Of a DNA stretch of 64,000 nucleotides, positions 1 through 64,000 are shown in pieces. Position 1 is the first letter of the stretch, and each line of letters starts with the position of its first letter. This DNA comes from an uncultured Paracoccaceae bacterium (GTDB taxonomy: Bacteria; Pseudomonadota; Alphaproteobacteria; Rhodobacterales; Rhodobacteraceae). A program made the position numbers and the translations under genes. The stretch is from assembly GCA_913061275.1 (NCBI GenBank), contig CAJXSR010000010.1, forward strand, positions 1 to 64,000, read 5' to 3'. The notes beneath the pieces were generated by a model that saw nothing but the letters and a program-made list of their open reading frames with translations, did no database searches and was not told where the DNA came from.

Positions 1-212
<212 letters not shown>

Positions 213-320
213 GCACCTAGGTTCCAATTAGCTATAAACCACCTAATACGCATTTCACTGGGATGGAAGCCCCATAGCGCAGTGAATTTACTGTATTTAA
301 TACACAGGGTGGCTTAACTT

Positions 321-1217
321 ATGTATATGTGCCGATTGTTAGTAGTATTTTTCATTTTCTTTTCCGCACAGCTGGCCGCGGCACAAGACGCGCCCGTCAT
401 TTCCAAATGCTCAACTGCCACATTCGGCCCCGCTGTTTGTATAAGCGATGCAGATTACACAGATGATCTTTGCACAGCCCTTGAAGTGTTTTCAGACAGA
501 TACGGCCTAAACCCGTATTTCTTTACGCGCCTTATCTGGCAAGAAAGCAAGTTCGACCCAAATGCACGTAGCCGCGCCAAGGCGATGGGTATCGCACAAT
601 TCATTGCATCAACCGCAGAAATACGTGGGCTTAGTGACCCGTTCAACCCCGCTGAAGCTTTAGATGTATCTGCCAGATACTTAGTAGAACTCGACATCAA
701 GTTCGGCAGCCTTGGTCTAGCAGCCGCCGCTTATAATGCAGGCGAAACTGCCGCTAAAAACTTCAAAAACCAATCAGCAGGCCTGCCAAATGAAACTTGG
801 AAGTATGTACAGATTATAACCGGCCTAGATCCCAGAAAATGGCGTGATACACCCCCAGATATACATGATTTTACGCTGACCATGGGGCAGGATTTTCAAA
901 CGTCCTGTAAAAAACTTGCAAAATCTCGGCGATTAGAATCAGATCAGAAGTTCACAGCACAATTCAAAAAATGGGGTGTGCAGCTTGCCTCTGGCAATAC
1001 ACAAGGTGCCGCTGCCGTAAGCTACAAAAGGCGCATCCGTTCGTGTAAACGGTTTATAAAGAACCGCAAACCAGACTATATCTACACCAGCCCAAAGATA
1101 AAATCACGCAGCCCATCCTATGGTGCCCGCATCAGTTTTGAAAGCCGTCGCAAAGCACACGGGTTTTGTGCGCGATTACAACAATATAAATGCAAATGCG
1201 CCGTTTATAAAAACTAA
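321..1217 (+). CDS. Lytic transglycosylase, SLT family, exported
   Basis: A 298-residue protein with a signal peptide (hydrophobic residues 4-19, likely cleaved after AAAQ) and an SLT lysozyme-like domain at about 45-170. Visible motifs are WQESKF with the probable catalytic Glu75, KAMGIAQF and AAAYNAGE, the classic family 1 pattern. It should cleave peptidoglycan glycan strands in the periplasm to 1,6-anhydro products. The basic, cysteine-containing C-terminal part (about 190-298) is not recognised. A second ATG two codons in is an equally possible start. It runs divergently from ftsY across a 108-bp gap in which nothing further was identified. Confidence 0.85.
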   Translation: MYMCRLLVVFFIFFSAQLAAAQDAPVISKCSTATFGPAVCISDADYTDDLCTALEVFSDRYGLNPYFFTRLIWQESKFDPNARSRAKAMGIAQFIASTAEIRGLSDPFNPAEALDVSARYLVELDIKFGSLGLAAAAYNAGETAAKNFKNQSAGLPNETWKYVQIITGLDPRKWRDTPPDIHDFTLTMGQDFQTSCKKLAKSRRLESDQKFTAQFKKWGVQLASGNTQGAAAVSYKRRIRSCKRFIKNRKPDYIYTSPKIKSRSPSYGARISFESRRKAHGFCARLQQYKCKCAVYKN

Positions 1218-1319
1218 AGCCCCAACAGCTTTATGGCCTCTACGCCCGTAGTCACATCCATATTATTTATATATGCTTTATGAATATCAATCGGTCTCAG
1301 GTAAGTTTATTTCAGCAAT

Positions 1320-1997
1320 CTAAAAAACGTCCAACCGATCCAAGACAAATCCAGCCGTGATTAATAGCTGCGCTGACCAATAAAAAATCCAGACAATATA
1401 GGGGGATAATTTTCGGGCTGTCCCCTGCCCAGATAAAATAAATAATTCCGCAGATAGTACCAAATCCGACAGAATGAAAAGCATAACCCCCAGCAAAATA
1501 CTGCCCTGATGATTTTGCCAAGGTAACGTCGCCGCCGCAAACCCCATTGAGGTAATAATAACGATGTAACCCATAACCGCATGGCGCAGATTACCCGCAG
1601 TAAACCAAAGCCAACACCCCATAATAAGCGCCATAATAACCAAAATAGATAATATCGCTACCTGAGGGCCATATGTAATACGGCTAATATCTGAAAGCGG
1701 GTCGGTCAAAAACAGAATGATGAAAAACACATGGCCTATAGCAAATGCACCCACGCCTTTTAAGAATTGAATTTCCGAACCACGCGACAGATAAAAATCA
1801 CCCGCAGCACAGGCGCACAAGGCCAAAACCAACCATAACGGGGCTTGGGTAATCAACGCAGCAATCGCTAGAATAACAATGCTTGCAGTTTTCAACACGG
1901 TTTTAGGCCATGATGCTTGCCGGTAACAAAATCCTACCAGATACAAGAAGGCACAAAGTAAAGCCGCTTCAAATAAACGTGGCAGATAGGCTTCCAA
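1320..1997 (-). CDS. YhhN/TMEM86-family membrane protein (lysoplasmalogenase-like)
   Basis: A 225-residue protein that is almost entirely hydrophobic, with about eight predicted membrane segments. The short polar motifs GDFYLSRG (about 86-93) and LSDLVLS (about 178-184) carry the conserved Asp residues of the YhhN family, whose animal members hydrolyse the vinyl-ether bond of lysoplasmalogens. The bacterial substrate is uncertain. It starts 6 bp after the formate dehydrogenase beta stop, so the two are probably co-transcribed, though a functional link is not obvious. The family call is fairly secure and the enzymatic role is inferred. Confidence 0.75.
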   Translation of the reverse strand: MEAYLPRLFEAALLCAFLYLVGFCYRQASWPKTVLKTASIVILAIAALITQAPLWLVLALCACAAGDFYLSRGSEIQFLKGVGAFAIGHVFFIILFLTDPLSDISRITYGPQVAILSILVIMALIMGCWLWFTAGNLRHAVMGYIVIITSMGFAAATLPWQNHQGSILLGVMLFILSDLVLSAELFILSGQGTARKLSPYIVWIFYWSAQLLITAGFVLDRLDVF

Positions 1998-2003
1998 TTT
2001 AGT

Positions 2004-3698
2004 TTATACCTCGTCTGGGAAATGCTTCATAACCATACGTATAGGGTTAGGTGCCGCTTGGCCCAAACCACAAATTGACGCATCAACCATTGCTGTTGAT
2101 AGCTCTTCCAACAAACCTTGATCCCACGTGTCTTCCTGCATTAACTTCACAGCTTTTTCACAGCCAACACGGCAAGGCGTGCATTGGCCACAACTTTCAT
2201 CCTCAAAGAAACGCAACATATTCAGGGCGGCATCTTTGGCACTGTCTTTGTCAGATAAGACCACCACAGCGGCAGAGCCAATGAATGTGCCATAGGGCTG
2301 TAGCGTGTCAAAATCCAACGGAATATCGTCCATTGATGCAGGCAATAACCCAGATGACGGCCCACCTGGCTGATACGCTTTAAAGCTATGGCCATCCAGC
2401 ATTCCGCCGCAATGATCTTCGATCAGCTGCTTAATCGTTAAACCAGCAGGTGCGATTTTCACGCCCGGATTATTCACACGACCTGACACAGAATAGCTGC
2501 GCATACCTTTGCGCCCATTGGCACCATGTGCGCCAAAAACATCCCCACCTTCGCGCGCAACTTTACAAATCCAATGAAGGGTTTCAACGTTATGTACCAA
2601 AGTCGGTTGATTAAATATTCCGACAGAGGCCACAAACGGTGGCCGATGGCGTGGCATCCCGCGTTTGCCTTCAATGCTTTCAATCATCGCACTTTCTTCG
2701 CCGCAAATATAAGCCCCCGCACCACGGCGCAGATCAATATACCCAGCCTTAACTATTCCTGCGTTTTCAAGTTCCGTTATCTCACGGCGCAATATTTCCA
2801 GCACAGCCGGATATTCATCACGCATATAGATAAAGCATTTTTCCGCCTCAACAGCCCACGCCGATATCAACATACCTTCTAGAAAAACATGCGGCGTGCG
2901 TTCCAGAAAATAACGATCTTTGAATGTGCCGGGTTCCCCTTCGTCACCATTAACCGCCAAATAACGCGGGCCTTCATTCATACGAACAAAAGACCATTTT
3001 CTGCCAGATGGAAAGCCAGCGCCACCCATACCGCGCAAACCACTTTCCAGCACTTCGTCTTGCAAAGCATCTACCGTTTTTTTGCCACCCCGTAAGGCCT
3101 GCAATTCTGCATACCCGCCTTCACGTGCATATGTTGCATATGTTTCATAATCGGGGATGTGTGCATGTGTGTCATCAGCACTAATTGCTTCAGCCACTTT
3201 ATCGACATTTGCCAAATCAATATGATTATGGCCAATTTCCAAAACGGGTGCCGTATCACATCGGCCCATGCAGGGGGCGCGCAACACACGTACCTTGCCT
3301 TTGCCATTATATTTAGCCGCTAGATCATGCAGCAATTCTTCTGACCCTGCCAATTCACACGAAAGGCTATCACACACCCGAATGGTTAATGATGGCGGTG
3401 CATCTTGGCCTTCTTTAACCACATCAAAATGGGCATAAAATGATGCCACTTCATAAACCTCAGCCTGAGAAATACGCATTTCTTCGGCCAATGCAGCCAA
3501 ATGTGCGGCAGACAAATGGCCGTATGTATCTTGAATAAGGTGCAAATGTTCGATCAGCAAATCGCGATTGCGCGGGCGATCCCCCAGCAATGCCTGTATC
3601 TCTGCCAAATTAGCTTCTGAAACCTGACGGCCTTTGGGCGTATGACGCCCTTTGCCCTTACCTGATTTCCAAACACCTTTGCGTTCATCCAATGCCAT
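2004..3698 (-). CDS. NAD-dependent formate dehydrogenase beta subunit (NuoE-NuoF-type fusion)
   Basis: A 564-residue fusion. Residues about 25-180 are a NuoE-like thioredoxin fold with a [2Fe-2S] set (Cys109, Cys114, Cys143, Cys147; motif CMGRCDTAP). Residues about 185-564 are NuoF-like, with the NADH/FMN glycine-rich segments (GLRGMGGAGFPSGRKW, GAGAYICGEESA) and a C-terminal [4Fe-4S] motif (SCGQCTPCRVG plus a later Cys). This is the diaphorase module of soluble Mo/W formate dehydrogenases (FdsGB/Fdh1B), which passes electrons from formate to NAD+. The alpha subunit normally sits next to it but is not in this window: downstream is a YhhN gene and upstream an AlkB-like gene on the other strand. 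It could also serve another NAD-reducing dehydrogenase or hydrogenase-type enzyme. Confidence 0.85.
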   Translation of the reverse strand: MALDERKGVWKSGKGKGRHTPKGRQVSEANLAEIQALLGDRPRNRDLLIEHLHLIQDTYGHLSAAHLAALAEEMRISQAEVYEVASFYAHFDVVKEGQDAPPSLTIRVCDSLSCELAGSEELLHDLAAKYNGKGKVRVLRAPCMGRCDTAPVLEIGHNHIDLANVDKVAEAISADDTHAHIPDYETYATYAREGGYAELQALRGGKKTVDALQDEVLESGLRGMGGAGFPSGRKWSFVRMNEGPRYLAVNGDEGEPGTFKDRYFLERTPHVFLEGMLISAWAVEAEKCFIYMRDEYPAVLEILRREITELENAGIVKAGYIDLRRGAGAYICGEESAMIESIEGKRGMPRHRPPFVASVGIFNQPTLVHNVETLHWICKVAREGGDVFGAHGANGRKGMRSYSVSGRVNNPGVKIAPAGLTIKQLIEDHCGGMLDGHSFKAYQPGGPSSGLLPASMDDIPLDFDTLQPYGTFIGSAAVVVLSDKDSAKDAALNMLRFFEDESCGQCTPCRVGCEKAVKLMQEDTWDQGLLEELSTAMVDASICGLGQAAPNPIRMVMKHFPDEV

Positions 3699-3855
3699 CA
3701 GCCTTGTCCTTATCTATTTCGTCAAACTATATGCACCCATGCCTGTGCAAGCCACAATAAATGCGACATCACACCGATCATAAACGCGCTGTTTTATTGA
3801 AAGATGCCCAATTTGTTTCTAAGGTCAGTAAAATTACCTAACTCAAAGCCTGATA

Positions 3856-4887
3856 ATGCGCAGATCAATACTCTTTTTCCTGACCACTCTAGCACCTGTG
3901 CCATTATTTCTGCTGGCGATAACACAGGGCGGCTTTTGGGCCGTAAGCACGTTACTATATATGACCGCATTCGCCGTTTTTTGCGATGAAGCGTTCGAGT
4001 TGGATTTTTCAAAATCGGGCACCCATTGGGTAGCACAACAAGCCTTGCCAATTATTCTGGGGGTGATCCATATTATTCTTTTACCCCTAGCGGTTTATAC
4101 TTTGGGGGTCGCTAACATTGCATTCATGTCAAAGATCGTCCTTTTCATCGCTTTCGGGCTGTTCTTTGGCATGATTAGCCACAGCAATGCGCATGAGCTG
4201 ATCCACCGCACCAACAGATTGCATCATAATTTGGGAAAATGGATATTTGTTTCAATGTTATTTGGACATCATACCAGTGCACATATGTTGGTACATCATC
4301 CCTATGTCTGCACCGAAAAAGACCCAAATACAGCACAGTTCAACGAAAGCTTTTATGCGTTTTTGAAACGCGCCTCTGTGGCGGAATTTATTGCAGGATT
4401 AAGGGCTGAAAATACCCGTTTAAAAAAACAAGGTAAATCATCTTTCAGCCTGCAAAACCCCTATTGGCAGTACTGTATTGGGAGTGCCGCAATAGTATTT
4501 CTTACATATATAACAATGGGTTTACCCGCCACTATCACCTTTATCAGCCTTTGTGCTTATGCACAGTTGCAAATGTTAATGACAGATTATGTACAGCATT
4601 ATGGTCTTCTGCGAAAAAAACTGGAAAATGGTAAATATCAACCCGTTTCACCGCAGCATTCATGGAACGCACCGCATTGGTTTTCTGCCCATATGACCCT
4701 AAACGCCCCGCATCACTCTGACCATCATGCGGCGCCTGCAAAACCGTTCACGGATCTTGACAATTACCGCGCAACGGCCCCCCAGTTACCCCATTCGATC
4801 CCGTTTATGGCAATCATAGCCTTATGGCCTAAAAAATGGCGCGCCATGATGAACCCACGCGTAGAACATTGGAATAAATCTGGCTGA
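3856..4887 (+). CDS. alkB: AlkB-like membrane di-iron alkane 1-monooxygenase
   Basis: A 343-residue membrane protein with hydrophobic segments at about 5-45, 62-110, 125-135 and 200-240. Histidine boxes of the alkane hydroxylase branch of the membrane fatty-acid-desaturase superfamily are visible: HSNAHELIHR (His109-His117), GHHTSAHMLVHH (138-148), TDYVQHYGL and NAPHHSDHHA near the C-terminus. AlkB enzymes hydroxylate terminal carbons of medium-chain alkanes or fatty acids with rubredoxin as electron donor; no rubredoxin gene is nearby. Boxes one and three differ from the textbook forms (HELxHK, NYxEHYG), so substrate choice is open. It is about 60 residues shorter than Pseudomonas AlkB, as in other roseobacter homologues. 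Confidence 0.8.
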   Translation: MRRSILFFLTTLAPVPLFLLAITQGGFWAVSTLLYMTAFAVFCDEAFELDFSKSGTHWVAQQALPIILGVIHIILLPLAVYTLGVANIAFMSKIVLFIAFGLFFGMISHSNAHELIHRTNRLHHNLGKWIFVSMLFGHHTSAHMLVHHPYVCTEKDPNTAQFNESFYAFLKRASVAEFIAGLRAENTRLKKQGKSSFSLQNPYWQYCIGSAAIVFLTYITMGLPATITFISLCAYAQLQMLMTDYVQHYGLLRKKLENGKYQPVSPQHSWNAPHWFSAHMTLNAPHHSDHHAAPAKPFTDLDNYRATAPQLPHSIPFMAIIALWPKKWRAMMNPRVEHWNKSG

Positions 4888-4909
4888 CATACGGCCTAAA
4901 AGGAACCAC

Positions 4910-5305
4910 ATGAAATATCTATTATTATCTGCCCTACTTTTCACCACGCCAACGATGGCAGAAACGCTTTTGTCACATGATGAATTTGAAGCCCTATCTA
5001 CTGGTAAAACCTTATATTTTTCCAAAGACGGCAAGCCTTATGGCTCTGAACATTTTTCAAAAGACCGCAGCAGTGTTTGGCGTTATTCTGACGGAGAATG
5101 TGAAAAAGGTGAATGGTTCCCCCAAGCGGGCATGATTTGTTTTAATTATGAATTCGGGCTTGAAACCCAATGTTGGGATTTCTTCAAAACAGATAAAGGC
5201 GGCTATGCTGCCCGTGCTGAAGGTGCGCCAAAAGAGGAAATCTTAGAATTAGACACCATTGATAAAAAACCCTTACTTTGCAAAGGCACAGGCCTATCAG
5301 CCTAA
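4910..5305 (+). CDS. Exported small protein of unknown function
   Basis: A 131-residue protein with a clear signal peptide (MKYLLLSALLFTTPTMA, cleavage likely before Glu18). The mature part has alternating polar and aromatic residues and several cysteines (DGECEKG, MICFNYE, TQCWDFF, LLCKG) that could form two disulfides in the periplasm. The pattern resembles small secreted proteins common in Rhodobacterales; I do not recognise a named domain. It starts 22 bp after the alkB-like gene with GGAACC as a weak ribosome site, so it may be co-transcribed with it. Its stop overlaps the stop of xseA by 4 bp, tail to tail. Confidence 0.65.
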   Translation: MKYLLLSALLFTTPTMAETLLSHDEFEALSTGKTLYFSKDGKPYGSEHFSKDRSSVWRYSDGECEKGEWFPQAGMICFNYEFGLETQCWDFFKTDKGGYAARAEGAPKEEILELDTIDKKPLLCKGTGLSA

Positions 5306-6732
5306 AACAAATCGCCCTGATCGGTGGCTTTTGGTTTTTGCCGGGGTTTACTTACCGGCTTCTTAGACGTTTGCGCCGTCCCTGTTTTTACAAACCCATC
5401 CTTGAACTGAATATCCAAGACAGTTTCAGCTTTTGCAGCCTTTGCCGTTGCCAAAACAGCACCCGCATCTGTTCTAACCACAGCATAGCCCCGTTCAAGT
5501 GTTGCTTCATAGCCCAAGGTTTGGCGTAAACGTTCCAGCCCGTTAAGTTGGTCGCGCCAGCGTTCTACTTGACGCTTCGATGCGGCAGCCAACCCGCTGG
5601 AAATATGACTTAATAACGCCCTCTTTTGTAAAATTGCCTGTTGCAAAGATTGCGGTCTTAACGCTGCAGTTCTTTCAACCAGTTGCACCCGCTTGCCTTG
5701 TGTCATTGCGTGTAATGCACGCGGCAAACGGTTTGAAAACATATCCAGATGCTGGCTTTTCAACGCCAATACATCTGCGGGGTTTGGCAATGCCCGTGAC
5801 AAATCCCGCAACCGTTGCTGGCGTTGAACAATCCCGTTCGATAGGGCCCGCAAACGGCGTTCTTCCATACCTGCCAGCCACACTGCCAACTCACTGCGCA
5901 CAGGTACTGCCAATTCCGCCGCTGCGGTAGGTGTAGGTGCGCGAATGTCAGACGCGTAATCGATTAAAGTGGTATCGGTTTCATGGCCCACCGCCGAAAT
6001 AAGTGGTATATCACTGGCAGCAGCAGCCCTTACAACAGCTTCTTCATTAAAACCCCAAAGGTCTTCGATAGAGCCACCCCCACGGGCCACAATAATCAGA
6101 TCGGGGCGTGGTATAGCACCCCCCGCAGTCATCACATTAAAACCATCTATTGCACGTGTCACTTCAGGCGCACATCGCGCACCTTGCACGGCCACAGGCC
6201 AAATCAGAACTTTGCGTGGGAAACGATCGCGCAAACGATGCAAAATATCGCGAATAACTGCACCCGATGGTGAAGTTATGACCCCGATGACCTCTGGCAG
6301 ATAGGGTATCGGTTTCTTATTGGCCTGATCGAACAAACCTTCTGCGGCCAATGCCTTTTTACGTTTTTCCAACATTGCCATTAGCGCACCGGCACCTGCA
6401 ACCCGCAATTCCATCACATTCATCTGGTATTTAGATTGCTTGGGGAATGACGTAAGTTTGCCCACAGCAATAACTTCCATGCCCTCTTCAGGTTGCACCG
6501 ACAACTTAGATGCCTGCCCTTTCCAAGTCACCGCGTTTAAAACAGCGCCTTCATCTTTAAGGTCGTAATAAATATGCCCAGAAGCATAACGGTTTACGCG
6601 GCCGATTTCACCCCTGATGCGCACATGGCTAAATTCACCTTCAATCATGCGTTTCACCGCACCTGAAATTTCAGACACACTGAATTCAGGCGCATTTTGC
6701 CCCGGTTCTGGCTGGTCGAGTAAATCAGACAC
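5302..6732 (-). CDS. xseA: Exodeoxyribonuclease VII large subunit
   Basis: A 476-residue protein with the XseA layout: an N-terminal OB-fold (about 15-115, with VRIRGEIGRVNRYASGHIYY), a nuclease core (about 125-300, with ITSPSGAVIRDI, VARGGGSIEDLWGFNEE and GHETDTTLIDYASDIRAPTP), a coiled-coil region and a C-terminal basic tail. With the small subunit XseB, not in this window, it degrades single-stranded DNA from both ends to oligonucleotides and acts in mismatch repair and damage tolerance. It is divergent from purD across 77 bp, the usual roseobacter arrangement. Length is typical. Confidence 0.95.
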   Translation of the reverse strand: MSDLLDQPEPGQNAPEFSVSEISGAVKRMIEGEFSHVRIRGEIGRVNRYASGHIYYDLKDEGAVLNAVTWKGQASKLSVQPEEGMEVIAVGKLTSFPKQSKYQMNVMELRVAGAGALMAMLEKRKKALAAEGLFDQANKKPIPYLPEVIGVITSPSGAVIRDILHRLRDRFPRKVLIWPVAVQGARCAPEVTRAIDGFNVMTAGGAIPRPDLIIVARGGGSIEDLWGFNEEAVVRAAAASDIPLISAVGHETDTTLIDYASDIRAPTPTAAAELAVPVRSELAVWLAGMEERRLRALSNGIVQRQQRLRDLSRALPNPADVLALKSQHLDMFSNRLPRALHAMTQGKRVQLVERTAALRPQSLQQAILQKRALLSHISSGLAAASKRQVERWRDQLNGLERLRQTLGYEATLERGYAVVRTDAGAVLATAKAAKAETVLDIQFKDGFVKTGTAQTSKKPVSKPRQKPKATDQGDLF

Positions 6733-6809
6733 TTATGTCTCCTTGCGCTTGCATGAAACCAACCTTAGAACGGGCCGCAACAAAGGCCAAGTCAGGAGTG
6801 CTGTAAATC

Positions 6810-8072
6810 ATGAATATCCTCATATTAGGGTCTGGTGGCCGTGAACATGCACTTGCTTGGGCCGTAAAGCAAAACCCAAAATGCGATCACTTGGTTTGCG
6901 CACCAGGGAACGCAGGCATGGCAGAAATTGCAGATTGTATAGCGGTTGATGTGATGGACAATGATGCGGTTCTAAAACTTTGTCGCGCGCAAGCGATTGA
7001 TTTTGCCATCATCGGCGCCGAAAATCCACTTGCTAATGGTGTAGCGGATGTTTTACGCGCAGCAGGTATTTTAACCTTTGGGCCTTCTAAAGCAGCGGCT
7101 GAACTGGAAAGTTCCAAAGCCTTTACCAAACAGATTTGCGACGCATGCAATGCCCCAACAGCGGCCTATGCACGTTTTACCGAACTGAATGCAGCAAAGG
7201 CGTATGTAACTGCACAAGGTGCCCCGATTGTCATAAAAGCAGACGGTCTGGCCGCTGGAAAAGGCGTGATTGTTGCAATGGATTTGCAGCAAGCCCTAGA
7301 TGGTTTGGATGATATATTTGACGGTGCTTTTGGTTACGCAGGTGCGCAAGTGGTGATCGAAGAATTCATGGACGGCGAAGAGGCCAGCTATTTCATTTTA
7401 TCCGACGGTAAAAACATTCTGCCCATTGGCACCGCCCAAGATCACAAACGCGCCTATGAAGGTGATAAAGGCCCCAATACGGGCGGTATGGGTGCCTATT
7501 CGCCAGCACCTATTATGACTGACGCAGTAACGCAAAAAGCCCTAACCCAAATCATCCAACCCAGCATAGACGAGATGGCCCGACGCGGCACTCCGTTTCA
7601 AGGCGTGTTGTTTGCAGGTTTTATGATAAAAGATGGCCAGCCACGTTTAGTTGAATATAACGTGCGTTTTGGCGATCCAGAATGCCAAACTATTATGATG
7701 CGGCTGGGGGCACAGGCATTGGATGTTTTGCTAGCTTGCGCTGAACAGCGCTTAAATGAGACCCAGATTAATTGGGCAGACGATCATGCTGTTTCAATCG
7801 TTTTAGCTGCAAAGGGCTATCCAGGGTCATACGAAAAAGACACCGAAATAAAGGGCGTAAACACCCTGCCGTCCGACAGTAAAAACATGGTTTTTCATGC
7901 AGGCACAAAAACCGATGGTGACAAGCTGTTGGCGATAGGCGGACGTGTATTGAATGTCACCACTCGCGGCAGTAGTTTTCAAGAGGCACGCACACGCGCT
8001 TATGCAATGGTAGATCAAATAGAGTGGGAACAAGGTTTTCACCGTAAAGACATCGGTTGGCGCGCCCTTTAA
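6810..8072 (+). CDS. purD: Phosphoribosylamine-glycine ligase (GAR synthetase)
   Basis: A 420-residue ATP-grasp enzyme of purine synthesis that joins glycine to 5-phosphoribosylamine. Visible are the N-terminal GSGGREHALAWA motif, the ATP-grasp segments KADGLAAGKGV and HKRAYEGDKGPNTGGMGAYS, and the metal-binding VEYNVRFGDPECQ. Length and motifs are standard. The ATG follows GGAGTGCTGTAAATC. Its stop overlaps by 4 bp the stop of the convergent FG-GAP gene. It consumes glycine, so it shares a metabolite with the gcv operon further right, though there is no direct genetic link. Confidence 0.96.
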   Translation: MNILILGSGGREHALAWAVKQNPKCDHLVCAPGNAGMAEIADCIAVDVMDNDAVLKLCRAQAIDFAIIGAENPLANGVADVLRAAGILTFGPSKAAAELESSKAFTKQICDACNAPTAAYARFTELNAAKAYVTAQGAPIVIKADGLAAGKGVIVAMDLQQALDGLDDIFDGAFGYAGAQVVIEEFMDGEEASYFILSDGKNILPIGTAQDHKRAYEGDKGPNTGGMGAYSPAPIMTDAVTQKALTQIIQPSIDEMARRGTPFQGVLFAGFMIKDGQPRLVEYNVRFGDPECQTIMMRLGAQALDVLLACAEQRLNETQINWADDHAVSIVLAAKGYPGSYEKDTEIKGVNTLPSDSKNMVFHAGTKTDGDKLLAIGGRVLNVTTRGSSFQEARTRAYAMVDQIEWEQGFHRKDIGWRAL

Positions 8073-8778
8073 CAGCCCAACGCTGCATTCAAACTGTCTG
8101 GCCCATTATACGGCCCTATGGTTTCAGAGCGTAATGTCATACCTTTCATGCGGGTCGACATAATCTTGCGCCAACCACCATTTGCAGTGATTATTTCTAA
8201 CCCTGTGCCGCAATCACGCACCCCACCTGTAATAAAATCCCAGCCAATTTTGTGGTTGGTCAGGTTTTTAGCGCTGGCAATCTTAACCAGCTTACCATTT
8301 CTATAGCTCCACACTCGAAGCTTTTTCGCCAAATGCGGGCGGTCGATGTAAGCAATATCCATATCCCCGTCACCGTTAAAATCGGCAATGCCAACAGGGG
8401 CAAGCCAACGATGTGAACGGCCTATATGCGGGGTTTCTGCCAATTTACCAAATTCATCGTAAACCGCCAGTGCCGCGCCTTTTGAAACATCTGTTTCAAT
8501 GACGACAACCTCAAGGTTTCCATCGTTATCAATATCCGCAAGACGTGGTTTGATGTCTTCAAACACATGGTCCCAAGGCAATTCTATTGTAACCGTATTA
8601 TTCTTGCCAGTGACTTTATCTATAACTGAAATGTGCAAACTACCATATTCAATGGCATCCCCTAAGATACCATGATTATACCTTGTGGTTGGGTCGCTAA
8701 ATTCGGCTGATTTTATATCTGCAAAAGCAAAGGAAGCCCAAAAGCCAATAAAGGCACATATGGGCAACCCAAAGCGCA

Positions 8779-8779
<1 letters not shown>
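8069..8779 (-). CDS. Exported FG-GAP/VCBS-repeat protein
   Basis: A 236-residue protein with a signal peptide (residues 1-20, ending FAFA). It carries two calcium-binding-type loops of the FG-GAP/VCBS beta-propeller kind: DIDNDGNLEVVVIE (about 81-94) and DFNGDGDMDIAYID (about 132-145). Similar short proteins are widespread in Rhodobacterales without a known function; a periplasmic or surface role is inferred from the signal peptide and repeats. Its ATG overlaps the ferredoxin stop by one base (TGATG-type junction), so it is translationally coupled to the ferredoxin gene. Confidence 0.75.
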
Positions 8780-9126
<347 letters not shown>

Positions 9127-9242
9127 TTAATCGGGTGTAAACCGCGTTTCAATTTTCTGCCAGCCTATTTTTGCTATTTCAATAATAAATTGTTCTTTTC
9201 ACAAACTTATTTTATACACATCCCAGTAGGAACGAGGACCAA

Positions 9243-9752
9243 ATGGCCCCACTCAAAGCAGTTTTATATACAGGCATTGCTGGATTATTCGCATTCACCA
9301 CGAATGCACAGGATGTGAACCTGCCGCCTGATGCAAAACCCGGTGCCTGTTATATCCGCTACACGGCCCCTGCTTTAATCGAAACTGTTACCGAACAAAT
9401 ACTGGTTCAACCTGAAAAACGCGCCTTGAACACAGAGACAGGCGAGACAACTGTGGTTTCACCTGCAGTATATAAAACTGTAACGCTTCAGAAAATCATT
9501 CGTGACAGGAAAGAAGATTGGGCGGAAGTGATTTGTGAAAAAGATCAAACGCCCATTTTCATAGAGACTTTGCAACGTGCATTATATGCACGTGGGCATT
9601 ATCGCAGCCCAATAACGGGTGTAAAAGATGACAGAACAGACCGCGCAATTCGCAAGGTGCAAAAGCGCCAAGGCATAAACTCTACAGAAGTCACTTGGGA
9701 TCTAGCCGAAAGTTACGGCTTGGTTACGCACCGTCTTTTCATCAAAGAATAA
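9243..9752 (+). CDS. Exported protein with C-terminal peptidoglycan-binding-like region
   Basis: A 169-residue protein with a signal peptide (1-22, ending TNAQ). The mature N-terminal half has the repeated-strand pattern ETVTEQILVQPEKR...VVSPAVYKTVT seen in Rhodobacterales exported proteins. The C-terminal half (about 112-165) looks like a PGBD-1 peptidoglycan-binding domain: FIETLQRALYARGHYRSP, then DDRTDRAIRKVQKRQGI. It is therefore probably periplasmic and wall-associated. Its ribosome site is GAGG nine bases before ATG. A hairpin terminator follows the stop by 2 bp. No precise function is known to me. Confidence 0.75.
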   Translation: MAPLKAVLYTGIAGLFAFTTNAQDVNLPPDAKPGACYIRYTAPALIETVTEQILVQPEKRALNTETGETTVVSPAVYKTVTLQKIIRDRKEDWAEVICEKDQTPIFIETLQRALYARGHYRSPITGVKDDRTDRAIRKVQKRQGINSTEVTWDLAESYGLVTHRLFIKE

Positions 9753-9753
9753 A

Positions 9754-9770
9754 CCCCGCTAAATGCGGGG
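9754..9770. terminator. Hairpin terminator between convergent genes
   Basis: CCCCGC-TAAAT-GCGGGG forms a 6-bp GC stem right after the stop of the exported-protein gene. On the plus strand it is followed by CTTATAGTGTTTT, on the minus strand by GTTTATT, so it can serve both this gene and the convergent Do protease. Confidence 0.75.
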
Positions 9771-9804
9771 CTTATAGTGTTTTCTGTGGGTTTGATAAGG
9801 TTCT

Positions 9805-11298
9805 TTAACTGCCCAAAGATAGGGCCACAAACCTTGGGTTACCGTTACGACGGACTAAAAGCAAAACTGATTTGCGCCCTGCATCCTGTGCCGCTTTAAC
9901 TGCACTTGCCACATCTTCGGGGGTTTCCACAGCGGTTTGACCAACCTCTGCAATCAAATCGCCTTTGCGCAAACCCTTTTCATATGCGTCGGTTTCTTCG
10001 TCAACCGTAACAACCGCCACGCCTTTGCTATCTTTCGATAACCTTAGCTGCTTGCGAATTTCATCGGTAAGAGATGTCATCTCCATGCCCAATGATTGTT
10101 CAGGCATCACCGCTTCTGGTTTTGCGACAACAGGAACTATTAATGATTTTTCGGCGTCTTCACGACGGGCCAAAACAACTTTCAGTGTTTGGGTTTTGAA
10201 ATCGCGTTGAACGATAACGCGTACTGCTTTACCCACTTCTGAATTGCCAACCTCTTTGATTAGTCCGCGCGTATCAATCACCTCTTTGCCGTCAAAGTTC
10301 AAGATCACATCACCAGCCAGAATGCCGGCTTCTTTTGCAGGCCCTTCGGGTACATCACTAACCAAAGCACCGTTGGTTTTTTCCAACCCCAAAGCTTCTG
10401 CCATTTCCATATCCAAATCTTGGATACTAACACCCAACCAACCCCTGCGGGTTTCGCCAAATTCTTTTAACTGGCCAACCACAACAGACACAACATTTGA
10501 CGCCATCGAAAAGCCCAAGCCAATCGACCCACCAGTAGGAGAAATAATTGCCGTGTTCACGCCAACCACATCGCCATCCATGTTAAATAATGGCCCACCA
10601 GAGTTGCCTCTGTTAATGGCGGCATCGGTTTGGATGAAATCATCATAAGGGCCTGACCGCAAAGAACGGTTGTTGGCAGATATAATGCCCGCAGACACTG
10701 AAAATCCTTGTCCCAACGGGTTGCCTATCGCCAATACCCAGTCACCGACACGTGAAATATCACTGTCGCCGAAAGTAACAAAAGGCAAAGGTTCGTCCGC
10801 TTCCACTTTCAACAAGGCTATGTCTGTTTTAGGGTCACGCCCGATCAGTTTTGCATCCAATTCCACACCGCTAAACAACTCGATCACAATCTCATCCGCT
10901 TTGTCGATCACGTGATTATTGGTCACGATATATCCGTCCGCAGAGACAATAAAACCAGACCCAAGTGCCGATGCCTTGCGCGGTTTTTTGTTTTGCCCGT
11001 TTTGACCTTCATCAAGAAAATCCTTAAAGAAATCTTCAAAAGGCGAGCCTTCTGGTACTTGTGGCATTGCAGGCCGATTAGGCTGTGCGATTGTTTGTGT
11101 AGTCGTAATATTTACAACTGCCGGGCTTAGACGTTCTGCCAAATCTGCAAAACTATCAGGCGCGCCGCGTGCCGCTGCAGAAACTGTCTGTGCCAACATC
11201 AGTGCAAGCGTTAATAGCGCACCGCTTAAAAAGTTCGTGTTAAAAATTATCTGGGGTGTAGGCCGCTTATATACGCGGGTTTGTACAACAGTATTCAC
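9805..11298 (-). CDS. degP: Do-family periplasmic serine protease (DegP/DegQ/MucD-like)
   Basis: A trypsin-like domain (about 50-245) is followed by two PDZ domains (about 270-370 and 395-495). The catalytic triad is His129 (VTNNHVID), Asp159 (KTDIALLK) and Ser233 (INRGNSGGPLF). A membrane or signal segment at about 22-42 directs it to the periplasm, where it degrades or refolds misfolded envelope proteins. I place the start at the GTG at 11298 because GGAGG lies seven bases upstream; the ATG at 11331, 11 codons earlier, has no such site and would precede the ribosome site itself. The downstream order hflK-hflC-DUF2065-Do protease is the usual membrane quality-control block. Confidence 0.93.
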   Translation of the reverse strand: MNTVVQTRVYKRPTPQIIFNTNFLSGALLTLALMLAQTVSAAARGAPDSFADLAERLSPAVVNITTTQTIAQPNRPAMPQVPEGSPFEDFFKDFLDEGQNGQNKKPRKASALGSGFIVSADGYIVTNNHVIDKADEIVIELFSGVELDAKLIGRDPKTDIALLKVEADEPLPFVTFGDSDISRVGDWVLAIGNPLGQGFSVSAGIISANNRSLRSGPYDDFIQTDAAINRGNSGGPLFNMDGDVVGVNTAIISPTGGSIGLGFSMASNVVSVVVGQLKEFGETRRGWLGVSIQDLDMEMAEALGLEKTNGALVSDVPEGPAKEAGILAGDVILNFDGKEVIDTRGLIKEVGNSEVGKAVRVIVQRDFKTQTLKVVLARREDAEKSLIVPVVAKPEAVMPEQSLGMEMTSLTDEIRKQLRLSKDSKGVAVVTVDEETDAYEKGLRKGDLIAEVGQTAVETPEDVASAVKAAQDAGRKSVLLLVRRNGNPRFVALSLGS

Positions 11299-11476
11299 TT
11301 TGATCCTCCGATTAACTGCATCAATCAGCAAGCAATATATATAGCATGCCTTTTATATAAATTGTGTTGGTTACGCAACTTTTCAAGACAAACTGCGTTT
11401 CATATCATCACTTTTGCGTTATAGTCGTGAAAGTTATACGTTTCGCAACTTGAAATCCGTCGTGTTATTAATGGCA

Positions 11477-11674
11477 TTAGCCAAAAACATTTTTCGCAAT
11501 CCAAACCAACCCCACACCAAACGCCACGATCGCGACGCCTAGCATACGGCGTTGGTCGCGATTTAACGCCCCAAGTGCCTTTAATATGTCTTCAAATCGT
11601 AAAGGGGCCAGTGCAAGCACCAGCCCCTCTATTACCGCTACAAGACCTAAGCCAAGTAATAGGTCACGCATCAT
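11477..11674 (-). CDS. DUF2065-family small membrane protein
   Basis: A 65-residue protein with two hydrophobic segments (about 4-23 and 45-62) around the polar stretch LNRDQRRMLG. This matches the DUF2065 (YjeT-like) family, which is typically encoded next to hflK-hflC. Its start overlaps the hflC stop by 4 bp, indicating translational coupling. The function is unknown; a role beside the HflKC-FtsH complex is inferred from position only. Confidence 0.8.
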   Translation of the reverse strand: MMRDLLLGLGLVAVIEGLVLALAPLRFEDILKALGALNRDQRRMLGVAIVAFGVGLVWIAKNVFG

Positions 11675-12540
11675 TTTATTGTATTCGACTTCAAGTAATC
11701 AAAAAACTCACTATCAGGTGAAATAACCAAAGTTGAATTGTCACCATTCAATGATTTTTCATAGGCTTCCAATGATCTGCGAAAAGCGAAAAATTCTGGA
11801 TCACGGCCAAATGCATCTGCGAAAATGGCATTTCGTAAGGCATCCGCTTTACCACGTGTAATCTCAGAGTTCTTTTGTGCTTCAGACACGGTTTCAACCA
11901 CTGTACGATCTGCAATCGCGCGCGCTCGTTGTGCGGCCTCATTACCACGCGCAATTTCATCTGCCGCTTCACGTTCACGCTCTGCACGCATCCGTTCAAA
12001 GGTTTTCTCTAGGTTTTGCTGTGGTAGGTCAGCACGTTTAATACGCACGTCAATAATTTCCACACCCAGTCCTTTGGCTTTGGTTATTGCTTTATCACGG
12101 ATTTGTGTCATCAAACCAACCCGATCAGATGATAGAAGTGCGCCCGATTTAACATCACCCAAAACAGTACGTAATTCCGCGTTCAAGATAATCTCTAACC
12201 GTCCACGGGCCGAATTAATTCCGCCCGATCCAATGGCACGTCTGAATTGAACCACATCGGCAATCCGCCATCTGGCAAAGGCATCCACCTCAAACCGGCG
12301 GTTGTCTTTCATCGTCACCTCAAGCGGTTGTGAATCAAGCGATAAGATCCGGTCATCATATTTTACGATTTCATGTAGAAACGGTATTTTGAAATACAAT
12401 CCAGGGTTATCATCGACATCAATAACCTCACCAAACCATAGTTTCAGTGCTTTTTCACGTTCATCCACGATGTAAAATGACGATAGGCCAAGGAATACAA
12501 AAATAGCCAATATTGGCAATGCTGCTGCTGAAAGTCTCAT
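11671..12540 (-). CDS. hflC: HflC, protease modulator (SPFH family)
   Basis: A 289-residue protein with an N-terminal membrane anchor (about 4-24) followed by an SPFH/prohibitin domain (about 25-190; VDEREKALKLWFGEV near its start) and a long helical region rich in Arg, Glu and Ala (about 185-235, RAEREREAADEIARG). With HflK it forms the large periplasmic cage around the FtsH protease and restrains its action on membrane proteins. Its ATG shares one base with the hflK stop, and its own stop overlaps the DUF2065 gene. Confidence 0.94.
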   Translation of the reverse strand: MRLSAAALPILAIFVFLGLSSFYIVDEREKALKLWFGEVIDVDDNPGLYFKIPFLHEIVKYDDRILSLDSQPLEVTMKDNRRFEVDAFARWRIADVVQFRRAIGSGGINSARGRLEIILNAELRTVLGDVKSGALLSSDRVGLMTQIRDKAITKAKGLGVEIIDVRIKRADLPQQNLEKTFERMRAEREREAADEIARGNEAAQRARAIADRTVVETVSEAQKNSEITRGKADALRNAIFADAFGRDPEFFAFRRSLEAYEKSLNGDNSTLVISPDSEFFDYLKSNTIK

Positions 12541-13685
12541 TAGTTTGACCCTCCTTTAGTTTTGCCTAATTCATTCAAAGGCAAATAAGGTACAACACCC
12601 TGCCCGTTAGCACTTTCGTCGATTATAACTTTGTTCACACGGCTCATAACCCGTTCCAGTGTTTCCAGATACAAACGTTTGCGTGTCACTTCAGGGGCTT
12701 TGACATATTCCTCATAAACCGCAACAAACCGAGATGCTTCACCTTCAGCTTCATTCACCGTTTGAGATAAATAACCCTCGGCCTGTTCTAGTAGCTGTGC
12801 AGCTTCACCACGTGCTTCTGCCACAACACGGTTAGAATAAGCATCCGCTTGTTTTTCCAACGTATCACGGGTTTGCTCAGCAGCTTGCACTTCGCGAAAT
12901 GCGTCAGCAACTTCAATCGGCGGGTCGGCTTTATCAAAATTCACCCGAACAATCGTCACACCAGATTGGTAACTGTCCAGTGTTTCTTGTATCAGCCTTT
13001 GCAAATCTGCAGCAATCTCACCCTTACCAGTTGTTAAAATAGGTGTCAGGTTGGTACGCGCCACAATTTCACGCATCACAGACTCTGAAACCGCAATGAT
13101 GGTTTCTTGTGCATTTGCCAGATTAAACAGATATTTCTGAGCGTCATTAATGTTCCAGACTATCTGAAAATCAATATCAACGATATTCTCATCACCCGTC
13201 AGCATCAAACCTTCATCAGCACGCGCACGTCCGCCAACACCGATGTTTTCGATGTTCTCACGTGTAACAGGCAAAATTTCCTTGGTCACGACAGGCCAAG
13301 GTGCAAAATTCAAACCTTCGCTGCCAGTTTTATAATACTTACCCAAAAACAACTCGACCGATTGCTCGGATGTATCAACTCGGTAGAATGAGCTGAACGC
13401 CCACAATACCAATGCTGCGACTAAGAATAAGCCAACACCACCTGCACCAATGCTTGGTGCGGGACTGCCGCCACCAGATGATCCGCCACCAGAACGACCC
13501 TTGCCGCCCATCAAAACGCGCAGCTGTTCTTGTCCTTTACGGACAATTTCGTCGATCTCTGGCATATCAGGGCGATTACCGCCGCCACTAGGGCCTTGGC
13601 CCCCGCCATTGTTGCCTTTATTATCGCCTTGGTCGCCACGGTTTCCACCGCCGCCCCACGGGCCTCCGGAATCATTTCCAGCCAT
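12540..13685 (-). CDS. hflK: HflK, protease modulator (SPFH family)
   Basis: A 381-residue protein with a Gly/Asn/Pro-rich cytoplasmic N-terminus (1-75), one membrane segment (about 83-103, GVGLFLVAALVLWAFSSFY), an SPFH domain (about 105-265) and a C-terminal coiled-coil region. The Gly-rich head and its position directly before hflC are diagnostic. It partners HflC in the FtsH-HflKC complex of the inner membrane. AAGGA lies ten bases before the ATG. It is the first gene of hflK-hflC-DUF2065; the Do protease follows after 178 bp and may have its own promoter. Confidence 0.94.
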   Translation of the reverse strand: MAGNDSGGPWGGGGNRGDQGDNKGNNGGGQGPSGGGNRPDMPEIDEIVRKGQEQLRVLMGGKGRSGGGSSGGGSPAPSIGAGGVGLFLVAALVLWAFSSFYRVDTSEQSVELFLGKYYKTGSEGLNFAPWPVVTKEILPVTRENIENIGVGGRARADEGLMLTGDENIVDIDFQIVWNINDAQKYLFNLANAQETIIAVSESVMREIVARTNLTPILTTGKGEIAADLQRLIQETLDSYQSGVTIVRVNFDKADPPIEVADAFREVQAAEQTRDTLEKQADAYSNRVVAEARGEAAQLLEQAEGYLSQTVNEAEGEASRFVAVYEEYVKAPEVTRKRLYLETLERVMSRVNKVIIDESANGQGVVPYLPLNELGKTKGGSN

Positions 13686-13750
13686 TCTATAAGAATCCTT
13701 TTTCGTTTAACTTGCGCATTAAGTGTTACTTGGCACCGATTGTCAAAATA

Positions 13751-15103
13751 TCAACCACCTACAGGCACCTTCATTGTCACTAATTCTTCCGCCGCAGTAG
13801 GATGTATTGCCATTGTGCGGTCAAAATCTTCTTTTGTAGCCCCCATTTTCAGTGCAACACCTGCAAGCTGTATCATTTCACCAGCTGCGTGCCCCACAAT
13901 ATGACAGCCCAAAACCTTGTTACTGGCTTTGCTGACAATCAACTTCATCAACATACGTTCAGATTTACCTGCCAAAATATGTGCCATAGGTCTGAAAACA
14001 GACTTGTACACATCAATATCTTCGCACGTCCGGGCCTCTTCTTCGCCCATACCTACAGTGCCAATTTCTGGTTGCGTAAACACAGCCGTTGCAATCATCT
14101 CATGGTCAGGTTGTGTTGGCACCCCGTGAAATACAGTGTCTACAAATGCACTACCTTCAACAATAGCTACTGGGGTTAGGTTAACCCTGTCAGTCACATC
14201 GCCAACGGCATAAATTGAGGGGATATTGGTTTGTGAATAGCCATCCACCAACACCTCACCCTTGCGGCCCAGTTTAACACCAGCGTTTTCCAACCCTAAA
14301 CCGTCAGTGCTTGGCACGCGACCCGTCGCATATAACACTTGGTCAACAACCAAAGTTTTACCATGTGTATTTGTCACCAAAAGACCATCATCGGTTTTGA
14401 CAATAGATTGCACATCCGTACCCACTTGCAAATCTATGCCTTTGCCGCGCATCTCGTCGGCTACAAAATTTTGCACTTCAGCATCAAAGCCACGTAGAAC
14501 CTGCACACCGCGATAATATTGTGTAACTTCTGAGCCCAAACCGTTCATGATGCCCGCAAACTCACACGCGATATAGCCGCCACCCACAACTAAAAACCGT
14601 TTTGGCTGTTCTTTAAGGTTAAAAATATCGTTAGAACTGATAACGTGTTCGTGCCCTTCAATATCAGGCACAAAAGGCGTACCACCTGTTGCCACCAGAA
14701 TATGCTTGGCACTGAAAATCTCACCCGATGACAATTTAACCGTATGGGCATCCACAACGTCTGCGCGCGCATCAAACTGATCTGCACCGGCAGCACCTAG
14801 ATTTTTTGCATAAATCGCTTCCAGCCGTGTTATTTCAACGTCTTTTGCCGCAATCAGCTTTTTCCAGTCGAAACTTGTCTCACCTACTGACCAACCATAC
14901 CCCTTGGCATCTTCAAACGCCTCTGCGTAGCTTGACGCATAGACCATCAACTTTTTGGGCACACAGCCGCGAATGACACATGTACCACCCATGCGAAATT
15001 CTTCGGCCAAACCAACTTTGGCCCCAGTACCAGCCGCCAAACGTCCGGCGCGAACGCCACCGGAACCACCGCCTATTACGAATAGATCATAGTCAAAAGA
15101 CAT
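13751..15103 (-). CDS. gor: Glutathione-disulfide reductase
   Basis: A 450-residue flavoprotein of the pyridine nucleotide-disulfide oxidoreductase family. The FAD motif GGGSGGVRAG is at 11-20 and the redox-active pair is Cys42/Cys47 (GGTCVIRGCVPKK). The NAD(P)H-binding GGGYIACEFA is near 172 and the C-terminal His-Pro-Thr segment (AIHPTAAEELV) supplies the active-site base of the partner subunit. It reduces oxidised glutathione with NADPH in the cytosol. The ribosome site GGAGACACT precedes ATG. It follows rpiA by 22 bp on the same strand; NADPH from the pentose phosphate pathway would serve it, so co-expression makes sense. Confidence 0.95.
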   Translation of the reverse strand: MSFDYDLFVIGGGSGGVRAGRLAAGTGAKVGLAEEFRMGGTCVIRGCVPKKLMVYASSYAEAFEDAKGYGWSVGETSFDWKKLIAAKDVEITRLEAIYAKNLGAAGADQFDARADVVDAHTVKLSSGEIFSAKHILVATGGTPFVPDIEGHEHVISSNDIFNLKEQPKRFLVVGGGYIACEFAGIMNGLGSEVTQYYRGVQVLRGFDAEVQNFVADEMRGKGIDLQVGTDVQSIVKTDDGLLVTNTHGKTLVVDQVLYATGRVPSTDGLGLENAGVKLGRKGEVLVDGYSQTNIPSIYAVGDVTDRVNLTPVAIVEGSAFVDTVFHGVPTQPDHEMIATAVFTQPEIGTVGMGEEEARTCEDIDVYKSVFRPMAHILAGKSERMLMKLIVSKASNKVLGCHIVGHAAGEMIQLAGVALKMGATKEDFDRTMAIHPTAAEELVTMKVPVGG

Positions 15104-15125
15104 AGTGTCTCCAATTTATTGCAAG

Positions 15126-15911
15126 TTAATCCAGATCCATAAACATATTGTCTTGTGCAACAACGTCAATATGTTCAAATTCTGTTGTACCTGTATTAAT
15201 GTCGCGCACTTCCACGCGCCCATCAATATGTCCAATCACAACTGCATCTGCGATATCCAAAAATAAGCCCGTTTCCACAACACCCGGTATCTGATTTAGG
15301 ATCAGCGACATCTCACGCGCATTGCCAATACGTTCCAAATGCAAATCAAGAATTAAATGTCCTTCATCCGTGATAAACGCATTTTCATCCTGCATCCGCA
15401 AAGTTACTGCCTGCCCTCTGACATCCAGATTGGAAATCGCTTCCTCAATCAGCCCTTTAGTGGTTTCCCAACCAAAACAAACCACTTCTACCGGTAATGG
15501 AAACCTGCCCAACACCTGAACGTCCTTGCTGGCGTCAGCAATGATAACCACCTGATCAGATGCGGTAGCCACGATTTTTTCTTGAAGCAACGCACCACCA
15601 CCCCCTTTGATAAGGTACAGGTTAGGGTCAAATTCATCAGCCCCGTCAATGGTCAAATCCAACCATTTCACATCATCCATAGATCGCACGGTAATGCCGC
15701 ATTCATCGGCCAGCCGTGCTGTGCTGTCAGAGGTGGCAACAGTGATGATGTTCAGGCCGTTATTACGAACTTCTTCACCCAACAAACGCACCAACCACGC
15801 AGCGGTTGATCCTGTACCCAGCCCCAAACGCATTCCGGGCTTCACAAAGTCCATGGCACGCTTAGCACAAATAAATTTAGCTTTTTCAGCAGGAGAAAGC
15901 TGTTCAGACAT
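15126..15911 (-). CDS. rpiA: Ribose-5-phosphate isomerase A
   Basis: A protein of about 261 residues that interconverts ribose 5-phosphate and ribulose 5-phosphate. Visible motifs are GLGTGSTAAWLVR (phosphate loop), DGADEFDPNL and KGGGGALLQEKIV, all standard for RpiA. I use the ATG at 15911 because GGGGG lies five bases before it; an ATG four codons upstream has no ribosome site. The C-terminal extension after about residue 225 (ending DVVAQDNMFMDLD) is typical of alphaproteobacterial versions. It forms a two-gene unit with gor. Confidence 0.95.
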   Translation of the reverse strand: MSEQLSPAEKAKFICAKRAMDFVKPGMRLGLGTGSTAAWLVRLLGEEVRNNGLNIITVATSDSTARLADECGITVRSMDDVKWLDLTIDGADEFDPNLYLIKGGGGALLQEKIVATASDQVVIIADASKDVQVLGRFPLPVEVVCFGWETTKGLIEEAISNLDVRGQAVTLRMQDENAFITDEGHLILDLHLERIGNAREMSLILNQIPGVVETGLFLDIADAVVIGHIDGRVEVRDINTGTTEFEHIDVVAQDNMFMDLD

Positions 15912-16104
15912 GGTATCCCCCATATAACTTACTTTTACCTATAAAACGTATCATCCCGTTCGACGAGTGCAAAACAGCATCCACAATGACTTTCACAAAG
16001 AATATCCCTGCTTTTGTCTAAACTTCCTTCGTTTTCGTCGTATTAGATGTGTCAGTTTCTGCAAAATCTGCCAAATTGCCGAAAATGGCAAAGGGAGTCG
16101 CCTG

Positions 16105-17478
16105 ATGTTTCTAAGCATCTTTGAGGTTTTTAAAATCGGCATCGGCCCGTCAAGCTCACACACGATGGGCCCAATGGTGGCGGCAGAACGGTTTTTACGC
16201 GCACTTTTGAAAAACAATGTGTCAGCCTCGCATCTACGCTGTTCGCTTCACGGTTCATTGGCGTTTACCGGCAAAGGCCACCATACCGATCAAGCCGTTG
16301 TTCTGGGCTTAGATGGTTTTATCCCATCTGAGTTTAACGCAAAACTTGGCAAACAGGCCGAATTGCGCATCAAAGATCAAAAAACCGTCCGCCCTGCTGG
16401 CCACCCAGTTTACCAGTTTGACCCTGCTAAAGACGTTGTGTTTGATTACGACCGTATTTTAGAAGCCCACGCAAACGGCATGATCTTACAAGCCCTAAAA
16501 GACGGGGCCGTTGTCTATGAACAAATCTACTACTCTATAGGGGGTGGTTTTGTACAAACCCCAGAAGAGATGGCCGCTGACACTGACCCCACTGCGCGCA
16601 AGCAGAAAGTTTTATACCCTTTCCGATCCGCAAATGAGATGCTGGCGATGGCTAATGCCAGCAATAAAACCATTGCAGAATTGAAATGGGCGAATGAAAC
16701 CATTCATATGACCGGCGATGAATTGACCAAAGGCATAACCAAAATCTGGAATGTCATGAACGAGTGTATCAACGCAGGCTTTGACGAAAGTGGTATTTTG
16801 CCGGGCGGCTTGAACACCCGCAGACGGGCAAAGGGTATTCATGATGAACTTCAGGCCGAGCGCGGCAACAACTTTGCAGCCCCCCACATTATTAATGACT
16901 GGATTGCCGCCTATGCCATCTCAGTAAATGAACAAAATGCAGCAGGCTCACGGGTTGTGACCGCGCCCACAAATGGTGCCGCAGGCGTAATCCCTGCAAC
17001 TTTGCGCTACTATCTGGATCATGTGCCAAACGCAGACCCTGCCAAAATCATTGATTTTCTGCTTACAGCAGGTGCAATCGGGGCCTTAATCAAATCCAAC
17101 GCGTCTATTTCAGGTGCCGAAGTTGGATGCCAAGGTGAGGTGGGTTCCGCGTCGGCCATGGCAGCCGCAGGTCTTTGCGCGGTTCTAGGTGGAACAAATG
17201 AGCAAATCGAAAATGCTGCCGAAATTGCCCTGGAACATCACCTAGGCATGACATGCGACCCGATCAAAGGTCTGGTGCAGGCCCCATGCATTGAACGCAA
17301 CGGCCTAGGTGCTATCAAGGCCGTGTCGGCCGCATCCCTGTCTTTACGCGGTGACGGTAAACATCTGGTGTCACTAGATAGCTGCATAGAAACCATGCGC
17401 CAAACTGGCTTGGATATGAATTCTAAGTATAAAGAGACATCGCTTGGTGGATTGGCCGTGAACCTACCCGCTTGTTAA
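16105..17478 (+). CDS. sdaA: L-serine ammonia-lyase (single-chain, iron-sulfur)
   Basis: A 457-residue enzyme that deaminates L-serine to pyruvate. The start at 16105 is chosen because the protein then begins [20 protein letters not shown], the conserved N-terminus of the beta domain, with AGGGAG upstream; 46 further in-frame codons upstream look non-coding. The alpha domain (about 190-457) has the cysteines [19 protein letters not shown] and QAPCIERN that bind the [4Fe-4S] cluster. Together with glycine cleavage (gcv) and the dehydratase-like genes to the right it fits active serine/glycine breakdown. Its last 15 bp overlap the thiamine diphosphokinase gene, tail to tail. Confidence 0.95.
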
Positions 17479-18132
17479 GGCACGTTTTGCCGCGTCTAGG
17501 CATTTGGACGGTAAAATCACAACTGCATCCCCGCTCTCCATCATAAGGGATACCAAGGTTCCAGTGGCCTGATTAGACGTTCCCGTGCGTGTGGTGGGTG
17601 AAAGTTCGATACCATCCAACGGCCACTTTAAACCTGTTGAACTCATTTTTGTGTCACTCATTGGAAATACAGACACCCGCGTCCCTTTGGGCAGGTCAAT
17701 ATCCAACTGTTTCGGGCAGCAAAAACAAATATCTTTTTCCCCGCATAGTATAACACGTCGCTCTGGGTAGCGCACAAGAACCGAAAGAGCGGTTAACTGA
17801 TGGTCAATCTGCCCCCCCATAAACCCGTACCCTAAATATAAAGGTGCATTGACCGAATACAGGCATTTTTCAAAGTCTGTGGTGTTTTGCTCTGATAGGT
17901 GAATGACTGGCCCGTCGAACGATCCGTTAAAACTATCCATATCCCCAATAATCAACTCTGGGGTAAGTCCAAACTCCATAGCCGTGTTTGCCCCACCATC
18001 GGCACAAACCAATGGCATAGACGAATCAACCAACGGTCGTAAAAGGCAAGACGCCACCTCTGCGCCACCTAAAAGCCTAATTGGTTGGCTGTATTCAACA
18101 GTCGTTATTTGATCGTCTTGATTGTTTCCCAT
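17464..18132 (-). CDS. thiN: Thiamine diphosphokinase
   Basis: A 222-residue protein of the TPK family, which makes thiamine diphosphate from thiamine and ATP. Motifs are CADGGANTAMEFG (about 43-55), IIGDMDSFNGS (about 61-71), TTDFEKCL (about 84-91) and GGQIDHQLTALSVL, with a C-terminal region ending GIELSPTTRTGTSNQ that fits the thiamine-binding domain (GxSN-type). The mRNA overlaps sdaA by 15 bp at the 3' ends, so the two genes could interfere through antisense pairing. Confidence 0.9.
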   Translation of the reverse strand: MGNNQDDQITTVEYSQPIRLLGGAEVASCLLRPLVDSSMPLVCADGGANTAMEFGLTPELIIGDMDSFNGSFDGPVIHLSEQNTTDFEKCLYSVNAPLYLGYGFMGGQIDHQLTALSVLVRYPERRVILCGEKDICFCCPKQLDIDLPKGTRVSVFPMSDTKMSSTGLKWPLDGIELSPTTRTGTSNQATGTLVSLMMESGDAVVILPSKCLDAAKRALTSG

Positions 18133-18260
18133 GTCATCCCAATTAATATAAATTTTACCTAAATTAACCCTAAAACTGTACAGAACACTATGAAAAACGC
18201 CAAATATGTCCTATAAAAAAGATCGTCGTGGGGGCGTTTAACGAGTAGAATGAGTATATT

Positions 18261-19742
18261 ATGGATTCGCACCCTAAAGTTATGACCGTAAGCTATGGTA
18301 CTTTTTCCTGTACCCTTGATGGCTTCGATGATCCTTTCACAACAATGCAACTGGTAGCGGAATATTTCCGCAAACTTTCCGCAGATGATCGCTACTTCGG
18401 TAGTGAGCCTTTGCAACCAGATGCAACGCGACTGCATCAGATAGCTAAAAGTGCGAATACAAATCGGATTGACGCTGAAGTCCAAGACAACAGTGTTATA
18501 TTACGTCAAGCCGACGTTGTTGATGTCCCCTCCAAGGTAAATGACATCACCGACGAAGCTGTTACACATTTAACAACCGAAGACGAAAAGCCGCAGGAAG
18601 TTGCTAGCTTCTCAAGCGTGCTTGAAGATGAGACGGAAAAGGATCGTGATGCTGTTGATGACAGTGTTGCGGCCTTTTCCTCTCGTCGCAAACAAGACCC
18701 AGTGAAAGCAGTTGTAGACCCGATTGTTGAAGAACAAGAAACACCTGCAAAAGAAGCACCTCAGCCTGAAGTAAAAACAGATGTGCTGACCGCCTCACTG
18801 GAAGATAATATAAACGATACTACAACCGCCGACGAATTGGCGCCAAGTCTTGATGAAGAAATTCCGTCAGAAACCGTTTCAGCAGCTGTAAAAGCCCTGA
18901 AAGGCAGTAAACCCATTGATCGCTGGCTTGAAATAGCCAATGAAAAAATGGCCGCCCCTGCACATATTACCAAAGCCAATGCGCTTGAACGCTTAAAAGC
19001 AGCGGTTGCTGCAACCGAAGCCGAACGCGCAACCCGCATGGAAAAGGTTGTGCCAGAGGTAGTTGAAACAGGCGAAGAACGCCGCGACAATACCATTTCA
19101 TTCCGCCGCGAACTTGCAAAAGTGCGCAAAGCTTATGAACAAGAAACAAGCGTATTTTCCCGCCCAAGATCACGCCGTGCAGCTGCAGATAGCACCAGCA
19201 GTTCGGCGAGACCTTTGGTATTAGATATGGGCCAACGGATCAGCGAAAGCGATCAAAACGATGGTGCCAAAAAAAAAAGCGGGCTAACGCTGGTTAGTGA
19301 CCAAAAAACCGAACAACCTATAAAAACAGAAAAAACCTCTGGCTTTGCAGAAAAACAGGAAAAGCTAACGCGCAGCACACCTGTTAAAGAAACCGCTAAA
19401 GAAACAGTCGTGCCAGAGGAAAAAACAAAAGGCAGTGGTGCAAATTCCAATCTGCCAAGTTTTGAAGATTTTTCCAAACTGATGGGTGCCAGCACCTTAA
19501 TTGAATTGCTAGAGGCCTCTGCGGCATACATGTCAGTGGTGTTGGGTAAAGACCACTACAGCGAAAAACAAATTTCCTCAAACCTGCCCCCTCATATTAA
19601 GCGCATCGTAAAAGAAGAAGAACGCGTAGGCACACTTGAACGCCTAAACAAGCGCGGTTTCATTGAAGCGCGCAATGATGGCAGTTATGTGATCTCTATG
19701 GGGCGCAAAGCTGCATACCAAAAGAAATATCTAGCGGGTTAA
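18261..19742 (+). CDS. Rhodobacterales conserved protein of unknown function, largely disordered
   Basis: A 493-residue protein in three parts. A compact N-terminal domain (about 1-85; VMTVSYGTFSCTLDGFDDPF, then YFRKLSADDRYFG) is conserved in Rhodobacterales. A long acidic, Glu/Lys/Ser/Thr-rich middle (about 90-390) looks disordered. A C-terminal helical domain (about 400-493; FSKLMGASTLIELLEASAAYMS, ending MGRKAAYQKKYLAG) completes it. I know this architecture only as a hypothetical family; its use is unknown. There is no signal peptide or membrane segment, so it is likely cytosolic. It is convergent with the DUF2842 gene. Confidence 0.75.
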   Translation: MDSHPKVMTVSYGTFSCTLDGFDDPFTTMQLVAEYFRKLSADDRYFGSEPLQPDATRLHQIAKSANTNRIDAEVQDNSVILRQADVVDVPSKVNDITDEAVTHLTTEDEKPQEVASFSSVLEDETEKDRDAVDDSVAAFSSRRKQDPVKAVVDPIVEEQETPAKEAPQPEVKTDVLTASLEDNINDTTTADELAPSLDEEIPSETVSAAVKALKGSKPIDRWLEIANEKMAAPAHITKANALERLKAAVAATEAERATRMEKVVPEVVETGEERRDNTISFRRELAKVRKAYEQETSVFSRPRSRRAAADSTSSSARPLVLDMGQRISESDQNDGAKKKSGLTLVSDQKTEQPIKTEKTSGFAEKQEKLTRSTPVKETAKETVVPEEKTKGSGANSNLPSFEDFSKLMGASTLIELLEASAAYMSVVLGKDHYSEKQISSNLPPHIKRIVKEEERVGTLERLNKRGFIEARNDGSYVISMGRKAAYQKKYLAG

Positions 19743-19758
19743 GTGCGATTTCTGACGT

Positions 19759-19977
19759 TTATTCAGCGTCAGGGTCTGCTTTACCAACACCTTTAAATAT
19801 AAATTTAAACGGTATTGCCCAAGCGATGCCCAACACCAGATAGATCAGCAATTCCACCAACAAATGCTGGCGTGGGATGGCGTTCATTACGCTAACTGCC
19901 ACCACGATATAAAACGGCAACCAGATCAGCAGTATAACCAATGACCAACGCCTGCGGGCTTTGTACGACAGGGCCAT
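19759..19977 (-). CDS. DUF2842-family small membrane protein
   Basis: A 72-residue protein with a basic N-terminus (ALSYKARRRW) and two membrane segments (about 13-34 and 40-62). This matches the DUF2842 family, known from alphaproteobacteria and often next to purA. The ATG overlaps the purA stop by one base (TGATG), so translation is coupled; a TTG one codon upstream is a less likely start. The function is unknown. Confidence 0.82.
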   Translation of the reverse strand: MALSYKARRRWSLVILLIWLPFYIVVAVSVMNAIPRQHLLVELLIYLVLGIAWAIPFKFIFKGVGKADPDAE

Positions 19978-21269
19978 CAATCAGCAAACGGGTCGGTGAC
20001 AAGAATTGTGTCTTCGCGTTCCGGGCTGGTTGACAACATTGCCACAGGGCAATCGATCAACTCTTCTACACGGCGCACATATTTAATCGCAGCCGCTGGT
20101 AAATCATTCCAAGACCGCGCCCCTTCGGTGCTTTCAGACCAACCGGGCATTTCTTCATAGATAGGTTTGCAACGCGCCTGTTCATCCGCCGCTGTCGGCA
20201 AATAATCCAACCGTTTGCCATCCAGATCATACGCCACGCATATTTTCAGCGTTTCAAACCCATCCAAAACATCCAGTTTGGTGAATGCAATGCCAGATAC
20301 ACCTGATGTCGCACAGGTTTGCTTAACCAAAACCGCATCAAACCAACCACAACGCCGTTGACGCCCTGTCACAGTACCAAACTCATGACCGCGTTCACCC
20401 AAACGTTGGCCATCCGCATCATGTAATTCCGCCGTAAAAGGCCCCTCACCCACACGTGTTGTGTAAGCTTTCACAATGCCCAGAACAAAATCAATCGCCC
20501 CTGGCCCAACACCTGTGCCTGTGGCCGCTTGACCCGCAATAACATTGGATGAGGTCACAAATGGATAAGTTCCGAAATCAATATCCAAAAGCGCGCCTTG
20601 CGCCCCTTCAAACAATATCCGTTTACCCGCTTTGCGTTTTTCAGCCAAGATTTTCCAAACTGGCTGGGCATATTTCAGCACGCTTGGCGCAATCTCTTCC
20701 AAGGCGGCAATCAACGCCGCACGGTCAACCTCTGGCAATCCCATACCACGGCGCAGCGTATCATGGTGTTGCAACAAACGGTCCACACGTTTTTCAAGCG
20801 TCTCACGATCCGCTAAATCTGCCACACGAATAGCGCGCCGCCCGACCTTATCTTCATAAGCGGGGCCAATGCCGCGCCCTGTTGTACCAATCTTGGCAAC
20901 TGTATTTTGTTGTTCACGCGCACGATCCAATTCACCATGCACAGGTAGGATCAGCGGCGCATTTTCTGCAATCATCAGATTCTCAGGCGTAATATCAACG
21001 CCCATGCCTTGTAATTTGGCAATCTCTTCTTTCAGATGCCAAGGGTCAAGCACCACACCATTGCCGATAACCGACAGCTTGCCACCGCGCACAATGCCCG
21101 AAGGCAGCAACGACAGTTTATAAACTTTACCATCTATCACTAGTGTATGACCCGCGTTATGCCCGCCTTGGAACCGTGCAATGACATCAGCGCGTTCGCT
21201 TAGCCAATCTACGATTTTACCTTTACCTTCGTCACCCCATTGGGCGCCCACGACCACTACGTTTGCCAT
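19977..21269 (-). CDS. purA: Adenylosuccinate synthetase
   Basis: A 430-residue GTP-dependent ligase that joins IMP and aspartate in AMP synthesis. It has the P-loop-like [19 protein letters not shown] at the N-terminus, the IMP-binding GGHNAGHT with its catalytic His, [13 protein letters not shown] and, near the C-terminus, the GTP-binding segment around [10 protein letters not shown]. Length is normal. It is first in a two-gene unit with the DUF2842 protein. The 117-bp gap upstream to the next gene showed nothing distinctive. Confidence 0.97.
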
Positions 21270-21386
21270 ATTTGAAAGACTCGCTTTTGATTAGAACCCT
21301 AGCGGGTATAACCGCCCCACGCGCATACGCAAACCACAAAAGTGACGCGGGCAATAAATGGCAGACTAAAAAAGCCGCTATTATAC

Positions 21387-21770
21387 TTATTCACCCTGTT
21401 CAGAACGGTTGTGATTTTTTGCCAGCATAAGTATTTCCACCCGTTTTAACGCCCGCAAAACCCGCTCTGTATGAATGTGTGGCATTAGGCCTAACTTCAA
21501 CTGAAGCGTCATAATCGCCAAAATAGACGCCGACAGGCCATATTTAACGGTCGGCACAATTTCGGTAGCTTGAAAAAACTGTACCAAGGCCCAAATCGCA
21601 GCAATCAGCATAACAATGCAACAAACATCAATGATAATAACAACGGTGCGCAAACGCCCTTTGCGAAGGCTACGAGATAATCCAAGCCACCCTAAAGGTT
21701 GTGATGACCGCAGTAAATGCGCGTCTGTTTCTGTCAACAATTCGGAAATACGTATATCCAGATAGCTCAT
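21387..21770 (-). CDS. Small inner-membrane protein, DUF6768-like
   Basis: A protein of about 127 residues. The N-terminus MSYLDIRISELLTETDAHLL resembles the DUF6768 family, and two membrane segments follow (about 43-65 and 75-95) with a basic C-terminal helix (RVLRALKRVEILMLAK). I choose the ATG at 21770, which has GGGGTG just upstream and gives the family-like start; a GTG nine codons earlier (21797) is possible. The family assignment is from memory of the pattern and only moderately sure; function unknown. Confidence 0.6.
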   Translation of the reverse strand: MSYLDIRISELLTETDAHLLRSSQPLGWLGLSRSLRKGRLRTVVIIIDVCCIVMLIAAIWALVQFFQATEIVPTVKYGLSASILAIMTLQLKLGLMPHIHTERVLRALKRVEILMLAKNHNRSEQGE

Positions 21771-21973
21771 ATTCACCCCAATTTGATATTTTAACACCTG
21801 AAACCTATCCTAATTATCCAAAATAAACCTTGATATAAATCAACCAATACAACCATAGCCTTTAATCGCGTGATAATCTTGATTGATCTCTGGCTCTGCC
21901 CTAAATAACCCATCGACAAGCCGCCCCGCATATATTAGACCCCCGCAGAGATATTTATATATAGGGTACCCCC

Positions 21974-22342
21974 ATGGGAAACGTCGTTTTAGTCATCCAC
22001 CTAATCCTAGCTTTGAGCCTGATCGGCATTGTGTTGGTCCAACGCTCTGAAGGCGGCGGTTTGGGCATTGGCGGCGGCGGTGGCGGTGCACGTTCTGGGC
22101 GTCCTGCATCTACCCCTATGGCGAAAATGACTTGGATACTGGCAATAGGGTTCGTTATCACCAGCATTTCCTTAACAATTCTGGCGGCGCGCAACGCAAA
22201 TTCAGACAGCGTTCTACAACGCTTAGGCGGCGGCACATCAGAAGCGTCCCAAGGTCAGGTACCTGCACCAGCAGGCCTGGAAGGCAACCTATTACCGCCA
22301 ACGCCAGAAAATGCACCGGCAGCCCCACCTACAGCAGAATAA
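21974..22342 (+). CDS. secG: Preprotein translocase subunit SecG
   Basis: A 122-residue protein with two membrane segments (about 4-22 and 53-75) and the conserved linker LVQRSEGGGLGIGGGGGG between them, the hallmark of SecG. It supports protein export through SecYEG at the inner membrane. The C-terminal tail is long, Pro/Ala-rich and probably disordered, as in other Rhodobacterales. It lies 171 bp upstream of pyrG, the usual order. A weak inverted repeat AACCT/AGGTT followed by TTTT after the stop may terminate part of the transcripts. Confidence 0.93.
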   Translation: MGNVVLVIHLILALSLIGIVLVQRSEGGGLGIGGGGGGARSGRPASTPMAKMTWILAIGFVITSISLTILAARNANSDSVLQRLGGGTSEASQGQVPAPAGLEGNLLPPTPENAPAAPPTAE

Positions 22343-22513
22343 AGCCTTACAACCTCAACAGTTAGGTTAGGTCTTTTAAAAAACCACACGATCTTGCGGT
22401 TCAGCCCTTGTCAGAATCGCATTGATCGACTATTAATCAAATCCCGTGATACAGGCGTTTTTTGACTGCTCAGGGACGCCCCATAATTAAAAAACCACGG
22501 GAGATGCCACGCA

Positions 22514-24157
22514 ATGGCACGATATATTTTCATTACAGGCGGCGTTGTTTCATCCCTAGGCAAGGGCCTTGCCTCTGCAGCATTAGGTGCCCTTTTACAA
22601 GCGCGCGGTTATTCGGTTCGTCTGCGCAAACTTGACCCCTACCTGAACGTCGATCCTGGCACCATGTCGCCGTTTGAACACGGTGAAGTTTTTGTCACCG
22701 ATGACGGTGCCGAAACCGACCTAGACCTTGGCCATTATGAACGTTTCACAGGTGTCGCCGCACGCCAAACCGATTCCATATCGTCAGGCCGCGTTTACAC
22801 CACCGTTTTGGAAAAAGAACGCCGTGGTGACTATTTGGGTAAAACCATCCAAGTAATCCCACATGTCACCAACGAGATCAAAGATTTCATCAATATTGGT
22901 GATGATGAAGTTGATTTTATGCTGTGCGAAATCGGCGGCACTGTGGGCGACATCGAAGGCTTGCCATTCTTCGAGTCTATCCGCCAATTCAGCCAAGACA
23001 AACCGCGCGGCCAATGCATATTCATGCACCTAACCCTGTTGCCTTATCTAAAAGCCAGCGGAGAGTTGAAAACAAAACCCACCCAACACTCAGTCAAAGA
23101 ACTGCGTTCAATCGGCATCGCACCTGATATTCTGGTCTGCCGTTCTGAACGTGATATTCCTGAAAAAGAACGCGCAAAACTGGCCCTGTTTTGCAACGTG
23201 CGTCCCGACAGTGTTATCCCTGCATATGATCTAGAAACCATCTACGACGCACCCCTTGCCTACCACAAAGCGGGCATGGACCAAGCCGTGCTTGACGCAT
23301 TTGGCATCTCACCCGCCCCAAAACCTGACCTAAGCGTTTGGAAAGATGTATCCGACCGCATCCACCACCCTGATGGTGAAGTGAAAATAGCCGTTGTCGG
23401 CAAGTACACCCAGTTGGAGGACGCCTATAAATCCATCGGTGAGGCTTTAACCCACGGTGGCATGTTCAACCGCGTCAAAGTCAAAACCGAATGGATTGAC
23501 GCCGAAATATTTGAAAACGGCGATGCCGCCCCCCGCTTAGAAGCCTATGATGCAATCTTAGTGCCGGGTGGCTTTGGCGAACGCGGTACAGAGGGCAAGA
23601 TTAAAGCGGCGCAATTCGCCCGTGAACGCAAAATACCCTATCTGGGCATATGCCTAGGCATGCAAATGGCCGTGATTGAAGCGGCCCGTAATCTGGCCGG
23701 GCTATCAGATGCAGGTTCAGAAGAGTTTGACCATGAAGCTGGTGAAAAACGTTTTACACCAGTGGTTTACCATCTAAAAGAATGGGTTGAAGGCAACCGC
23801 ACAGTCGCCCGTGCTGTCACGGATGACAAAGGCGGCACCATGCGCTTGGGCGCCTATAACGCCACCCTGACCGAAGGCTCAAAAGTGGCCGAAGTTTACG
23901 GCAACACCGCCATTTCAGAACGCCACCGTCACCGCTATGAGGTCGATATAAAATACCGCGAAAAACTGGAAAAATGCGGGTTAATCTTTTCAGGCATGTC
24001 ACCAGACGGCAAATTGCCCGAAATTGTCGAAGCCACCGACCACCCGTGGTACATCGGCGTACAATTCCACCCCGAACTAAAATCAAAACCGTTTGATCCG
24101 CATCCACTGTTTCGGGACTTTGTAAAGGCTGCACTGGAACAATCTAGGTTGGTGTAG
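22514..24157 (+). CDS. pyrG: CTP synthase
   Basis: A 547-residue enzyme that aminates UTP to CTP. The N-terminal synthetase domain (1-265) starts [17 protein letters not shown] and has [17 protein letters not shown]. The C-terminal glutamine amidotransferase domain carries the nucleophile Cys in [11 protein letters not shown] and the His-Glu pair in [10 protein letters not shown]. The gene is intact and of normal length. Its last 23 codons are matched by a diverged second copy about 3.2 kb downstream (27290-27361), which marks the far end of an inserted cassette. Confidence 0.97.
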
Positions 24158-24264
24158 GAACTCGATGATCTGTCGGCAGTAAGCCCACCCCTAAACCATT
24201 CCAAATGGTCTAAATACCCAAATCTGACATGTGTCATACACACTGTGCGCGCAATTCATGCAGC

Positions 24265-24741
24265 TTACTGGGCTTTGAAATTCAGCGGCACTGCGGTTTG
24301 CGCTACACTGATGCTAACGACCGGCAGGCCTTTCTTTATCCAACCCGCCCCTTTGGATGATCCCATCATCCCTTCTGAAACATCAACAAAGTCGTTTATG
24401 TTGTTTTGTGCCAGTATTTTCATGATATAAGCAGTACGACCGCCCGTAGCACAGATGATCGCGATGGTTTTGTCTGGGTTGTTCTGAATAATAGATTGCA
24501 GGTTCTGGCCGAAATCAGCCTTGTGCATACTGACGGGCCAGGCCCCCTTGGCAACGCCCGTGTCCGCCCATTCCTGTTCGGTTCGAATGTCCAACATCAA
24601 GGCAGTGCCGTCTTCAATTTTTGTCTGCGCCTGCTCAACACTCCATAGGCTGTCAGCCGCTTGTGCCCTTACCGCAGTCCCGAAATACAGCGCCAACACC
24701 ACGAATACTATGGTAATATTATATAAAACTCTCATATTCAT
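24265..24741 (-). CDS. Exported rhodanese-domain protein
   Basis: A 158-residue protein with an N-terminal signal peptide (1-29, ending AQAA) and one rhodanese domain. The active-site loop is IICATGGRTAYI with Cys97, and the domain also shows MLDIRTEQEWADTGVAKGAWPV. Such proteins transfer sulfane sulfur or bind thiol compounds in the periplasm. The gene is convergent with pyrG and divergent from the amidotransferase gene, inside the segment bounded by pyrG and the pyrG tail. A second, cytosolic rhodanese occurs in the gcvP cassettes. Confidence 0.85.
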   Translation of the reverse strand: MNMRVLYNITIVFVVLALYFGTAVRAQAADSLWSVEQAQTKIEDGTALMLDIRTEQEWADTGVAKGAWPVSMHKADFGQNLQSIIQNNPDKTIAIICATGGRTAYIMKILAQNNINDFVDVSEGMMGSSKGAGWIKKGLPVVSISVAQTAVPLNFKAQ

Positions 24742-24927
24742 ATCCTTGCTTATGTTAGCAATAAGCCCAGCCTAGCCGTAGGTCAATTCTGAACACCATC
24801 AGGAACGTTTCACAATACTGTTACTATACAGAGAATTATCGACGCCAAAACCTGTGACAAGCATTGACCAACCCCATATCAAATCGCACAAGGAAACTAT
24901 CAATAGCAACGTGATTAGGAATGAAAC

Positions 24928-25659
24928 ATGCCCAACCCGTTTAATGTGGCAATATTAGTCTGTGATGATCTGTCCCAAGAAAACGCTGATAAATTTGGCT
25001 CGCTTTCAAAACGTTTCTCAGATTTGCTTTACCCTGCATCTGACCGGTACAAATTCACCCCCTATGCCTCACATGCAGGGCACCTGCCAAAATCCCCAGA
25101 TAGATATGACGGTTACCTCATTACTGGCAGCAGTGCCGATGCATTTTCTGATCTTGATTGGGTGCTGTCATTGGGCAACTTTATTGCCAAAGCCGCAAAA
25201 CTACGCCCCATCGTCGGGGTATGCTTTGGCCATCAATTATTACACCACAAACTAGGCGGCCATGTCGCCCGCGCACCTTATGGATGGCGCATCGGCACAC
25301 AATCATACAGCATTAAAGATTGCCCAGATTTCATAGGTACCAGTGCGGATAATTTTGACCTACTCGCATCGCATCAAGATCAGGTTCTATCCCCCGCACC
25401 AAACAGCAAAATCCTTGCCTATTCCCCCACATGCCCTGTTGCAATGACAACGATTGACGACAATATATTTACCATACAACCGCACCCCGAATTCACCCCG
25501 CAAATAGCAGCATCCCTTTATGAATGCCGCCAAGAACGACTTGGCAAGGAACTGTTTACAACGGCTATGGCATCACTGAACCAACCCCTGTCTGACAACT
25601 TAGTCGCAAGCTGGATCACATCTTTTTTCCTTAATCATCACACCCAAAAGCAAAGATAA
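24928..25659 (+). CDS. Class I glutamine amidotransferase (GMP-synthase-like)
   Basis: A 243-residue stand-alone amidotransferase or gamma-glutamyl hydrolase. The nucleophile is Cys99 in PIVGVCFGHQLL and the His-Glu dyad is in QPHPEFTP near residue 188. It resembles the protein at 34133-34834 in both the active site and the GWRIGxxxY segment, so the two are paralogues. It ends 5 bp before the histidine ammonia-lyase-like gene, implying an operon for nitrogen or amino-acid use. The exact substrate cannot be told; a glutamyl-amide hydrolase is as likely as glutaminase. Confidence 0.85.
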   Translation: MPNPFNVAILVCDDLSQENADKFGSLSKRFSDLLYPASDRYKFTPYASHAGHLPKSPDRYDGYLITGSSADAFSDLDWVLSLGNFIAKAAKLRPIVGVCFGHQLLHHKLGGHVARAPYGWRIGTQSYSIKDCPDFIGTSADNFDLLASHQDQVLSPAPNSKILAYSPTCPVAMTTIDDNIFTIQPHPEFTPQIAASLYECRQERLGKELFTTAMASLNQPLSDNLVASWITSFFLNHHTQKQR

Positions 25660-25664
25660 CCCAT

Positions 25665-27283
25665 ATGACATCCCCCCTTATTTTAAGTGCCAAAGGCATC
25701 AGCATTGCAAATGTTATCGAAGTTGCCCGTAATAACCGCCCCGTACAGCTTTCAGATGAATTGGTCAAAAACCTGCAAGCGACCAAAGCCTATATTAACG
25801 ACAACTGGTTAAAGGATGATGCCCCGTTGATATATTCACTCAACACAGGGGTCGGTGCCTTCAAAGACCAACGCGTTAGCGTCAGTGACATCACACAATA
25901 CCAACGCAACATGATCTTGTCACATGCAACTGGTATCGGGCCCAGCTTACCGGCAGAAACCGTGCGCGCCATACTATTGCTGCGCCTGAACGCCTTCACC
26001 GCAGATGTTTCTGGCATCTCAGCCGAGCTTGCCACCCGCTTCACCCAGTTCCTAAACGCAGGGCTTACACCTGTCGTACCTACCAAAGGTTCTGTTGGTG
26101 CCTCGGGTGATCTGGCACCACTCGCCCATTTAGCAGGCGCCATTTGCGGTTATGAACAGGCTGAAATTGACTATAAAGGCCAACGCTACCCAGCCCCAGA
26201 GGCCATAAAACTAGCAGGCTTACCTGCCGACATTCCACTGTTTGCCAAAGATGCCTCTGCCTTACTGAACGGCTCAACCGTATCTTTAGCCATTGCTACC
26301 CTCGCCGTTTTTGACGCCGAAAACCTTGTGCAACACGCAGACCTGTCACTTGCCTTGTCGCTTGAAGCGATGCGCGGTGAAAAAGATGCTTTTGATCCCG
26401 CCCTACACGCCACACGCCCCCATAAGGGCCAGATTGTTTGCGCCGAAAACATCCTGAAACTCATCGGCACATCCCAGCGCATGACCACAAAATCACGCGA
26501 CATAGTATTCCCGTCGGAAAACCGCGCCACAGGCACAAAAGGGCCAGAGCGTGTGCAAGACCCCTATTCAATGCGCTGCGCCCCACAGGTTCAAGGTGCG
26601 GCTCGTGATGCCATTGCTTATGCCAAAGGTATAATTGAGGTTGAAGTTAACTCAGCCACCGACAACCCGTTAATCTTAAAAGAACAAACAGGTCGCCGCG
26701 CCATATCGGGTGGGCATTTTCACGGCCAGTATGTAGCACAGGCAATGGATTTTCTGGCCATAGCCCTTACCGATCTTGCCTCTATATGTGAACGCCGCGT
26801 CGCCCGCCTGATCGACCCGAATATGAGCTTTGGTCTGGCCCGCAATCTTGCCTCTGGCATTCCGGGGCTCAACACAGGCTATGCCACCGTGCAATGCTCA
26901 CTGTCGGCCTTGTGATGGAAAATCGCACCTTATCAGCACCCGGATCGGTTGACAGCATTCCTGGCAAAGGCAACGCCGAAGATCATGTGTCAAACTCTAC
27001 TTGGTGTGCGCGCAAAGCCATGAATGTGGTCGAAAACACCCGTGCGGTTATATCAGGCGAAATCCTGATCGCCTGCCAAGCCCTGTCCAGCGTTGCCGAT
27101 ATTTCCACAGACTATCCAGTGGCTGACAGCACACAGAACATCCTGAACACAATCCGCAAATCCATCCCCTACCGCGACCAAGGCGATGTATGGTACGCGA
27201 TTGATATGGAAAACGCAGAGCAGCTGCTAATGCAAGGTGCCTATCTTAACGCAGTTGCCGCATCAGGCATTACCATAGAATAG
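25665..27283 (+). pseudogene. hutH: Histidine/aromatic ammonia-lyase gene split by a frameshift
   Basis: The first frame (25665-26915, 416 codons) has a HutH-like N-terminus (YSLNTGVGAF, ILSHATG) and the MIO-forming Ala146-Ser147-Gly148 in GSVGASGDLAPL. It stops soon after NTGYATVQC. The rest of the enzyme, from about VMENRTLSAPGSVDSIPG through NAEDHVS to the C-terminus ITIE, continues in another frame to 27283. One missing base near 26911-26913 (GGCCTTGTGATGG) restores a single protein of about 539 residues. The catalytic Glu of the NAEDHVS motif is in the second frame, so the first product alone should be inactive. The Ser-His-Ala segment favours histidine over phenylalanine as the original substrate. 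It may be a true mutation or a sequencing error; no homopolymer is at the site. Confidence 0.88.
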
Positions 27284-27361
27284 TTACCAAAATCCTTCGG
27301 CCCACATCCATTGTTTCGGGGTTTTGTGAAAGCAGCGGTGGAACAAGGTCGGTTGGTATAA
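27284..27361 (+). pseudogene. Duplicated 3' tail of pyrG (CTP synthase C-terminus)
   Basis: Directly after, and in frame with, the ammonia-lyase stop codon the DNA reads LPKSFGPHPLFRGFVKAAVE and ends QGRLV-stop. The intact pyrG ends [19 protein letters not shown], then QSRLV-stop. By my hand count 53 of 72 bases and 18 of 23 residues agree, and most differences are at third codon positions, so this is a tail from a diverged functional pyrG rather than a recent copy. It has no start of its own and is not expected to be functional. It marks the right end of the segment carrying rhodanese, amidotransferase and ammonia-lyase. Confidence 0.88.
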
Positions 27362-27387
27362 ACTTCACAATAGAATTGCAACCTAGT

Positions 27388-27476
27388 GCCCGAACCGAGG
27401 GGTGGGCATGCGCCCTCCCCGTGGGGGTAGTCGCTTTTGGATTACTAGCAATCCAATGGCGACCAATGGTTCGGGC
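27388..27476. other. Structured element: three-way junction, possible non-coding RNA
   Basis: An outer 9-bp stem GCCCGAACC/GGTTCGGGC (27388-27396 with 27468-27476) encloses two hairpins. The first is GGGGTGGGC-ATGC-GCCCTCCCC (27399-27420, one mismatch). The second pairs GTCGC with GCGAC and TTGGATT with AATCCAA around the loop ACTAGC (27430-27463). All arms are nearly perfect. It sits 27 bp after the pyrG tail. The strand is undetermined and no known RNA family is recognised. It could be a small RNA, a recombination site or a palindromic repeat. Confidence 0.6.
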
Positions 27477-27549
27477 GCGGGCCGCATACGCGACCCAGAT
27501 GGAACGAACCACACTTAAAAGTTGCAACACAAACCGCCCTTTGCCAATA

Positions 27550-27568
27550 CTTATGTAATTAACATAAG
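27550..27568. promoter_or_regulatory. Inverted repeat upstream of the TPR gene
   Basis: CTTATGT-AATTA-ACATAAG is a perfect 7-bp inverted repeat ending 11 bp before the ATG at 27580. Its position just before the start codon fits an operator that blocks initiation, or a small hairpin in the leader. No regulator is identified. Confidence 0.4.
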
Positions 27569-27579
27569 CGAATGATTTA

Positions 27580-28917
27580 ATGTGGGATGCCGTTCTTCTA
27601 CTTCTTGAAACCTACTCAGCAGAACTGGGAAGTGTTGGTATTATTAGCGGTGCTTTATTTGCATTTTGGGGCAAAATAAAATCTATTCTGGGCTTCACCC
27701 CCAAGCCGCAACAGGTTGAGGTAACAAACCCGCCCCCTGCAATAGCCCAACCAACCGAAGTAATCGTCAATGTTGACAATGCGCCGCCTAAAGAAGCCAT
27801 GACAACAATGACCCTCGACCAATACGAAAGCCGCCTCGCCACCAAAATCACCGAAGCCGAAGCCAACCTAAAAACTGCCCACGACGCCGAAAAAACCCAA
27901 CTCCAACAAAAAATCGACGAACTGCGCAAACGTGCTGCCAACCCAGAACAAGCCCTTGCAGAAGCCAAAGCCACCATAGCCAAACTCGAACATGCCCTAA
28001 CCCGCGAAGGCAACAACACTGACATTGCAGATGCCCGAATGGCAGAAGCCCGCGAAGCCCTTGAAGCAGGCGATTTTTCCGTCGCCGATGATATATTCGC
28101 CGAAATCGAAGCCCGCGAACAGCTTGCCGTTGAACGCACCGCACGCGCGGCCTTTGCCCGTGGTGAAATCGCCGCACAGGACATCCGTTGGGCAGATGCC
28201 GCCAAACACTACGCCCGTGCGGCCGCACTTCACCCAACCTATGCTCACCTGTATACTGCCCACGAATTCACATTGCGTAACGGTGACTACGCAAAGGCAA
28301 TCGCCCTTGGCACAGAACTGTTAAAACTTGCCAAAGCCGAATTCGGTGACACCCACAAGAAATACGCAAGTGCATTGAACTTACACGCGGCTACGCTAAA
28401 GACCACAGGCAACTACGATCTGGCAGAGCCGCTTCTTAAGCAAGCCATCGAGATCGGCAAACAGACCCTTGGCGAAAACCATCCCGACTACGCAATCCGC
28501 CTTAACAACCTCGCGGCGCTATACGAGGCCACAGGCAAATACGATCTGGCAGAGCCGCTTTATAAGCAAGCCATAAAGATCGACAAACAGACCCTTGGCG
28601 AAAACCATCCCAACTATGCAATCCGCCTTAACAACCTCGCGGGGCTATACCAGGCCATAGGCAAATACGATTTGGCAGAGCCGCTTTATAAGCAAGCCAT
28701 TAAGATCGACAAACAGACCCTTGGCGAAAACCACCCCGACTATGCAACCCGCCTCAACAACCTCGCGGCGCTATACGAGACCACAGGTAAATACGATCAT
28801 GCAGAGCCACTTTATAATCAAGCCTTCAGCATTTTTGACGCCAGTCTTGGCCCCGATCACCCCAGCACAAAAACCGTCAAAGCCAATTACCAAGATTTCC
28901 TAAAAAACCGCCCCTAG
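27580..28917 (+). CDS. Membrane-anchored TPR protein (kinesin-light-chain-like repeats)
   Basis: A 445-residue protein with one membrane segment (about 13-35, GSVGIISGALFAFWGKIKSIL), a Pro-rich linker, a long alpha-helical/coiled-coil stretch (about 75-150) and TPR repeats from about 155. The last repeats are 42-residue units of the TPR_10/12 type (NNLAALYEATGKYDLAEPLY, KQAIKIDKQTLGENHPDY) and are nearly identical to each other. This type often works as a peptide-binding scaffold, sometimes linked to NTPase signalling proteins, none of which is nearby. The ribosome site is weak. The target is unknown. Confidence 0.85.
   Translation: MWDAVLLLLETYSAELGSVGIISGALFAFWGKIKSILGFTPKPQQVEVTNPPPAIAQPTEVIVNVDNAPPKEAMTTMTLDQYESRLATKITEAEANLKTAHDAEKTQLQQKIDELRKRAANPEQALAEAKATIAKLEHALTREGNNTDIADARMAEAREALEAGDFSVADDIFAEIEAREQLAVERTARAAFARGEIAAQDIRWADAAKHYARAAALHPTYAHLYTAHEFTLRNGDYAKAIALGTELLKLAKAEFGDTHKKYASALNLHAATLKTTGNYDLAEPLLKQAIEIGKQTLGENHPDYAIRLNNLAALYEATGKYDLAEPLYKQAIKIDKQTLGENHPNYAIRLNNLAGLYQAIGKYDLAEPLYKQAIKIDKQTLGENHPDYATRLNNLAALYETTGKYDHAEPLYNQAFSIFDASLGPDHPSTKTVKANYQDFLKNRP
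28405..28830 (+). repeat. 126-bp tandem coding repeats in the TPR gene
   Basis: Three full units begin at 28405, 28531 and 28657, with a partial fourth from 28783. The period is 126 bp (42 codons). Long stretches such as GACAAACAGACCCTTGGCG are identical at DNA level, including third codon positions, so the repeats are recent duplications or are kept alike by recombination. Copy number could change without breaking the frame. Confidence 0.9.
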
Positions 28918-28944
28918 CTTTCAAACCCAAAGCCCGCCCCTGTG

Positions 28945-28984
28945 CCATACGCTTGCCATACGTATTCCATACGCTTTCCATACC
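28945..28984. repeat. Four CCATACG repeats with an 11-bp period
   Basis: CCATACG occurs at 28945, 28956 and 28967, and CCATACC at 28978, exactly 11 bp apart (about one helical turn), with similar spacers (CTTG, TATT, CTTT). The array lies between the convergent TPR and Hint/RTX genes. The spacing puts all copies on one DNA face, as for clustered protein-binding sites. Confidence 0.7.
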
Positions 28985-29018
28985 GGTCATTTCAGGTAAA
29001 CCTGCACCGATCAGGCAC

Positions 29019-29049
29019 AAAAAAACCGCGCTGATCTGCACCAGCGCGG
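29019..29049 (-). terminator. Rho-independent terminator of the Hint/RTX gene
   Basis: The 8-bp stem CCGCGCTG/CAGCGCGG (29026-29033 with 29042-29049) is followed on the reverse strand by a run of seven T, 23 bp after the stop codon of the Hint/RTX gene. It is a strong terminator in that direction. Confidence 0.88.
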
Positions 29050-29071
29050 CTTTCAATTTCAGTGTTTTAAC

Positions 29072-31012
29072 TTAGTTTAAAAAGTCAGGATTTTCAGACA
29101 AAACTTTTGCCTCGTGGCCTTTCAAACTTGTACGTGCCGCAGGCCCGTAAGCTTGTGCATTATCGCGCAATTCAGGGAACAACGTGAAAATCTCATCACG
29201 TGCCGCATCAACCAAAGCATCCATGCCAACTTCACCGGGGTGAAAGCTTTCAGACGCAGCACCATTGGCGAAAACAATCTCATGCGCATCGAACAACAAG
29301 TGGAAATACTCCACCTCGCCGCCTTCTTTTACATAGATAGTATCGTTATTTACCAAATGCTTAGCAGCTGCCAGAACTTCGCGCTCGCCAAACAACAGTT
29401 CAGATTTCCAGCCTTCTACAACCATTCTGTGTTGTGGTGAAACCATCAGATCACGGTCGTTTGACATCGCACCCGCTTTAATCATGATCGGTGCCAAATT
29501 GCCCTTGGCTGGAACCGTACGCGATCCAATCCAGCGCAATTCCTGCAAACCGTTATCCTTGGTCAAAACCTTGTCGCCAGCCACCAATTTCTCAACTGGT
29601 TTTTCGCCTTTATCCGTAACAATCATCGTCCCGTGCGTAAAACACACAATCACGTTTTCAATTTCTTCAAAGTTAATAACCGTGCCATCACGCAAAGTCA
29701 CAAACCCATCTTCCTCATCCGCACTTGTATAAGTAACCCCACCAGTGCTTGACGTGATTAGGCCATCGGCAAAAAGGTTTGTTAAATCAAGCACATCACC
29801 CGCAGGCAAGTCAGCACCTGGGTAGTTATCATTGGTGGTATCGCCCGGGTTTTCGCCTTCGCCACCGTCAGACCCATCAATGGTAATAGCTGCGCCATCT
29901 GTGTCAGTTGTATCAACTATGAAAACATCATCACCATGTCCGCCCGTTGCGGCATCGCCTGCACCTAGGAAGAAGTCATCGTCATCAAGACCCCCGTATA
30001 AAACATCAGCGCCCTCACCACCATCTAGCGTATCTGAACCTTCACCACCGTAAAGTACGTCGTCGTCATCACCGCCATAAAGTGTATCATTACCTTCTTC
30101 GCCATGTAGCGTGTCATCGCCATTACCACCTGATAAAGTGTCGTCGCCATCTGCACCTGTGTCAGTAATAACAGCATCAAAATACACGTCAGTTACTTGT
30201 GCATGTGAATTCGCACCAGTTGTATTGGTGTGATCTATTTCTATGCGTCCAACTGGCCCTGCAATTTCAACCAAAACTGAATGATCCGCAGAAGAAGTAC
30301 TGCCGCCGCCGCCCGTGGCTGTAGCTGTATCATTACCTGCAACACTATCTGTATCAGAAAGCACTAAATCACTGCCCCCTGTTAGGGTTACAGCAATCTC
30401 ATTGCCATCTACATCATAGGCGCGAATGGTGACTTGAGAAGCAAAATCAATGTCATTTACCCGAAACTGAACATTTTCTACTGGTTCAGAAAAGCCCAGC
30501 GCTACAGTAGCTTTATCAGAACTGTCATTGGTTTCAAAAGCCAGATTGCTTCGTGTATCAACAGCCCCTAATCCATCTGTATCAATACCATCTACATTAC
30601 CGTTGCTGTTTTCCCACTCTATGTTAGTCGACGTATTGCTGACGATAGAAAATGCAACATCAACCGAACCCGTATTTTGTGTAAAACCAGATGCTGACCC
30701 CTCATCGGAATAGCCTGCAACTTCGTTCCATTGCAAAACCTCACGTTCTGCGCCAGATGCAGGTGCCAGACCGCCATAAAGCGTGTCTTTACCGTCATTG
30801 CCGTTAATATCGTCACTGCCAGAGCCGCCATAGATCAAATCTACGCCTTGCCCGCCATCAATACTATCGTCACCACCGTAGCCCAAGATAACATCATTAA
30901 TGCCATCTGCGCCGTCAATCGTATCGCCTTGCGCATCAACAAAGCCAATAGGCATCACATCGTTACCAGATGTGCCGTCGACAGTTTTTGAACCACCATA
31001 AATATCAGTCAT
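29072..31012 (-). CDS. Secreted RTX-repeat protein with C-terminal Hint domain
   Basis: A 646-residue acidic protein. RTX-type Ca-binding nonapeptides (GGSGSDDIN, GGNGDDTLHGEEGNDTLYGG) lie at about 35-85 and 285-350, and a beta-rich domain lies between them (about 90-280). The C-terminal 190 residues form a Hint (Hedgehog/intein) domain beginning VCFTHGTMIVTDKGEKPVEK with its nucleophilic Cys, then LMVSPQHRMVVEG. This architecture is abundant in Rhodobacterales and is thought to be exported by type I secretion, although a C-terminal secretion signal is not obvious here. No self-splicing extein is present; autocleavage or adhesion roles are only inferred. No ABC exporter is adjacent. A strong terminator follows. 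Confidence 0.85.
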   Translation of the reverse strand: MTDIYGGSKTVDGTSGNDVMPIGFVDAQGDTIDGADGINDVILGYGGDDSIDGGQGVDLIYGGSGSDDINGNDGKDTLYGGLAPASGAEREVLQWNEVAGYSDEGSASGFTQNTGSVDVAFSIVSNTSTNIEWENSNGNVDGIDTDGLGAVDTRSNLAFETNDSSDKATVALGFSEPVENVQFRVNDIDFASQVTIRAYDVDGNEIAVTLTGGSDLVLSDTDSVAGNDTATATGGGGSTSSADHSVLVEIAGPVGRIEIDHTNTTGANSHAQVTDVYFDAVITDTGADGDDTLSGGNGDDTLHGEEGNDTLYGGDDDDVLYGGEGSDTLDGGEGADVLYGGLDDDDFFLGAGDAATGGHGDDVFIVDTTDTDGAAITIDGSDGGEGENPGDTTNDNYPGADLPAGDVLDLTNLFADGLITSSTGGVTYTSADEEDGFVTLRDGTVINFEEIENVIVCFTHGTMIVTDKGEKPVEKLVAGDKVLTKDNGLQELRWIGSRTVPAKGNLAPIMIKAGAMSNDRDLMVSPQHRMVVEGWKSELLFGEREVLAAAKHLVNNDTIYVKEGGEVEYFHLLFDAHEIVFANGAASESFHPGEVGMDALVDAARDEIFTLFPELRDNAQAYGPAARTSLKGHEAKVLSENPDFLN

Positions 31013-31288
31013 GCCTTACTCCTTCGCCATACTGGCTACGCATTAAACTCATTACACTTGGGCGTTCCCCAATTTATATGACGCTTCGTGCTAGTGCCCG
31101 ATTTGGGCCATTGGCAGCGCACAGTAGCGTCACATTTCATCTTATAAATGCCACATTGGGGTGAGATGTAAAATTTATTATTCCGTATGTTGAAAAAATG
31201 ATATGCAGAGAAACAATAAGGGTTAATAATCGGTTAAAATGCGAGTTTTCAACATTTTTATCCGAAAATAGAAAAGGTTACTCACTTT

Positions 31289-32029
31289 ATGCGTGTAAAG
31301 ATAAACGAGGATGCAGCTTTAAAAACAGGTTCTGGGGCGCGGGCATTCCATGTTCTAGAAGTGATTCTTAAATTCGGCCCTGTAAAACCAGCACAAATAT
31401 GTCAAATGTCGGGCTTAGGGCGCAGTTCAGTACACCGCGCCATTCATCTTCTTGTCGAACAAGGCTGGGTACGAATGCAACTGGGGGATCGCGCCTGTGT
31501 TGCCACATATCAGTTTGACCAGCTGGCCGTAGACGCCAATTTCAGCCAACCTGTGCAAGATCAGATATACCCACTTCTAAAAGAATTATGTCAGGCACAT
31601 TACTTACATGCAGACATTGCTTTTCTGTTTGGCGCAGGCAGCATCAGATTGGTGGAAAGCACCGAAAGCAAAACCGACACCAATAGTGAATTATCATTGG
31701 TGTACTCAGATATAGCCACGGCCATTTACAGCATCATGGAACCCGCACAAATAACACGGTTAACTGCCCGTGCCTTGCAAGATATTGAAGTACACGAAAA
31801 AGAAGAAATTACCTCTGGCAGGCTGGCACAAAGAATTGTTCAGGCAAGACAGGATGGTAATAAAGCATGGTCTGCGGGCCATAGCATTGTATGCATTCCG
31901 TTTCAGGATGAAACTCAGCTTTTTGGTGCCGTCCGTCTAAGGCAAAAAACCGCTACAAAATCCGCAAAACAGATACTGTTATACGCAGCTTCCGAACTGC
32001 AACGAAGTTTGCCAAAAGTGTTTACGTAA
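31289..32029 (+). CDS. IclR-like transcriptional regulator
   Basis: A 246-residue protein. Residues about 14-75 form a winged helix-turn-helix of the IclR type (ARAFHVLEVILKFGPVKPAQ, then MSGLGRSSVHRAIHLLVEQG). The rest (about 90-240) resembles the IclR effector domain, with a weak match around SAGHSIVCIPFQDE and FGAVRLRQ. The ligand and targets are unknown. It runs divergently from the Hint/RTX gene across 276 bp that contain only AT-rich sequence, so the two may share a control region. A 24-bp palindrome lies 142 bp after its stop. Confidence 0.75.
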   Translation: MRVKINEDAALKTGSGARAFHVLEVILKFGPVKPAQICQMSGLGRSSVHRAIHLLVEQGWVRMQLGDRACVATYQFDQLAVDANFSQPVQDQIYPLLKELCQAHYLHADIAFLFGAGSIRLVESTESKTDTNSELSLVYSDIATAIYSIMEPAQITRLTARALQDIEVHEKEEITSGRLAQRIVQARQDGNKAWSAGHSIVCIPFQDETQLFGAVRLRQKTATKSAKQILLYAASELQRSLPKVFT

Positions 32030-32170
32030 AAATCAGGTGCCTCAGCAAAAAGACTATGCATCCTGAAATTGGGTTTATTAGGATGTGAATGAAGCGCGTT
32101 TTGGAAAATTATGTTTCAACAATATATGTATAACCATATGGATTCCCTTTATTATTCTACTATACATCAA

Positions 32171-32194
32171 AACTACTAAACTAGTTTAGTAGTT
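32171..32194. promoter_or_regulatory. 24-bp perfect palindrome, probable operator
   Basis: The half-site AACTACTAAACT is followed directly by its reverse complement, giving a perfect 24-bp palindrome in an AT-rich 280-bp gap between the IclR-like gene and the TerB-like gene. No T-run follows, so a terminator is unlikely. Perfect symmetry of this length suggests a dimeric regulator site about 115 bp before the TerB-like gene. Confidence 0.6.
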
Positions 32195-32309
32195 CTGATG
32201 CCCCAGCAATTTCAGAAGCATGTTTATCGAAACCGATTTTGTTGGATTTGCCGAGACCCACACAGTAATTTGTGTTGAATAATAAGGGGCAAAAGTCTAC
32301 CTATCTTGA

Positions 32310-32753
32310 ATGATAAAAGACATATTAAACGCCTTTCGCGCACAAGACCCCCAAAAGCTGGATAAGGATGATGCCCGCATCGCCCTTGCAACCTTAATGG
32401 TACGCATCGCACGAACCGATGGGGATTACGCACAGATAGAGATTGCAACGATTGATGCTATCTTATCAAAACGCTTCAATTTGGATGCAGATAAAGCACT
32501 GGCCTTACGCAAACAAGCCGAAGAACTGGAAACAGAAGCACCAGACAATGTGCGCTTTACCCGTATTATAAAAGACGCTGTCCCCTATGAGGATCGCGCA
32601 AGTGTGGTAGAGGCCTTGTGGTCAGTTGTTCTATCAGACGGCAAGCGCGATGATGATGAACACGGGTTTATGCGACTTGTTGCAAGCTTATTGGGCGTCA
32701 ATGACCGCGACAGTGCATTCGCCCGCCAACGCGCCCTTAAAGCTGCATCTTAA
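32310..32753 (+). CDS. TerB-like (tellurite resistance TerB family) protein
   Basis: A 147-residue helical acidic protein. The pattern ARIALATLMVRIARTDGDYAQ, then VEALWSVVLSDGKRDDDEHG matches the two-helix-pair TerB/DjlA-N fold with its Asp-rich loops. Small TerB-like proteins of this kind are common in Rhodobacterales and usually have no link to tellurite; a metal-binding or stress role is a family-level guess. It has no signal peptide or membrane segment. The gene ends 7 bp from the convergent glutaryl-CoA dehydrogenase. Confidence 0.75.
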   Translation: MIKDILNAFRAQDPQKLDKDDARIALATLMVRIARTDGDYAQIEIATIDAILSKRFNLDADKALALRKQAEELETEAPDNVRFTRIIKDAVPYEDRASVVEALWSVVLSDGKRDDDEHGFMRLVASLLGVNDRDSAFARQRALKAAS

Positions 32754-32759
32754 TCGTTT

Positions 32760-33983
32760 TTAAAAAAACGCCTGCAAACCAGTTTGCGCACGCCCCAATA
32801 TAAGTGCGTGTACATCATGGGCACCTTCATAGGTGTTCACGGTTTCAAGGTTCACCATATGGCGCATTACCTGAAATTCCTGACTGATCCCGTTGCCGCC
32901 ATGCATATCGCGCGACATCCGTGCAATATCCAATGCTTTGCCACAGTTATTGCGTTTAATCATCGAAATCATCTCTGGTGCGGCTTTCGCTTCATCCATC
33001 AACCGGCCAACCTGAAGCGCGGCTTGTAGCCCAAGCGTAATATCCGTTTGCATATCTGCCAGTTTTTTCTGAAACAACTGGGTTTGCGCCAGCGGGCGTT
33101 TAAACTGATGCCGATCCAACCCGTATTGGCGTGACGCATGCCAGCAAAATTCAGCTGACCCCATCACACCCCAAGCAATACCGTAACGCGCGCGGTTCAA
33201 ACACCCAAACGGGCCTTTCAGACCTGTTACATGCGGTAGAAGTGCGTCTTCGCCGACTTCCACATCATCCATCACAATTTCGCCTGTGATTGATGCCCGA
33301 AGCGATAGTTTGCCGTCGATTTTCGGTGCACTTAGCCCCTTCATGCCTTTTTCCAGCACGAAACCCTTAATCTTGCCGCCATGTTCCTCGGATTTGGCCC
33401 AGACCACAAACACATCCGCAATCGGTGCGTTGGAAATCCACATTTTTGATCCGCTGATCTTATACCCTGTCGGCGTCTTCACTGCGCGGGTTTTCATGCC
33501 CCCGGGGTCAGATCCGGCATCAGGTTCGGTCAACCCGAAACAACCGATATATTCGCCAGACGCTAGTTTTGGCAGATATTTCATCCGTTGTTCTTCGGTG
33601 CCATACGCATAAATTGGATACATCACCAGTGACGATTGCACTGACATCATTGACCGATAACCACTGTCCACACGTTCCACTTCACGCGCAACCAGCCCGT
33701 AAGTTACATAGCCTGCACCAATGCCGCCATATTCTTCAGGTAATGTTGCCCCCAATAACCCCATTTCGCCCATTTCACGGAAAATCTCAGGGTCAGTTTC
33801 TTCTTTGGCGTAAGCTTCAATAATACGCGGTTGCAGCTTGTCTTGCGCATAGGCACGGGCCGCATCACGGATCATACGTTCCTCTTCTGTCAGCTGGGTG
33901 TCCAGCATCAGGGGATCTTCCCAGTTGAACGACCCAAGATCAGGTGCATCTTTCGGCTTAAGGCTAGGTTTATCAGCAGACAT
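32760..33983 (-). CDS. gcdH: Glutaryl-CoA dehydrogenase
   Basis: A 407-residue acyl-CoA dehydrogenase. The FAD-binding [18 protein letters not shown] and the C-terminal segment [19 protein letters not shown], with the catalytic Glu in YEGAHDVH, identify the glutaryl-CoA branch, which oxidises and decarboxylates glutaryl-CoA to crotonyl-CoA in lysine and tryptophan breakdown. The start at 33983 ([10 protein letters not shown]) has GGAG six bases upstream; the ATG four codons earlier has none. It stands alone here, convergent with the TerB-like gene and divergent from the puu-like operon. Confidence 0.92.
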
Positions 33984-34132
33984 CGCAAACTCCATCAAAG
34001 CGGTTTTCTTGAGGCCTAAACAAGAAAATCACATTGCGCAAGTTGTCCTTTAAAAATAATTTGATCAAATTATTCTTGCGCCCCCTGCAGGGCATCTGCT
34101 AGCCATGCATAACAACATAAATCAGGTGACAA

Positions 34133-34834
34133 ATGAAGATCGGAATTTTGCAAACAGGTATGGCCCCTGATAAAATGGCAGCACAAACCGGGGAATATCC
34201 CGAAATGTTTGAACGTTTGCTTGCGGGGCATGGTTTGGGTTTTCAAACTTACAACGTCTTGGCAGGGGAAGCCCCCACTGATCCAAATGCGGCCGATGGC
34301 TGGCTAATTACGGGTTCTAAATACGGGGCCTATGAAGACCACGCGTGGATTGCCCCGCTTGAAAATCTTATTCGTAAAATTTATGCAGCCCAAACTCCGC
34401 TTGTCGGCGTCTGTTTCGGCCACCAGATCATTGCGCAAGCATTGGGCGGTAAGGTGGAAAAGTTTAAAAACGGCTGGCGCATAGGCCCTACCGCATATCA
34501 GATGAAGGGGCATGACGACCCGATTGTGCTAAATGCTTGGCATCAAGATCAGGTCGTGGAACTGCCCGAAGACGCGGTTGTGGTTGGATCGAACGATTTT
34601 TGCGAATACGCCATGCTGACTTATGGTGACAAAGTATTCACCATACAAGCGCACCCAGAATACAGCGATGATTTTATCGAAGGGTTAATTCAACACCGCG
34701 CCAAAGGTGTTGTACCCGAAGATTTACAAAAAGACGCCAAAGCGCAAATGGGTCAACCGCTACATGCCACTGAAATGGCGGATATGTTCGCACTCTTATT
34801 AAAACAGCCCAAGGCTGAAGGAGGCTCGACATGA
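34133..34834 (+). CDS. Class I glutamine amidotransferase of a puu-like operon
   Basis: A 233-residue protein with the nucleophile Cys94 in PLVGVCFGHQIIAQALGG and the His-Glu pair in QAHPEYSDD. It is first in a tight operon with a glutamine-synthetase-like ligase (4-bp overlap) and an FAD oxidase (1-bp overlap). In the putrescine pathway the ligase makes gamma-glutamylputrescine and the oxidase deaminates it, and a gamma-glutamyl hydrolase is needed at the end; this protein could be that hydrolase, although it is closer to GMP-synthase-type amidotransferases than to PuuD. It is paralogous to the protein at 24928-25659. Confidence 0.85.
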   Translation: MKIGILQTGMAPDKMAAQTGEYPEMFERLLAGHGLGFQTYNVLAGEAPTDPNAADGWLITGSKYGAYEDHAWIAPLENLIRKIYAAQTPLVGVCFGHQIIAQALGGKVEKFKNGWRIGPTAYQMKGHDDPIVLNAWHQDQVVELPEDAVVVGSNDFCEYAMLTYGDKVFTIQAHPEYSDDFIEGLIQHRAKGVVPEDLQKDAKAQMGQPLHATEMADMFALLLKQPKAEGGST

Positions 34835-36201
34835 GCACACAAACCGACTGGATAAAACAACTGCCACAAGCAGCCCAAGATTATGTCGAAGGGCGCAAGC
34901 TGGAAGAGGTTGAATGCATCATTGCTGACACGCCCGGCATCAGTCGCGGCAAATGCATGCCCGCACGAAAATTTGGCAAAATGGATCAGATGTACCTACC
35001 AGACAGCATTTTTTATCAAACCGTAACAGGTAGTTACGTCGATATTGATGAAATGGAAAACCAATACACCGAGGGCGACATGGTTCTAACACCAGACTTT
35101 GCAAGTGCCACTGCGGCCCCTTGGACAGGTGATATAACTTTGCAAGTCATCCATAATGTTGACGATTTACATGGCAACCCTATGCCCTTGGTTCCCCGAA
35201 ATGTGTTAAAACGCGTACTGGCACTTTATCAGGCCGAAGGTTGGACGCCCGTTGTAGCACCTGAAATGGAATTCTACCTTGTAGCCCCCAACACCAACCC
35301 CAATCACCCGATTGAGCCACCTATGGGACGCACAGGTCGCAAAGCAGCAAGCCAACAAGCCTATTCAATGTCGGCAGTTGATGAATACGGCCCTGTGATC
35401 GATGACATCTATGATTTTGCCGAAGCGCAAGGCTTTGAAATTGATACGATTATTCAAGAAGGCGGTGCAGGCCAGATAGAGATCAACCTGCAACATGGTG
35501 ACCCATTGAAACTGGCTGATGAGGTGTTCTTTTTCAAACGCCTGATTAAAGAGGCCGCTCTGCGTCACGATTGTTTTGCCACTTTCATGGCCAAACCGAT
35601 GGGCGACCAACCAGGCTCTGCGATGCACATTCACCACTCTATTTTGGACATTAAAACAGGCCAAAACATTTTCACAGACAAAGACGGTAATTCAACTGCT
35701 AAGTTCACCCAATTCATCGCAGGCCTGCAAACCTACCTGCCTGCGGCCACCCCCTTTATCGCCCCATATGTGAATTCCTACCGCCGTTATGTGGCGCATT
35801 ATTCCGCACCTATCAATTTGGAATGGGCCGAAAATAACCGCACTACTGGCATTCGCGTGCCCATTTCTGGCCCCGAAGCGCGCCGTGTTGAAAACCGTGT
35901 CGCAGGCATGGATTGCAACCCGTATATCGGTATCGCTGCCAGCTTGGCCTGCGGTTATTTGGGTATGAAACAGGGATTGGAGCCGCGCAAACCTGCCAAA
36001 GGTGAAGCTTATGACGCTGACCGCGACATTCCACCCTCTATGTATGAAGCACTATCATTGCTGGATGCTTGCCCAGAGCTAACAGAAGCTATGGGTGCAG
36101 AGTTCACTATGGTTTATATGGCCACAAAACGCATGGAATACGATGAATTTCAAGAGGTTATCTCACCTTGGGAGCGTGAACATCTGTTGATGAATGTCTG
36201 A
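34831..36201 (+). CDS. puuA: Glutamine synthetase family ligase, gamma-glutamylputrescine synthetase-like
   Basis: A 456-residue protein with the glutamine synthetase fold: an N-terminal beta-grasp domain (about 20-115, IADTPGISRGKCMP), then metal and ATP ligands in VAPEMEFYL, GAGQIEINLQHGDPLK and SAMHIHHSI, and the late segment ENRVAGMDCNPYIGIAAS. The N-terminal style and operon partners place it with PuuA-like enzymes that glutamylate putrescine or related amines rather than ammonia. The start overlaps the amidotransferase stop by 4 bp. The exact amine is not proven. Confidence 0.88.
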   Translation: MSTQTDWIKQLPQAAQDYVEGRKLEEVECIIADTPGISRGKCMPARKFGKMDQMYLPDSIFYQTVTGSYVDIDEMENQYTEGDMVLTPDFASATAAPWTGDITLQVIHNVDDLHGNPMPLVPRNVLKRVLALYQAEGWTPVVAPEMEFYLVAPNTNPNHPIEPPMGRTGRKAASQQAYSMSAVDEYGPVIDDIYDFAEAQGFEIDTIIQEGGAGQIEINLQHGDPLKLADEVFFFKRLIKEAALRHDCFATFMAKPMGDQPGSAMHIHHSILDIKTGQNIFTDKDGNSTAKFTQFIAGLQTYLPAATPFIAPYVNSYRRYVAHYSAPINLEWAENNRTTGIRVPISGPEARRVENRVAGMDCNPYIGIAASLACGYLGMKQGLEPRKPAKGEAYDADRDIPPSMYEALSLLDACPELTEAMGAEFTMVYMATKRMEYDEFQEVISPWEREHLLMNV

Positions 36202-37508
36202 TGAACCTTCTGCATGAAAATGACCGTTTAGGGCAATACCCCAACAGTTGGTATGCCGCCACCGCAAACGAATTGGCCCCGTTCCCTAGCCTTAAGGGTG
36301 CGGTCAAAGCAGATATTTGCATCATCGGGGCGGGCTACACTGGTCTGTCATCCGCATTATATTTAGCCCAAGCAGGTTTCAACGTGGTAGTGCTGGAAGC
36401 TCACCGCGTTGGCTGGGGCGCCTCTGGGCGCAATGGCGGGCAGCTAGGCAGCGGTCAGCGACGAGAACAGGACGAATTGGAAACTATGTTAGGCGTAGAT
36501 CACGCCAAACGGCTTTGGGATATTGCACAAGAAAGCAAAGCCACCGTTCGCGATCTGGTCAAAACACATGCTATAAACTGTGATCTTAAAAACGGTATCG
36601 CGCATACTGATTGGCATGCATCTGGCGTACCACCACAGCATGCTTATGCCGAAAAGCTGCAACAAGATTACGGATACGATCAAATATCCACCTTGGATAA
36701 AGCGCAGGTTCGCACCTTGGTTGGATCAGATGCCTATCACGGCGGTACACTTGATATGGGTGCCGGTCATTTACACCCGCTGAATTACGCGCTTGGGCTT
36801 GCAAAAGCGGCGATGGATGCAGGTGTCAGTATTTATGAACAATCCGAAGTCACTGGTGTTGAAAGTGGGAAAGCCCATAAAATCACCACGGCCACAGGAA
36901 CTGTAAACGCCGCACATCTGATTTACGCTTGCAATGGATATTTAGGCCGTCTGGAAGGCAAAGCGGCGGCAAAAGTCATGCCGATCAATAATTTCATCGT
37001 AGCCACCGAACCTTTGGGCCGCGATATGGCAGAAAGCTTAATCGCACAAGATGTGGGCATTGCCGACAGCAAATTCGTAGTGAATTATTTTAGACGTAGT
37101 GCCGATAACCGCATGCTGTTTGGCGGGGGTGAAACATATGGTTATCGATTTCCTAAAAATATCAAAGCCTTGGTTAGCAAACCTATGTTGGAAGTTTATC
37201 CGCAACTTGAAAATGTAAAACTGAATTATGCATGGGGTGGCACTTTGGGCATCACAATGAACCGCATGCCAAGTTTCATGCGCTTGTCGCCAACATGCTA
37301 TTCCCTATCAGGCTATTCGGGGCACGGGGTTGGCATGGCGACAATGGCCGGTAAAATCGTGGCCCACGCTATTCAGGGACAGATGGAACATTTTGACACA
37401 ATGGCATCCGTCCCTGCCCCAGGCTTTCCTGGTGGTGCACATTTACGGTGGCCAGGGTTAGTATTGGCGATGACATGGTATTCCTTGCGCGACCGACTGG
37501 GTATATGA
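36201..37508 (+). CDS. puuB: FAD-dependent amine oxidase, gamma-glutamylputrescine oxidase-like
   Basis: A 435-residue DAO-family flavoprotein. The Rossmann FAD motif is ADICIIGAGYTGLSSALYLA (about 34-53), followed by GWGASGRNGGQLGSGQR (about 72-88), which is typical of the PuuB branch, and the C-terminal GYSGHGVGMATMAGK. It should oxidise the gamma-glutamyl amine made by the preceding gene, yielding aldehyde, ammonia and hydrogen peroxide. Its ATG shares one base with the ligase stop. The operon probably ends here, 73 bp before the DegT-family gene. Confidence 0.9.
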   Translation: MNLLHENDRLGQYPNSWYAATANELAPFPSLKGAVKADICIIGAGYTGLSSALYLAQAGFNVVVLEAHRVGWGASGRNGGQLGSGQRREQDELETMLGVDHAKRLWDIAQESKATVRDLVKTHAINCDLKNGIAHTDWHASGVPPQHAYAEKLQQDYGYDQISTLDKAQVRTLVGSDAYHGGTLDMGAGHLHPLNYALGLAKAAMDAGVSIYEQSEVTGVESGKAHKITTATGTVNAAHLIYACNGYLGRLEGKAAAKVMPINNFIVATEPLGRDMAESLIAQDVGIADSKFVVNYFRRSADNRMLFGGGETYGYRFPKNIKALVSKPMLEVYPQLENVKLNYAWGGTLGITMNRMPSFMRLSPTCYSLSGYSGHGVGMATMAGKIVAHAIQGQMEHFDTMASVPAPGFPGGAHLRWPGLVLAMTWYSLRDRLGI

Positions 37509-37581
37509 AAATTTAGGTGACAGGCTTACAATAGCTATGTATTAACTGAAACTAAGTTTCGGTTAATACGAAAGTGCCAAT

Positions 37582-38763
37582 ATGTTGAAACGCGACCTAC
37601 ACCAAGCAGAACCAATTCCAGAAGAAGCACGCGACTATATTGATGCATTACTCGCATCGGGTGACCTGTTTCGCTACCATGCATCCGAAAATTCCCCTGT
37701 CACTCTTCTTGAACAGGAATTTGCCGATATGTTGGGGGCAAAATACGCACTGGCGGTCGCATCGTGCTCGGCGGCCCTATTCCTAAGCTTAAAGGCACTT
37801 GATCTGCCAAGGGATGCCAAAGTTTTAATCCCGGCCTTTACCTTTGCCGCCGTACCTTCCGCAGTCGTTCACGCGAACTGCACCCCAGTTTTGGTTGAAG
37901 TCGGCGAAAACTACCGCGTGGATATGGATGATTTCAAAGCAAAGCTTACCGATGACATTCCAGCGGTTCTGATTAGCCATATGCGCGGTCACACATCTGA
38001 TATGGACCAAATCACCGCCCTTTGTGATGCAAGGGACATCCCCCTGATAGAGGACGCCGCCCATTCGTTAGGCACCACGTGGAATGACCGGAAAATTGGC
38101 ACCATAGGCAAAGTCGGCTGTTTCAGCTTTCAATCCTACAAACTGCTAAACGGTGGCGAAGGCGGTATTCTAGTCACGGATGACGATGATATTATTGCGC
38201 GCTGCGTAATTATGTCAGGCGCTTATGAAAGCAACTGGCAAAAACACGGGCTAGATTGCAATACATTCGCTAAGTACCAAAATGAACTACCACTTTACAA
38301 CACGCGCCTTAGCAACCTGTCAGCCGCCGTTATTCGCCCGCAATTACAACATGTACAGCGACGCATTCACGATGGATTGCGCAACCATGATTTGATGGCA
38401 GAACAGCTAAACGCATCACCTTACTTATCGGTTCCTGTCCCTTTGAAGCCAGAAAAACGCGCGCCCGACAGCATTCAATTCAACCTGATCGGGTTTAGCG
38501 ACGATGAAGCCCATACTTTGATGCGCGAAACCAAATCACGCGGTATCGCGGTCAGTATTTTCGGACTGCACAGTGGCAATGCACGTGCATTTTGGAATTG
38601 GAAGTTTCTGGGCGAAGCACCTGATTTACCACAAACAAAAGCCATGCTGATGCGGGCCTGTGATGTGCGCTTGCCAGCTGCATTGACTGTCGAGCAAGTA
38701 AACACGGTTGCCGGCGTTATTCTATCTTGTGTCAAGCAGATCAAACATTCTAAAGCGGCCTAA
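37582..38763 (+). CDS. DegT/DnrJ/EryC1/StrS-family PLP aminotransferase
   Basis: A 393-residue fold-type-I PLP protein. The lysine that binds PLP is Lys187 in FSFQSYKLLNGGEGG, the Asp partner lies in PLIEDAAHSLG, and the cofactor-phosphate segment is SCSAALFLSL. Members transfer an amino group to keto-sugars for surface glycans or antibiotics, but no sugar nucleotide genes are present. Its place after the puu-like operon could mean an amine-metabolism role. It ends 3 bp from the convergent LysR gene. The reaction is not known. Confidence 0.85.
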   Translation: MLKRDLHQAEPIPEEARDYIDALLASGDLFRYHASENSPVTLLEQEFADMLGAKYALAVASCSAALFLSLKALDLPRDAKVLIPAFTFAAVPSAVVHANCTPVLVEVGENYRVDMDDFKAKLTDDIPAVLISHMRGHTSDMDQITALCDARDIPLIEDAAHSLGTTWNDRKIGTIGKVGCFSFQSYKLLNGGEGGILVTDDDDIIARCVIMSGAYESNWQKHGLDCNTFAKYQNELPLYNTRLSNLSAAVIRPQLQHVQRRIHDGLRNHDLMAEQLNASPYLSVPVPLKPEKRAPDSIQFNLIGFSDDEAHTLMRETKSRGIAVSIFGLHSGNARAFWNWKFLGEAPDLPQTKAMLMRACDVRLPAALTVEQVNTVAGVILSCVKQIKHSKAA

Positions 38764-38766
38764 ACC

Positions 38767-39735
38767 TTACTCTAGTATCAAAAGCTTTCCTTCCATCCAT
38801 GGGAACCTTTCAACACAGGGGTCAACCAGCATTGAGCGTACCAATGGCCGTATTTGCTCTGCAATATCAAAGGGAACTGTATCCAAAACGCCTTTGCGTG
38901 CAATCAAAGATACACTGCGTGACAACTCTTTGAATGGCAGCGGAAATACATCAACATCATCATGAAAGCGCCGTGCACGCATATAGCCCAAAGAGGTAGT
39001 TACCGTCCAACCAGAGCCAGCCGCAACCATACATAAAATTGCGTGATAGCTGTCAAATTCAAACTTATTAGGCAGGTTAATACGTTGGCGTGACAAGTGC
39101 GCTTCAATCTGGCGCCCCATCATTTGACGTGATGAATAACGTATAAACGGTAGGTTCAAAAGCTGCGACATCACATTTGCTGAAGGATCAACAGTACCTT
39201 TTGGCACCGCAATAATAAACGGTTCGGTTAAGACCGGATGCACCTCCATCCAATCGGCAGTTATATCCAGATCAGCGGCCACAATCACATCCATATGGCG
39301 CGATTCCAAATCGGATGCTAGGTGATAACTGGAACCACTTTCTAACAAAAACTGACACCCTGTTAACTTCTTTGACAACCCTGCCATCAAGGCAGGTGTC
39401 ACATCCGCGTCAAAATCATCAATCATCCCTAGGCGCAACCGGATCATCTGACTGTAATTGAACACCGCCAATTCCGCCTTAGCTTGCGTCACCTCACCCA
39501 AAATGGTTTCCGCACGGCGTAAAAACAAAGCCCCCGCAGAGGTCAATTCCATTGGACGTGAAGAGCGGTTCAACAACAACACACCCAATGCTGCTTCCAG
39601 ATTGGTCAGTTGTTGCGACACAGACGACGGACTTGCATTCAAGCGCTTTGCCGCCAAAGAGATTGTACCCTCTTCCACGGCTGCGACAAAAATCTCAATC
39701 GCCCAAAGCGTCATTTTTCCCGGTATATCGACCAT
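38767..39735 (-). CDS. LysR-family transcriptional regulator
   Basis: A 322-residue regulator. The helix-turn-helix is at about 8-67 (AVEEGTISLAAKRLNASPSS, then VSQQLTNLEAALGVLLLNRS) and the effector-binding domain follows (about 95-310). It is divergent from the D-amino-acid-dehydrogenase-like gene, the classic arrangement for a LysR activator and its target. A second ATG seven codons in is a possible start. The ligand is unknown; an amino acid or amine is inferred from the neighbours. Confidence 0.9.
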   Translation of the reverse strand: MVDIPGKMTLWAIEIFVAAVEEGTISLAAKRLNASPSSVSQQLTNLEAALGVLLLNRSSRPMELTSAGALFLRRAETILGEVTQAKAELAVFNYSQMIRLRLGMIDDFDADVTPALMAGLSKKLTGCQFLLESGSSYHLASDLESRHMDVIVAADLDITADWMEVHPVLTEPFIIAVPKGTVDPSANVMSQLLNLPFIRYSSRQMMGRQIEAHLSRQRINLPNKFEFDSYHAILCMVAAGSGWTVTTSLGYMRARRFHDDVDVFPLPFKELSRSVSLIARKGVLDTVPFDIAEQIRPLVRSMLVDPCVERFPWMEGKLLILE

Positions 39736-39880
39736 TCGACTGGCTCACTTCATTTTAAAGTATAGGTTTGTTATTACATGCAAATACAATTTCGTACATC
39801 AAAATCGCTTTAGATAGAATTTTCCAACCCCACTCAAACTTTGATTGACTTTGTGCGAAATAAGGTATGAGCCTACCCAA

Positions 39881-41116
39881 ATGACACAAAAAATACTTAT
39901 AATCGGCGCAGGCATCACAGGCGTCTCTATTGCGGAAACCCTGCGGCGCGCAGGGCAATCCGTTACCTTGGTTGACCGTGTGAACCCAGGTGACCCTGCG
40001 CAAACTTCCTATGGCAACGCAGGCTTGTTAGCCCGTGCAGGCGTAGGCCCAGTTGCTGACCCATCCATATTGATGGAAATGCCCCGCATTATGCTAGATC
40101 CAAACAGCCCGATCAAATTACGTTGGTCATACTTATTGCGCATGATGCCTTGGGCACTATCTATGTTGCGTAACGGCATGCAGGACAGGGCCAAAAACAT
40201 CGTGCCTGCAATGAACGAACTACTATATGACACGGTTGAACAACACTTAGACTTGGCCAAAGGTACCCCAGCGGAACAATACCTTAAACTTACTGGCGTC
40301 ACGTCTATTTTCCGCAACAAAGAAGCTTTTCTATCAGATACATTTATAAATGAAGCCAAAAAAACCGTCGGCATAGAATGGGTGGAATATGATCGCAAAG
40401 CACTAGCCGACCGCGACCCGCATTTAAGCGAAGCTTACACATTTGGTGTGGAATATGCAGGACAAGGTTGGTTGTCAGACCCATCCGCATATGTAGCCAC
40501 CCTTGCCCGCCACTTCACCGATAACGGCGGTACGTTTTTAACCCATGAGGTCGACGCAATAGGAACAGGTCATGTAACCTGTAAAGATGGTTCACAAATC
40601 AAAGCTGATACAATTATTCTGGCCACAGGTGCATGGTCAAAACCCTTGGCAAAAACCTTTGGTCACAAAGTACCCTTACAAGGCGAGCGCGGCTATCATA
40701 TTTTACTAAAAAACCCCAGCCATACGCCTACCCAACCTTATTTGGTGAAAGACATCAAATGCGGGCTAACACCCATGCTAAAGGGGTTGCGATGTGCAGG
40801 AACCACCGAATTTGCCAAACTAGATTCCGATCCGTCAAAATCGCCCCCCAAATACTTGGAAAAAAGTGTGCGGCAAATCTACCCAAATTTGACTTGGGAC
40901 AGCCATGAAATATGGATGGGAAACCGCCCGACAACCGTAGATAGCCTGCCAATGATCGGGCGTACAAAATCCGCACCAAACGTGATTTACGCCTTTGGTG
41001 GGCAGCATTTGGGGATCACTATGGGGCCGAAACTGGCAAAGATCGTACGCGATATAGTTTTGGATAAACAGACCAATATTGATCTGTCACCCTACGCTGT
41101 GGATCGTTTTGACTAA
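39881..41116 (+). CDS. FAD-dependent D-amino-acid dehydrogenase-like oxidoreductase
   Basis: A protein of about 411 residues from the ATG at 39881, which begins MTQKILIIGAGITGVSIAET, the FAD motif; the 12 upstream in-frame codons look non-coding. The C-terminal region has MIGRTKSAPNVIYAFGGQHLG ahead of an LxxxxxP-type end, typical of the DadA/DAO family. It should oxidise a D-amino acid or related amine at the membrane face, passing electrons to the quinone pool. The LysR gene diverges from it. No racemase is directly beside it; an Asp/Glu racemase-like gene lies at 53504. The exact substrate is open. Confidence 0.85.
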   Translation: MTQKILIIGAGITGVSIAETLRRAGQSVTLVDRVNPGDPAQTSYGNAGLLARAGVGPVADPSILMEMPRIMLDPNSPIKLRWSYLLRMMPWALSMLRNGMQDRAKNIVPAMNELLYDTVEQHLDLAKGTPAEQYLKLTGVTSIFRNKEAFLSDTFINEAKKTVGIEWVEYDRKALADRDPHLSEAYTFGVEYAGQGWLSDPSAYVATLARHFTDNGGTFLTHEVDAIGTGHVTCKDGSQIKADTIILATGAWSKPLAKTFGHKVPLQGERGYHILLKNPSHTPTQPYLVKDIKCGLTPMLKGLRCAGTTEFAKLDSDPSKSPPKYLEKSVRQIYPNLTWDSHEIWMGNRPTTVDSLPMIGRTKSAPNVIYAFGGQHLGITMGPKLAKIVRDIVLDKQTNIDLSPYAVDRFD

Positions 41117-41125
41117 GATCAGCGC

Positions 41126-41542
41126 CTATTGAATTTGGATCGCTGCCCGTTCAAATGTAACGCTATCGGTTTCACCATCATCATAAGTGATTTTAACCGT
41201 GATGTTTTGCACCGATTTCAACGCAAAACCGCCATATATTTTCTGCTTAGGCGGCAAGGCCATCGGGTTAGCTGATGTTTCATCACACGCAATAAAGGCC
41301 CAGTTTTGATCCGCCTTGTTGGAATTGATACCATACTCAATTTTATCTAGGCCACACCGCCATGTTAGCAGATGGGTAAAATACACCAAATCCTGCCCAT
41401 CCCATTCGCGCACTGCAACCCAACTGTTTTTGGTCGCATTAAGTATCGGGCGGATTTGCGCCGCATCAACCATTTGCGCATGTAATGTTGCGGGAACGCT
41501 TAAGGCAGTCGATAAAAATATGACAGTAAGTATCCGTTTCAT
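41126..41542 (-). CDS. Exported protein of unknown function
   Basis: A 138-residue protein with a signal peptide (MKRILTVIFLSTALSVPATLHA, cleavage before Gln). The mature part has one pair of cysteines (TWRCGLDK, FIACDETS) that could form a disulfide and ends in a beta-rich stretch. The ATG at 41542 has AGGGG upstream; a TTG one codon earlier is less likely. It is not recognised; similar sequences are common in roseobacters. It is convergent with the DAO-like gene, 9 bp apart. Confidence 0.65.
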   Translation of the reverse strand: MKRILTVIFLSTALSVPATLHAQMVDAAQIRPILNATKNSWVAVREWDGQDLVYFTHLLTWRCGLDKIEYGINSNKADQNWAFIACDETSANPMALPPKQKIYGGFALKSVQNITVKITYDDGETDSVTFERAAIQIQ

Positions 41543-41632
41543 CAAAAGCCCCTATAAATTTCATCACCAGCATTTCAATTTTTTCCGTCTCTGTCTATAC
41601 ATTCATAAACAATAATAAAAAACAGGCGTAGA

Positions 41633-42619
41633 GTGGCAAATAAATTTAACGTTTTTGCAATTATTCAAGGCGGGCGGCTGCAATATGAAGCCATCGCTTT
41701 TGCAGCTACTTTTCGTCAAAAACATCCAAATTTCAAAGGCCGATTGATTTTCGGTGAACCCCAGCACACCGATAATTGGGCATATGACCCCCGCATCGAC
41801 CGAGATGATGTACGCCAAATACTGGAAAGTTTCGGGGCAGAGGTTATTCCATTTGAAAATCGGGTTTTCGGCAGCGACTACCCATACGGCAACAAAATCG
41901 TCGGTCTAACTGCCCTGCCCAAAGGTGAACCGTTTATCTTTTTTGATACCGACACAATATTCACCGGCCGCCTGAACAATGTTGCGTTTGATTTTAATCG
42001 GCCATCCGCCTCTATGCGGCGCACCAATACTTGGCCAAAAATCGAACTTTATGGCCCGGGCTATGCGGACACATGGAAATCATTATACGACAAGTTCGAT
42101 CTGGATTTTGAAAGCTCGCTCGACCTTTCACAACCCGACGAATACTGGCAACGTTATATGTATTTTAACGCTGGCTGGTTCTTTTATTCCTGCCCACACC
42201 AGTTTGCCGATCTATTTTTACATTATGCCACCGAGATCATGCGCGACCCCCCGTTTGAGGCTTGCACACAAGAATTTGACCCGTGGTTAGATCAGGTAGC
42301 CCTGCCCCTTGTTATCAGCAATCTAGGCGGCGGACGCCCATCGCCTTCACAGCTTGAACTTGATGGTGAGGTGGCTTGCCACTACCGAACTTTGCCGCTG
42401 CTATATGCCCGCGAAAATGATGCCGCAATAGAAGCACTGGAAACTGCCGTTGCCCCAAACAAAGTCAAGAAGGTGCTAAAACGTTCAGAGGCGTTTCGCA
42501 AACTGGTATTCCAGAGAAAAGGCGAGATCATCCGCGAAATGTTCGACCGCGATAATCTACCGCGCAAAGAACAAGCGATCCGGCAACGGATCAAGAAAAA
42601 GAACCTGTGGTTGCGATGA
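41633..42619 (+). CDS. Glycosyltransferase-like protein of unknown specificity
   Basis: A 328-residue soluble protein starting at GTG. FIFFDTDTIFTG (about 100-111) is a DxD-type metal/nucleotide-sugar motif with preceding hydrophobic strand, and the following YFNAGWFFYS segment (about 179-188) is like the acceptor-side motif of GT-A glycosyltransferases. The C-terminus is strongly basic (RQRIKKKNLWLR). I infer a sugar transferase, but the family is not certain. It stands alone without capsule or LPS genes around it. Confidence 0.6.
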   Translation: MANKFNVFAIIQGGRLQYEAIAFAATFRQKHPNFKGRLIFGEPQHTDNWAYDPRIDRDDVRQILESFGAEVIPFENRVFGSDYPYGNKIVGLTALPKGEPFIFFDTDTIFTGRLNNVAFDFNRPSASMRRTNTWPKIELYGPGYADTWKSLYDKFDLDFESSLDLSQPDEYWQRYMYFNAGWFFYSCPHQFADLFLHYATEIMRDPPFEACTQEFDPWLDQVALPLVISNLGGGRPSPSQLELDGEVACHYRTLPLLYARENDAAIEALETAVAPNKVKKVLKRSEAFRKLVFQRKGEIIREMFDRDNLPRKEQAIRQRIKKKNLWLR

Positions 42620-42684
42620 TCTAATAGGTACGTAACCTGAGCCTAAGCGTTGCAAGGGAAAAACCCAACACAAGGTTTGAGACA

Positions 42685-43023
42685 ATGAGTATAAAGAATT
42701 TCAAACGTCTGTATGAAACATTATCATTAGAAGAACAAAAATTAGTGATTATGGCCTACAGGGATTATAAAATTGTTGTACAGGGTGTGTCCGAATTATT
42801 TTTTGGGGCTGATTTTCAAGAAAAATTAGATATTGCAACAACAAAGCAAGATCGTGCAGCCGCTGGGATGTTATGCGCAGGATTACGGGAAGTATTTCAA
42901 ATAGTCATCACAATTCAGAAACACAAAGATGCGTATCCTACTGAATTTAATTTATTTTTCAAGAACAACCTTCCCTCTCATGTATTTGAAAAACTATATT
43001 GTGAAGCAAGCGTGAAACCATGA
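42685..43023 (+). CDS. Small protein of unknown function, AT-rich
   Basis: A 112-residue, mainly helical protein without signal peptide or membrane segment (MSIKNFKRLYETLSLEEQKL at the start). Its codon use is clearly more AT-rich than that of the neighbours, which hints at transfer from another source. The ATG follows AAGGTTTGAGACA. I recognise no family. The 293-bp gap after it holds no gene, only a possible rhodanese-like remnant near 43160-43260 and a terminator hairpin for the convergent MarR-GNAT gene. Confidence 0.5.
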   Translation: MSIKNFKRLYETLSLEEQKLVIMAYRDYKIVVQGVSELFFGADFQEKLDIATTKQDRAAAGMLCAGLREVFQIVITIQKHKDAYPTEFNLFFKNNLPSHVFEKLYCEASVKP

Positions 43024-43260
43024 TGATAGTTTATAGCACCATCGTTCGCACACCTAACACTTCCTAAACCTTAGCCCGTGTATAACACCCCTGCTAGCAA
43101 AAGTAGTTCACGGGTTTTCAAAGGGCGCATGACACCGCCAAATGCGAGAACCACCGCAACTTAACAGTTAAGAACAGGTGCAGAGCAAACAACTCTGTTC
43201 GGCCATATAGCTACAATCGGCAGGCCTGCCTTCCTTATTAGATACATACTCTGATAATAC

Positions 43261-43293
43261 GAAAACCCCGCTGCCAACTGGTTGGCGACGGGG
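43261..43293 (-). terminator. Terminator of the MarR-GNAT gene
   Basis: CCCCG-ct-GCCAAC-tg-GTTGGC-ga-CGGGG (43266-43293) pairs into a long hairpin with one small internal loop, and the reverse strand continues with TTTTC. It lies 24 bp after the stop of the MarR-GNAT gene on that strand. Confidence 0.8.
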
Positions 43294-43316
43294 CGATAAG
43301 GCGTTATACTCACACA

Positions 43317-44279
43317 TCACGCGGTGAAAACAAATTTCTGTTCAATTACTTCTTTTCCCCATGTCTGTCCGTGTTGCTCATTCACTAATTCAAAGCCATG
43401 CTTTTCATATAAAGCACGTGCTGCTTTCAAGCCATCGAACGTCCATAAATGCACCTCATTAAAGCCCTGATCTTGCACAAAATTCATTGCCGCATCCATC
43501 AATTTGTTGCCAAAACCAGTGCCGCGAACTGTATCATCAACGATGAACCAACGAATGTGCCCGATATTTTCCCCAAGGTCCTGCCCATCAACGGAAATTC
43601 CGCCTACGACCACCCCGTTATATTCAATTACCCATGTCGCATTTGCGGGGTGATTAATACGGGTTAAAAATTCAGCCATTTCTTGCGCGACCAAAGTTTC
43701 AAATTCCAAACCAAACGAAACCGCCTTACTATAGTATGAAGCGTGCATTTGAACGATAGAACCCAGCAACCCGGGCACATACCCTTGCCTTATGGTTATC
43801 TGGGTGGCTTTGGCATCAGGCATATCAAATTTGCCGCCTTCCCGAAAGGACTTCAATGCATCGGCATATAATAACATACCTTTTTCGATCTCATCTGCTA
43901 CATCAGCCCCTGCCGTGTTAAGCGCATTACACACTTGCTGACGCCCGAAATGATCAATCTTTTCCTTCATTTTTCGACCTTTGTCAGTCAAACTAAGGCA
44001 CTTGCGACGGCCATCATCGGTTGAGGTTTTTTCAACAACCATATCTTGCTTAACCAAAGATTTTAACAAGCGGCTAATTGTTGATTTTTCAAGTAAAAGT
44101 GTGTTGGAAAGTACTTGCGCAGTTTGGTTTTGATTTTCCCCGATTTCAATAATAGCATGAACTGCAGAAGCCGTCAGACCCGTCCCCGCTAGGGATTGTT
44201 CCATAAACCCCAACTCCCGAACCAATCGTCTGGATTGTAATCGGATTTGGTCAACAGTTGCTAATTCATAGTTTTTCAT
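43317..44279 (-). CDS. MarR regulator fused to a GNAT acetyltransferase
   Basis: A 320-residue two-domain protein. Residues about 1-140 are a MarR winged helix (NTLLLEKSTISRLLKSLVKQ, then VVEKTSTDDGRRKCLSLTDK) and residues about 155-320 a GNAT domain (IRWFIVDDTVRGTGFGNKLM, the acetyl-CoA loop, then AARALYEKHGFELV). Such fusions are known in bacteria and may acetylate small molecules while repressing their own gene. The start codon lies inside a perfect 21-bp inverted repeat, which suggests autoregulation. It follows hisE by 64 bp on the same strand, but its role in histidine synthesis is doubtful. Confidence 0.9.
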   Translation of the reverse strand: MKNYELATVDQIRLQSRRLVRELGFMEQSLAGTGLTASAVHAIIEIGENQNQTAQVLSNTLLLEKSTISRLLKSLVKQDMVVEKTSTDDGRRKCLSLTDKGRKMKEKIDHFGRQQVCNALNTAGADVADEIEKGMLLYADALKSFREGGKFDMPDAKATQITIRQGYVPGLLGSIVQMHASYYSKAVSFGLEFETLVAQEMAEFLTRINHPANATWVIEYNGVVVGGISVDGQDLGENIGHIRWFIVDDTVRGTGFGNKLMDAAMNFVQDQGFNEVHLWTFDGLKAARALYEKHGFELVNEQHGQTWGKEVIEQKFVFTA

Positions 44280-44326
44280 TGCTCATCTCATTTAGTTGCA
44301 CGGTACAACTAAATGAGATGAGCAAT
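44278..44326. promoter_or_regulatory. 21-bp perfect inverted repeat over the MarR-GNAT start
   Basis: Two perfect 21-bp arms (44278-44298 and 44306-44326) flank CACGGTA; the inner parts read CATTTAGTTG and CAACTAAATG. The start codon at 44279-44277 overlaps the left arm. As DNA it looks like a MarR dimer operator (TTAGTTG-n7-CAACTAA core); as RNA the hairpin would bury the start codon. It lies between hisE and the MarR gene. Confidence 0.75.
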
Positions 44327-44343
44327 TTATGTCAAGTAACTTA

Positions 44344-44664
44344 TTACGACTTGCCGCGCTCTTGCTTCTCAATAATGCCGGATTTACCTTCACGCCGTTC
44401 CAGCTCTTCCAGCACATCTTCCAATGTCACACCGCGCGATGACAACATCACGAACAGATGAAAAATCACGTCTGCGGCTTCTTCTTTCAGGTTTTTCTTG
44501 TCACCTTTGGCAGCTGCGATAATCGCTTCAACCGCTTCTTCGCCAAACTTTTCAGCACATTTTTCAGGGCCGCGTTTAAACAGCTTGGCCGCGTAGGATT
44601 TCTTTTCATCCTCGCCTTGGCGGCTTTCAATAGTACGCGCAAGGCGGGTCAGGACATTGGCCAT
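44344..44664 (-). CDS. hisE: Phosphoribosyl-ATP diphosphatase
   Basis: A 106-residue enzyme of histidine synthesis that hydrolyses phosphoribosyl-ATP to phosphoribosyl-AMP. The MazG-type helical core is visible with Mg-binding Glu residues in KCAEKFGEEAVEAIIAA and LKEEAADVIFHLFVML. It is last in the his group hisB-hisH-hisA-(membrane protein)-hisF-hisE and follows hisF by 12 bp. Length is typical. Confidence 0.95.
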   Translation of the reverse strand: MANVLTRLARTIESRQGEDEKKSYAAKLFKRGPEKCAEKFGEEAVEAIIAAAKGDKKNLKEEAADVIFHLFVMLSSRGVTLEDVLEELERREGKSGIIEKQERGKS

Positions 44665-44676
44665 AATACTTCTTTC

Positions 44677-45435
44677 TTACAGTCTGATAGGTACGCCGTT
44701 GGCGGCCATATATTCTTTGGCTTCTTTAATGGTGTATTCCCCGAAATGAAAGATCGAAGCGGCCAAAACTGCCGAGGCGTGACCTTCTTTCACACCATCC
44801 ACCAAATGATCCAGCGTGCCAACCCCGCCAGAGGCAATCACGGGGATATGCACCGCATCCGCAATGGCGCGGGTCAGGGGCAGATTATACCCGCTTTTTG
44901 TGCCGTCACGGTCCATGCTGGTCAGCAGAATTTCCCCTGCGCCTTTGCTTTCCATCAACTTGGCAAACTCCACCGCATCAATGCCTGTTGCTTGGCGCCC
45001 GCCGTGGGTAAAAATCTCCCACTTGCCGGGGCTGACGGTTTTTGCGTCTATCGCCACTACAATACACTGGCTGCCAAAACGGTTAGCACTATCAGCCACC
45101 ACATCAGGGTTGGCCACAGCGGCAGAGTTAAAACTGACCTTGTCAGCCCCCGCCAACAGCAGGTTGCGCACATCATTTGGTTCACGCACCCCACCCCCGA
45201 TGGTCAGTGGCATAAAACACTGTTCCGCCGTGCGACGTGCTACATCAAACATCGTGCCACGGTTTTCAATGGTGGCGGCAATATCAAGGAAACACAGCTC
45301 ATCCGCACCCGCCGCATCATAAGCCTTCGCGCTTTCAACAGGGTCGCCTGCGTCGATCAGATCAACGAAGTTCACACCTTTCACAACTCGACCGTCTTTG
45401 ACGTCTAGGCAGGGGATTATACGGGTTTTAAGCAT
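44677..45435 (-). CDS. hisF: Imidazole glycerol phosphate synthase, cyclase subunit
   Basis: A 252-residue (beta-alpha)8 barrel. The catalytic Asp residues are in [18 protein letters not shown] (Asp11) and [11 protein letters not shown] (about Asp130). With HisH it makes imidazole glycerol phosphate and AICAR from PRFAR and glutamine-derived ammonia. It is followed by hisE and preceded by a 92-residue membrane protein gene, 5 bp upstream, which interrupts the common hisA-hisF order. Confidence 0.97.
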
Positions 45436-45440
45436 TCAAT

Positions 45441-45719
45441 TTACTTTCTCTTGCTGACCGCATTGGAGCCAAATTCGATCACAGCTCCGATAGTAAGCCA
45501 AGGTAGTAGAAAGTTCCATTGCACAAAAGTTAATAATAGCGGGGAATTCAACATCCATTTGCCAATATCAATTCCAAAAATAATGCATGAATGAATACGA
45601 TTAGCAGAGATATGACATTTACCGAACATACCTGCGAAAGTTGTTATAAACATATATGCAAGAAACAACGCCAGAGGCATTAAATATAAGCCTATAAAAA
45701 ACCTCCGCAGACCTGTCAT
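45441..45719 (-). CDS. Small membrane protein within the his operon
   Basis: A 92-residue protein with two or three hydrophobic segments (about 7-30, 45-65, 66-82) and a basic end (SNAVSKRK). It is packed between hisA (2 bp) and hisF (5 bp) on the same strand, so it must be co-transcribed with them. Its codons are more AT-rich than those of hisA and hisF. No family is recognised. A role in histidine synthesis is not expected for a membrane protein; it is probably an insertion that kept the operon open. Confidence 0.6.
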   Translation of the reverse strand: MTGLRRFFIGLYLMPLALFLAYMFITTFAGMFGKCHISANRIHSCIIFGIDIGKWMLNSPLLLTFVQWNFLLPWLTIGAVIEFGSNAVSKRK

Positions 45720-45721
45720 AA

Positions 45722-46444
45722 CTACCCCTTCAAAAGCGCCGCAGCTTCAGGCACATTAATCATGCCATCATATAACGCACGCCCTGAAATAGCCCCATCC
45801 AAGGGTGCACCGCAGTTTTTCAACGCGCGCAGATCATCCATCGACGATACCCCACCTGATGCAATCACAGGGATCGAAACCGCATGGGCCAACGCCGCAG
45901 TAGCTTCTACATTCGGGCCTTGCATCGCCCCGTCGCGGTTAATGTCGGTATATATAATCGCGGCCACGCCCGCGTCTTCAAACTGACGGGCAAGATCGGT
46001 GACATTCACATTGGTTTCTTCAGCCCAGCCGCGTGTGGCAACCATACCGTTTCGCGCGTCAATCCCTACAGCTACATGGCCCTCAAACCGACGTGCCGCT
46101 TCACGCACCAGATCAGGGTCCTCAACCGCAACCGTGCCCAAAATTACCCGTTGCAACCCTTTTTCCAGCCATGCTTCAATCGTGGCCAAATCGCGTATAC
46201 CGCCGCCCAGTTGCGCTGGCACATCGACCGCCTTTAGAATCGCTTCAACTGGGGCTGCATTCACAGGTTCCCCCGCAAACGCCCCGTTCAGATCAACCAG
46301 ATGCAACCATTCGCACCCTGCATCCGCAAATGCCAAGGCTTGTGCGGCAGGATTATCATTAAACACCGTCGCCTGATCCATTTCGCCTTTATAAAGCCGC
46401 ACGCACGCGCCGTCTTTTAAATCAATAGCAGGGTATAAAATCAT
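45722..46444 (-). CDS. hisA: ProFAR isomerase (phosphoribosyl-formimino-AICAR-P isomerase)
   Basis: A 240-residue (beta-alpha)8 barrel that isomerises ProFAR to [25 protein letters not shown] gives the N-terminal catalytic Asp8, and [15 protein letters not shown] the second Asp. I start at the ATG at 46444, preceded by AGGCG; nine in-frame codons further upstream do not resemble HisA. The DUF2147 gene on the opposite strand separates it from hisH. Confidence 0.96.
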
Positions 46445-46584
46445 CTGTTTCGCCTGTGTAACTAGAGTCACACGCCTGATACCTGATAGGCAAGCTTTTG
46501 CAAAGTGGTGATGTAACCTAACGTTCCTCTTGACGCATCACTGCACAATTTTGCAAGATGCGCGTGAATATGGGAGGATTATTC

Positions 46585-46977
46585 ATGAAGAAATTAGCTT
46601 TAATCGTAACCGCGGCTTTGATCGCGACACCTGTGATGGCTGCTGACCCTGTGTTAGGCACCTGGCAAACAGCTAAAGATGACAATGGCAATTACGGTCA
46701 CATCGAAGTTGCACCATGCGGCAGTAAAATTTGCGGCAAATTGGTAAAATCATTTAAATCCGACGGCAGCGCTGGCTCTACCGAAAACATCGGTAAAAAC
46801 ATCATCTGGGATATGAAAAGCAGTGGTGGCGGTGCATATGGTGGTGGTAAAATCTGGTCACCTGACCGCGATAAAACTTACAAATCCAAAATGCAGCTGG
46901 ATGGCAACATGATAAACGTCAAAGGCTGTATTGCCTTTATCTGCCGTGATGGTGGTACTTGGACGCGCGTTAACTAA
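46585..46977 (+). CDS. DUF2147-family exported protein
   Basis: A 130-residue protein with a signal peptide (MKKLALIVTAALIATPVMAA) followed by a DUF2147 domain: DPVLGTWQTAKDDNGNYGHI, GSKICGKLV, then KIWSPDRDKTYKSKM and a C-terminal RDGGTWTRV. The lipocalin-like periplasmic domain has no known activity. GGGAGG upstream supports the ATG at 46585 over the in-frame ATG nine codons earlier. It is encoded opposite to the his genes, between hisH and hisA, and its terminator lies within hisH. Confidence 0.85.
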   Translation: MKKLALIVTAALIATPVMAADPVLGTWQTAKDDNGNYGHIEVAPCGSKICGKLVKSFKSDGSAGSTENIGKNIIWDMKSSGGGAYGGGKIWSPDRDKTYKSKMQLDGNMINVKGCIAFICRDGGTWTRVN

Positions 46978-46978
46978 G

Positions 46979-47614
46979 CTACGGTTTCCACTGCAAAAAA
47001 TTGCCAATCAACCGTAAGCCGGTTGATTGGCTTTTTTCTGGGTGAAACTGTGTGCCGATGATATTATCATGGCCAACGGCCGCCGTGATAGCCCCGCCGT
47101 AATCAACCGTTGCCAATAAATCACCCGCATTTTCAGGTAGCAGGTGATAGCTGTGTACAAAGTATACATGATCGCCCTTTGCAATCCCGTCAAACACGGG
47201 GTGCGTGGCTATATTATCCAATGCATTCCATCCCATATGCGGAATTTTCAGGCTTTTATCACTGGGCGCAAGTTTCACAACCTCGCCCCTAATCCAATCA
47301 AACCCCTTGTGGTCGCCGTGTTCACGCCCCCACGTGGCCATCATCTGCATGCCCACACAAATCCCCATAAACGGCTTGCCTGATTGAACCTGTTCTGCAC
47401 AGGCCCCGAACAGCCCGTCGATGGCACCCAATTCACGGCGACAATCAGCGAAGGCACCAACGCCAGGTAATACCACGCGGTCAGCTTTGCGCACCACGTC
47501 AGGATCAGCCGACACGATTATATCACCTGCATCCAGTTCCACCGCCATGCGTTGAAAACTTTTTTCGGCAGAGCGCAGATTACCAGAGTTGTAATCGACA
47601 ATTACGGTGGTCAT
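46979..47614 (-). CDS. hisH: Imidazole glycerol phosphate synthase, glutaminase subunit
   Basis: A 211-residue class I amidotransferase that supplies ammonia to HisF. The nucleophile Cys is in [12 protein letters not shown] and the His-Glu pair in [11 protein letters not shown]. Its start overlaps hisB by 4 bp. A perfect 12-bp hairpin with T-runs on both sides is built from its last codons, which makes an unusual two-way terminator inside coding sequence (47003-47037). Confidence 0.96.
46995..47037. terminator. Two-way terminator embedded in the 3' end of hisH
   Basis: GCCAATCAACCG (47003-47014) pairs perfectly with CGGTTGATTGGC (47020-47031) around TAAGC. Six T follow on the plus strand (47032-47037), ending the DUF2147 transcript. 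Six T also follow on the minus strand (46995-47000), about 14 bp before the hisH stop, so on that strand the signal lies inside the reading frame. Confidence 0.85.
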
Positions 47615-48204
47615 TCGGACAGGGTACCTTTGGTAGACGGGATAGCATCTGCCTTACGCGGATCAGTTTCCAAGGCCACACGCAACGCACGCGCTACAGA
47701 TTTGAACGCAGCTTCGGCTATGTGGTGGCTGTTAAAGCCATCCAAAGCCTCTACATGCAACGTCAAACCGCCTTGCATCGCAAAAGCTGTGAAAAACTCA
47801 CGTACCAATTCAGTATCAAACGTACCTATTTTGGCGGTCGGCATTTCCACATTCCAAACCAGATAAGGCCGCCCAGAAATATCCAAGGCAGAGCGCACCA
47901 GTGCATCATCCATCGGCAACAGGCATGACCCATAACGGTTAATGCCCTTCTTGTCGCCAACCGCTTGCGTTAATGCCTTGCCAAGCGCAATGCCCACATC
48001 TTCCACCGTGTGGTGGTCATCAATGTGCAGGTCACCCTTGGCACGGATTTTCATGTCGATCAGCGCATGGCGTGACAACTGATCCAGCATATGGTCAAAA
48101 AAGCCCACGCCAGTTTCGTTGTCATATTGACCTGTGCCATCAAGATTAATCTCGACACTGATCTTGGTTTCTACCGTGTCACGGTTGATTTTCGCTGTAC
48201 GCAT
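47611..48204 (-). CDS. hisB: Imidazoleglycerol-phosphate dehydratase
   Basis: A 197-residue enzyme that dehydrates imidazoleglycerol phosphate. Metal-binding His clusters are visible in [26 protein letters not shown] and [12 protein letters not shown]. The start at 48204 ([16 protein letters not shown]) matches the family; 41 in-frame codons upstream are not conserved-looking. It is the first his gene here and overlaps hisH by 4 bp. A palindrome at 48332 may be an operator for this operon. Confidence 0.96.
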
Positions 48205-48331
48205 GAGGTTCGCCCAAAGTTTGTTTACTAGGGCCTTATAGGCAAGGTACGAGGCTGTTCCAAGCCCTGATCTAGGCGGAATATAGGATGTGTGCTTTGC
48301 ACGCACCGTGCACATTTGACAACGCATCGTC

Positions 48332-48353
48332 TAATGTCCCAACTGGGACATTA
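48332..48353. promoter_or_regulatory. Palindrome upstream of hisB
   Basis: TAATGTCCCA-AC-TGGGACATTA, a 10-bp inverted repeat around two bases, lies 128 bp upstream of the hisB start and 122 bp after the Lrp-type regulator stop on the same strand. No T-run follows, so it is more likely a regulator site than a terminator. Confidence 0.5.
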
Positions 48354-48475
48354 AATAAGAGTGTATTTTAAATTACATTTATTCTCACGTAACCTCAAAA
48401 CGATATGTGTAGTAAGTTAATTGCCACTTTCCCGCCTGCCCATTTTTAAAATTACAATATGCATAGAACAGTGGT

Positions 48476-48919
48476 TCACTTGAGCTGCGACATGACCATA
48501 AAGCTAGTGAATGCAGAAACGTTGTCATCTTCATTGAACAGACGATCAGCAAGTTCAGTGTATTCGTCCATATCAGCTATGTTCAAAATAAGAATACTTC
48601 CGACCTCACCTGCAACCATATAACATTGCGATACTGCGCTTTCCTTTTTGAGTTGTTCAAAAAAGTTCTGGCGGAATTGATGGCCGTGTCGTTCGAATTT
48701 GACTGTTACAACTGCCGTCAGTTTTCGGTTAAGGCACGCGGGGTCAATTACCGCAACAATACGTTGGATTGCACCTGTTTTCTTTAGATGGGCGACCCGA
48801 CGCAAACAAGCTGAGGGTGACAGGCCAACCTGTTCTGCAAGTACCTTATTGGGCAAGTCCGCATTCTTTTTCAAGATTTCCAGAATACGGAGGTCAATCT
48901 GATCGATCCTTTCACTCAT
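48476..48919 (-). CDS. Lrp/AsnC-family transcriptional regulator
   Basis: A 147-residue regulator. The helix-turn-helix at about 5-60 (RIDQIDLRILEILKKNADLP, then LAEQVGLSPSACLRRVAHLK) is followed by the RAM ligand-binding domain (about 65-145; CYMVAGEVGSILIL). These proteins sense amino acids. It is divergent from the PLP enzyme gene across 117 bp, and that gene is the likely target. Confidence 0.92.
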   Translation of the reverse strand: MSERIDQIDLRILEILKKNADLPNKVLAEQVGLSPSACLRRVAHLKKTGAIQRIVAVIDPACLNRKLTAVVTVKFERHGHQFRQNFFEQLKKESAVSQCYMVAGEVGSILILNIADMDEYTELADRLFNEDDNVSAFTSFMVMSQLK

Positions 48920-49036
48920 GCATGATTATTGCATAATTGACAGTATTTCACAAGAATTAGGCGTTATTTTTGCAAAAAAGGAGCGTAATTCTAAACTACA
49001 TCTGTATTTTGAACCTAAAAAGAAAGGGTTACCATT

Positions 49037-50140
49037 ATGCAGATACCTTGTTTTGTCGAACCTACGACTGATGAAGAGTTTTCAATGGACACGCCCATTT
49101 GGCGCGCACCAAACAAGAAACCACTTATGATATCAGAATTGCCTGGCATCACACGGGCAGAAATTGACAGTTCAACGCGGTCAATATGGCGATACGCAAA
49201 ATCAATGCCTGTAAAAATATCAAACCCAATTACTATGGGTGAAGGCTGCACACCTCTTGTCAGCAAGGAAATTGACGGACTTGAGTGCAACTTCAAGCTT
49301 GAATGGTTTTCACCGACAGGCTCTTTCAAAGACAGGGGAGCATCGGTGTTAATTTCATTCTTGAACCAGCAGGGTATTCGCAATGTTATCGAGGATAGTT
49401 CGGGCAATGGCGGTGCTGCAATCGCAGCCTATGGTGCGGCTGCGGGTATGGATGTAACGATATTTGTTCCGCATTACACTCAGCCCGCCAAAATCGTTCA
49501 GTCAAAAGCTTACGGTGCCAAAGTAGTACTTGTGCCGGGCAAGCGCATTGACACTGAAGCCGCCGCTATCAGGATGTCAAAGAGCACTTTTTATGCAAGC
49601 CACAATTGGCACCCTATGTTTCTTCAGGGAACAAAAACCCTAGGATACGAAATCTGGGAAGATCTGAGCTTCACACTTCCCGATAATATTGTCATTCCTG
49701 CATCGGCTGGAAGTAACCTTCTGGGCTGTTTTATGGCATTCAAAGAACTCATGAGTTCAGGTGAAACTGATCGCATGCCGCGTATGTTCGTCAGTCAGCC
49801 GCAAAATTGCGCACCTCTGTACCACGCATGTCATGCTACAACACAAAAGCAATTTCTGCCGACTGTTGCCGAAGGCACAGCTATTACAAACCCTCTAAGA
49901 TTGCAGGCCATGGTAAACGCCATAAAAGAAACTAACGGCGACGTTGTAACAATCACTGAGAATGAGATCATTCAAGCGGCTAGGCGTCTTGCGAGGTCGG
50001 GAATTTACGCAGAAACAACCAGCTCGCATGTTTGGGCGGGCGTGCAGAAATTGGTTGAGACTGGCCAAATTGCTACCACCGACAAGACTGTAGCGATATT
50101 AACGGGTTCCGGTCTGAAATCGCCCTCAGTTCATGAATAA
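49037..50140 (+). CDS. PLP enzyme of the threonine synthase/dehydratase type
   Basis: A 367-residue fold-type-II PLP enzyme. The PLP lysine is in SPTGSFKDRGASVL, the cofactor-phosphate loop is around ASAGSNLLG, EDSSGNGGAAIAAYGAAAGM forms the substrate loop, and ILTGSGLKS at the C-terminus is typical of threonine synthase. It probably acts on threonine, serine or a hydroxylated amino acid. It stands outside the thr operon and opposite an Lrp-type regulator, which argues for an amino-acid breakdown role. ATG 49037 has AAAGGG upstream; a second ATG (residue 17) is possible. Confidence 0.85.
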   Translation: MQIPCFVEPTTDEEFSMDTPIWRAPNKKPLMISELPGITRAEIDSSTRSIWRYAKSMPVKISNPITMGEGCTPLVSKEIDGLECNFKLEWFSPTGSFKDRGASVLISFLNQQGIRNVIEDSSGNGGAAIAAYGAAAGMDVTIFVPHYTQPAKIVQSKAYGAKVVLVPGKRIDTEAAAIRMSKSTFYASHNWHPMFLQGTKTLGYEIWEDLSFTLPDNIVIPASAGSNLLGCFMAFKELMSSGETDRMPRMFVSQPQNCAPLYHACHATTQKQFLPTVAEGTAITNPLRLQAMVNAIKETNGDVVTITENEIIQAARRLARSGIYAETTSSHVWAGVQKLVETGQIATTDKTVAILTGSGLKSPSVHE

Positions 50141-50229
50141 CACTTGCTCTCGGTCATTCTGGCCGTGTCCATGCAGTTGATGGCACATAGAAAAGAGCGG
50201 ACATAGGCACTGATTACATTACATGCTTG

Positions 50230-51420
50230 TTAATTGGGAAAGTGACGCAACCACACTTCGGTTCGGGTTTGGTCGCGCGCTTCATAGTCGCGGATAGCCT
50301 GCTCTAGGTCGCCAACATCTGATGTTTTGTTATCAGCACCTATTTCGGTCAGGCGCATGGTATACCAAGCAGTTATACCGCCTTCTGGTGCTTCCGAGAA
50401 TCTGGGGAAGGCGGGCTCTGGCGTCTGATCCGCCATCCAGAGATTGGGACGTGCCGGTTCAAGGGCAAGTGCGCGTGCTAGCCCCACGACATCAACTACA
50501 CCGCTGGCCACAGCTTCTTCGGCCTGCGCACGTGTTTTGAAACCGCCGGTTAGCATCAGGGGCTTGGTTGTTAACGCGCGGGCACTTTTTGCGAATTCAA
50601 TGAAATACGGGCCCCGTCCTGCCCCGTCATTAGCTGATTTAGCACCGGGGAAATATGTACCACCGCTGATGTCGATAAGGTCAACCGAAGAACCGTCAAG
50701 AGCTGCCACAACCTTTAGTGCTTCTTCCGCATCTAACCCGCCCACAAGCTGGTCAGATGAATTGAGCTTGACGGCGATTGGAAAATTCGGGCCGACAGCG
50801 GCGCGTGTTGCCTCAATGCTAGCGAGCAATAATTTCATACGGTTGGCGATTGTTCCGCCGTATTCATCACCGCGCTTGTTGAACAGCGGTGACAAAAACT
50901 GGCTAAGCAGAAAACCATGTGCTGCGTGAATTTGCACACCACTAAAGCCCGCTTGTTGTGCTAACTTGGCTGTCCTTGCAAATTCCAAGGGTATTTGGTG
51001 AATTTCATCTTTCGTTAACGCGGCACAGCTAAGACCCAGAAGATCAAGCGCACTTGGCCCTTTTGGATTGCTTGTTGGTTGGTAAGCAAGTGCGCCAGCA
51101 TGGCCTAGTTGCAGCCAAAGCAAAGTATCGTTTTCACTACCTCGTTTGGCAAGTTCGCGAAACTGTGCAAGGTCAGAAGCCGCGTTAAGTACCAGATTGC
51201 CGGGTTTTTCGGCGTAGTTCGAGCTGCCCTGCACCTCTCCAATAATTGATACCGCCAACCCACCTTCAGCCCAACGCTGATACAGCCTGATCTGTTCGGA
51301 TGTTGGATGCCCGGTTCCATCACTTAAAGAATCCGACATTGCCGACTTCGCAATCCGGTTTTTCAAGACGACGCCACAAGGTAGCTGTAGTGTTTTAAAC
51401 AGAGTTCCATGTTGTTGCAT
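50230..51420 (-). CDS. Old-yellow-enzyme family NADH:flavin oxidoreductase
   Basis: A 396-residue FMN-binding (beta-alpha)8 barrel without the C-terminal FAD/NADH domains of dienoyl-CoA reductases. The segments LKNRIAKSAMSDSLSDG, GVQIHAAHGFLLSQFLSP and NKRGDEYGGTIANRM hold the FMN and substrate His residues. It reduces activated double bonds or is an NADH oxidase; the substrate is unknown. It is the last gene on this strand after the gcvP-linked cassettes, 120 bp from the first decayed gcvP tail. Confidence 0.9.
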   Translation of the reverse strand: MQQHGTLFKTLQLPCGVVLKNRIAKSAMSDSLSDGTGHPTSEQIRLYQRWAEGGLAVSIIGEVQGSSNYAEKPGNLVLNAASDLAQFRELAKRGSENDTLLWLQLGHAGALAYQPTSNPKGPSALDLLGLSCAALTKDEIHQIPLEFARTAKLAQQAGFSGVQIHAAHGFLLSQFLSPLFNKRGDEYGGTIANRMKLLLASIEATRAAVGPNFPIAVKLNSSDQLVGGLDAEEALKVVAALDGSSVDLIDISGGTYFPGAKSANDGAGRGPYFIEFAKSARALTTKPLMLTGGFKTRAQAEEAVASGVVDVVGLARALALEPARPNLWMADQTPEPAFPRFSEAPEGGITAWYTMRLTEIGADNKTSDVGDLEQAIRDYEARDQTRTEVWLRHFPN

Positions 51421-51540
51421 TTGAGCGTTCCCGACTAAATTCTTGCAGCTTTCATTAGATCCTTGAAAACTCTAGGAACCGTAATTGAAACCCGTCTTTG
51501 ACACAAAGGCAATCGCGTGCGCAGGATTGCTTAAATCTAC

Positions 51541-51669
51541 TTAATCCTCGTAGTTTTCAATCGGCAGGCACGAACAGATCATGTGGAGATCACCATATGC
51601 ATTGTCCACACGGGTCAAGTTTCGGGTAGGCGTTGCACACACGTTGACTGAAACGCCCTATGCTTACTA
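51541..51669 (-). pseudogene. Decayed 3' tail of gcvP, copy 1
   Basis: The reverse strand reads [19 protein letters not shown], then IENYED-stop, matching the end of the intact GcvP ([19 protein letters not shown], then MEDYMDDE). A run of 26 bases (51588-51613) is identical to gcvP 54402-54427. Upstream of the match it shares another stretch of about 55 bp with copy 2 but not with gcvP (GGCGTTGCACAC on the plus strand). A 2-base insertion and a 1-base loss relative to copy 2 break the frame there. The GGATTGC just past the stop is also shared by all three copies. It lies 24 bp after the rhodanese stop. Confidence 0.85.
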
Positions 51670-51692
51670 CAGGGCCAGTATGACCCTAAGCA

Positions 51693-52091
51693 CTACGATC
51701 CTGTAGCTAGCCCAGCTTCAAGTAACGCCGCCATTCCGCCCTCAACATATGATACGTTGGTAAAACCCATCTCAGTCAGTAGGTTCGCGGCAGATGCGCC
51801 CCGATAGCAAGGGGATGAACCGCAGGTGGTAAGGATACGACGTGAATGATCTTGAAGTTCGGGTTCGCGATACTCTTCGTAAATTACAAGGCAGCCTTTC
51901 CATGCGAGTGATCTACCAGGTGCATTAATAGCCCCAATGCCCAAGCCAGTCACCTCTACTTCTTCTGCATCTCTTACATCCACCAACAAAGCATTCGGGT
52001 TATCCTTTAATTCCTGCAACGCTTCATCGACACTGACAGAATGGGCTTGCGCCATTGCGTCATCAGCCAATTCAAAAAATGTTTTACCCAT
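51693..52091 (-). CDS. Cytosolic rhodanese-domain protein
   Basis: A protein of about 132 residues with one rhodanese domain: ALLVDVRDAEEVEVTGLGIG and the active-site loop TTCGSSPCYRGASAA, where one Cys sits at the usual nucleophile place and another five residues later. There is no signal peptide. The start at 52091 has AGGAGG six bases upstream; 29 earlier in-frame codons are ignored. It is part of the cassette between the two gcvP tails, downstream of the EamA transporter. The sulfur donor is unknown. Confidence 0.85.
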   Translation of the reverse strand: MGKTFFELADDAMAQAHSVSVDEALQELKDNPNALLVDVRDAEEVEVTGLGIGAINAPGRSLAWKGCLVIYEEYREPELQDHSRRILTTCGSSPCYRGASAANLLTEMGFTNVSYVEGGMAALLEAGLATGS

Positions 52092-52156
52092 GATTACCTC
52101 CTGTGTCCTTGTTTCCTGTAGCAAAGATAGCATTAAATCATGATTTAGGCACCAAA

Positions 52157-52320
52157 TTAAAATGGCAGCTCTTCGCACATTTCAGACATCGGCCCAATTT
52201 TGCAATCTGAACGGAATGCAAAACTGCCATTCACCATTGGCGATCCAACTGATGCTTCTGGGCCATACCGAACATCTTGGTTGGTATCGTCACATTCGGA
52301 TCAACCTCGTAATTGGCAAA
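52157..52320 (-). pseudogene. Coding-like remnant of an unidentified gene
   Basis: Between the EamA and rhodanese genes the reverse strand has two short overlapping readable stretches in different frames, FANYEVDPNVTIPTKMFG and then VRYGPEASVGSPMVNGSF continuing to ELPF-stop at 52157. Joined by one frameshift they look like the C-terminal part of a real protein. I do not recognise it. It has no clear start or ribosome site. Confidence 0.4.
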
Positions 52321-52322
52321 TT

Positions 52323-53240
52323 TCACACCCTACTTACAGGTGGGGGCTTTCGGCGAGCACCGGACACTGCATTGCCAGCGATAGCCGTTAAAAGCAAGGC
52401 GCCGCCGATGAGGGTTCGCAAGGAAGCGTCCTCTCCTAAGAACAACCAAACCCAGAAAGGGCCAAGCATCACTTCGGCAAGGGACAGTAACGTCAATTCT
52501 GCGGCTGGGAGTGTGCGCGAACCTAATGTATAAAGGACTAACCCTGCACCCACTTGAAACACACCCATGCCCATAGCGATGCCCCCGTCACGTACAGACA
52601 GCACGAAAGACAGGCCCATAAACAGACAAATGACAGATGTGATGATGATGGCGAACAGTCCGGATAGGAATACCGCCGGAAGCATCTCGCCTGATTTGCC
52701 CCAACGCAGTGCGACGGTGAATACCGAAAACCCAAACGCTGAACCAAGTGCCGCTAAAGTGCCGTCAACCGCGCCGCCAGAGGTTTGGCCGAAGACCATG
52801 ATCGCAATGGCACCAATGGCCACGAAAATAGCGACCCAAGTGGTGGGACGCACGCGTTCTCGTAACACAATCCAGCCCAGAATAGCGGTCATGAAGGGTG
52901 CCGTTGCAAAGAGTAAAAGCGCGTTGGCAACTGGGATGACTTGGATGGAATAAATACCACCTGAATAGGCTGCTACCAAAGCAAGGCCCGCGATCACAGA
53001 GGGCAAACCAGAGCGGCGTGCCTGTGCGAATGGGCTTTCGGTGCTGCGCAAGCGGATGACAACATAAAGAAATGCGCTAAGCGCAATGGAGCGGTATAGT
53101 AATATCTGCCAAACGCTGGCTTCTTCGATCAGCCGAATACCAAGGCCCACCGTCGACCACAGCACGCCTGCGGCAAACACAAAGATCAACCCACGACGGT
53201 GGCTGATATTGTACGCAGAGCTGTAAGTGATGCTGGACAT
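52323..53240 (-). CDS. EamA/DMT-family transporter
   Basis: A 305-residue protein with ten predicted membrane helices in two EamA repeats (about 15-150 and 160-295; GVLWSTVGLGIRLIEEAS at the first repeat and LGSRTLPAAELTLLSLAE in the second). These carriers commonly export amino acids or metabolites. It is in the cassette between the two gcvP tails, followed by the rhodanese. The substrate is unknown; an amino acid would fit the region. Confidence 0.88.
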   Translation of the reverse strand: MSSITYSSAYNISHRRGLIFVFAAGVLWSTVGLGIRLIEEASVWQILLYRSIALSAFLYVVIRLRSTESPFAQARRSGLPSVIAGLALVAAYSGGIYSIQVIPVANALLLFATAPFMTAILGWIVLRERVRPTTWVAIFVAIGAIAIMVFGQTSGGAVDGTLAALGSAFGFSVFTVALRWGKSGEMLPAVFLSGLFAIIITSVICLFMGLSFVLSVRDGGIAMGMGVFQVGAGLVLYTLGSRTLPAAELTLLSLAEVMLGPFWVWLFLGEDASLRTLIGGALLLTAIAGNAVSGARRKPPPVSRV

Positions 53241-53370
53241 GTCTTGGCCTCAGTGAAGTAATCACTCTTTCTCTAACGTACCTAAGATATTGTGTGCCGA
53301 CCGTTTGCGACCAGCTAATGTCGTGGGATTACTTTGAAGTTGCCGCTCACGGGATTGCCAAGTTCAGCGA

Positions 53371-53506
53371 TTATTCGTCGTCGATGTGCTCTTCCATCGG
53401 CGGGCATAAACAGATCCAGTTGCCGTCGCCATATGCATTGTCCATGCGGGTCAAGTTTTTGGTTAGGCGTTGCACACGTGGGCTGAAACCCACCTTATGC
53501 TTGCTA
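53371..53506 (-). pseudogene. Decayed 3' tail of gcvP, copy 2
   Basis: The reverse strand reads NLTRMDNAYGDGNWICLCPP, then MEEHIDDE-stop, against [20 protein letters not shown] in the intact gene. The frame is open back to the racemase stop codon (TAG at 53506-53504), where the segment starts. The first 55 bp are shared with copy 1 and not with gcvP, and include a small hairpin GTGGG-TTTCAG-CCCAC. Bases after the stop (GGGATTGCCA) also match the sequence behind gcvP. It is a non-functional tail that separates the racemase from the EamA-rhodanese cassette. Confidence 0.85.
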
Positions 53507-54220
53507 TCCCAGTGCGAATTCGACAGCCGCGTCGCAATGAAGTTTGGCCGTATTGAACATTGGAAAATCAGCTATGTCGGTTTGGTTGATAAGAAGAAAA
53601 ATCTCTGTACACCCTAAGATCAATCCTTGTGCACCTTCATCGACGCGCATTCGTTCTGCGATCTCGATATAGCGGCGTTTGGATTCTGTCGAAATGATGC
53701 CCTTGACCAATTCATTAAAGATAATCCGATCAATATCTTCTTGCTCTTGTTCGTTCGGGCTGATTGTTTCTACGCCAAAGTGGTCCTGAAATCGGTTCTT
53801 GAGGTAGTTCATTTGCATTACGGGCCGCGTACCAAACAGAGCGACCTTCTTAAGTTTTGCATCTCTCATCGCCAGACCAGTAGGGTCGGCAATGTGGATC
53901 ACTGGAACATCAGCATGAGACATCAAACCCTCTAGAGGCTTATGGAGTGTGTTAGAAACGCAAAGAATTACGTCTGCGCCACCTGCGATCAAGCTATCAA
54001 TTTTGATACGCATATAAGCTTCTAATGCGTCCCAATCATCAGTTCGAACGAACGCTTCAATATTACCAAAATTCATTCCAGCAATAAGTGTTTCGGCTAT
54101 TTCCCACCCACCCAGTCGGTCGTTTATGCCATCATTTAGGAATTTATAATACTCACCAGTTGCGATATTTGAACACCCACCAAGGATGCCTATTGTTTTT
54201 TGCTTCAAAGGGCGGTTCAT
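53504..54220 (-). CDS. Aspartate/glutamate racemase family protein
   Basis: A 238-residue protein of the Asp/Glu racemase superfamily (KTIGILGGCSNIATGEYY at the N-terminus). The second catalytic site is conserved as LILGCTEI (about Cys198). The first reads ILCVSNTLHK, with the Cys (Cys87) three residues before the Asn-Thr rather than at the usual two, so activity may differ from true racemases. It lies directly behind gcvP, 128 bp away on the same strand, and its stop abuts the gcvP tail copy 2. Amino-acid isomerisation fits the region. Confidence 0.85.
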   Translation of the reverse strand: MNRPLKQKTIGILGGCSNIATGEYYKFLNDGINDRLGGWEIAETLIAGMNFGNIEAFVRTDDWDALEAYMRIKIDSLIAGGADVILCVSNTLHKPLEGLMSHADVPVIHIADPTGLAMRDAKLKKVALFGTRPVMQMNYLKNRFQDHFGVETISPNEQEQEDIDRIIFNELVKGIISTESKRRYIEIAERMRVDEGAQGLILGCTEIFLLINQTDIADFPMFNTAKLHCDAAVEFALG

Positions 54221-54348
54221 ACATTTATTTTCCTAAAAGGTTCAAAAGCAAGCCTTGGTCACGGGGCATTAATTAGTCGACATGGGTTCAAAGCCGCCTT
54301 TGATATATCAGCAACCCCACCTTTCAGTGGGATTGCCATGTTCAACTC

Positions 54349-57192
54349 TTATTCATCGTCCATATAGTCTTCCATCGGTGGACAGCTACAGATCAAATTA
54401 CGATCACCATATGCATTGTCCACACGGTTTACCGGTGACCAGTATTTATCCACCTTGAACGATCCTGGAGGGAAACAACCCTGCTCACGGGTATAGGGCC
54501 TGTCCCAGTCGCCCACCAAGTCGCGCATGGTGTGGGGTGCGTTGCATAAAGGATTGTTATCCTTTGGCCATTTGCCGTCTTCTATTTCTTGTGCTTCAGC
54601 GCGAATGGCCAACATGGCATCGCAGAAACGATCCAGTTCTGCCTTTGGTTCTGACTCGGTTGGTTCAACCATCAGCGTGCCGGGCACAGGAAACGACATG
54701 GTTGGTGCGTGAAAGCCGCAATCGACCAACCGCTTGGCGATGTCATCCACGGTGACACCGCAACTGACCTCTAGGGGCCGTGTATCAACGATACATTCAT
54801 GTGCCACCCGCCCGTTTGGGCCGCGATACAGAATTTCATAAGCCCCTTCCAGACGTTTGGCGATGTAGTTGGCATTCAGGATCGCAGACTTGGTTGCCTG
54901 CGTCATGCCATCACCACCCATCATCAGGCAATAGGCCCAAGAAATCGGTAGAATGCTTGGGCTGCCAAAAGGTGCCGCAGAAACTGCACCTTCAACACCG
55001 CCTGTGTGAAAGTGACCCGGCAAGTATTTGATAAGGTGTTCTTTTACACCAATAGGCCCCATACCTGGGCCGCCGCCGCCGTGTGGGATGCAAAAGGTTT
55101 TGTGCAGGTTCAAGTGCGATACATCGCCCCCGATTTGACCCGGTTGCGAAATACCGACCATCGCGTTCATGTTGGCCCCGTCCATATAAACCTGCCCGCC
55201 GTGGTCATGCACGATTTGGCAAACCTCGCGCACGCCTTCCTCAAACACACCGTGGGTGGACGGGTATGTAATCATACAAGCTGCAAGATTTTCAGAATGC
55301 AGTTCCGCCTTGGCGCGGAAATCTTCAATATCAATGTCGCCATTGACCGATGATTTCACCACAACAACCTTATAATCCACCATATGTGCAGAGGCAGGAT
55401 TGGTGCCATGTGCAGATGTCGGGATCAAACAGATATTGCGGTGACCTTCACCGTTTGCCTTATGATAAGCGGAAATTGTCAGCAGGCCCGCATATTCACC
55501 TTGCGCACCTGAATTCGGTTGCATGGAAATGCCGTCATAGCCAGTGATTTCACATAGTTTCTTAGATAGGTCATTGATAAGTAACGTATAGCCAGCTGCC
55601 TGATTGGCAGGTGCATAGGGGTGCATATTGGCAAAGCCAAACCATGTGACAGGCATCATTTCCGCCGCTGAATTCAGCTTCATCGTACAAGACCCTAACG
55701 GGATCATGGCGCGATCTAATGCTAGGTCGCGATCAGCCAGACGGCGCATATAGCGGGTCATTTCTGCCTCGGAGCGGTTCATGTGGAAAATCGGATGGGT
55801 CATGTAGGCACTTGTGCGCGCCATACCTGTCGGCAAACGATGTTCAGCTTCTGTTGGATAAGCATCTCTGGCCAAACCGAAGGCCCGCCATATCGCGTGC
55901 AGGGTTTTTTCTGCGGTCGACTCGTCCACCGACATGGCAACTTGTGTTTTTCCAACCGCGCGGATGTTCACGTCTTCCATGCGCGCTGCCTGTATCACCA
56001 CAGATTGCAATGGGCCTACATCAACTGTGATGGTGTCGAAAAATTCAACAGGATCAATGCTAAAACCCATCTTTTCAATGCCGCTCGCAAGCAGTGCTGT
56101 CATCATATGAACACGTTGCGCTATCGCTTTCAGGCCCTCAGGCCCGTGAAATACACCGTACATAGAGGCCATCACAGCCAACAAAGCTTGTGCTGTACAC
56201 ACGTTTGATGTGGCCTTTTCACGGCGGATATGCTGTTCACGGGTTTGCAGTGACAAACGGTACGCCTGATTACCACGCGCGTCGATTGACACACCGATCA
56301 AACGACCCGGCATAGACCGTTTATGGGCCTCTTTTGTTGCCATATAGGCCGCGTGCGGGCCGCCGTACCCCATAGGCACACCAAAGCGTTGGGTAGACCC
56401 CACGGCAATATCTGCACCCATCTGGCCCGGGTCTTTCAACAAGGTCAGGGCCAATGGATCAGCGGAAATAACTGCCGCTGCTTTATTTTCATGCAAAGCC
56501 GCGATTATGTCTGTGAAATCACGCACATGCCCGTTGGTACCAGGGTACTGGAAAATCGCCCCGAATACGGCTGTTGCATCCAGATCATCGGGTGAACCCA
56601 CGATCACCTCTATACCCAAGGGCTGTGCGCGCGTCTGCATTACCGCGATATTTTGCGGATGGCAGTTTTCATCGACAAAAAAGGTCTTTGATTTAGACTT
56701 AGCGATCCGTTGGCCCATGGTCATCGCTTCGGCACAGGCCGTTGCTTCATCCAGAAGTGATGCATTGGCAATTTCCATGCCTGTAAGGTCAATAATCATG
56801 GTTTGAAAGTTTAACAATGCTTCCAAACGCCCCTGACTAATTTCTGGCTGATACGGTGTATAGGCCGTGTACCATGCGGGATTTTCCAGAATATTGCGCT
56901 GAATTGCAGGCGGTGTCACCGTGCCGTAATAACCCTGCCCGATCATAGAGGTCACGACCCTGTTCATTGACGCCACATCACGCATATAGGCCAGCATTTC
57001 GCGTTCTGACATTGGTGGCCAGTTCAGCGGCTCTGATTGGCGAATGTTTTTGGGCACCGTCTGATCCATCAGATCATCTAATGAAGTTGCCCCAACAACT
57101 TTCAACATTGCGTCTATTTCAGTCGCAGAGGGGCCGATATGGCGACGGTTGGCAAAGTCGTAGGGTTTATAGTCGGTCAGGTTATACGGCAT
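54349..57192 (-). CDS. gcvP: Glycine dehydrogenase (decarboxylating), P-protein
   Basis: A 947-residue full-length P-protein. The PLP lysine is in [20 protein letters not shown], and the N-terminal half ([16 protein letters not shown]) and the C-terminal half ([18 protein letters not shown]) form the usual two-domain pseudo-dimer. It decarboxylates glycine and loads the aminomethyl group onto GcvH lipoate. It is last in gcvT-gcvH-gcvP, 122 bp after gcvH. The 3' end up to the stop is repeated in two decayed copies downstream (53371, 51541). Expression should follow the glycine riboswitch. Confidence 0.97.
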
Positions 57193-57314
57193 GCGGGTTT
57201 CCTAGTTATTGTGACATCCAAAAATTCTAAAACGCGTTGTGGCCATGGTTGATGGCGCAAAAAAGAGAGCATAATGTTGCGGATTGCTAACAAAAATCAA
57301 TCCGCAACAGTGGC

Positions 57315-57674
57315 TTAACCAATATGGGCTTTATAGGCGTCTTCATCCATTAATGCGTCCATTTCAGACGGATCACTTAACTTCATCTTGAAAATCCATG
57401 CACCTTCTTGCGGGTCTTCGTTGATAAGCCCAGGGTTTTCGGTCAAAGCTTCATTCACTTCAACAATTTCACCATCCAGTGGTGCTAGAATATCAGACGC
57501 GGCTTTGACGCTTTCGATCACTACAACATCATCGTCTTTAGCTACTTCTGTGTCTGCTTCTGGCAGTTCCACAAAAACAATCTCACCCAATGCTTCTGCT
57601 GCATGTGCAGTGATGCCAACAATAACAACGTCACCATCTTTGCGTAACCATTCGTGCTCTTCTGTAAATTTCAT
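57315..57674 (-). CDS. gcvH: Glycine cleavage system H protein
   Basis: A 119-residue lipoyl carrier. The lipoylated Lys is in [20 protein letters not shown], followed by the usual [17 protein letters not shown]. It shuttles the aminomethyl group from GcvP to GcvT. GGAGAG lies seven bases before ATG and gcvT ends 21 bp upstream. Confidence 0.97.
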
Positions 57675-57695
57675 GTGTTCTCTCCTTCGTTAGAC

Positions 57696-58826
57696 TTATC
57701 GTTTAAAGTTTGCTGGTGTGAACGGCATCGCCGCCACGGTTGCGGGCATGCGTTTACCGCGTACTTCCGCAAATATTTCTGTGCCGATTGTTGACAGTTC
57801 TTTGGGAACATATCCCATGGCCACTGGGGCCTGCACAGTGGGGCCAAAACCACCCGAGGTGATTTCACCGATCGGGTCGGTGGACGTTTCATCGGCAAAC
57901 AGAACCGTGTGACCACGCATTGGTGCGCGCCCTGATGGCTGAATGCCGACGCGTTTGCGCGACGCCCCGTTTACCATCTGCCCTAGGATCACATCAGCAC
58001 CTGGAAACCCGCCTGCACGTTCGCCATCTGCACGGCGCACTTTTTGAATGGCCCAAAGCAAAGCTGCTTCTACAGGGGTCGTGCCAGTATCAATGTCATT
58101 ACCATAAAGGCAAAGCCCGCCTTCCAAACGCAAGCTGTCACGCGCACCTAGACCGATGGGTTCGACTTCTTCCATCGCAAGCAATGCCTCGGCTAATGCA
58201 ACGGCTTTGTCGTTCGGCACTGAGATTTCATACCCATCTTCGCCGGTATAACCAGAGCGTGATACCCAGCATTCAGCACCCAAAATTTCGGTTGTTACCA
58301 CATCCATAAACTTCATCGCTGCCACATCACTTGAAAGCCGTGCTAAAGCCGCTTCAGACGCAGGGCCCTGCAAAGCCAGCAAGGCGCGGTCTTCGATCAC
58401 TTCGATGTCACAAGCATCCGACAGATGCGCCCGCATATGGGCAATGTCAGCATCTTTACAGGCCGCATTGACCACCAGAAACAAATGATCACCGCGATTA
58501 GCCACCATAAGATCGTCTAGTATGCCACCGTTTTCATTGGTGAAAAACGCATAACGTTGGCGGTTTTCAGCAACACCTGCAATGCTCATCGGTACAAGCG
58601 TTTCCAGTGCAAGGGCAGCATCGCGCGTATCACCGGATTTTGCCCGCAAGATCACCTGCCCCATGTGGCTTACATCAAACAGCCCTGATTGTTCACGCGT
58701 ATGGTTATGCTCTTTCATCACGCCCATGGGATATTGCACAGGCATATCGTAACCCGCAAAAGGCACCATTTTGCCCCCTAAAGACACGTGCAAATCAAAA
58801 AGCGGTGTTTGTAATAATTCAGTCAT
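57696..58826 (-). CDS. gcvT: Glycine cleavage system T protein (aminomethyltransferase)
   Basis: A 376-residue folate-dependent aminomethyltransferase. FDVSHMGQVILRAKSGD holds the conserved Asp, GYTGEDGYEISVP and the C-terminal ITSGGFGPTVQAPVAMGYV are standard. It releases ammonia and makes 5,10-methylene-tetrahydrofolate. It is first in the operon and lies just after a two-aptamer glycine riboswitch. Confidence 0.97.
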   Translation of the reverse strand: MTELLQTPLFDLHVSLGGKMVPFAGYDMPVQYPMGVMKEHNHTREQSGLFDVSHMGQVILRAKSGDTRDAALALETLVPMSIAGVAENRQRYAFFTNENGGILDDLMVANRGDHLFLVVNAACKDADIAHMRAHLSDACDIEVIEDRALLALQGPASEAALARLSSDVAAMKFMDVVTTEILGAECWVSRSGYTGEDGYEISVPNDKAVALAEALLAMEEVEPIGLGARDSLRLEGGLCLYGNDIDTGTTPVEAALLWAIQKVRRADGERAGGFPGADVILGQMVNGASRKRVGIQPSGRAPMRGHTVLFADETSTDPIGEITSGGFGPTVQAPVAMGYVPKELSTIGTEIFAEVRGKRMPATVAAMPFTPANFKR

Positions 58827-58871
58827 GGCACCCTACCCCTTTGGTATCGGCCGGGATCATCCCAGCACTTT

Positions 58872-59034
58872 GGTGCCCCCTCTGTCCTACTTGCCTGAGA
58901 TCGCTATCCCGTCGGCGGGTGCAGTGCGCACCACTCTCCAGAGTTGTGAAAAACAACGGTCCGTTGTGCCTGAGAGTTTCCGAGGCGGTTGCTCCTTCGG
59001 CCCTGACAAAAATGTCAGCGTCTCCCGATGTTTT
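58872..59034 (-). promoter_or_regulatory. Tandem glycine riboswitch upstream of gcvT
   Basis: The reverse strand shows two glycine aptamers in series. The first contains GCCGAAGGAGCAA, AACTCTCAGGC and ACTCTGGAGAG (about 58946-59030); the second contains CGCCGACGGGATAGC, ATCTCAGGC and GGACAGAGGGGG closed by GGTGC/GCACC (about 58872-58940). The end lies 45 bp before the gcvT start. Such elements usually turn the gcv operon on when glycine is high. Confidence 0.93.
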
Positions 59035-59167
59035 CGAGCATCAACTTATGAGATGTTAAGGATTCGGGCAAGCCTATAATGTGTACGGCTGCATACACGT
59101 TTTGGTGTTAAGTTAATCGCGGCTGTCCGGGACAAAAATGCCGTTACATCCTTGGAAAGTAGTCACT

Positions 59168-59677
59168 TCAGTATCCACAATCTGTGTAATTAGACGCAAG
59201 ACATTTGGCGACTAGAGCATCTACTTTTTCCTGATGACTTGGGTTAGAGGCATGCTTTGCTATCATGTCTATATTCTCTGTTATAGCGCGTTCGTCACCG
59301 TTCATCGCAGATATAGCCATCCACATACTCGCTAACACTGGATCACTTTCAACAGCGTAACTAATGGTGTAGTTTTTAGATACATAATACTGACCAAACG
59401 CATTACCTTGCGTGGCAGTTTTGACGAAATATTTATGAGCTGTTTTAGGCTCCCAAATGCCCAGCTCGCCTCGGTCATATATTAGACCTAGCACATTGGT
59501 GGCTTCTATATCACCTGCGTCTGACATCTCTTTCCAAGTGGATATTGGAATCTTATCCGTAAATACACCTGTGACGTATCTATCTAATGTGTCTTTTACT
59601 TCACCAGCGTTAGCATAGGTTGTTGCGATTAACCCTGCAAGAAGAGCGGCGGGAAACATTTTCAGTTCAGTAAACAT
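59168..59677 (-). CDS. Exported Sel1/TPR-like small protein
   Basis: A protein of about 169 residues from the ATG at 59677 (GGAA upstream) with a signal peptide ending TYANA. The mature part has Sel1-like helical pairs (GDIEATNVLGLIYDRGELGI, then HKYFVKTATQGNAFGQYYVS, and ASMWMAISAMNG). Such repeats bind proteins in the periplasm. An in-frame start 18 codons earlier is possible but adds a hydrophilic stretch before the signal. The function is unknown. Confidence 0.65.
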   Translation of the reverse strand: MFTELKMFPAALLAGLIATTYANAGEVKDTLDRYVTGVFTDKIPISTWKEMSDAGDIEATNVLGLIYDRGELGIWEPKTAHKYFVKTATQGNAFGQYYVSKNYTISYAVESDPVLASMWMAISAMNGDERAITENIDMIAKHASNPSHQEKVDALVAKCLASNYTDCGY

Positions 59678-59803
59678 AGTCGCGTTCCGTTTTAAGGTTT
59701 CGATACAGAATATATATTTAGCCCTTTTCATATATCAAGAGGCTTACATATAGTTAACTTGTGCATATTAAATTGAGGAAGCAGCAATCATAAATATCCA
59801 CAC

Positions 59804-60114
59804 TCAAAATACTAAAATTCCTTTTTCCGTTATCACCGCATTCAGCGGAAAGTCGGTTTCCTAGCGTGGCACCAGCAGCACTTCCTGATCTGAATAGGCA
59901 TACCCCATGGCCTGCACATCCTTCAACGCCGATATTTGTTAGAACTACGGTCATAAAACCCGCCGCCGTAGCCCATGCGATACCCATGCATATCAAACGC
60001 CAGCAAAGGAATGATGACAAGGTCAGGGATCAATTTTATGCCATCTTTAGGAATGTAAGCGCCAAATGCCCCTGCAACCATCTCTGTTTCAGGCGTCCAA
60101 TGGTGAAACTAAGT
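59804..60114 (-). pseudogene. 5-formyltetrahydrofolate cyclo-ligase, C-terminal remnant
   Basis: The reverse strand reads FHHWTPETEMVAGAFGAYIP, then IPLLAFDMHGYRMGYGGGFY and DRSSN, the conserved core of 5-FCL (YgfA), and after a frameshift AMGYAYSDQEVLLVP, an internal stop, and ETDFPLNAVITEKGILVF. The N-terminal half is absent. It is a clear pseudogene with at least one frameshift and one stop. The enzyme recycles 5-formyl-THF, a by-product linked to glycine cleavage, so its position beside gcv is meaningful. A divergent dehydratase gene begins 39 bp away. Confidence 0.85.
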
Positions 60115-60152
60115 ATTAAATGTGCCAAAGTCGCAGAAAAAAGGATGATTCT

Positions 60153-61121
60153 TTGCAAAAGATATTAGACATCACACTCGAAGGGATCATTCAGGCATCT
60201 GGGCTTATCAAACCTGAGTTTCTAAATACGCCGCTTCATCGTAATTTATCTTTCGATGCAACACCATCTCTTAACCTCACATTAAAGGATGAAACGGCTT
60301 CACCAATCTGCTGTTTCAAGGGACGCGGAACGGATTATTTCGCGAATACATTTGCAGCAAAGTCACCTGTCGTTGTTTGCGCTTCTGCAGGGAATTTTGG
60401 CCAAGGCCTAGCTATGGCGATGCATCGCCGTGGTGGTAAGGCCATCATTTTTGCCGCAACAAACGCCAGCCCATTGAAAATTACACGGATGAAAGAACTT
60501 GGTGGCGAAGTCATACTAGACGGTCATGATTTCGATGAAGCAAATGATGCAGCCCGAACCTATGCTAAGGAAAAAGGTCTGCCTTTTGTTGAAGATGCGG
60601 CATTCGCAGAGATTGCGGAAGGGGCTGGAACGCTCGCAAAAGAGATGACTGATGCAGGGGCAGAGTTTGACGCAATCTACATCCCAGTTGGTGGCGGTGC
60701 GCTTATCAATGGTGTTGGCACTTGGTTAAAGCATGCACGTCCTGACGTGAAGGTAATCGGCGTTTGCGCCGAAGGGGCACCATCGCTTGCGGTATCATGG
60801 CAAGAGCGCAAGGTGGTGGAAACCGAAACGGTAAACACTTTCGCCGATGGTATAGCAATACGCACCCCTGCAATGCCTACCATTCAACATATGATGAAAG
60901 TCGTTGACGACTTCGTTTTAGTGAGTGACGCGCAAATTCTTGATGCCATGCGAATGACACATCACGCGACTGGCATTCGACCTGAACCTTCTGGTGCAGC
61001 AGGCGTGGCTGCCATTATTAAAGATGCGGAAATTCGTGACTTCAAACGCCCTGCATCTTTGATCTGTGGCTCAAACGTTCCTGAGGACAAAATGACTGAC
61101 TGGTTTGGGACGGTTCAGTAA
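60153..61121 (+). CDS. Serine/threonine dehydratase-like PLP enzyme
   Basis: A protein of about 322 residues, fold-type II. The PLP lysine is in CCFKGRGTDYF, followed by CASAGNFGQGLAMA (substrate loop) and the phosphate-binding PVGGGALINGVGT. It resembles threonine/serine dehydratases and serine racemases of the ilvA type without the regulatory domain. A TTG start at 60153 with AAGGA seven bases upstream is preferred; the in-frame ATG at 60120 has no ribosome site. It sits beside the broken 5-FCL gene and may deaminate serine or threonine. Confidence 0.85.
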   Translation: MQKILDITLEGIIQASGLIKPEFLNTPLHRNLSFDATPSLNLTLKDETASPICCFKGRGTDYFANTFAAKSPVVVCASAGNFGQGLAMAMHRRGGKAIIFAATNASPLKITRMKELGGEVILDGHDFDEANDAARTYAKEKGLPFVEDAAFAEIAEGAGTLAKEMTDAGAEFDAIYIPVGGGALINGVGTWLKHARPDVKVIGVCAEGAPSLAVSWQERKVVETETVNTFADGIAIRTPAMPTIQHMMKVVDDFVLVSDAQILDAMRMTHHATGIRPEPSGAAGVAAIIKDAEIRDFKRPASLICGSNVPEDKMTDWFGTVQ

Positions 61122-61158
61122 GTAAATTGGGTGCAAGCCAACAGGCCTTCATCTAAGT

Positions 61159-62898
61159 CTAATACCCCTCTACCGAAGACCCCGTACGCCGTAAATCTGT
61201 TGACCCCAACAGTACCCCCGTTTCGGGATCAACCATGATAGATTGCACGGCTCCCATCGTGCGTTTGGTCACCACATCATGGCCTTTGGCGCGTAGGATA
61301 GCTTTGGTGTCGGCACTGATGCCCTCTTCCACACGCAGCTCATCAGGCAGCCATTGATGGTGGATGCGCGGCGCATTGGTGGCCTCTGCTATGTTCATGC
61401 CGTGATCTAGCACGTTCATGATGATCTGTAGTGTGGTGGTGATAATGCGTGAGCCACCTGGGCTGCCAGTGACCAGAAAAACCTTACCGTCTTTCATCAC
61501 TATTGTCGGGCTCATCGATGACAAAGGGCGTTTTCCTGCCTCTACAGCATTGGCGTCACCACCAATTAGGCCGTAAGCATTGGCCACACCTGACTTGGCA
61601 GAAAAATCATCCATTTCGTTGTTCATCAACACACCTGTGCCAGTTGCCACAATGCCCGACCCATAGGAAAAGTTGATGGTGTAGGTGTTAGACACCGCAT
61701 TACCGAAGCGATCTACAACCGAATAATGCGTGGTTTCATTGCTCTCATAAGGTGTAAGCGTGTTTGCCTTCACATCCGCCGCAGGGCGTGCTTTGCCCAT
61801 ATCAATGGCGGTACGAATGTCGCTGGCGTATTTTTTATCTGTCAACTCTTTTACAGGCACATCAACAAAATCCGCGTCACCCAGATAGGTTGCACGATCT
61901 GCATATGCTTGCTTCATCGCTTCTGCCATCAGATGGATGGTTTGGGCGGAATTCGCACCCAAATCGGTAATGGGATACCCTTCCAGCGTGTTCAGGATTT
62001 GCACAATATGCGTGCCACCTGAACTGGGCGGCGGCATGGAATGGATGTTATATCCACGATATGTCCCGCTGACAGTATCGCGCATAACGGGGCGATATGC
62101 GTTCATATCAGCCAAAGTAATCACACCCTCTGCTTTCTGCACTGACGTCGCAATTTTTTGTGCCGTTTCACCTTTATAGAAACCGTCAGCACCAAATTCA
62201 GAAATCAATTCAAGCGTTTGGGCCAGATCGGGTTGTTTAAATACCTCACCCACTTCATAAAATCCGCCATCAGGCTTATAAAAAACAGCAGCGGTTTGCG
62301 GCCAACGTTTTAAGCGTTCCTCGGCACGTTTTAGGTTGTTTGACAGGCTTTGCGTCACCACTATGCCGTCACGTGCCAGTTTGATCGCAGGTGCGATCAC
62401 ATCTGCCAGTGGCATTAAGCCATATTGTTCTAAGGCCATGACCATTCCCGCTACGGTTCCCGGCACACCTGTTGCCAATCCATGAAACCGTGAGCGGTTT
62501 TTGACAGGGTTTCCATCCGCATCCAGATACATATCCTTAAACGCGGCCTTTGGGGCCATTTCACGGTAATCTATCGCCTTTGTTGCACCCGCTTTGGCAT
62601 TATGCACAATCATAAAACCGCCGCCGCCCAGATTACCCGCGCGCGGCAAGGTCACGGCCAGTGCAAAGCCCACGGCCACACTGGCGTCCACCGCATTGCC
62701 GCCTGCCTGAAGGATGCCCAATCCAACCTGTGCTGCAACTTTTTCTTGGGCGGCCACCATACCATGTGCAGCCACTTCGGGATGCACCCGATCAAGCCCG
62801 CTATAAATGGCCGAGGTTTGTGCCACGGTATTTGTGCCAGACACTGCCAATGCAATGGCCGAAAACAAAGATAAGAATTTTCGTTTGGATAAGGTCAT
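61159..62898 (-). CDS. ggt: Gamma-glutamyltransferase
   Basis: A 579-residue periplasmic Ntn-hydrolase precursor with a signal peptide (1-26). The self-cleavage and catalytic Thr389 is in ESNETTHYSVVDRFGN, and the glutathione-binding segments YREMAPKAAF and PPPSSGGTHIV are present. It cleaves gamma-glutamyl bonds of glutathione and related peptides. It is convergent with the dehydratase gene. With gor and the gamma-glutamyl enzymes of the puu-like operon, the window has several gamma-glutamyl functions, not linked in one operon. Confidence 0.95.
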   Translation of the reverse strand: MTLSKRKFLSLFSAIALAVSGTNTVAQTSAIYSGLDRVHPEVAAHGMVAAQEKVAAQVGLGILQAGGNAVDASVAVGFALAVTLPRAGNLGGGGFMIVHNAKAGATKAIDYREMAPKAAFKDMYLDADGNPVKNRSRFHGLATGVPGTVAGMVMALEQYGLMPLADVIAPAIKLARDGIVVTQSLSNNLKRAEERLKRWPQTAAVFYKPDGGFYEVGEVFKQPDLAQTLELISEFGADGFYKGETAQKIATSVQKAEGVITLADMNAYRPVMRDTVSGTYRGYNIHSMPPPSSGGTHIVQILNTLEGYPITDLGANSAQTIHLMAEAMKQAYADRATYLGDADFVDVPVKELTDKKYASDIRTAIDMGKARPAADVKANTLTPYESNETTHYSVVDRFGNAVSNTYTINFSYGSGIVATGTGVLMNNEMDDFSAKSGVANAYGLIGGDANAVEAGKRPLSSMSPTIVMKDGKVFLVTGSPGGSRIITTTLQIIMNVLDHGMNIAEATNAPRIHHQWLPDELRVEEGISADTKAILRAKGHDVVTKRTMGAVQSIMVDPETGVLLGSTDLRRTGSSVEGY

Positions 62899-62940
62899 AT
62901 TGAAAACTATAGCGCAGAATTTAATCTAGGCCAGTAGAGA

Positions 62941-63381
62941 TCACCAAAACAGTTTAAACATCCCTAAGATTGCCATATAGCGCAGAGTTTTTGACAGGGC
63001 GACCAAACCCAAAAAACGCCAAAACCGCATTTGCATTACGCCTGCTGCAAAGGTTAATGGATCACCGATGATCGGCATCCATGCCAATAGCAGTGACCCT
63101 TGTCCCCAACGCGCAAACCAGCCTTGTGCTTTCGTCAGTTCTGCTTGCGAGATCGGAAACCACTTGTGATCTTGGTATTGCAGCGCAAAGCAACCCAGCC
63201 AGTAATTCAGTACAGAACCTAGTGTGTTACCGATACTTGCAACGACTAAAAGTGTTAAAATAGAATGCTGTGTCAAAGCCGCCATACCCAGCAATGCTGC
63301 CTCGGAACCACCCGGTAGCAAGGTTGCGGCAGAAAATGCCACCACAAATAAACCCGTTAACTGCCAAATTGCATCAAACAT
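62941..63381 (-). CDS. YqaA-family membrane protein (SNARE-associated/DedA-like)
   Basis: A 146-residue protein with about four membrane segments. SEAALLGMAALTQHSILTLL and VASIGNTLGSVLNYWLGCFA match the YqaA branch of the DedA/VTT superfamily, along with WFARWGQGSLLLAWMPIIGD. The role of YqaA is not settled, possibly in lipid or envelope homeostasis. It follows 42 bp upstream of ggt on the same strand. The ribosome site is weak. Confidence 0.85.
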   Translation of the reverse strand: MFDAIWQLTGLFVVAFSAATLLPGGSEAALLGMAALTQHSILTLLVVASIGNTLGSVLNYWLGCFALQYQDHKWFPISQAELTKAQGWFARWGQGSLLLAWMPIIGDPLTFAAGVMQMRFWRFLGLVALSKTLRYMAILGMFKLFW

Positions 63382-63527
63382 TATATGTACCGTTGTACAG
63401 GAGGGTGGTGGGCGATCATAATATCGCTCTGAATGGGAAGGAATCCTTTAAAAATATGAAGCCCTTTCCTACAATTCACTGAAAAAATGGACGGGTTTGT
63501 AACAGACATAAACGCTATCAAATAAAA

Positions 63528-63890
63528 TTACATTATATCATCGACAGTAAGCCCAAGAGCGTCAGCCAAGGCTTTAACTGTCTCATAGCGTGGTTTTACA
63601 ACACCGCGAATAATATCGGATACAGTACTTGGCCGTTGTCCTGCGCGGCGCGCCAGTTCACTTTGCGAAAACCCAATCGCTTCGCACCAGGCAGCCATTG
63701 GGTGCAACTCTCCAACGATAAGCTTGCTAACAAGATCAGATGGCATTGTTGGGGTGGCGCGGTCTTGGTCTAATGCGTCAGCTAATAGGGCACGGTCAGT
63801 CGCATCCTCTTTGGCCGCAATAAGGGCCTCATAATCTGCGCGGGGTAAGACAACCATTTCGTCACCCGCTGGAGTTCTTGCAATGTGCAT
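63528..63890 (-). CDS. XRE-type HTH antitoxin
   Basis: A 120-residue protein with a C-terminal Cro/C1-type helix-turn-helix (about 68-118; IGFSQSELARRAGQRPSTVS, then VKPRYETVKALADALG). The N-terminus (MVVLPRADYEALIAAKEDAT) resembles antitoxins of the RelB/HigA kind. It follows the RelE-like toxin gene by 10 bp with AGGAGG as ribosome site. It should neutralise the toxin and repress the pair's own promoter. Confidence 0.88.
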   Translation of the reverse strand: MHIARTPAGDEMVVLPRADYEALIAAKEDATDRALLADALDQDRATPTMPSDLVSKLIVGELHPMAAWCEAIGFSQSELARRAGQRPSTVSDIIRGVVKPRYETVKALADALGLTVDDIM

Positions 63891-63900
63891 ATGTTACCTC

Positions 63901-64000
63901 CTATTGGTAAATGTCTTTGCGATGAGCAATCTTAACAACAAGCATGTTGCCTTCGATCTGAAAAATGGCGCGGTAGTTGCCGTAGCGCAATCGATACGCA
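63901..64000 (-). CDS. RelE/ParE-family toxin (C-terminus, cut by window edge)
   Basis: The last 32 codons are present, AYRLRYGNYRAIFQIEGNML, then VVKIAHRKDIYQ-stop, a typical RelE/ParE C-terminus. The rest lies beyond the right edge. It precedes the HTH antitoxin, so this is a toxin-first type II module. The toxin would cleave mRNA at ribosomes or block gyrase; the branch cannot be told from this fragment. Confidence 0.85.
   Translation of the reverse strand, partial: AYRLRYGNYRAIFQIEGNMLVVKIAHRKDIYQ

Follow-up and report, generated by a model that had tools for sequence, protein, structure and literature searches.

Gene order behind gcvP and pyrG

The DNA analysed here (the window, 64,000 nt) comes from a marine, Amylibacter-like member of the Rhodobacteraceae. 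Read along the strand of gcvP, the coordinates bear out the gene order of the initial annotation: gcvP, a racemase gene, a short gcvP tail, genes for an EamA transporter and a rhodanese-domain protein, a second tail and an oxidoreductase gene (Table 1). The spacing is 978 bp for the racemase block (block A) and 1,836 bp for the EamA and rhodanese block (block B). A third cargo block lies behind pyrG and, as had been proposed, all three blocks are closed by a 3′ tail of their host gene, each tail being real by alignment.

Table 1. Features at the gcvP and pyrG loci, in window coordinates
Feature	Position	Strand	Evidence or remark
gcvP, host gene	54349-57192	-	947 aa; present 3′ end ...DYMDDE*
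Joint/core region within gcvP, CCGTGTGGACAATGCATATGG	54407-54427	-	~75 nt ahead of gene end
Block A cargo, Asp/Glu/hydantoin racemase family protein	53504-54220	-	Pfam PF01177, 1.2e-24
Arm A, at the right end of block A and unlike gcvP	53450-53506	-	similarity to arm B
Tail 1, displaced gcvP 3′ end ...EEHIDDE*	53371-53449	-	similarity to gcvP end
Block B cargo, EamA transporter	52323-53240	-	Pfam PF00892, 6.7e-23
Block B cargo, rhodanese-domain protein	51693-52178	-	Pfam PF00581, 2.3e-11
Arm B, right end of block B	51614-51669	-	similarity to arm A
Tail 2, displaced older gcvP 3′ end ...ENYED*	51541-51613	-	alignment with G001
FMN oxidoreductase (OYE family), right neighbour	50230-51420	-	Pfam and relatives
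pyrG, second host gene	22514-24157	+	tblastn
pyrG block cargo: rhodanese (opposite strand), class-I glutamine amidotransferase, aromatic amino acid (histidine-type) ammonia-lyase	24265-27280	+	Pfam
Displaced pyrG 3′ tail	27288-27360	+	75% over 73 nt; 23 aa at 78%

Searched with the terminal 75 nt of gcvP, the window gave two further ungapped matches (56/75 and 55/75 identical), while the next-best place reached 36/75 and the best of 20 mononucleotide-shuffled windows 39. Using tblastn with the gcvP end, the tails were recovered as 27 aa at 67% and 25 aa at 64%. Each tail agrees with the present gcvP end at 44 of 57 positions, and the gcvP ends of relatives do so at 39 to 54 of 57 (18 scorable of 20 sequences). 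Judged by these alignments, tails 1 and 2 are unequal copies of the gcvP end. Short gcvP ends of the form ...YED* occur in three relatives (G001, G006 and G024).

In the pyrG block, the ammonia-lyase reading frame (25665-26915) spans positions 2-386 of the 466 in the profile, and its C-terminal part was placed by eye in another frame. The displaced pyrG tail is followed by a TPR gene that is also found near pyrG in relatives, and comparison with relatives suggests that this block is an insertion.

A common arm and joint, and relatives without the blocks

Both gcvP blocks end in the same ~60-nt arm, joined at one gcvP position. In the 60 nt ahead of the core, arms A and B are identical at 49/57 positions, with a local score of 34 against at most 15 in 5,000 shuffles; against gcvP they score 7 and 6 (shuffle mean 6.7) and are thus unlike it. 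The coding tails are identical to each other at 39/52 positions, so the arms are not much better conserved. The alignment of the arms starts at the racemase stop codon. We rejected an origin of the arms from the end of a lost racemase, since the likeness stops before the racemase coding end (3,116/5,000 and 1,372/2,000 shuffles were as good). The inverted repeat in the core is weak (5/7 by eye), and likeness of arm and core to integron attC and Xer/dif sites was likewise judged by eye.

In one relative (G001), gcvP leads directly into the oxidoreductase gene without either block. Positions 50233-51617 of the window, comprising tail 2 and the oxidoreductase gene, align with the gcvP end and oxidoreductase gene of G001 at 85.6% over 1,390 aligned positions, and this alignment starts at the core. 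Because gcvP adjoins the oxidoreductase gene directly in G001, the tails are displaced gene ends and the blocks insertions. Two proposals thereby held: serial accretion at one point, given the two joints at the same gcvP position and the absence of blocks in G001; and the old gene end at the far side. Relatives lacking the block were likewise the basis on which the pyrG insertion was judged. The unoccupied site in G001 covers both blocks jointly, not each alone. Relatives of the oxidoreductase lie behind gcvP in G001 and G017.

A further relative (G006) is represented by two assembly variants, contigs C7 and C26, which share 99 identical nt as far as GTGGACAATGC. From there they fork, the following 54 nt showing 3 differences. 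The fork lies at the same gcvP point as the core and both joints. Past it, C7 holds cargo including an AbiJ-type gene; C26 has another gene, of 265 aa, and reaches hisB 1.55 kb further on. The fork is possibly a third event at this point. We rejected C26 as an empty gcvP-hisB site, as a gene lies between the two.

Of the 32 other genus genomes, one has a 37% relative of the racemase (E 1e-20) and one a 91% relative of the block B rhodanese (E 1e-12); at these limits each gene has one match in this genome. A 483-bp stretch with most of this rhodanese is present again, at 90%, in G024, where it was placed by eye behind hisI. By these matches, the cargo of the gcvP blocks is scattered within the genus.

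Searches for integrases, arms and further displaced ends

As noted initially, no integrase was seen nearby. This genome has 14 Phage_integrase matches; none of the 12 listed is on this contig, and none of the genus matches listed lies within ~40 kb of gcvP on the same contig, many contigs being short. Ten window proteins scanned with Pfam include no integrase or other recombinase, and no tRNA was found in the window. The arm was absent from the other 32 of 33 genus genomes in a pattern search that also missed arm B here, and its DNA from the other 393 of 394 family genomes in a search that recovered both arms here. The arm pattern had no match in viral contigs, and among 232 loci only pieces of this genome matched the arms, apart from weak matches.

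Short gcvP tails occurred in 1 of the 360 family genomes with a match, in a search that tails of less than ~20 aa would escape and from which contig-edge pieces in G319 were set aside; these pieces were rejected as tails because the three contigs overlap by 123 nt, which we read as a collapsed gcvH-gcvP repeat. Neither the arm (33 genus and 394 family genomes) nor short tails (360 genomes) led to an ICE or IME partner using the gcvP site. Second gcvP matches in G158, G242, G324 and G401 were also rejected, there being two long matches in each; G324 has a weak third match (E 0.0046). Carriage of gcvP tails by phages or plasmids was discarded on the records examined: the sole viral contig matching the gcvP end pattern holds a whole gcvP; the pyrG end pattern had no match in viral contigs. 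The gcvP end matched 15 phage and 135 plasmid records, and two were examined from the matches listed (15 phage and 25 plasmid): one (H14) holds a whole gcvP, the other (H18) an unlisted gene beside gcvT and gcvH.

A scan of this genome (471,666 bp, 423 ORFs) sought the C- and N-terminal 40 aa of each ORF within 6 kb either side, paralogues being told apart by eye. Four tails lay downstream in the same orientation (one pyrG, two gcvP and one Hint-type paralogue pair), one upstream in the same and two downstream in the opposite orientation; heads lay upstream (four) and downstream (two) in the same orientation and upstream in the opposite one (one). A single further case was judged real, and it involves the 5′ end of rimP, so the use of 3′ ends as a general rule did not hold. 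The rimP head lies ~2.4 kb upstream of rimP (114 nt at 88.6% and 72 nt at 93.1%), with a regulator gene between them. A stretch just past the head is similar to DNA lying farther upstream in G006, and therefore this locus is more complex.

The scan of other Alphaproteobacteria covered 67 loci (1,321,162 bp, 953 ORFs), 13 of 80 loci having been dropped as shorter than 12 kb. It returned 14 rows of paralogues and 8 pieces, namely two Rhizobium gcvP tails and six matches of low complexity by eye. In Rhizobium, gcvP is followed by SDR and TetR genes and then a 134-nt gcvP tail, and L124 represents the empty site (93.4% over 1,205 bp). These loci were picked around gcvP, and the window for its tails, which makes both scans unfair tests of any bias towards gcvP or 3′ ends. 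The joints differ among Rhizobium gcvP, pyrG, rimP and the present gcvP, and coincide for the two gcvP blocks here.

The pyrG block had been ascribed to the same logic and integration route as the gcvP blocks. The flank of the pyrG tail is unlike the gcvP arms (954/3,000 and 1,939/3,000 shuffles score as high), and its joint lies ~5 nt past a stop codon read by eye as the end of the last cargo gene. With neither arm nor core in common, a single route was not borne out, and one recombinase common to both loci was rejected for want of a common arm, the cores having been compared by eye only. Both loci do include a rhodanese gene, as pointed out initially, but the two proteins are distant (34% over 50 aa) and their genes face opposite ways with respect to the host gene. 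Given the pyrG block without a common arm or core, the 5′ case at rimP and the Rhizobium case, the same logic extends to shape only, with no common enzyme supported. The pyrG block is, on this sequence comparison, a separate event of the same shape.

Possible routes of entry

We tentatively favour the gcvP blocks as passive, integrase-less elements placed site-specifically in tandem, similar to cis-mobilizable elements (CIMEs), because of the common arm, the common joint and the G006 fork at the same point. Two small elements would have entered gcvP successively at one site ~75 nt before the gene end, each bringing along a gcvP 3′ end of its own by which the gene was restored, while the previous end would have been pushed downstream, behind the conserved ~60-nt arm. 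The joint in common, the shared arm and the arrangement in tandem would be expected if a site-specific recombinase had worked in trans on a core in the gcvP end, as in CIMEs; we infer the recombinase as agent, its action in trans and movement of the elements as circles. Against site-specific placement count the small lead of the arms over the coding tails in conservation, the weak inverted repeat of the core, the gene that stands before hisB in C26, and the occurrence of short gcvP tails in 1 of the 360 family genomes with a match. Further points against it are the lack of a visible recombinase, an arm without recurrence, and look-alike arrangements at pyrG, at rimP and in Rhizobium that have neither this site nor this arm.

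These last observations favour a close rival, which we consider only slightly less likely: homology-anchored capture. Here, linear or circular DNA of a relative, carrying the conserved gene end and its neighbours, would recombine through the gene, and its other end would join illegitimately in the recipient copy, leaving the old end behind; the gcvP arms would be common by descent from one founding joint. Because gcvP and the arm-tail offer homology on both sides, cargo could then stack and swap. The armless pyrG flank, the arrangement at the 5′ end of rimP, the different joint and empty site in Rhizobium, the lack of an integrase near gcvP among the matches listed, the non-recurring arm and the rhodanese block alone elsewhere in G024 all fit such capture. 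However, the same position and arm beside unrelated genes would need a founding joint, cargo turnover and further accretion, and the G006 fork is a sequence change at that same point; for rimP no empty site was seen, and its locus is more complex.

A broader, rather doubtful proposal is that the ends of conserved housekeeping genes in Alphaproteobacteria (gcvP and pyrG 3′, rimP 5′) serve small foreign blocks as docking sites; the general route would need no integrase and be driven by homology at the ends, the replaced old end staying as a scar.

Tandem duplication with decay in place is improbable. One insertion would have been doubled by unequal crossing-over between the gcvP end and tail, after which the copies lost different genes. 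Direct repeats favour unequal exchange, and one founding event would account for the common arm and joint. Yet block B has no remnant of the racemase end, the sequences past the stop codons of tails 1 and 2 are unlike (873/1,000 shuffles as good), the two genes tested, racemase and rhodanese, have one match each at the limits used, and the homologous cargo that doubling requires in successive blocks was not found. Nor do relatives show such decay at gcvP, where G001 lacks both blocks. An assembly artefact is hardly credible: although the record may be a metagenome-assembled genome, as two close relatives are, all parts lie within one 111,666-bp contig of a genome with completeness 99.99 and contamination 0.25, and tails only ~75% like gcvP are not collapsed or misjoined identical repeats.

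CIMEs of Streptococcus salivarius lie in tandem at the 3′ ends of rpmG, rpsI, fda and rplL, retain att sites without integrase or transfer genes, measure 1.2-13 kb with partly metabolic cargo, and derive from, and stand in tandem with, ICEs or IMEs (PMC7563491). Similarly, the gcvP blocks are in tandem at the 3′ end of a protein gene, show direct repeats of the target end at their boundaries and a conserved arm on the element side, have no integrase, relaxase or conjugation gene by the Pfam matches of their three cargo proteins (racemase, EamA and rhodanese), and have an unoccupied site in G001 for both together. They differ in their target, in that one block is under 1 kb, and in that no ICE or IME partner was found. 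Dehalococcoides ssrA islands are, like the gcvP blocks, serial behind one single-copy gene and delimited by repeats of its 3′ end, and 15 of them lack an integration module; there, however, the target is a tmRNA, the repeat is 20 bp and 16 of 31 islands have such a module, with serine recombinases (PMC3146451). At type VI secretion/Rhs loci, serial displacement was proposed to occur via homology-facilitated illegitimate recombination, and as at gcvP new DNA stacks behind a conserved anchor with the old part pushed downstream, although what is displaced there are immunity genes and 3′ portions of genes rather than short housekeeping-gene ends (PMC5361080). Tycheposons of Methylophilaceae, given as 4-200 kb, use tRNA targets and a tyrosine recombinase (PMC10872708), whereas we found no tRNA in the window and no recombinase among the scanned cargo proteins. 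Like the gcvP blocks, the additive genomic islands of that family are recognised by recurring gene ends, there the last 20 bp, and carry metabolic cargo, though at tRNA targets (PMC10872708).

By what route marine genomes gain single metabolic genes, with no mobile element in sight, is a question still awaiting an answer. A displaced gene end is a scar that can be read for direction and order, marking the entry point, the old end and the prior state of the site; if gene ends were indeed docking sites, such scars would record acquisition gene by gene. A genome-wide scar survey is directly possible, because gcvP is affected in both the Amylibacter-like and the Rhizobium lineage, which are distant from each other, and the DNA behind it differs among relatives, in one case including an abortive-infection gene.

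Insertions with displaced gene ends behind gcvP

Read along gcvP's strand, the gene order is gcvP, a racemase gene (block A), a gcvP 3′ tail, EamA and rhodanese genes (block B), a second tail and an FMN oxidoreductase gene, in a host genome of 3.39 Mb (completeness 99.99%). The initial annotation proposed serial blocks each closed by a gcvP 3′ tail, and both tails proved real: they were identical to gcvP's last 75 nt at 56/75 and 55/75 positions, compared with 36 for the next best match in the window and a top score of 39 across 20 shuffled windows. It also proposed a comparison with relatives to tell insertion at an empty site from duplication in place. In the genus relative G001, which lacks both blocks, the gcvP end is directly joined to the oxidoreductase gene that adjoins tail 2 in the window, with 85.6% identity across 1,390 aligned positions. 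The alignment starts at the core, the joint point inside gcvP, and at no earlier gcvP point, and the 2.8 kb between the gcvP end and tail 2 is absent from G001. Since the G001 gcvP end and oxidoreductase match tail 2 and its oxidoreductase, tail 2 is the older gcvP end. Comparison at the sequence level thus demonstrates insertion with displaced gene ends, rather than duplication in place.

Cargo is rare in the genus: across 32 other genomes, the racemase has one 37% relative at a limit of E 1e-20 and the rhodanese one 91% relative at a limit of E 1e-12, in G024. By eye, the G024 rhodanese block lies behind hisI, between it and gluQ, with no EamA and no visible tail. On another G024 contig (C5, L033), a relative of the small gene found upstream of gcvT in the window sits, by eye, downstream of gcvP; the DNA around the gcv operon has therefore been rearranged.

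Coordinates of the gcvP, pyrG and rimP features and of related segments
Feature	Location	Strand	Remark
gcvP	54349–57192	-	
Small gene	59168–59731		upstream of gcvT
pyrG	22514–24157	+	
pyrG cargo	24265–27280		
Aromatic ammonia-lyase gene	25665–27283		in pyrG block
Displaced pyrG tail	27288–27360		
TPR protein gene	28400–28824		with 126-nt repeats, 89–92% identical
Rhodanese-bearing block	L187 (G024:C28), 9.1–9.6 kb		483 bp, 90% identical to window 51703–52184
Region with displaced rimP head	L197 (G000:C1:100001-120000), 6.6–9.4 kb		head of 114 nt at 88.6% and 72 nt at 93.1%; upstream of rimP-nusA

The joint in gcvP and the search for a recombinase

Both gcvP tails start at the identical position, and the 60 nt preceding that start (the arm) are alike between the blocks at 49/57 positions and unlike gcvP; this likeness does not extend into the racemase coding end. 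As the arms (49/57) are only slightly more conserved than the coding tails (39/52), conservation alone is no proof of arm function. By eye, the inverted repeat of the core is weak. In G006, another genus relative, contigs C7 (L036) and C26 (L032) are identical over 99 nt up to GTGGACAATGC and fork thereafter: the following 54 nt differ at 3 positions, and the DNA behind gcvP is unrelated. The 99-nt identity looks like an assembler overlap. Past gcvP, C7 carries cargo with an AbiJ-type gene, and C26 carries a 265-aa gene, beyond which hisB lies 1.55 kb downstream of gcvP. C26 was considered as an empty gcvP–hisB site and ruled out because the 265-aa gene stands between, making it another variant. 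Judged from these contigs, the fork may be a further event at the same gcvP point, and we infer that both variants coexisted in one sampled population.

The common joint, the shared arms and the G006 fork favour a site-specific recombinase acting on the core in the gcvP end. Such an enzyme, acting in trans, would have placed the gcvP blocks, a route that we prefer tentatively and rate just short of probable. Phage_integrase genes are present in 33/33 genus genomes, with 14 in this one; among the matches listed (12/14 of this genome's) none is on this contig, and genus-wide none of those listed lies within ~40 kb of gcvP on the same contig, many assemblies being fragmented. A pattern search found no arm in 32/33 genus genomes, although the pattern also missed arm B of this genome; a search that recovered both arms here found none in 393/394 family genomes. 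Short gcvP tails occurred in 1/360 family genomes having a gcvP match, a count that tails below ~20 aa would escape. Candidate tails at contig edges in a family-level genome (G319; contigs C10, C6 and C12, L222–L224) were rejected: gcvH-gcvP occupies a 3.4-kb contig that at its end shares exactly 123 nt, up to the terminator, with each of two other contigs, and has probably been duplicated recently.

Similar arrangements at pyrG, rimP and Rhizobium gcvP

The displaced pyrG tail (73 nt at 75%; 23 aa at 78%) is as real as those of gcvP. The alignment of the TPR region begins 460 nt past the pyrG alignment end in G012 versus 3,698 nt past pyrG here, where the gap holds cargo and tail; G001 and G044 resemble G012. 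An insertion with a displaced gene end is well supported at pyrG. The proposal that gcvP follows the same logic as pyrG holds for the shape only. By eye, the lyase gene of the pyrG block looks broken, its C-terminal part continuing in another frame and ending ~5 nt before the pyrG tail.

Scanning 471,666 bp of this genome gave a sole further case judged real, at the 5′ end of rimP. The ~2.4 kb between rimP head and rimP hold an ScfR-type regulator, so that the arrangement mirrors that at gcvP. DNA further upstream is common to G006, and the stretch directly behind the head resembles upstream DNA there; comparison with G006 showed no clean empty site.

In Rhizobium locus L120, an SDR gene and a TetR gene lie between gcvP and a 134-nt gcvP tail. 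This tail and its downstream DNA match the gcvP end and downstream DNA of L124, a site without SDR/TetR, at 93.4% over 1,205 bp. Among ten loci compared, L109 and L096 share this cargo and have gcvP pieces that are shorter or only partial, gcvP adjoins that downstream DNA in three (L116, L122 and L124), and five have the gcvP end alone in common. Downstream gcvP pieces occur only in L120, L109 and L096 among 80 loci (73/80 with at least 1 kb). The Rhizobium joint differs from that at this genome's gcvP.

Homology-anchored capture, as proposed for type VI loci (PMC5361080), accounts for the rimP and Rhizobium cases no less well than a recombinase does. The missing enzyme also weighs for capture at gcvP, as do the rimP, pyrG and Rhizobium cases, and we consider it a real and only slightly lesser possibility; the site-specific route is put ahead because of the common joint and arm.

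Relation to known elements

Passive elements arranged in tandem at the 3′ ends of genes are already known as cis-mobilizable elements (CIMEs; PMC7563491) and ssrA islands (PMC3146451); the gcvP blocks resemble both in their tandem order at a gene 3′ end and may likewise be passive. A study of Photorhabdus and Xenorhabdus plasticity regions lists gcvP among protein-gene integration sites (PMC3091717), and we cannot say that gcvP elements as such are unreported. Apparently new, at least to us, are gcvP as a target in Rhodobacteraceae, blocks of such small size, the lack of a partner integrase and a parallel in Rhizobium. A full-length glycine dehydrogenase gene (955 aa) is also carried by a 146.5-kb viral contig (L233, IMGVR_UViG_3300020469_000011), and glycine dehydrogenase is annotated in cyanophage records.
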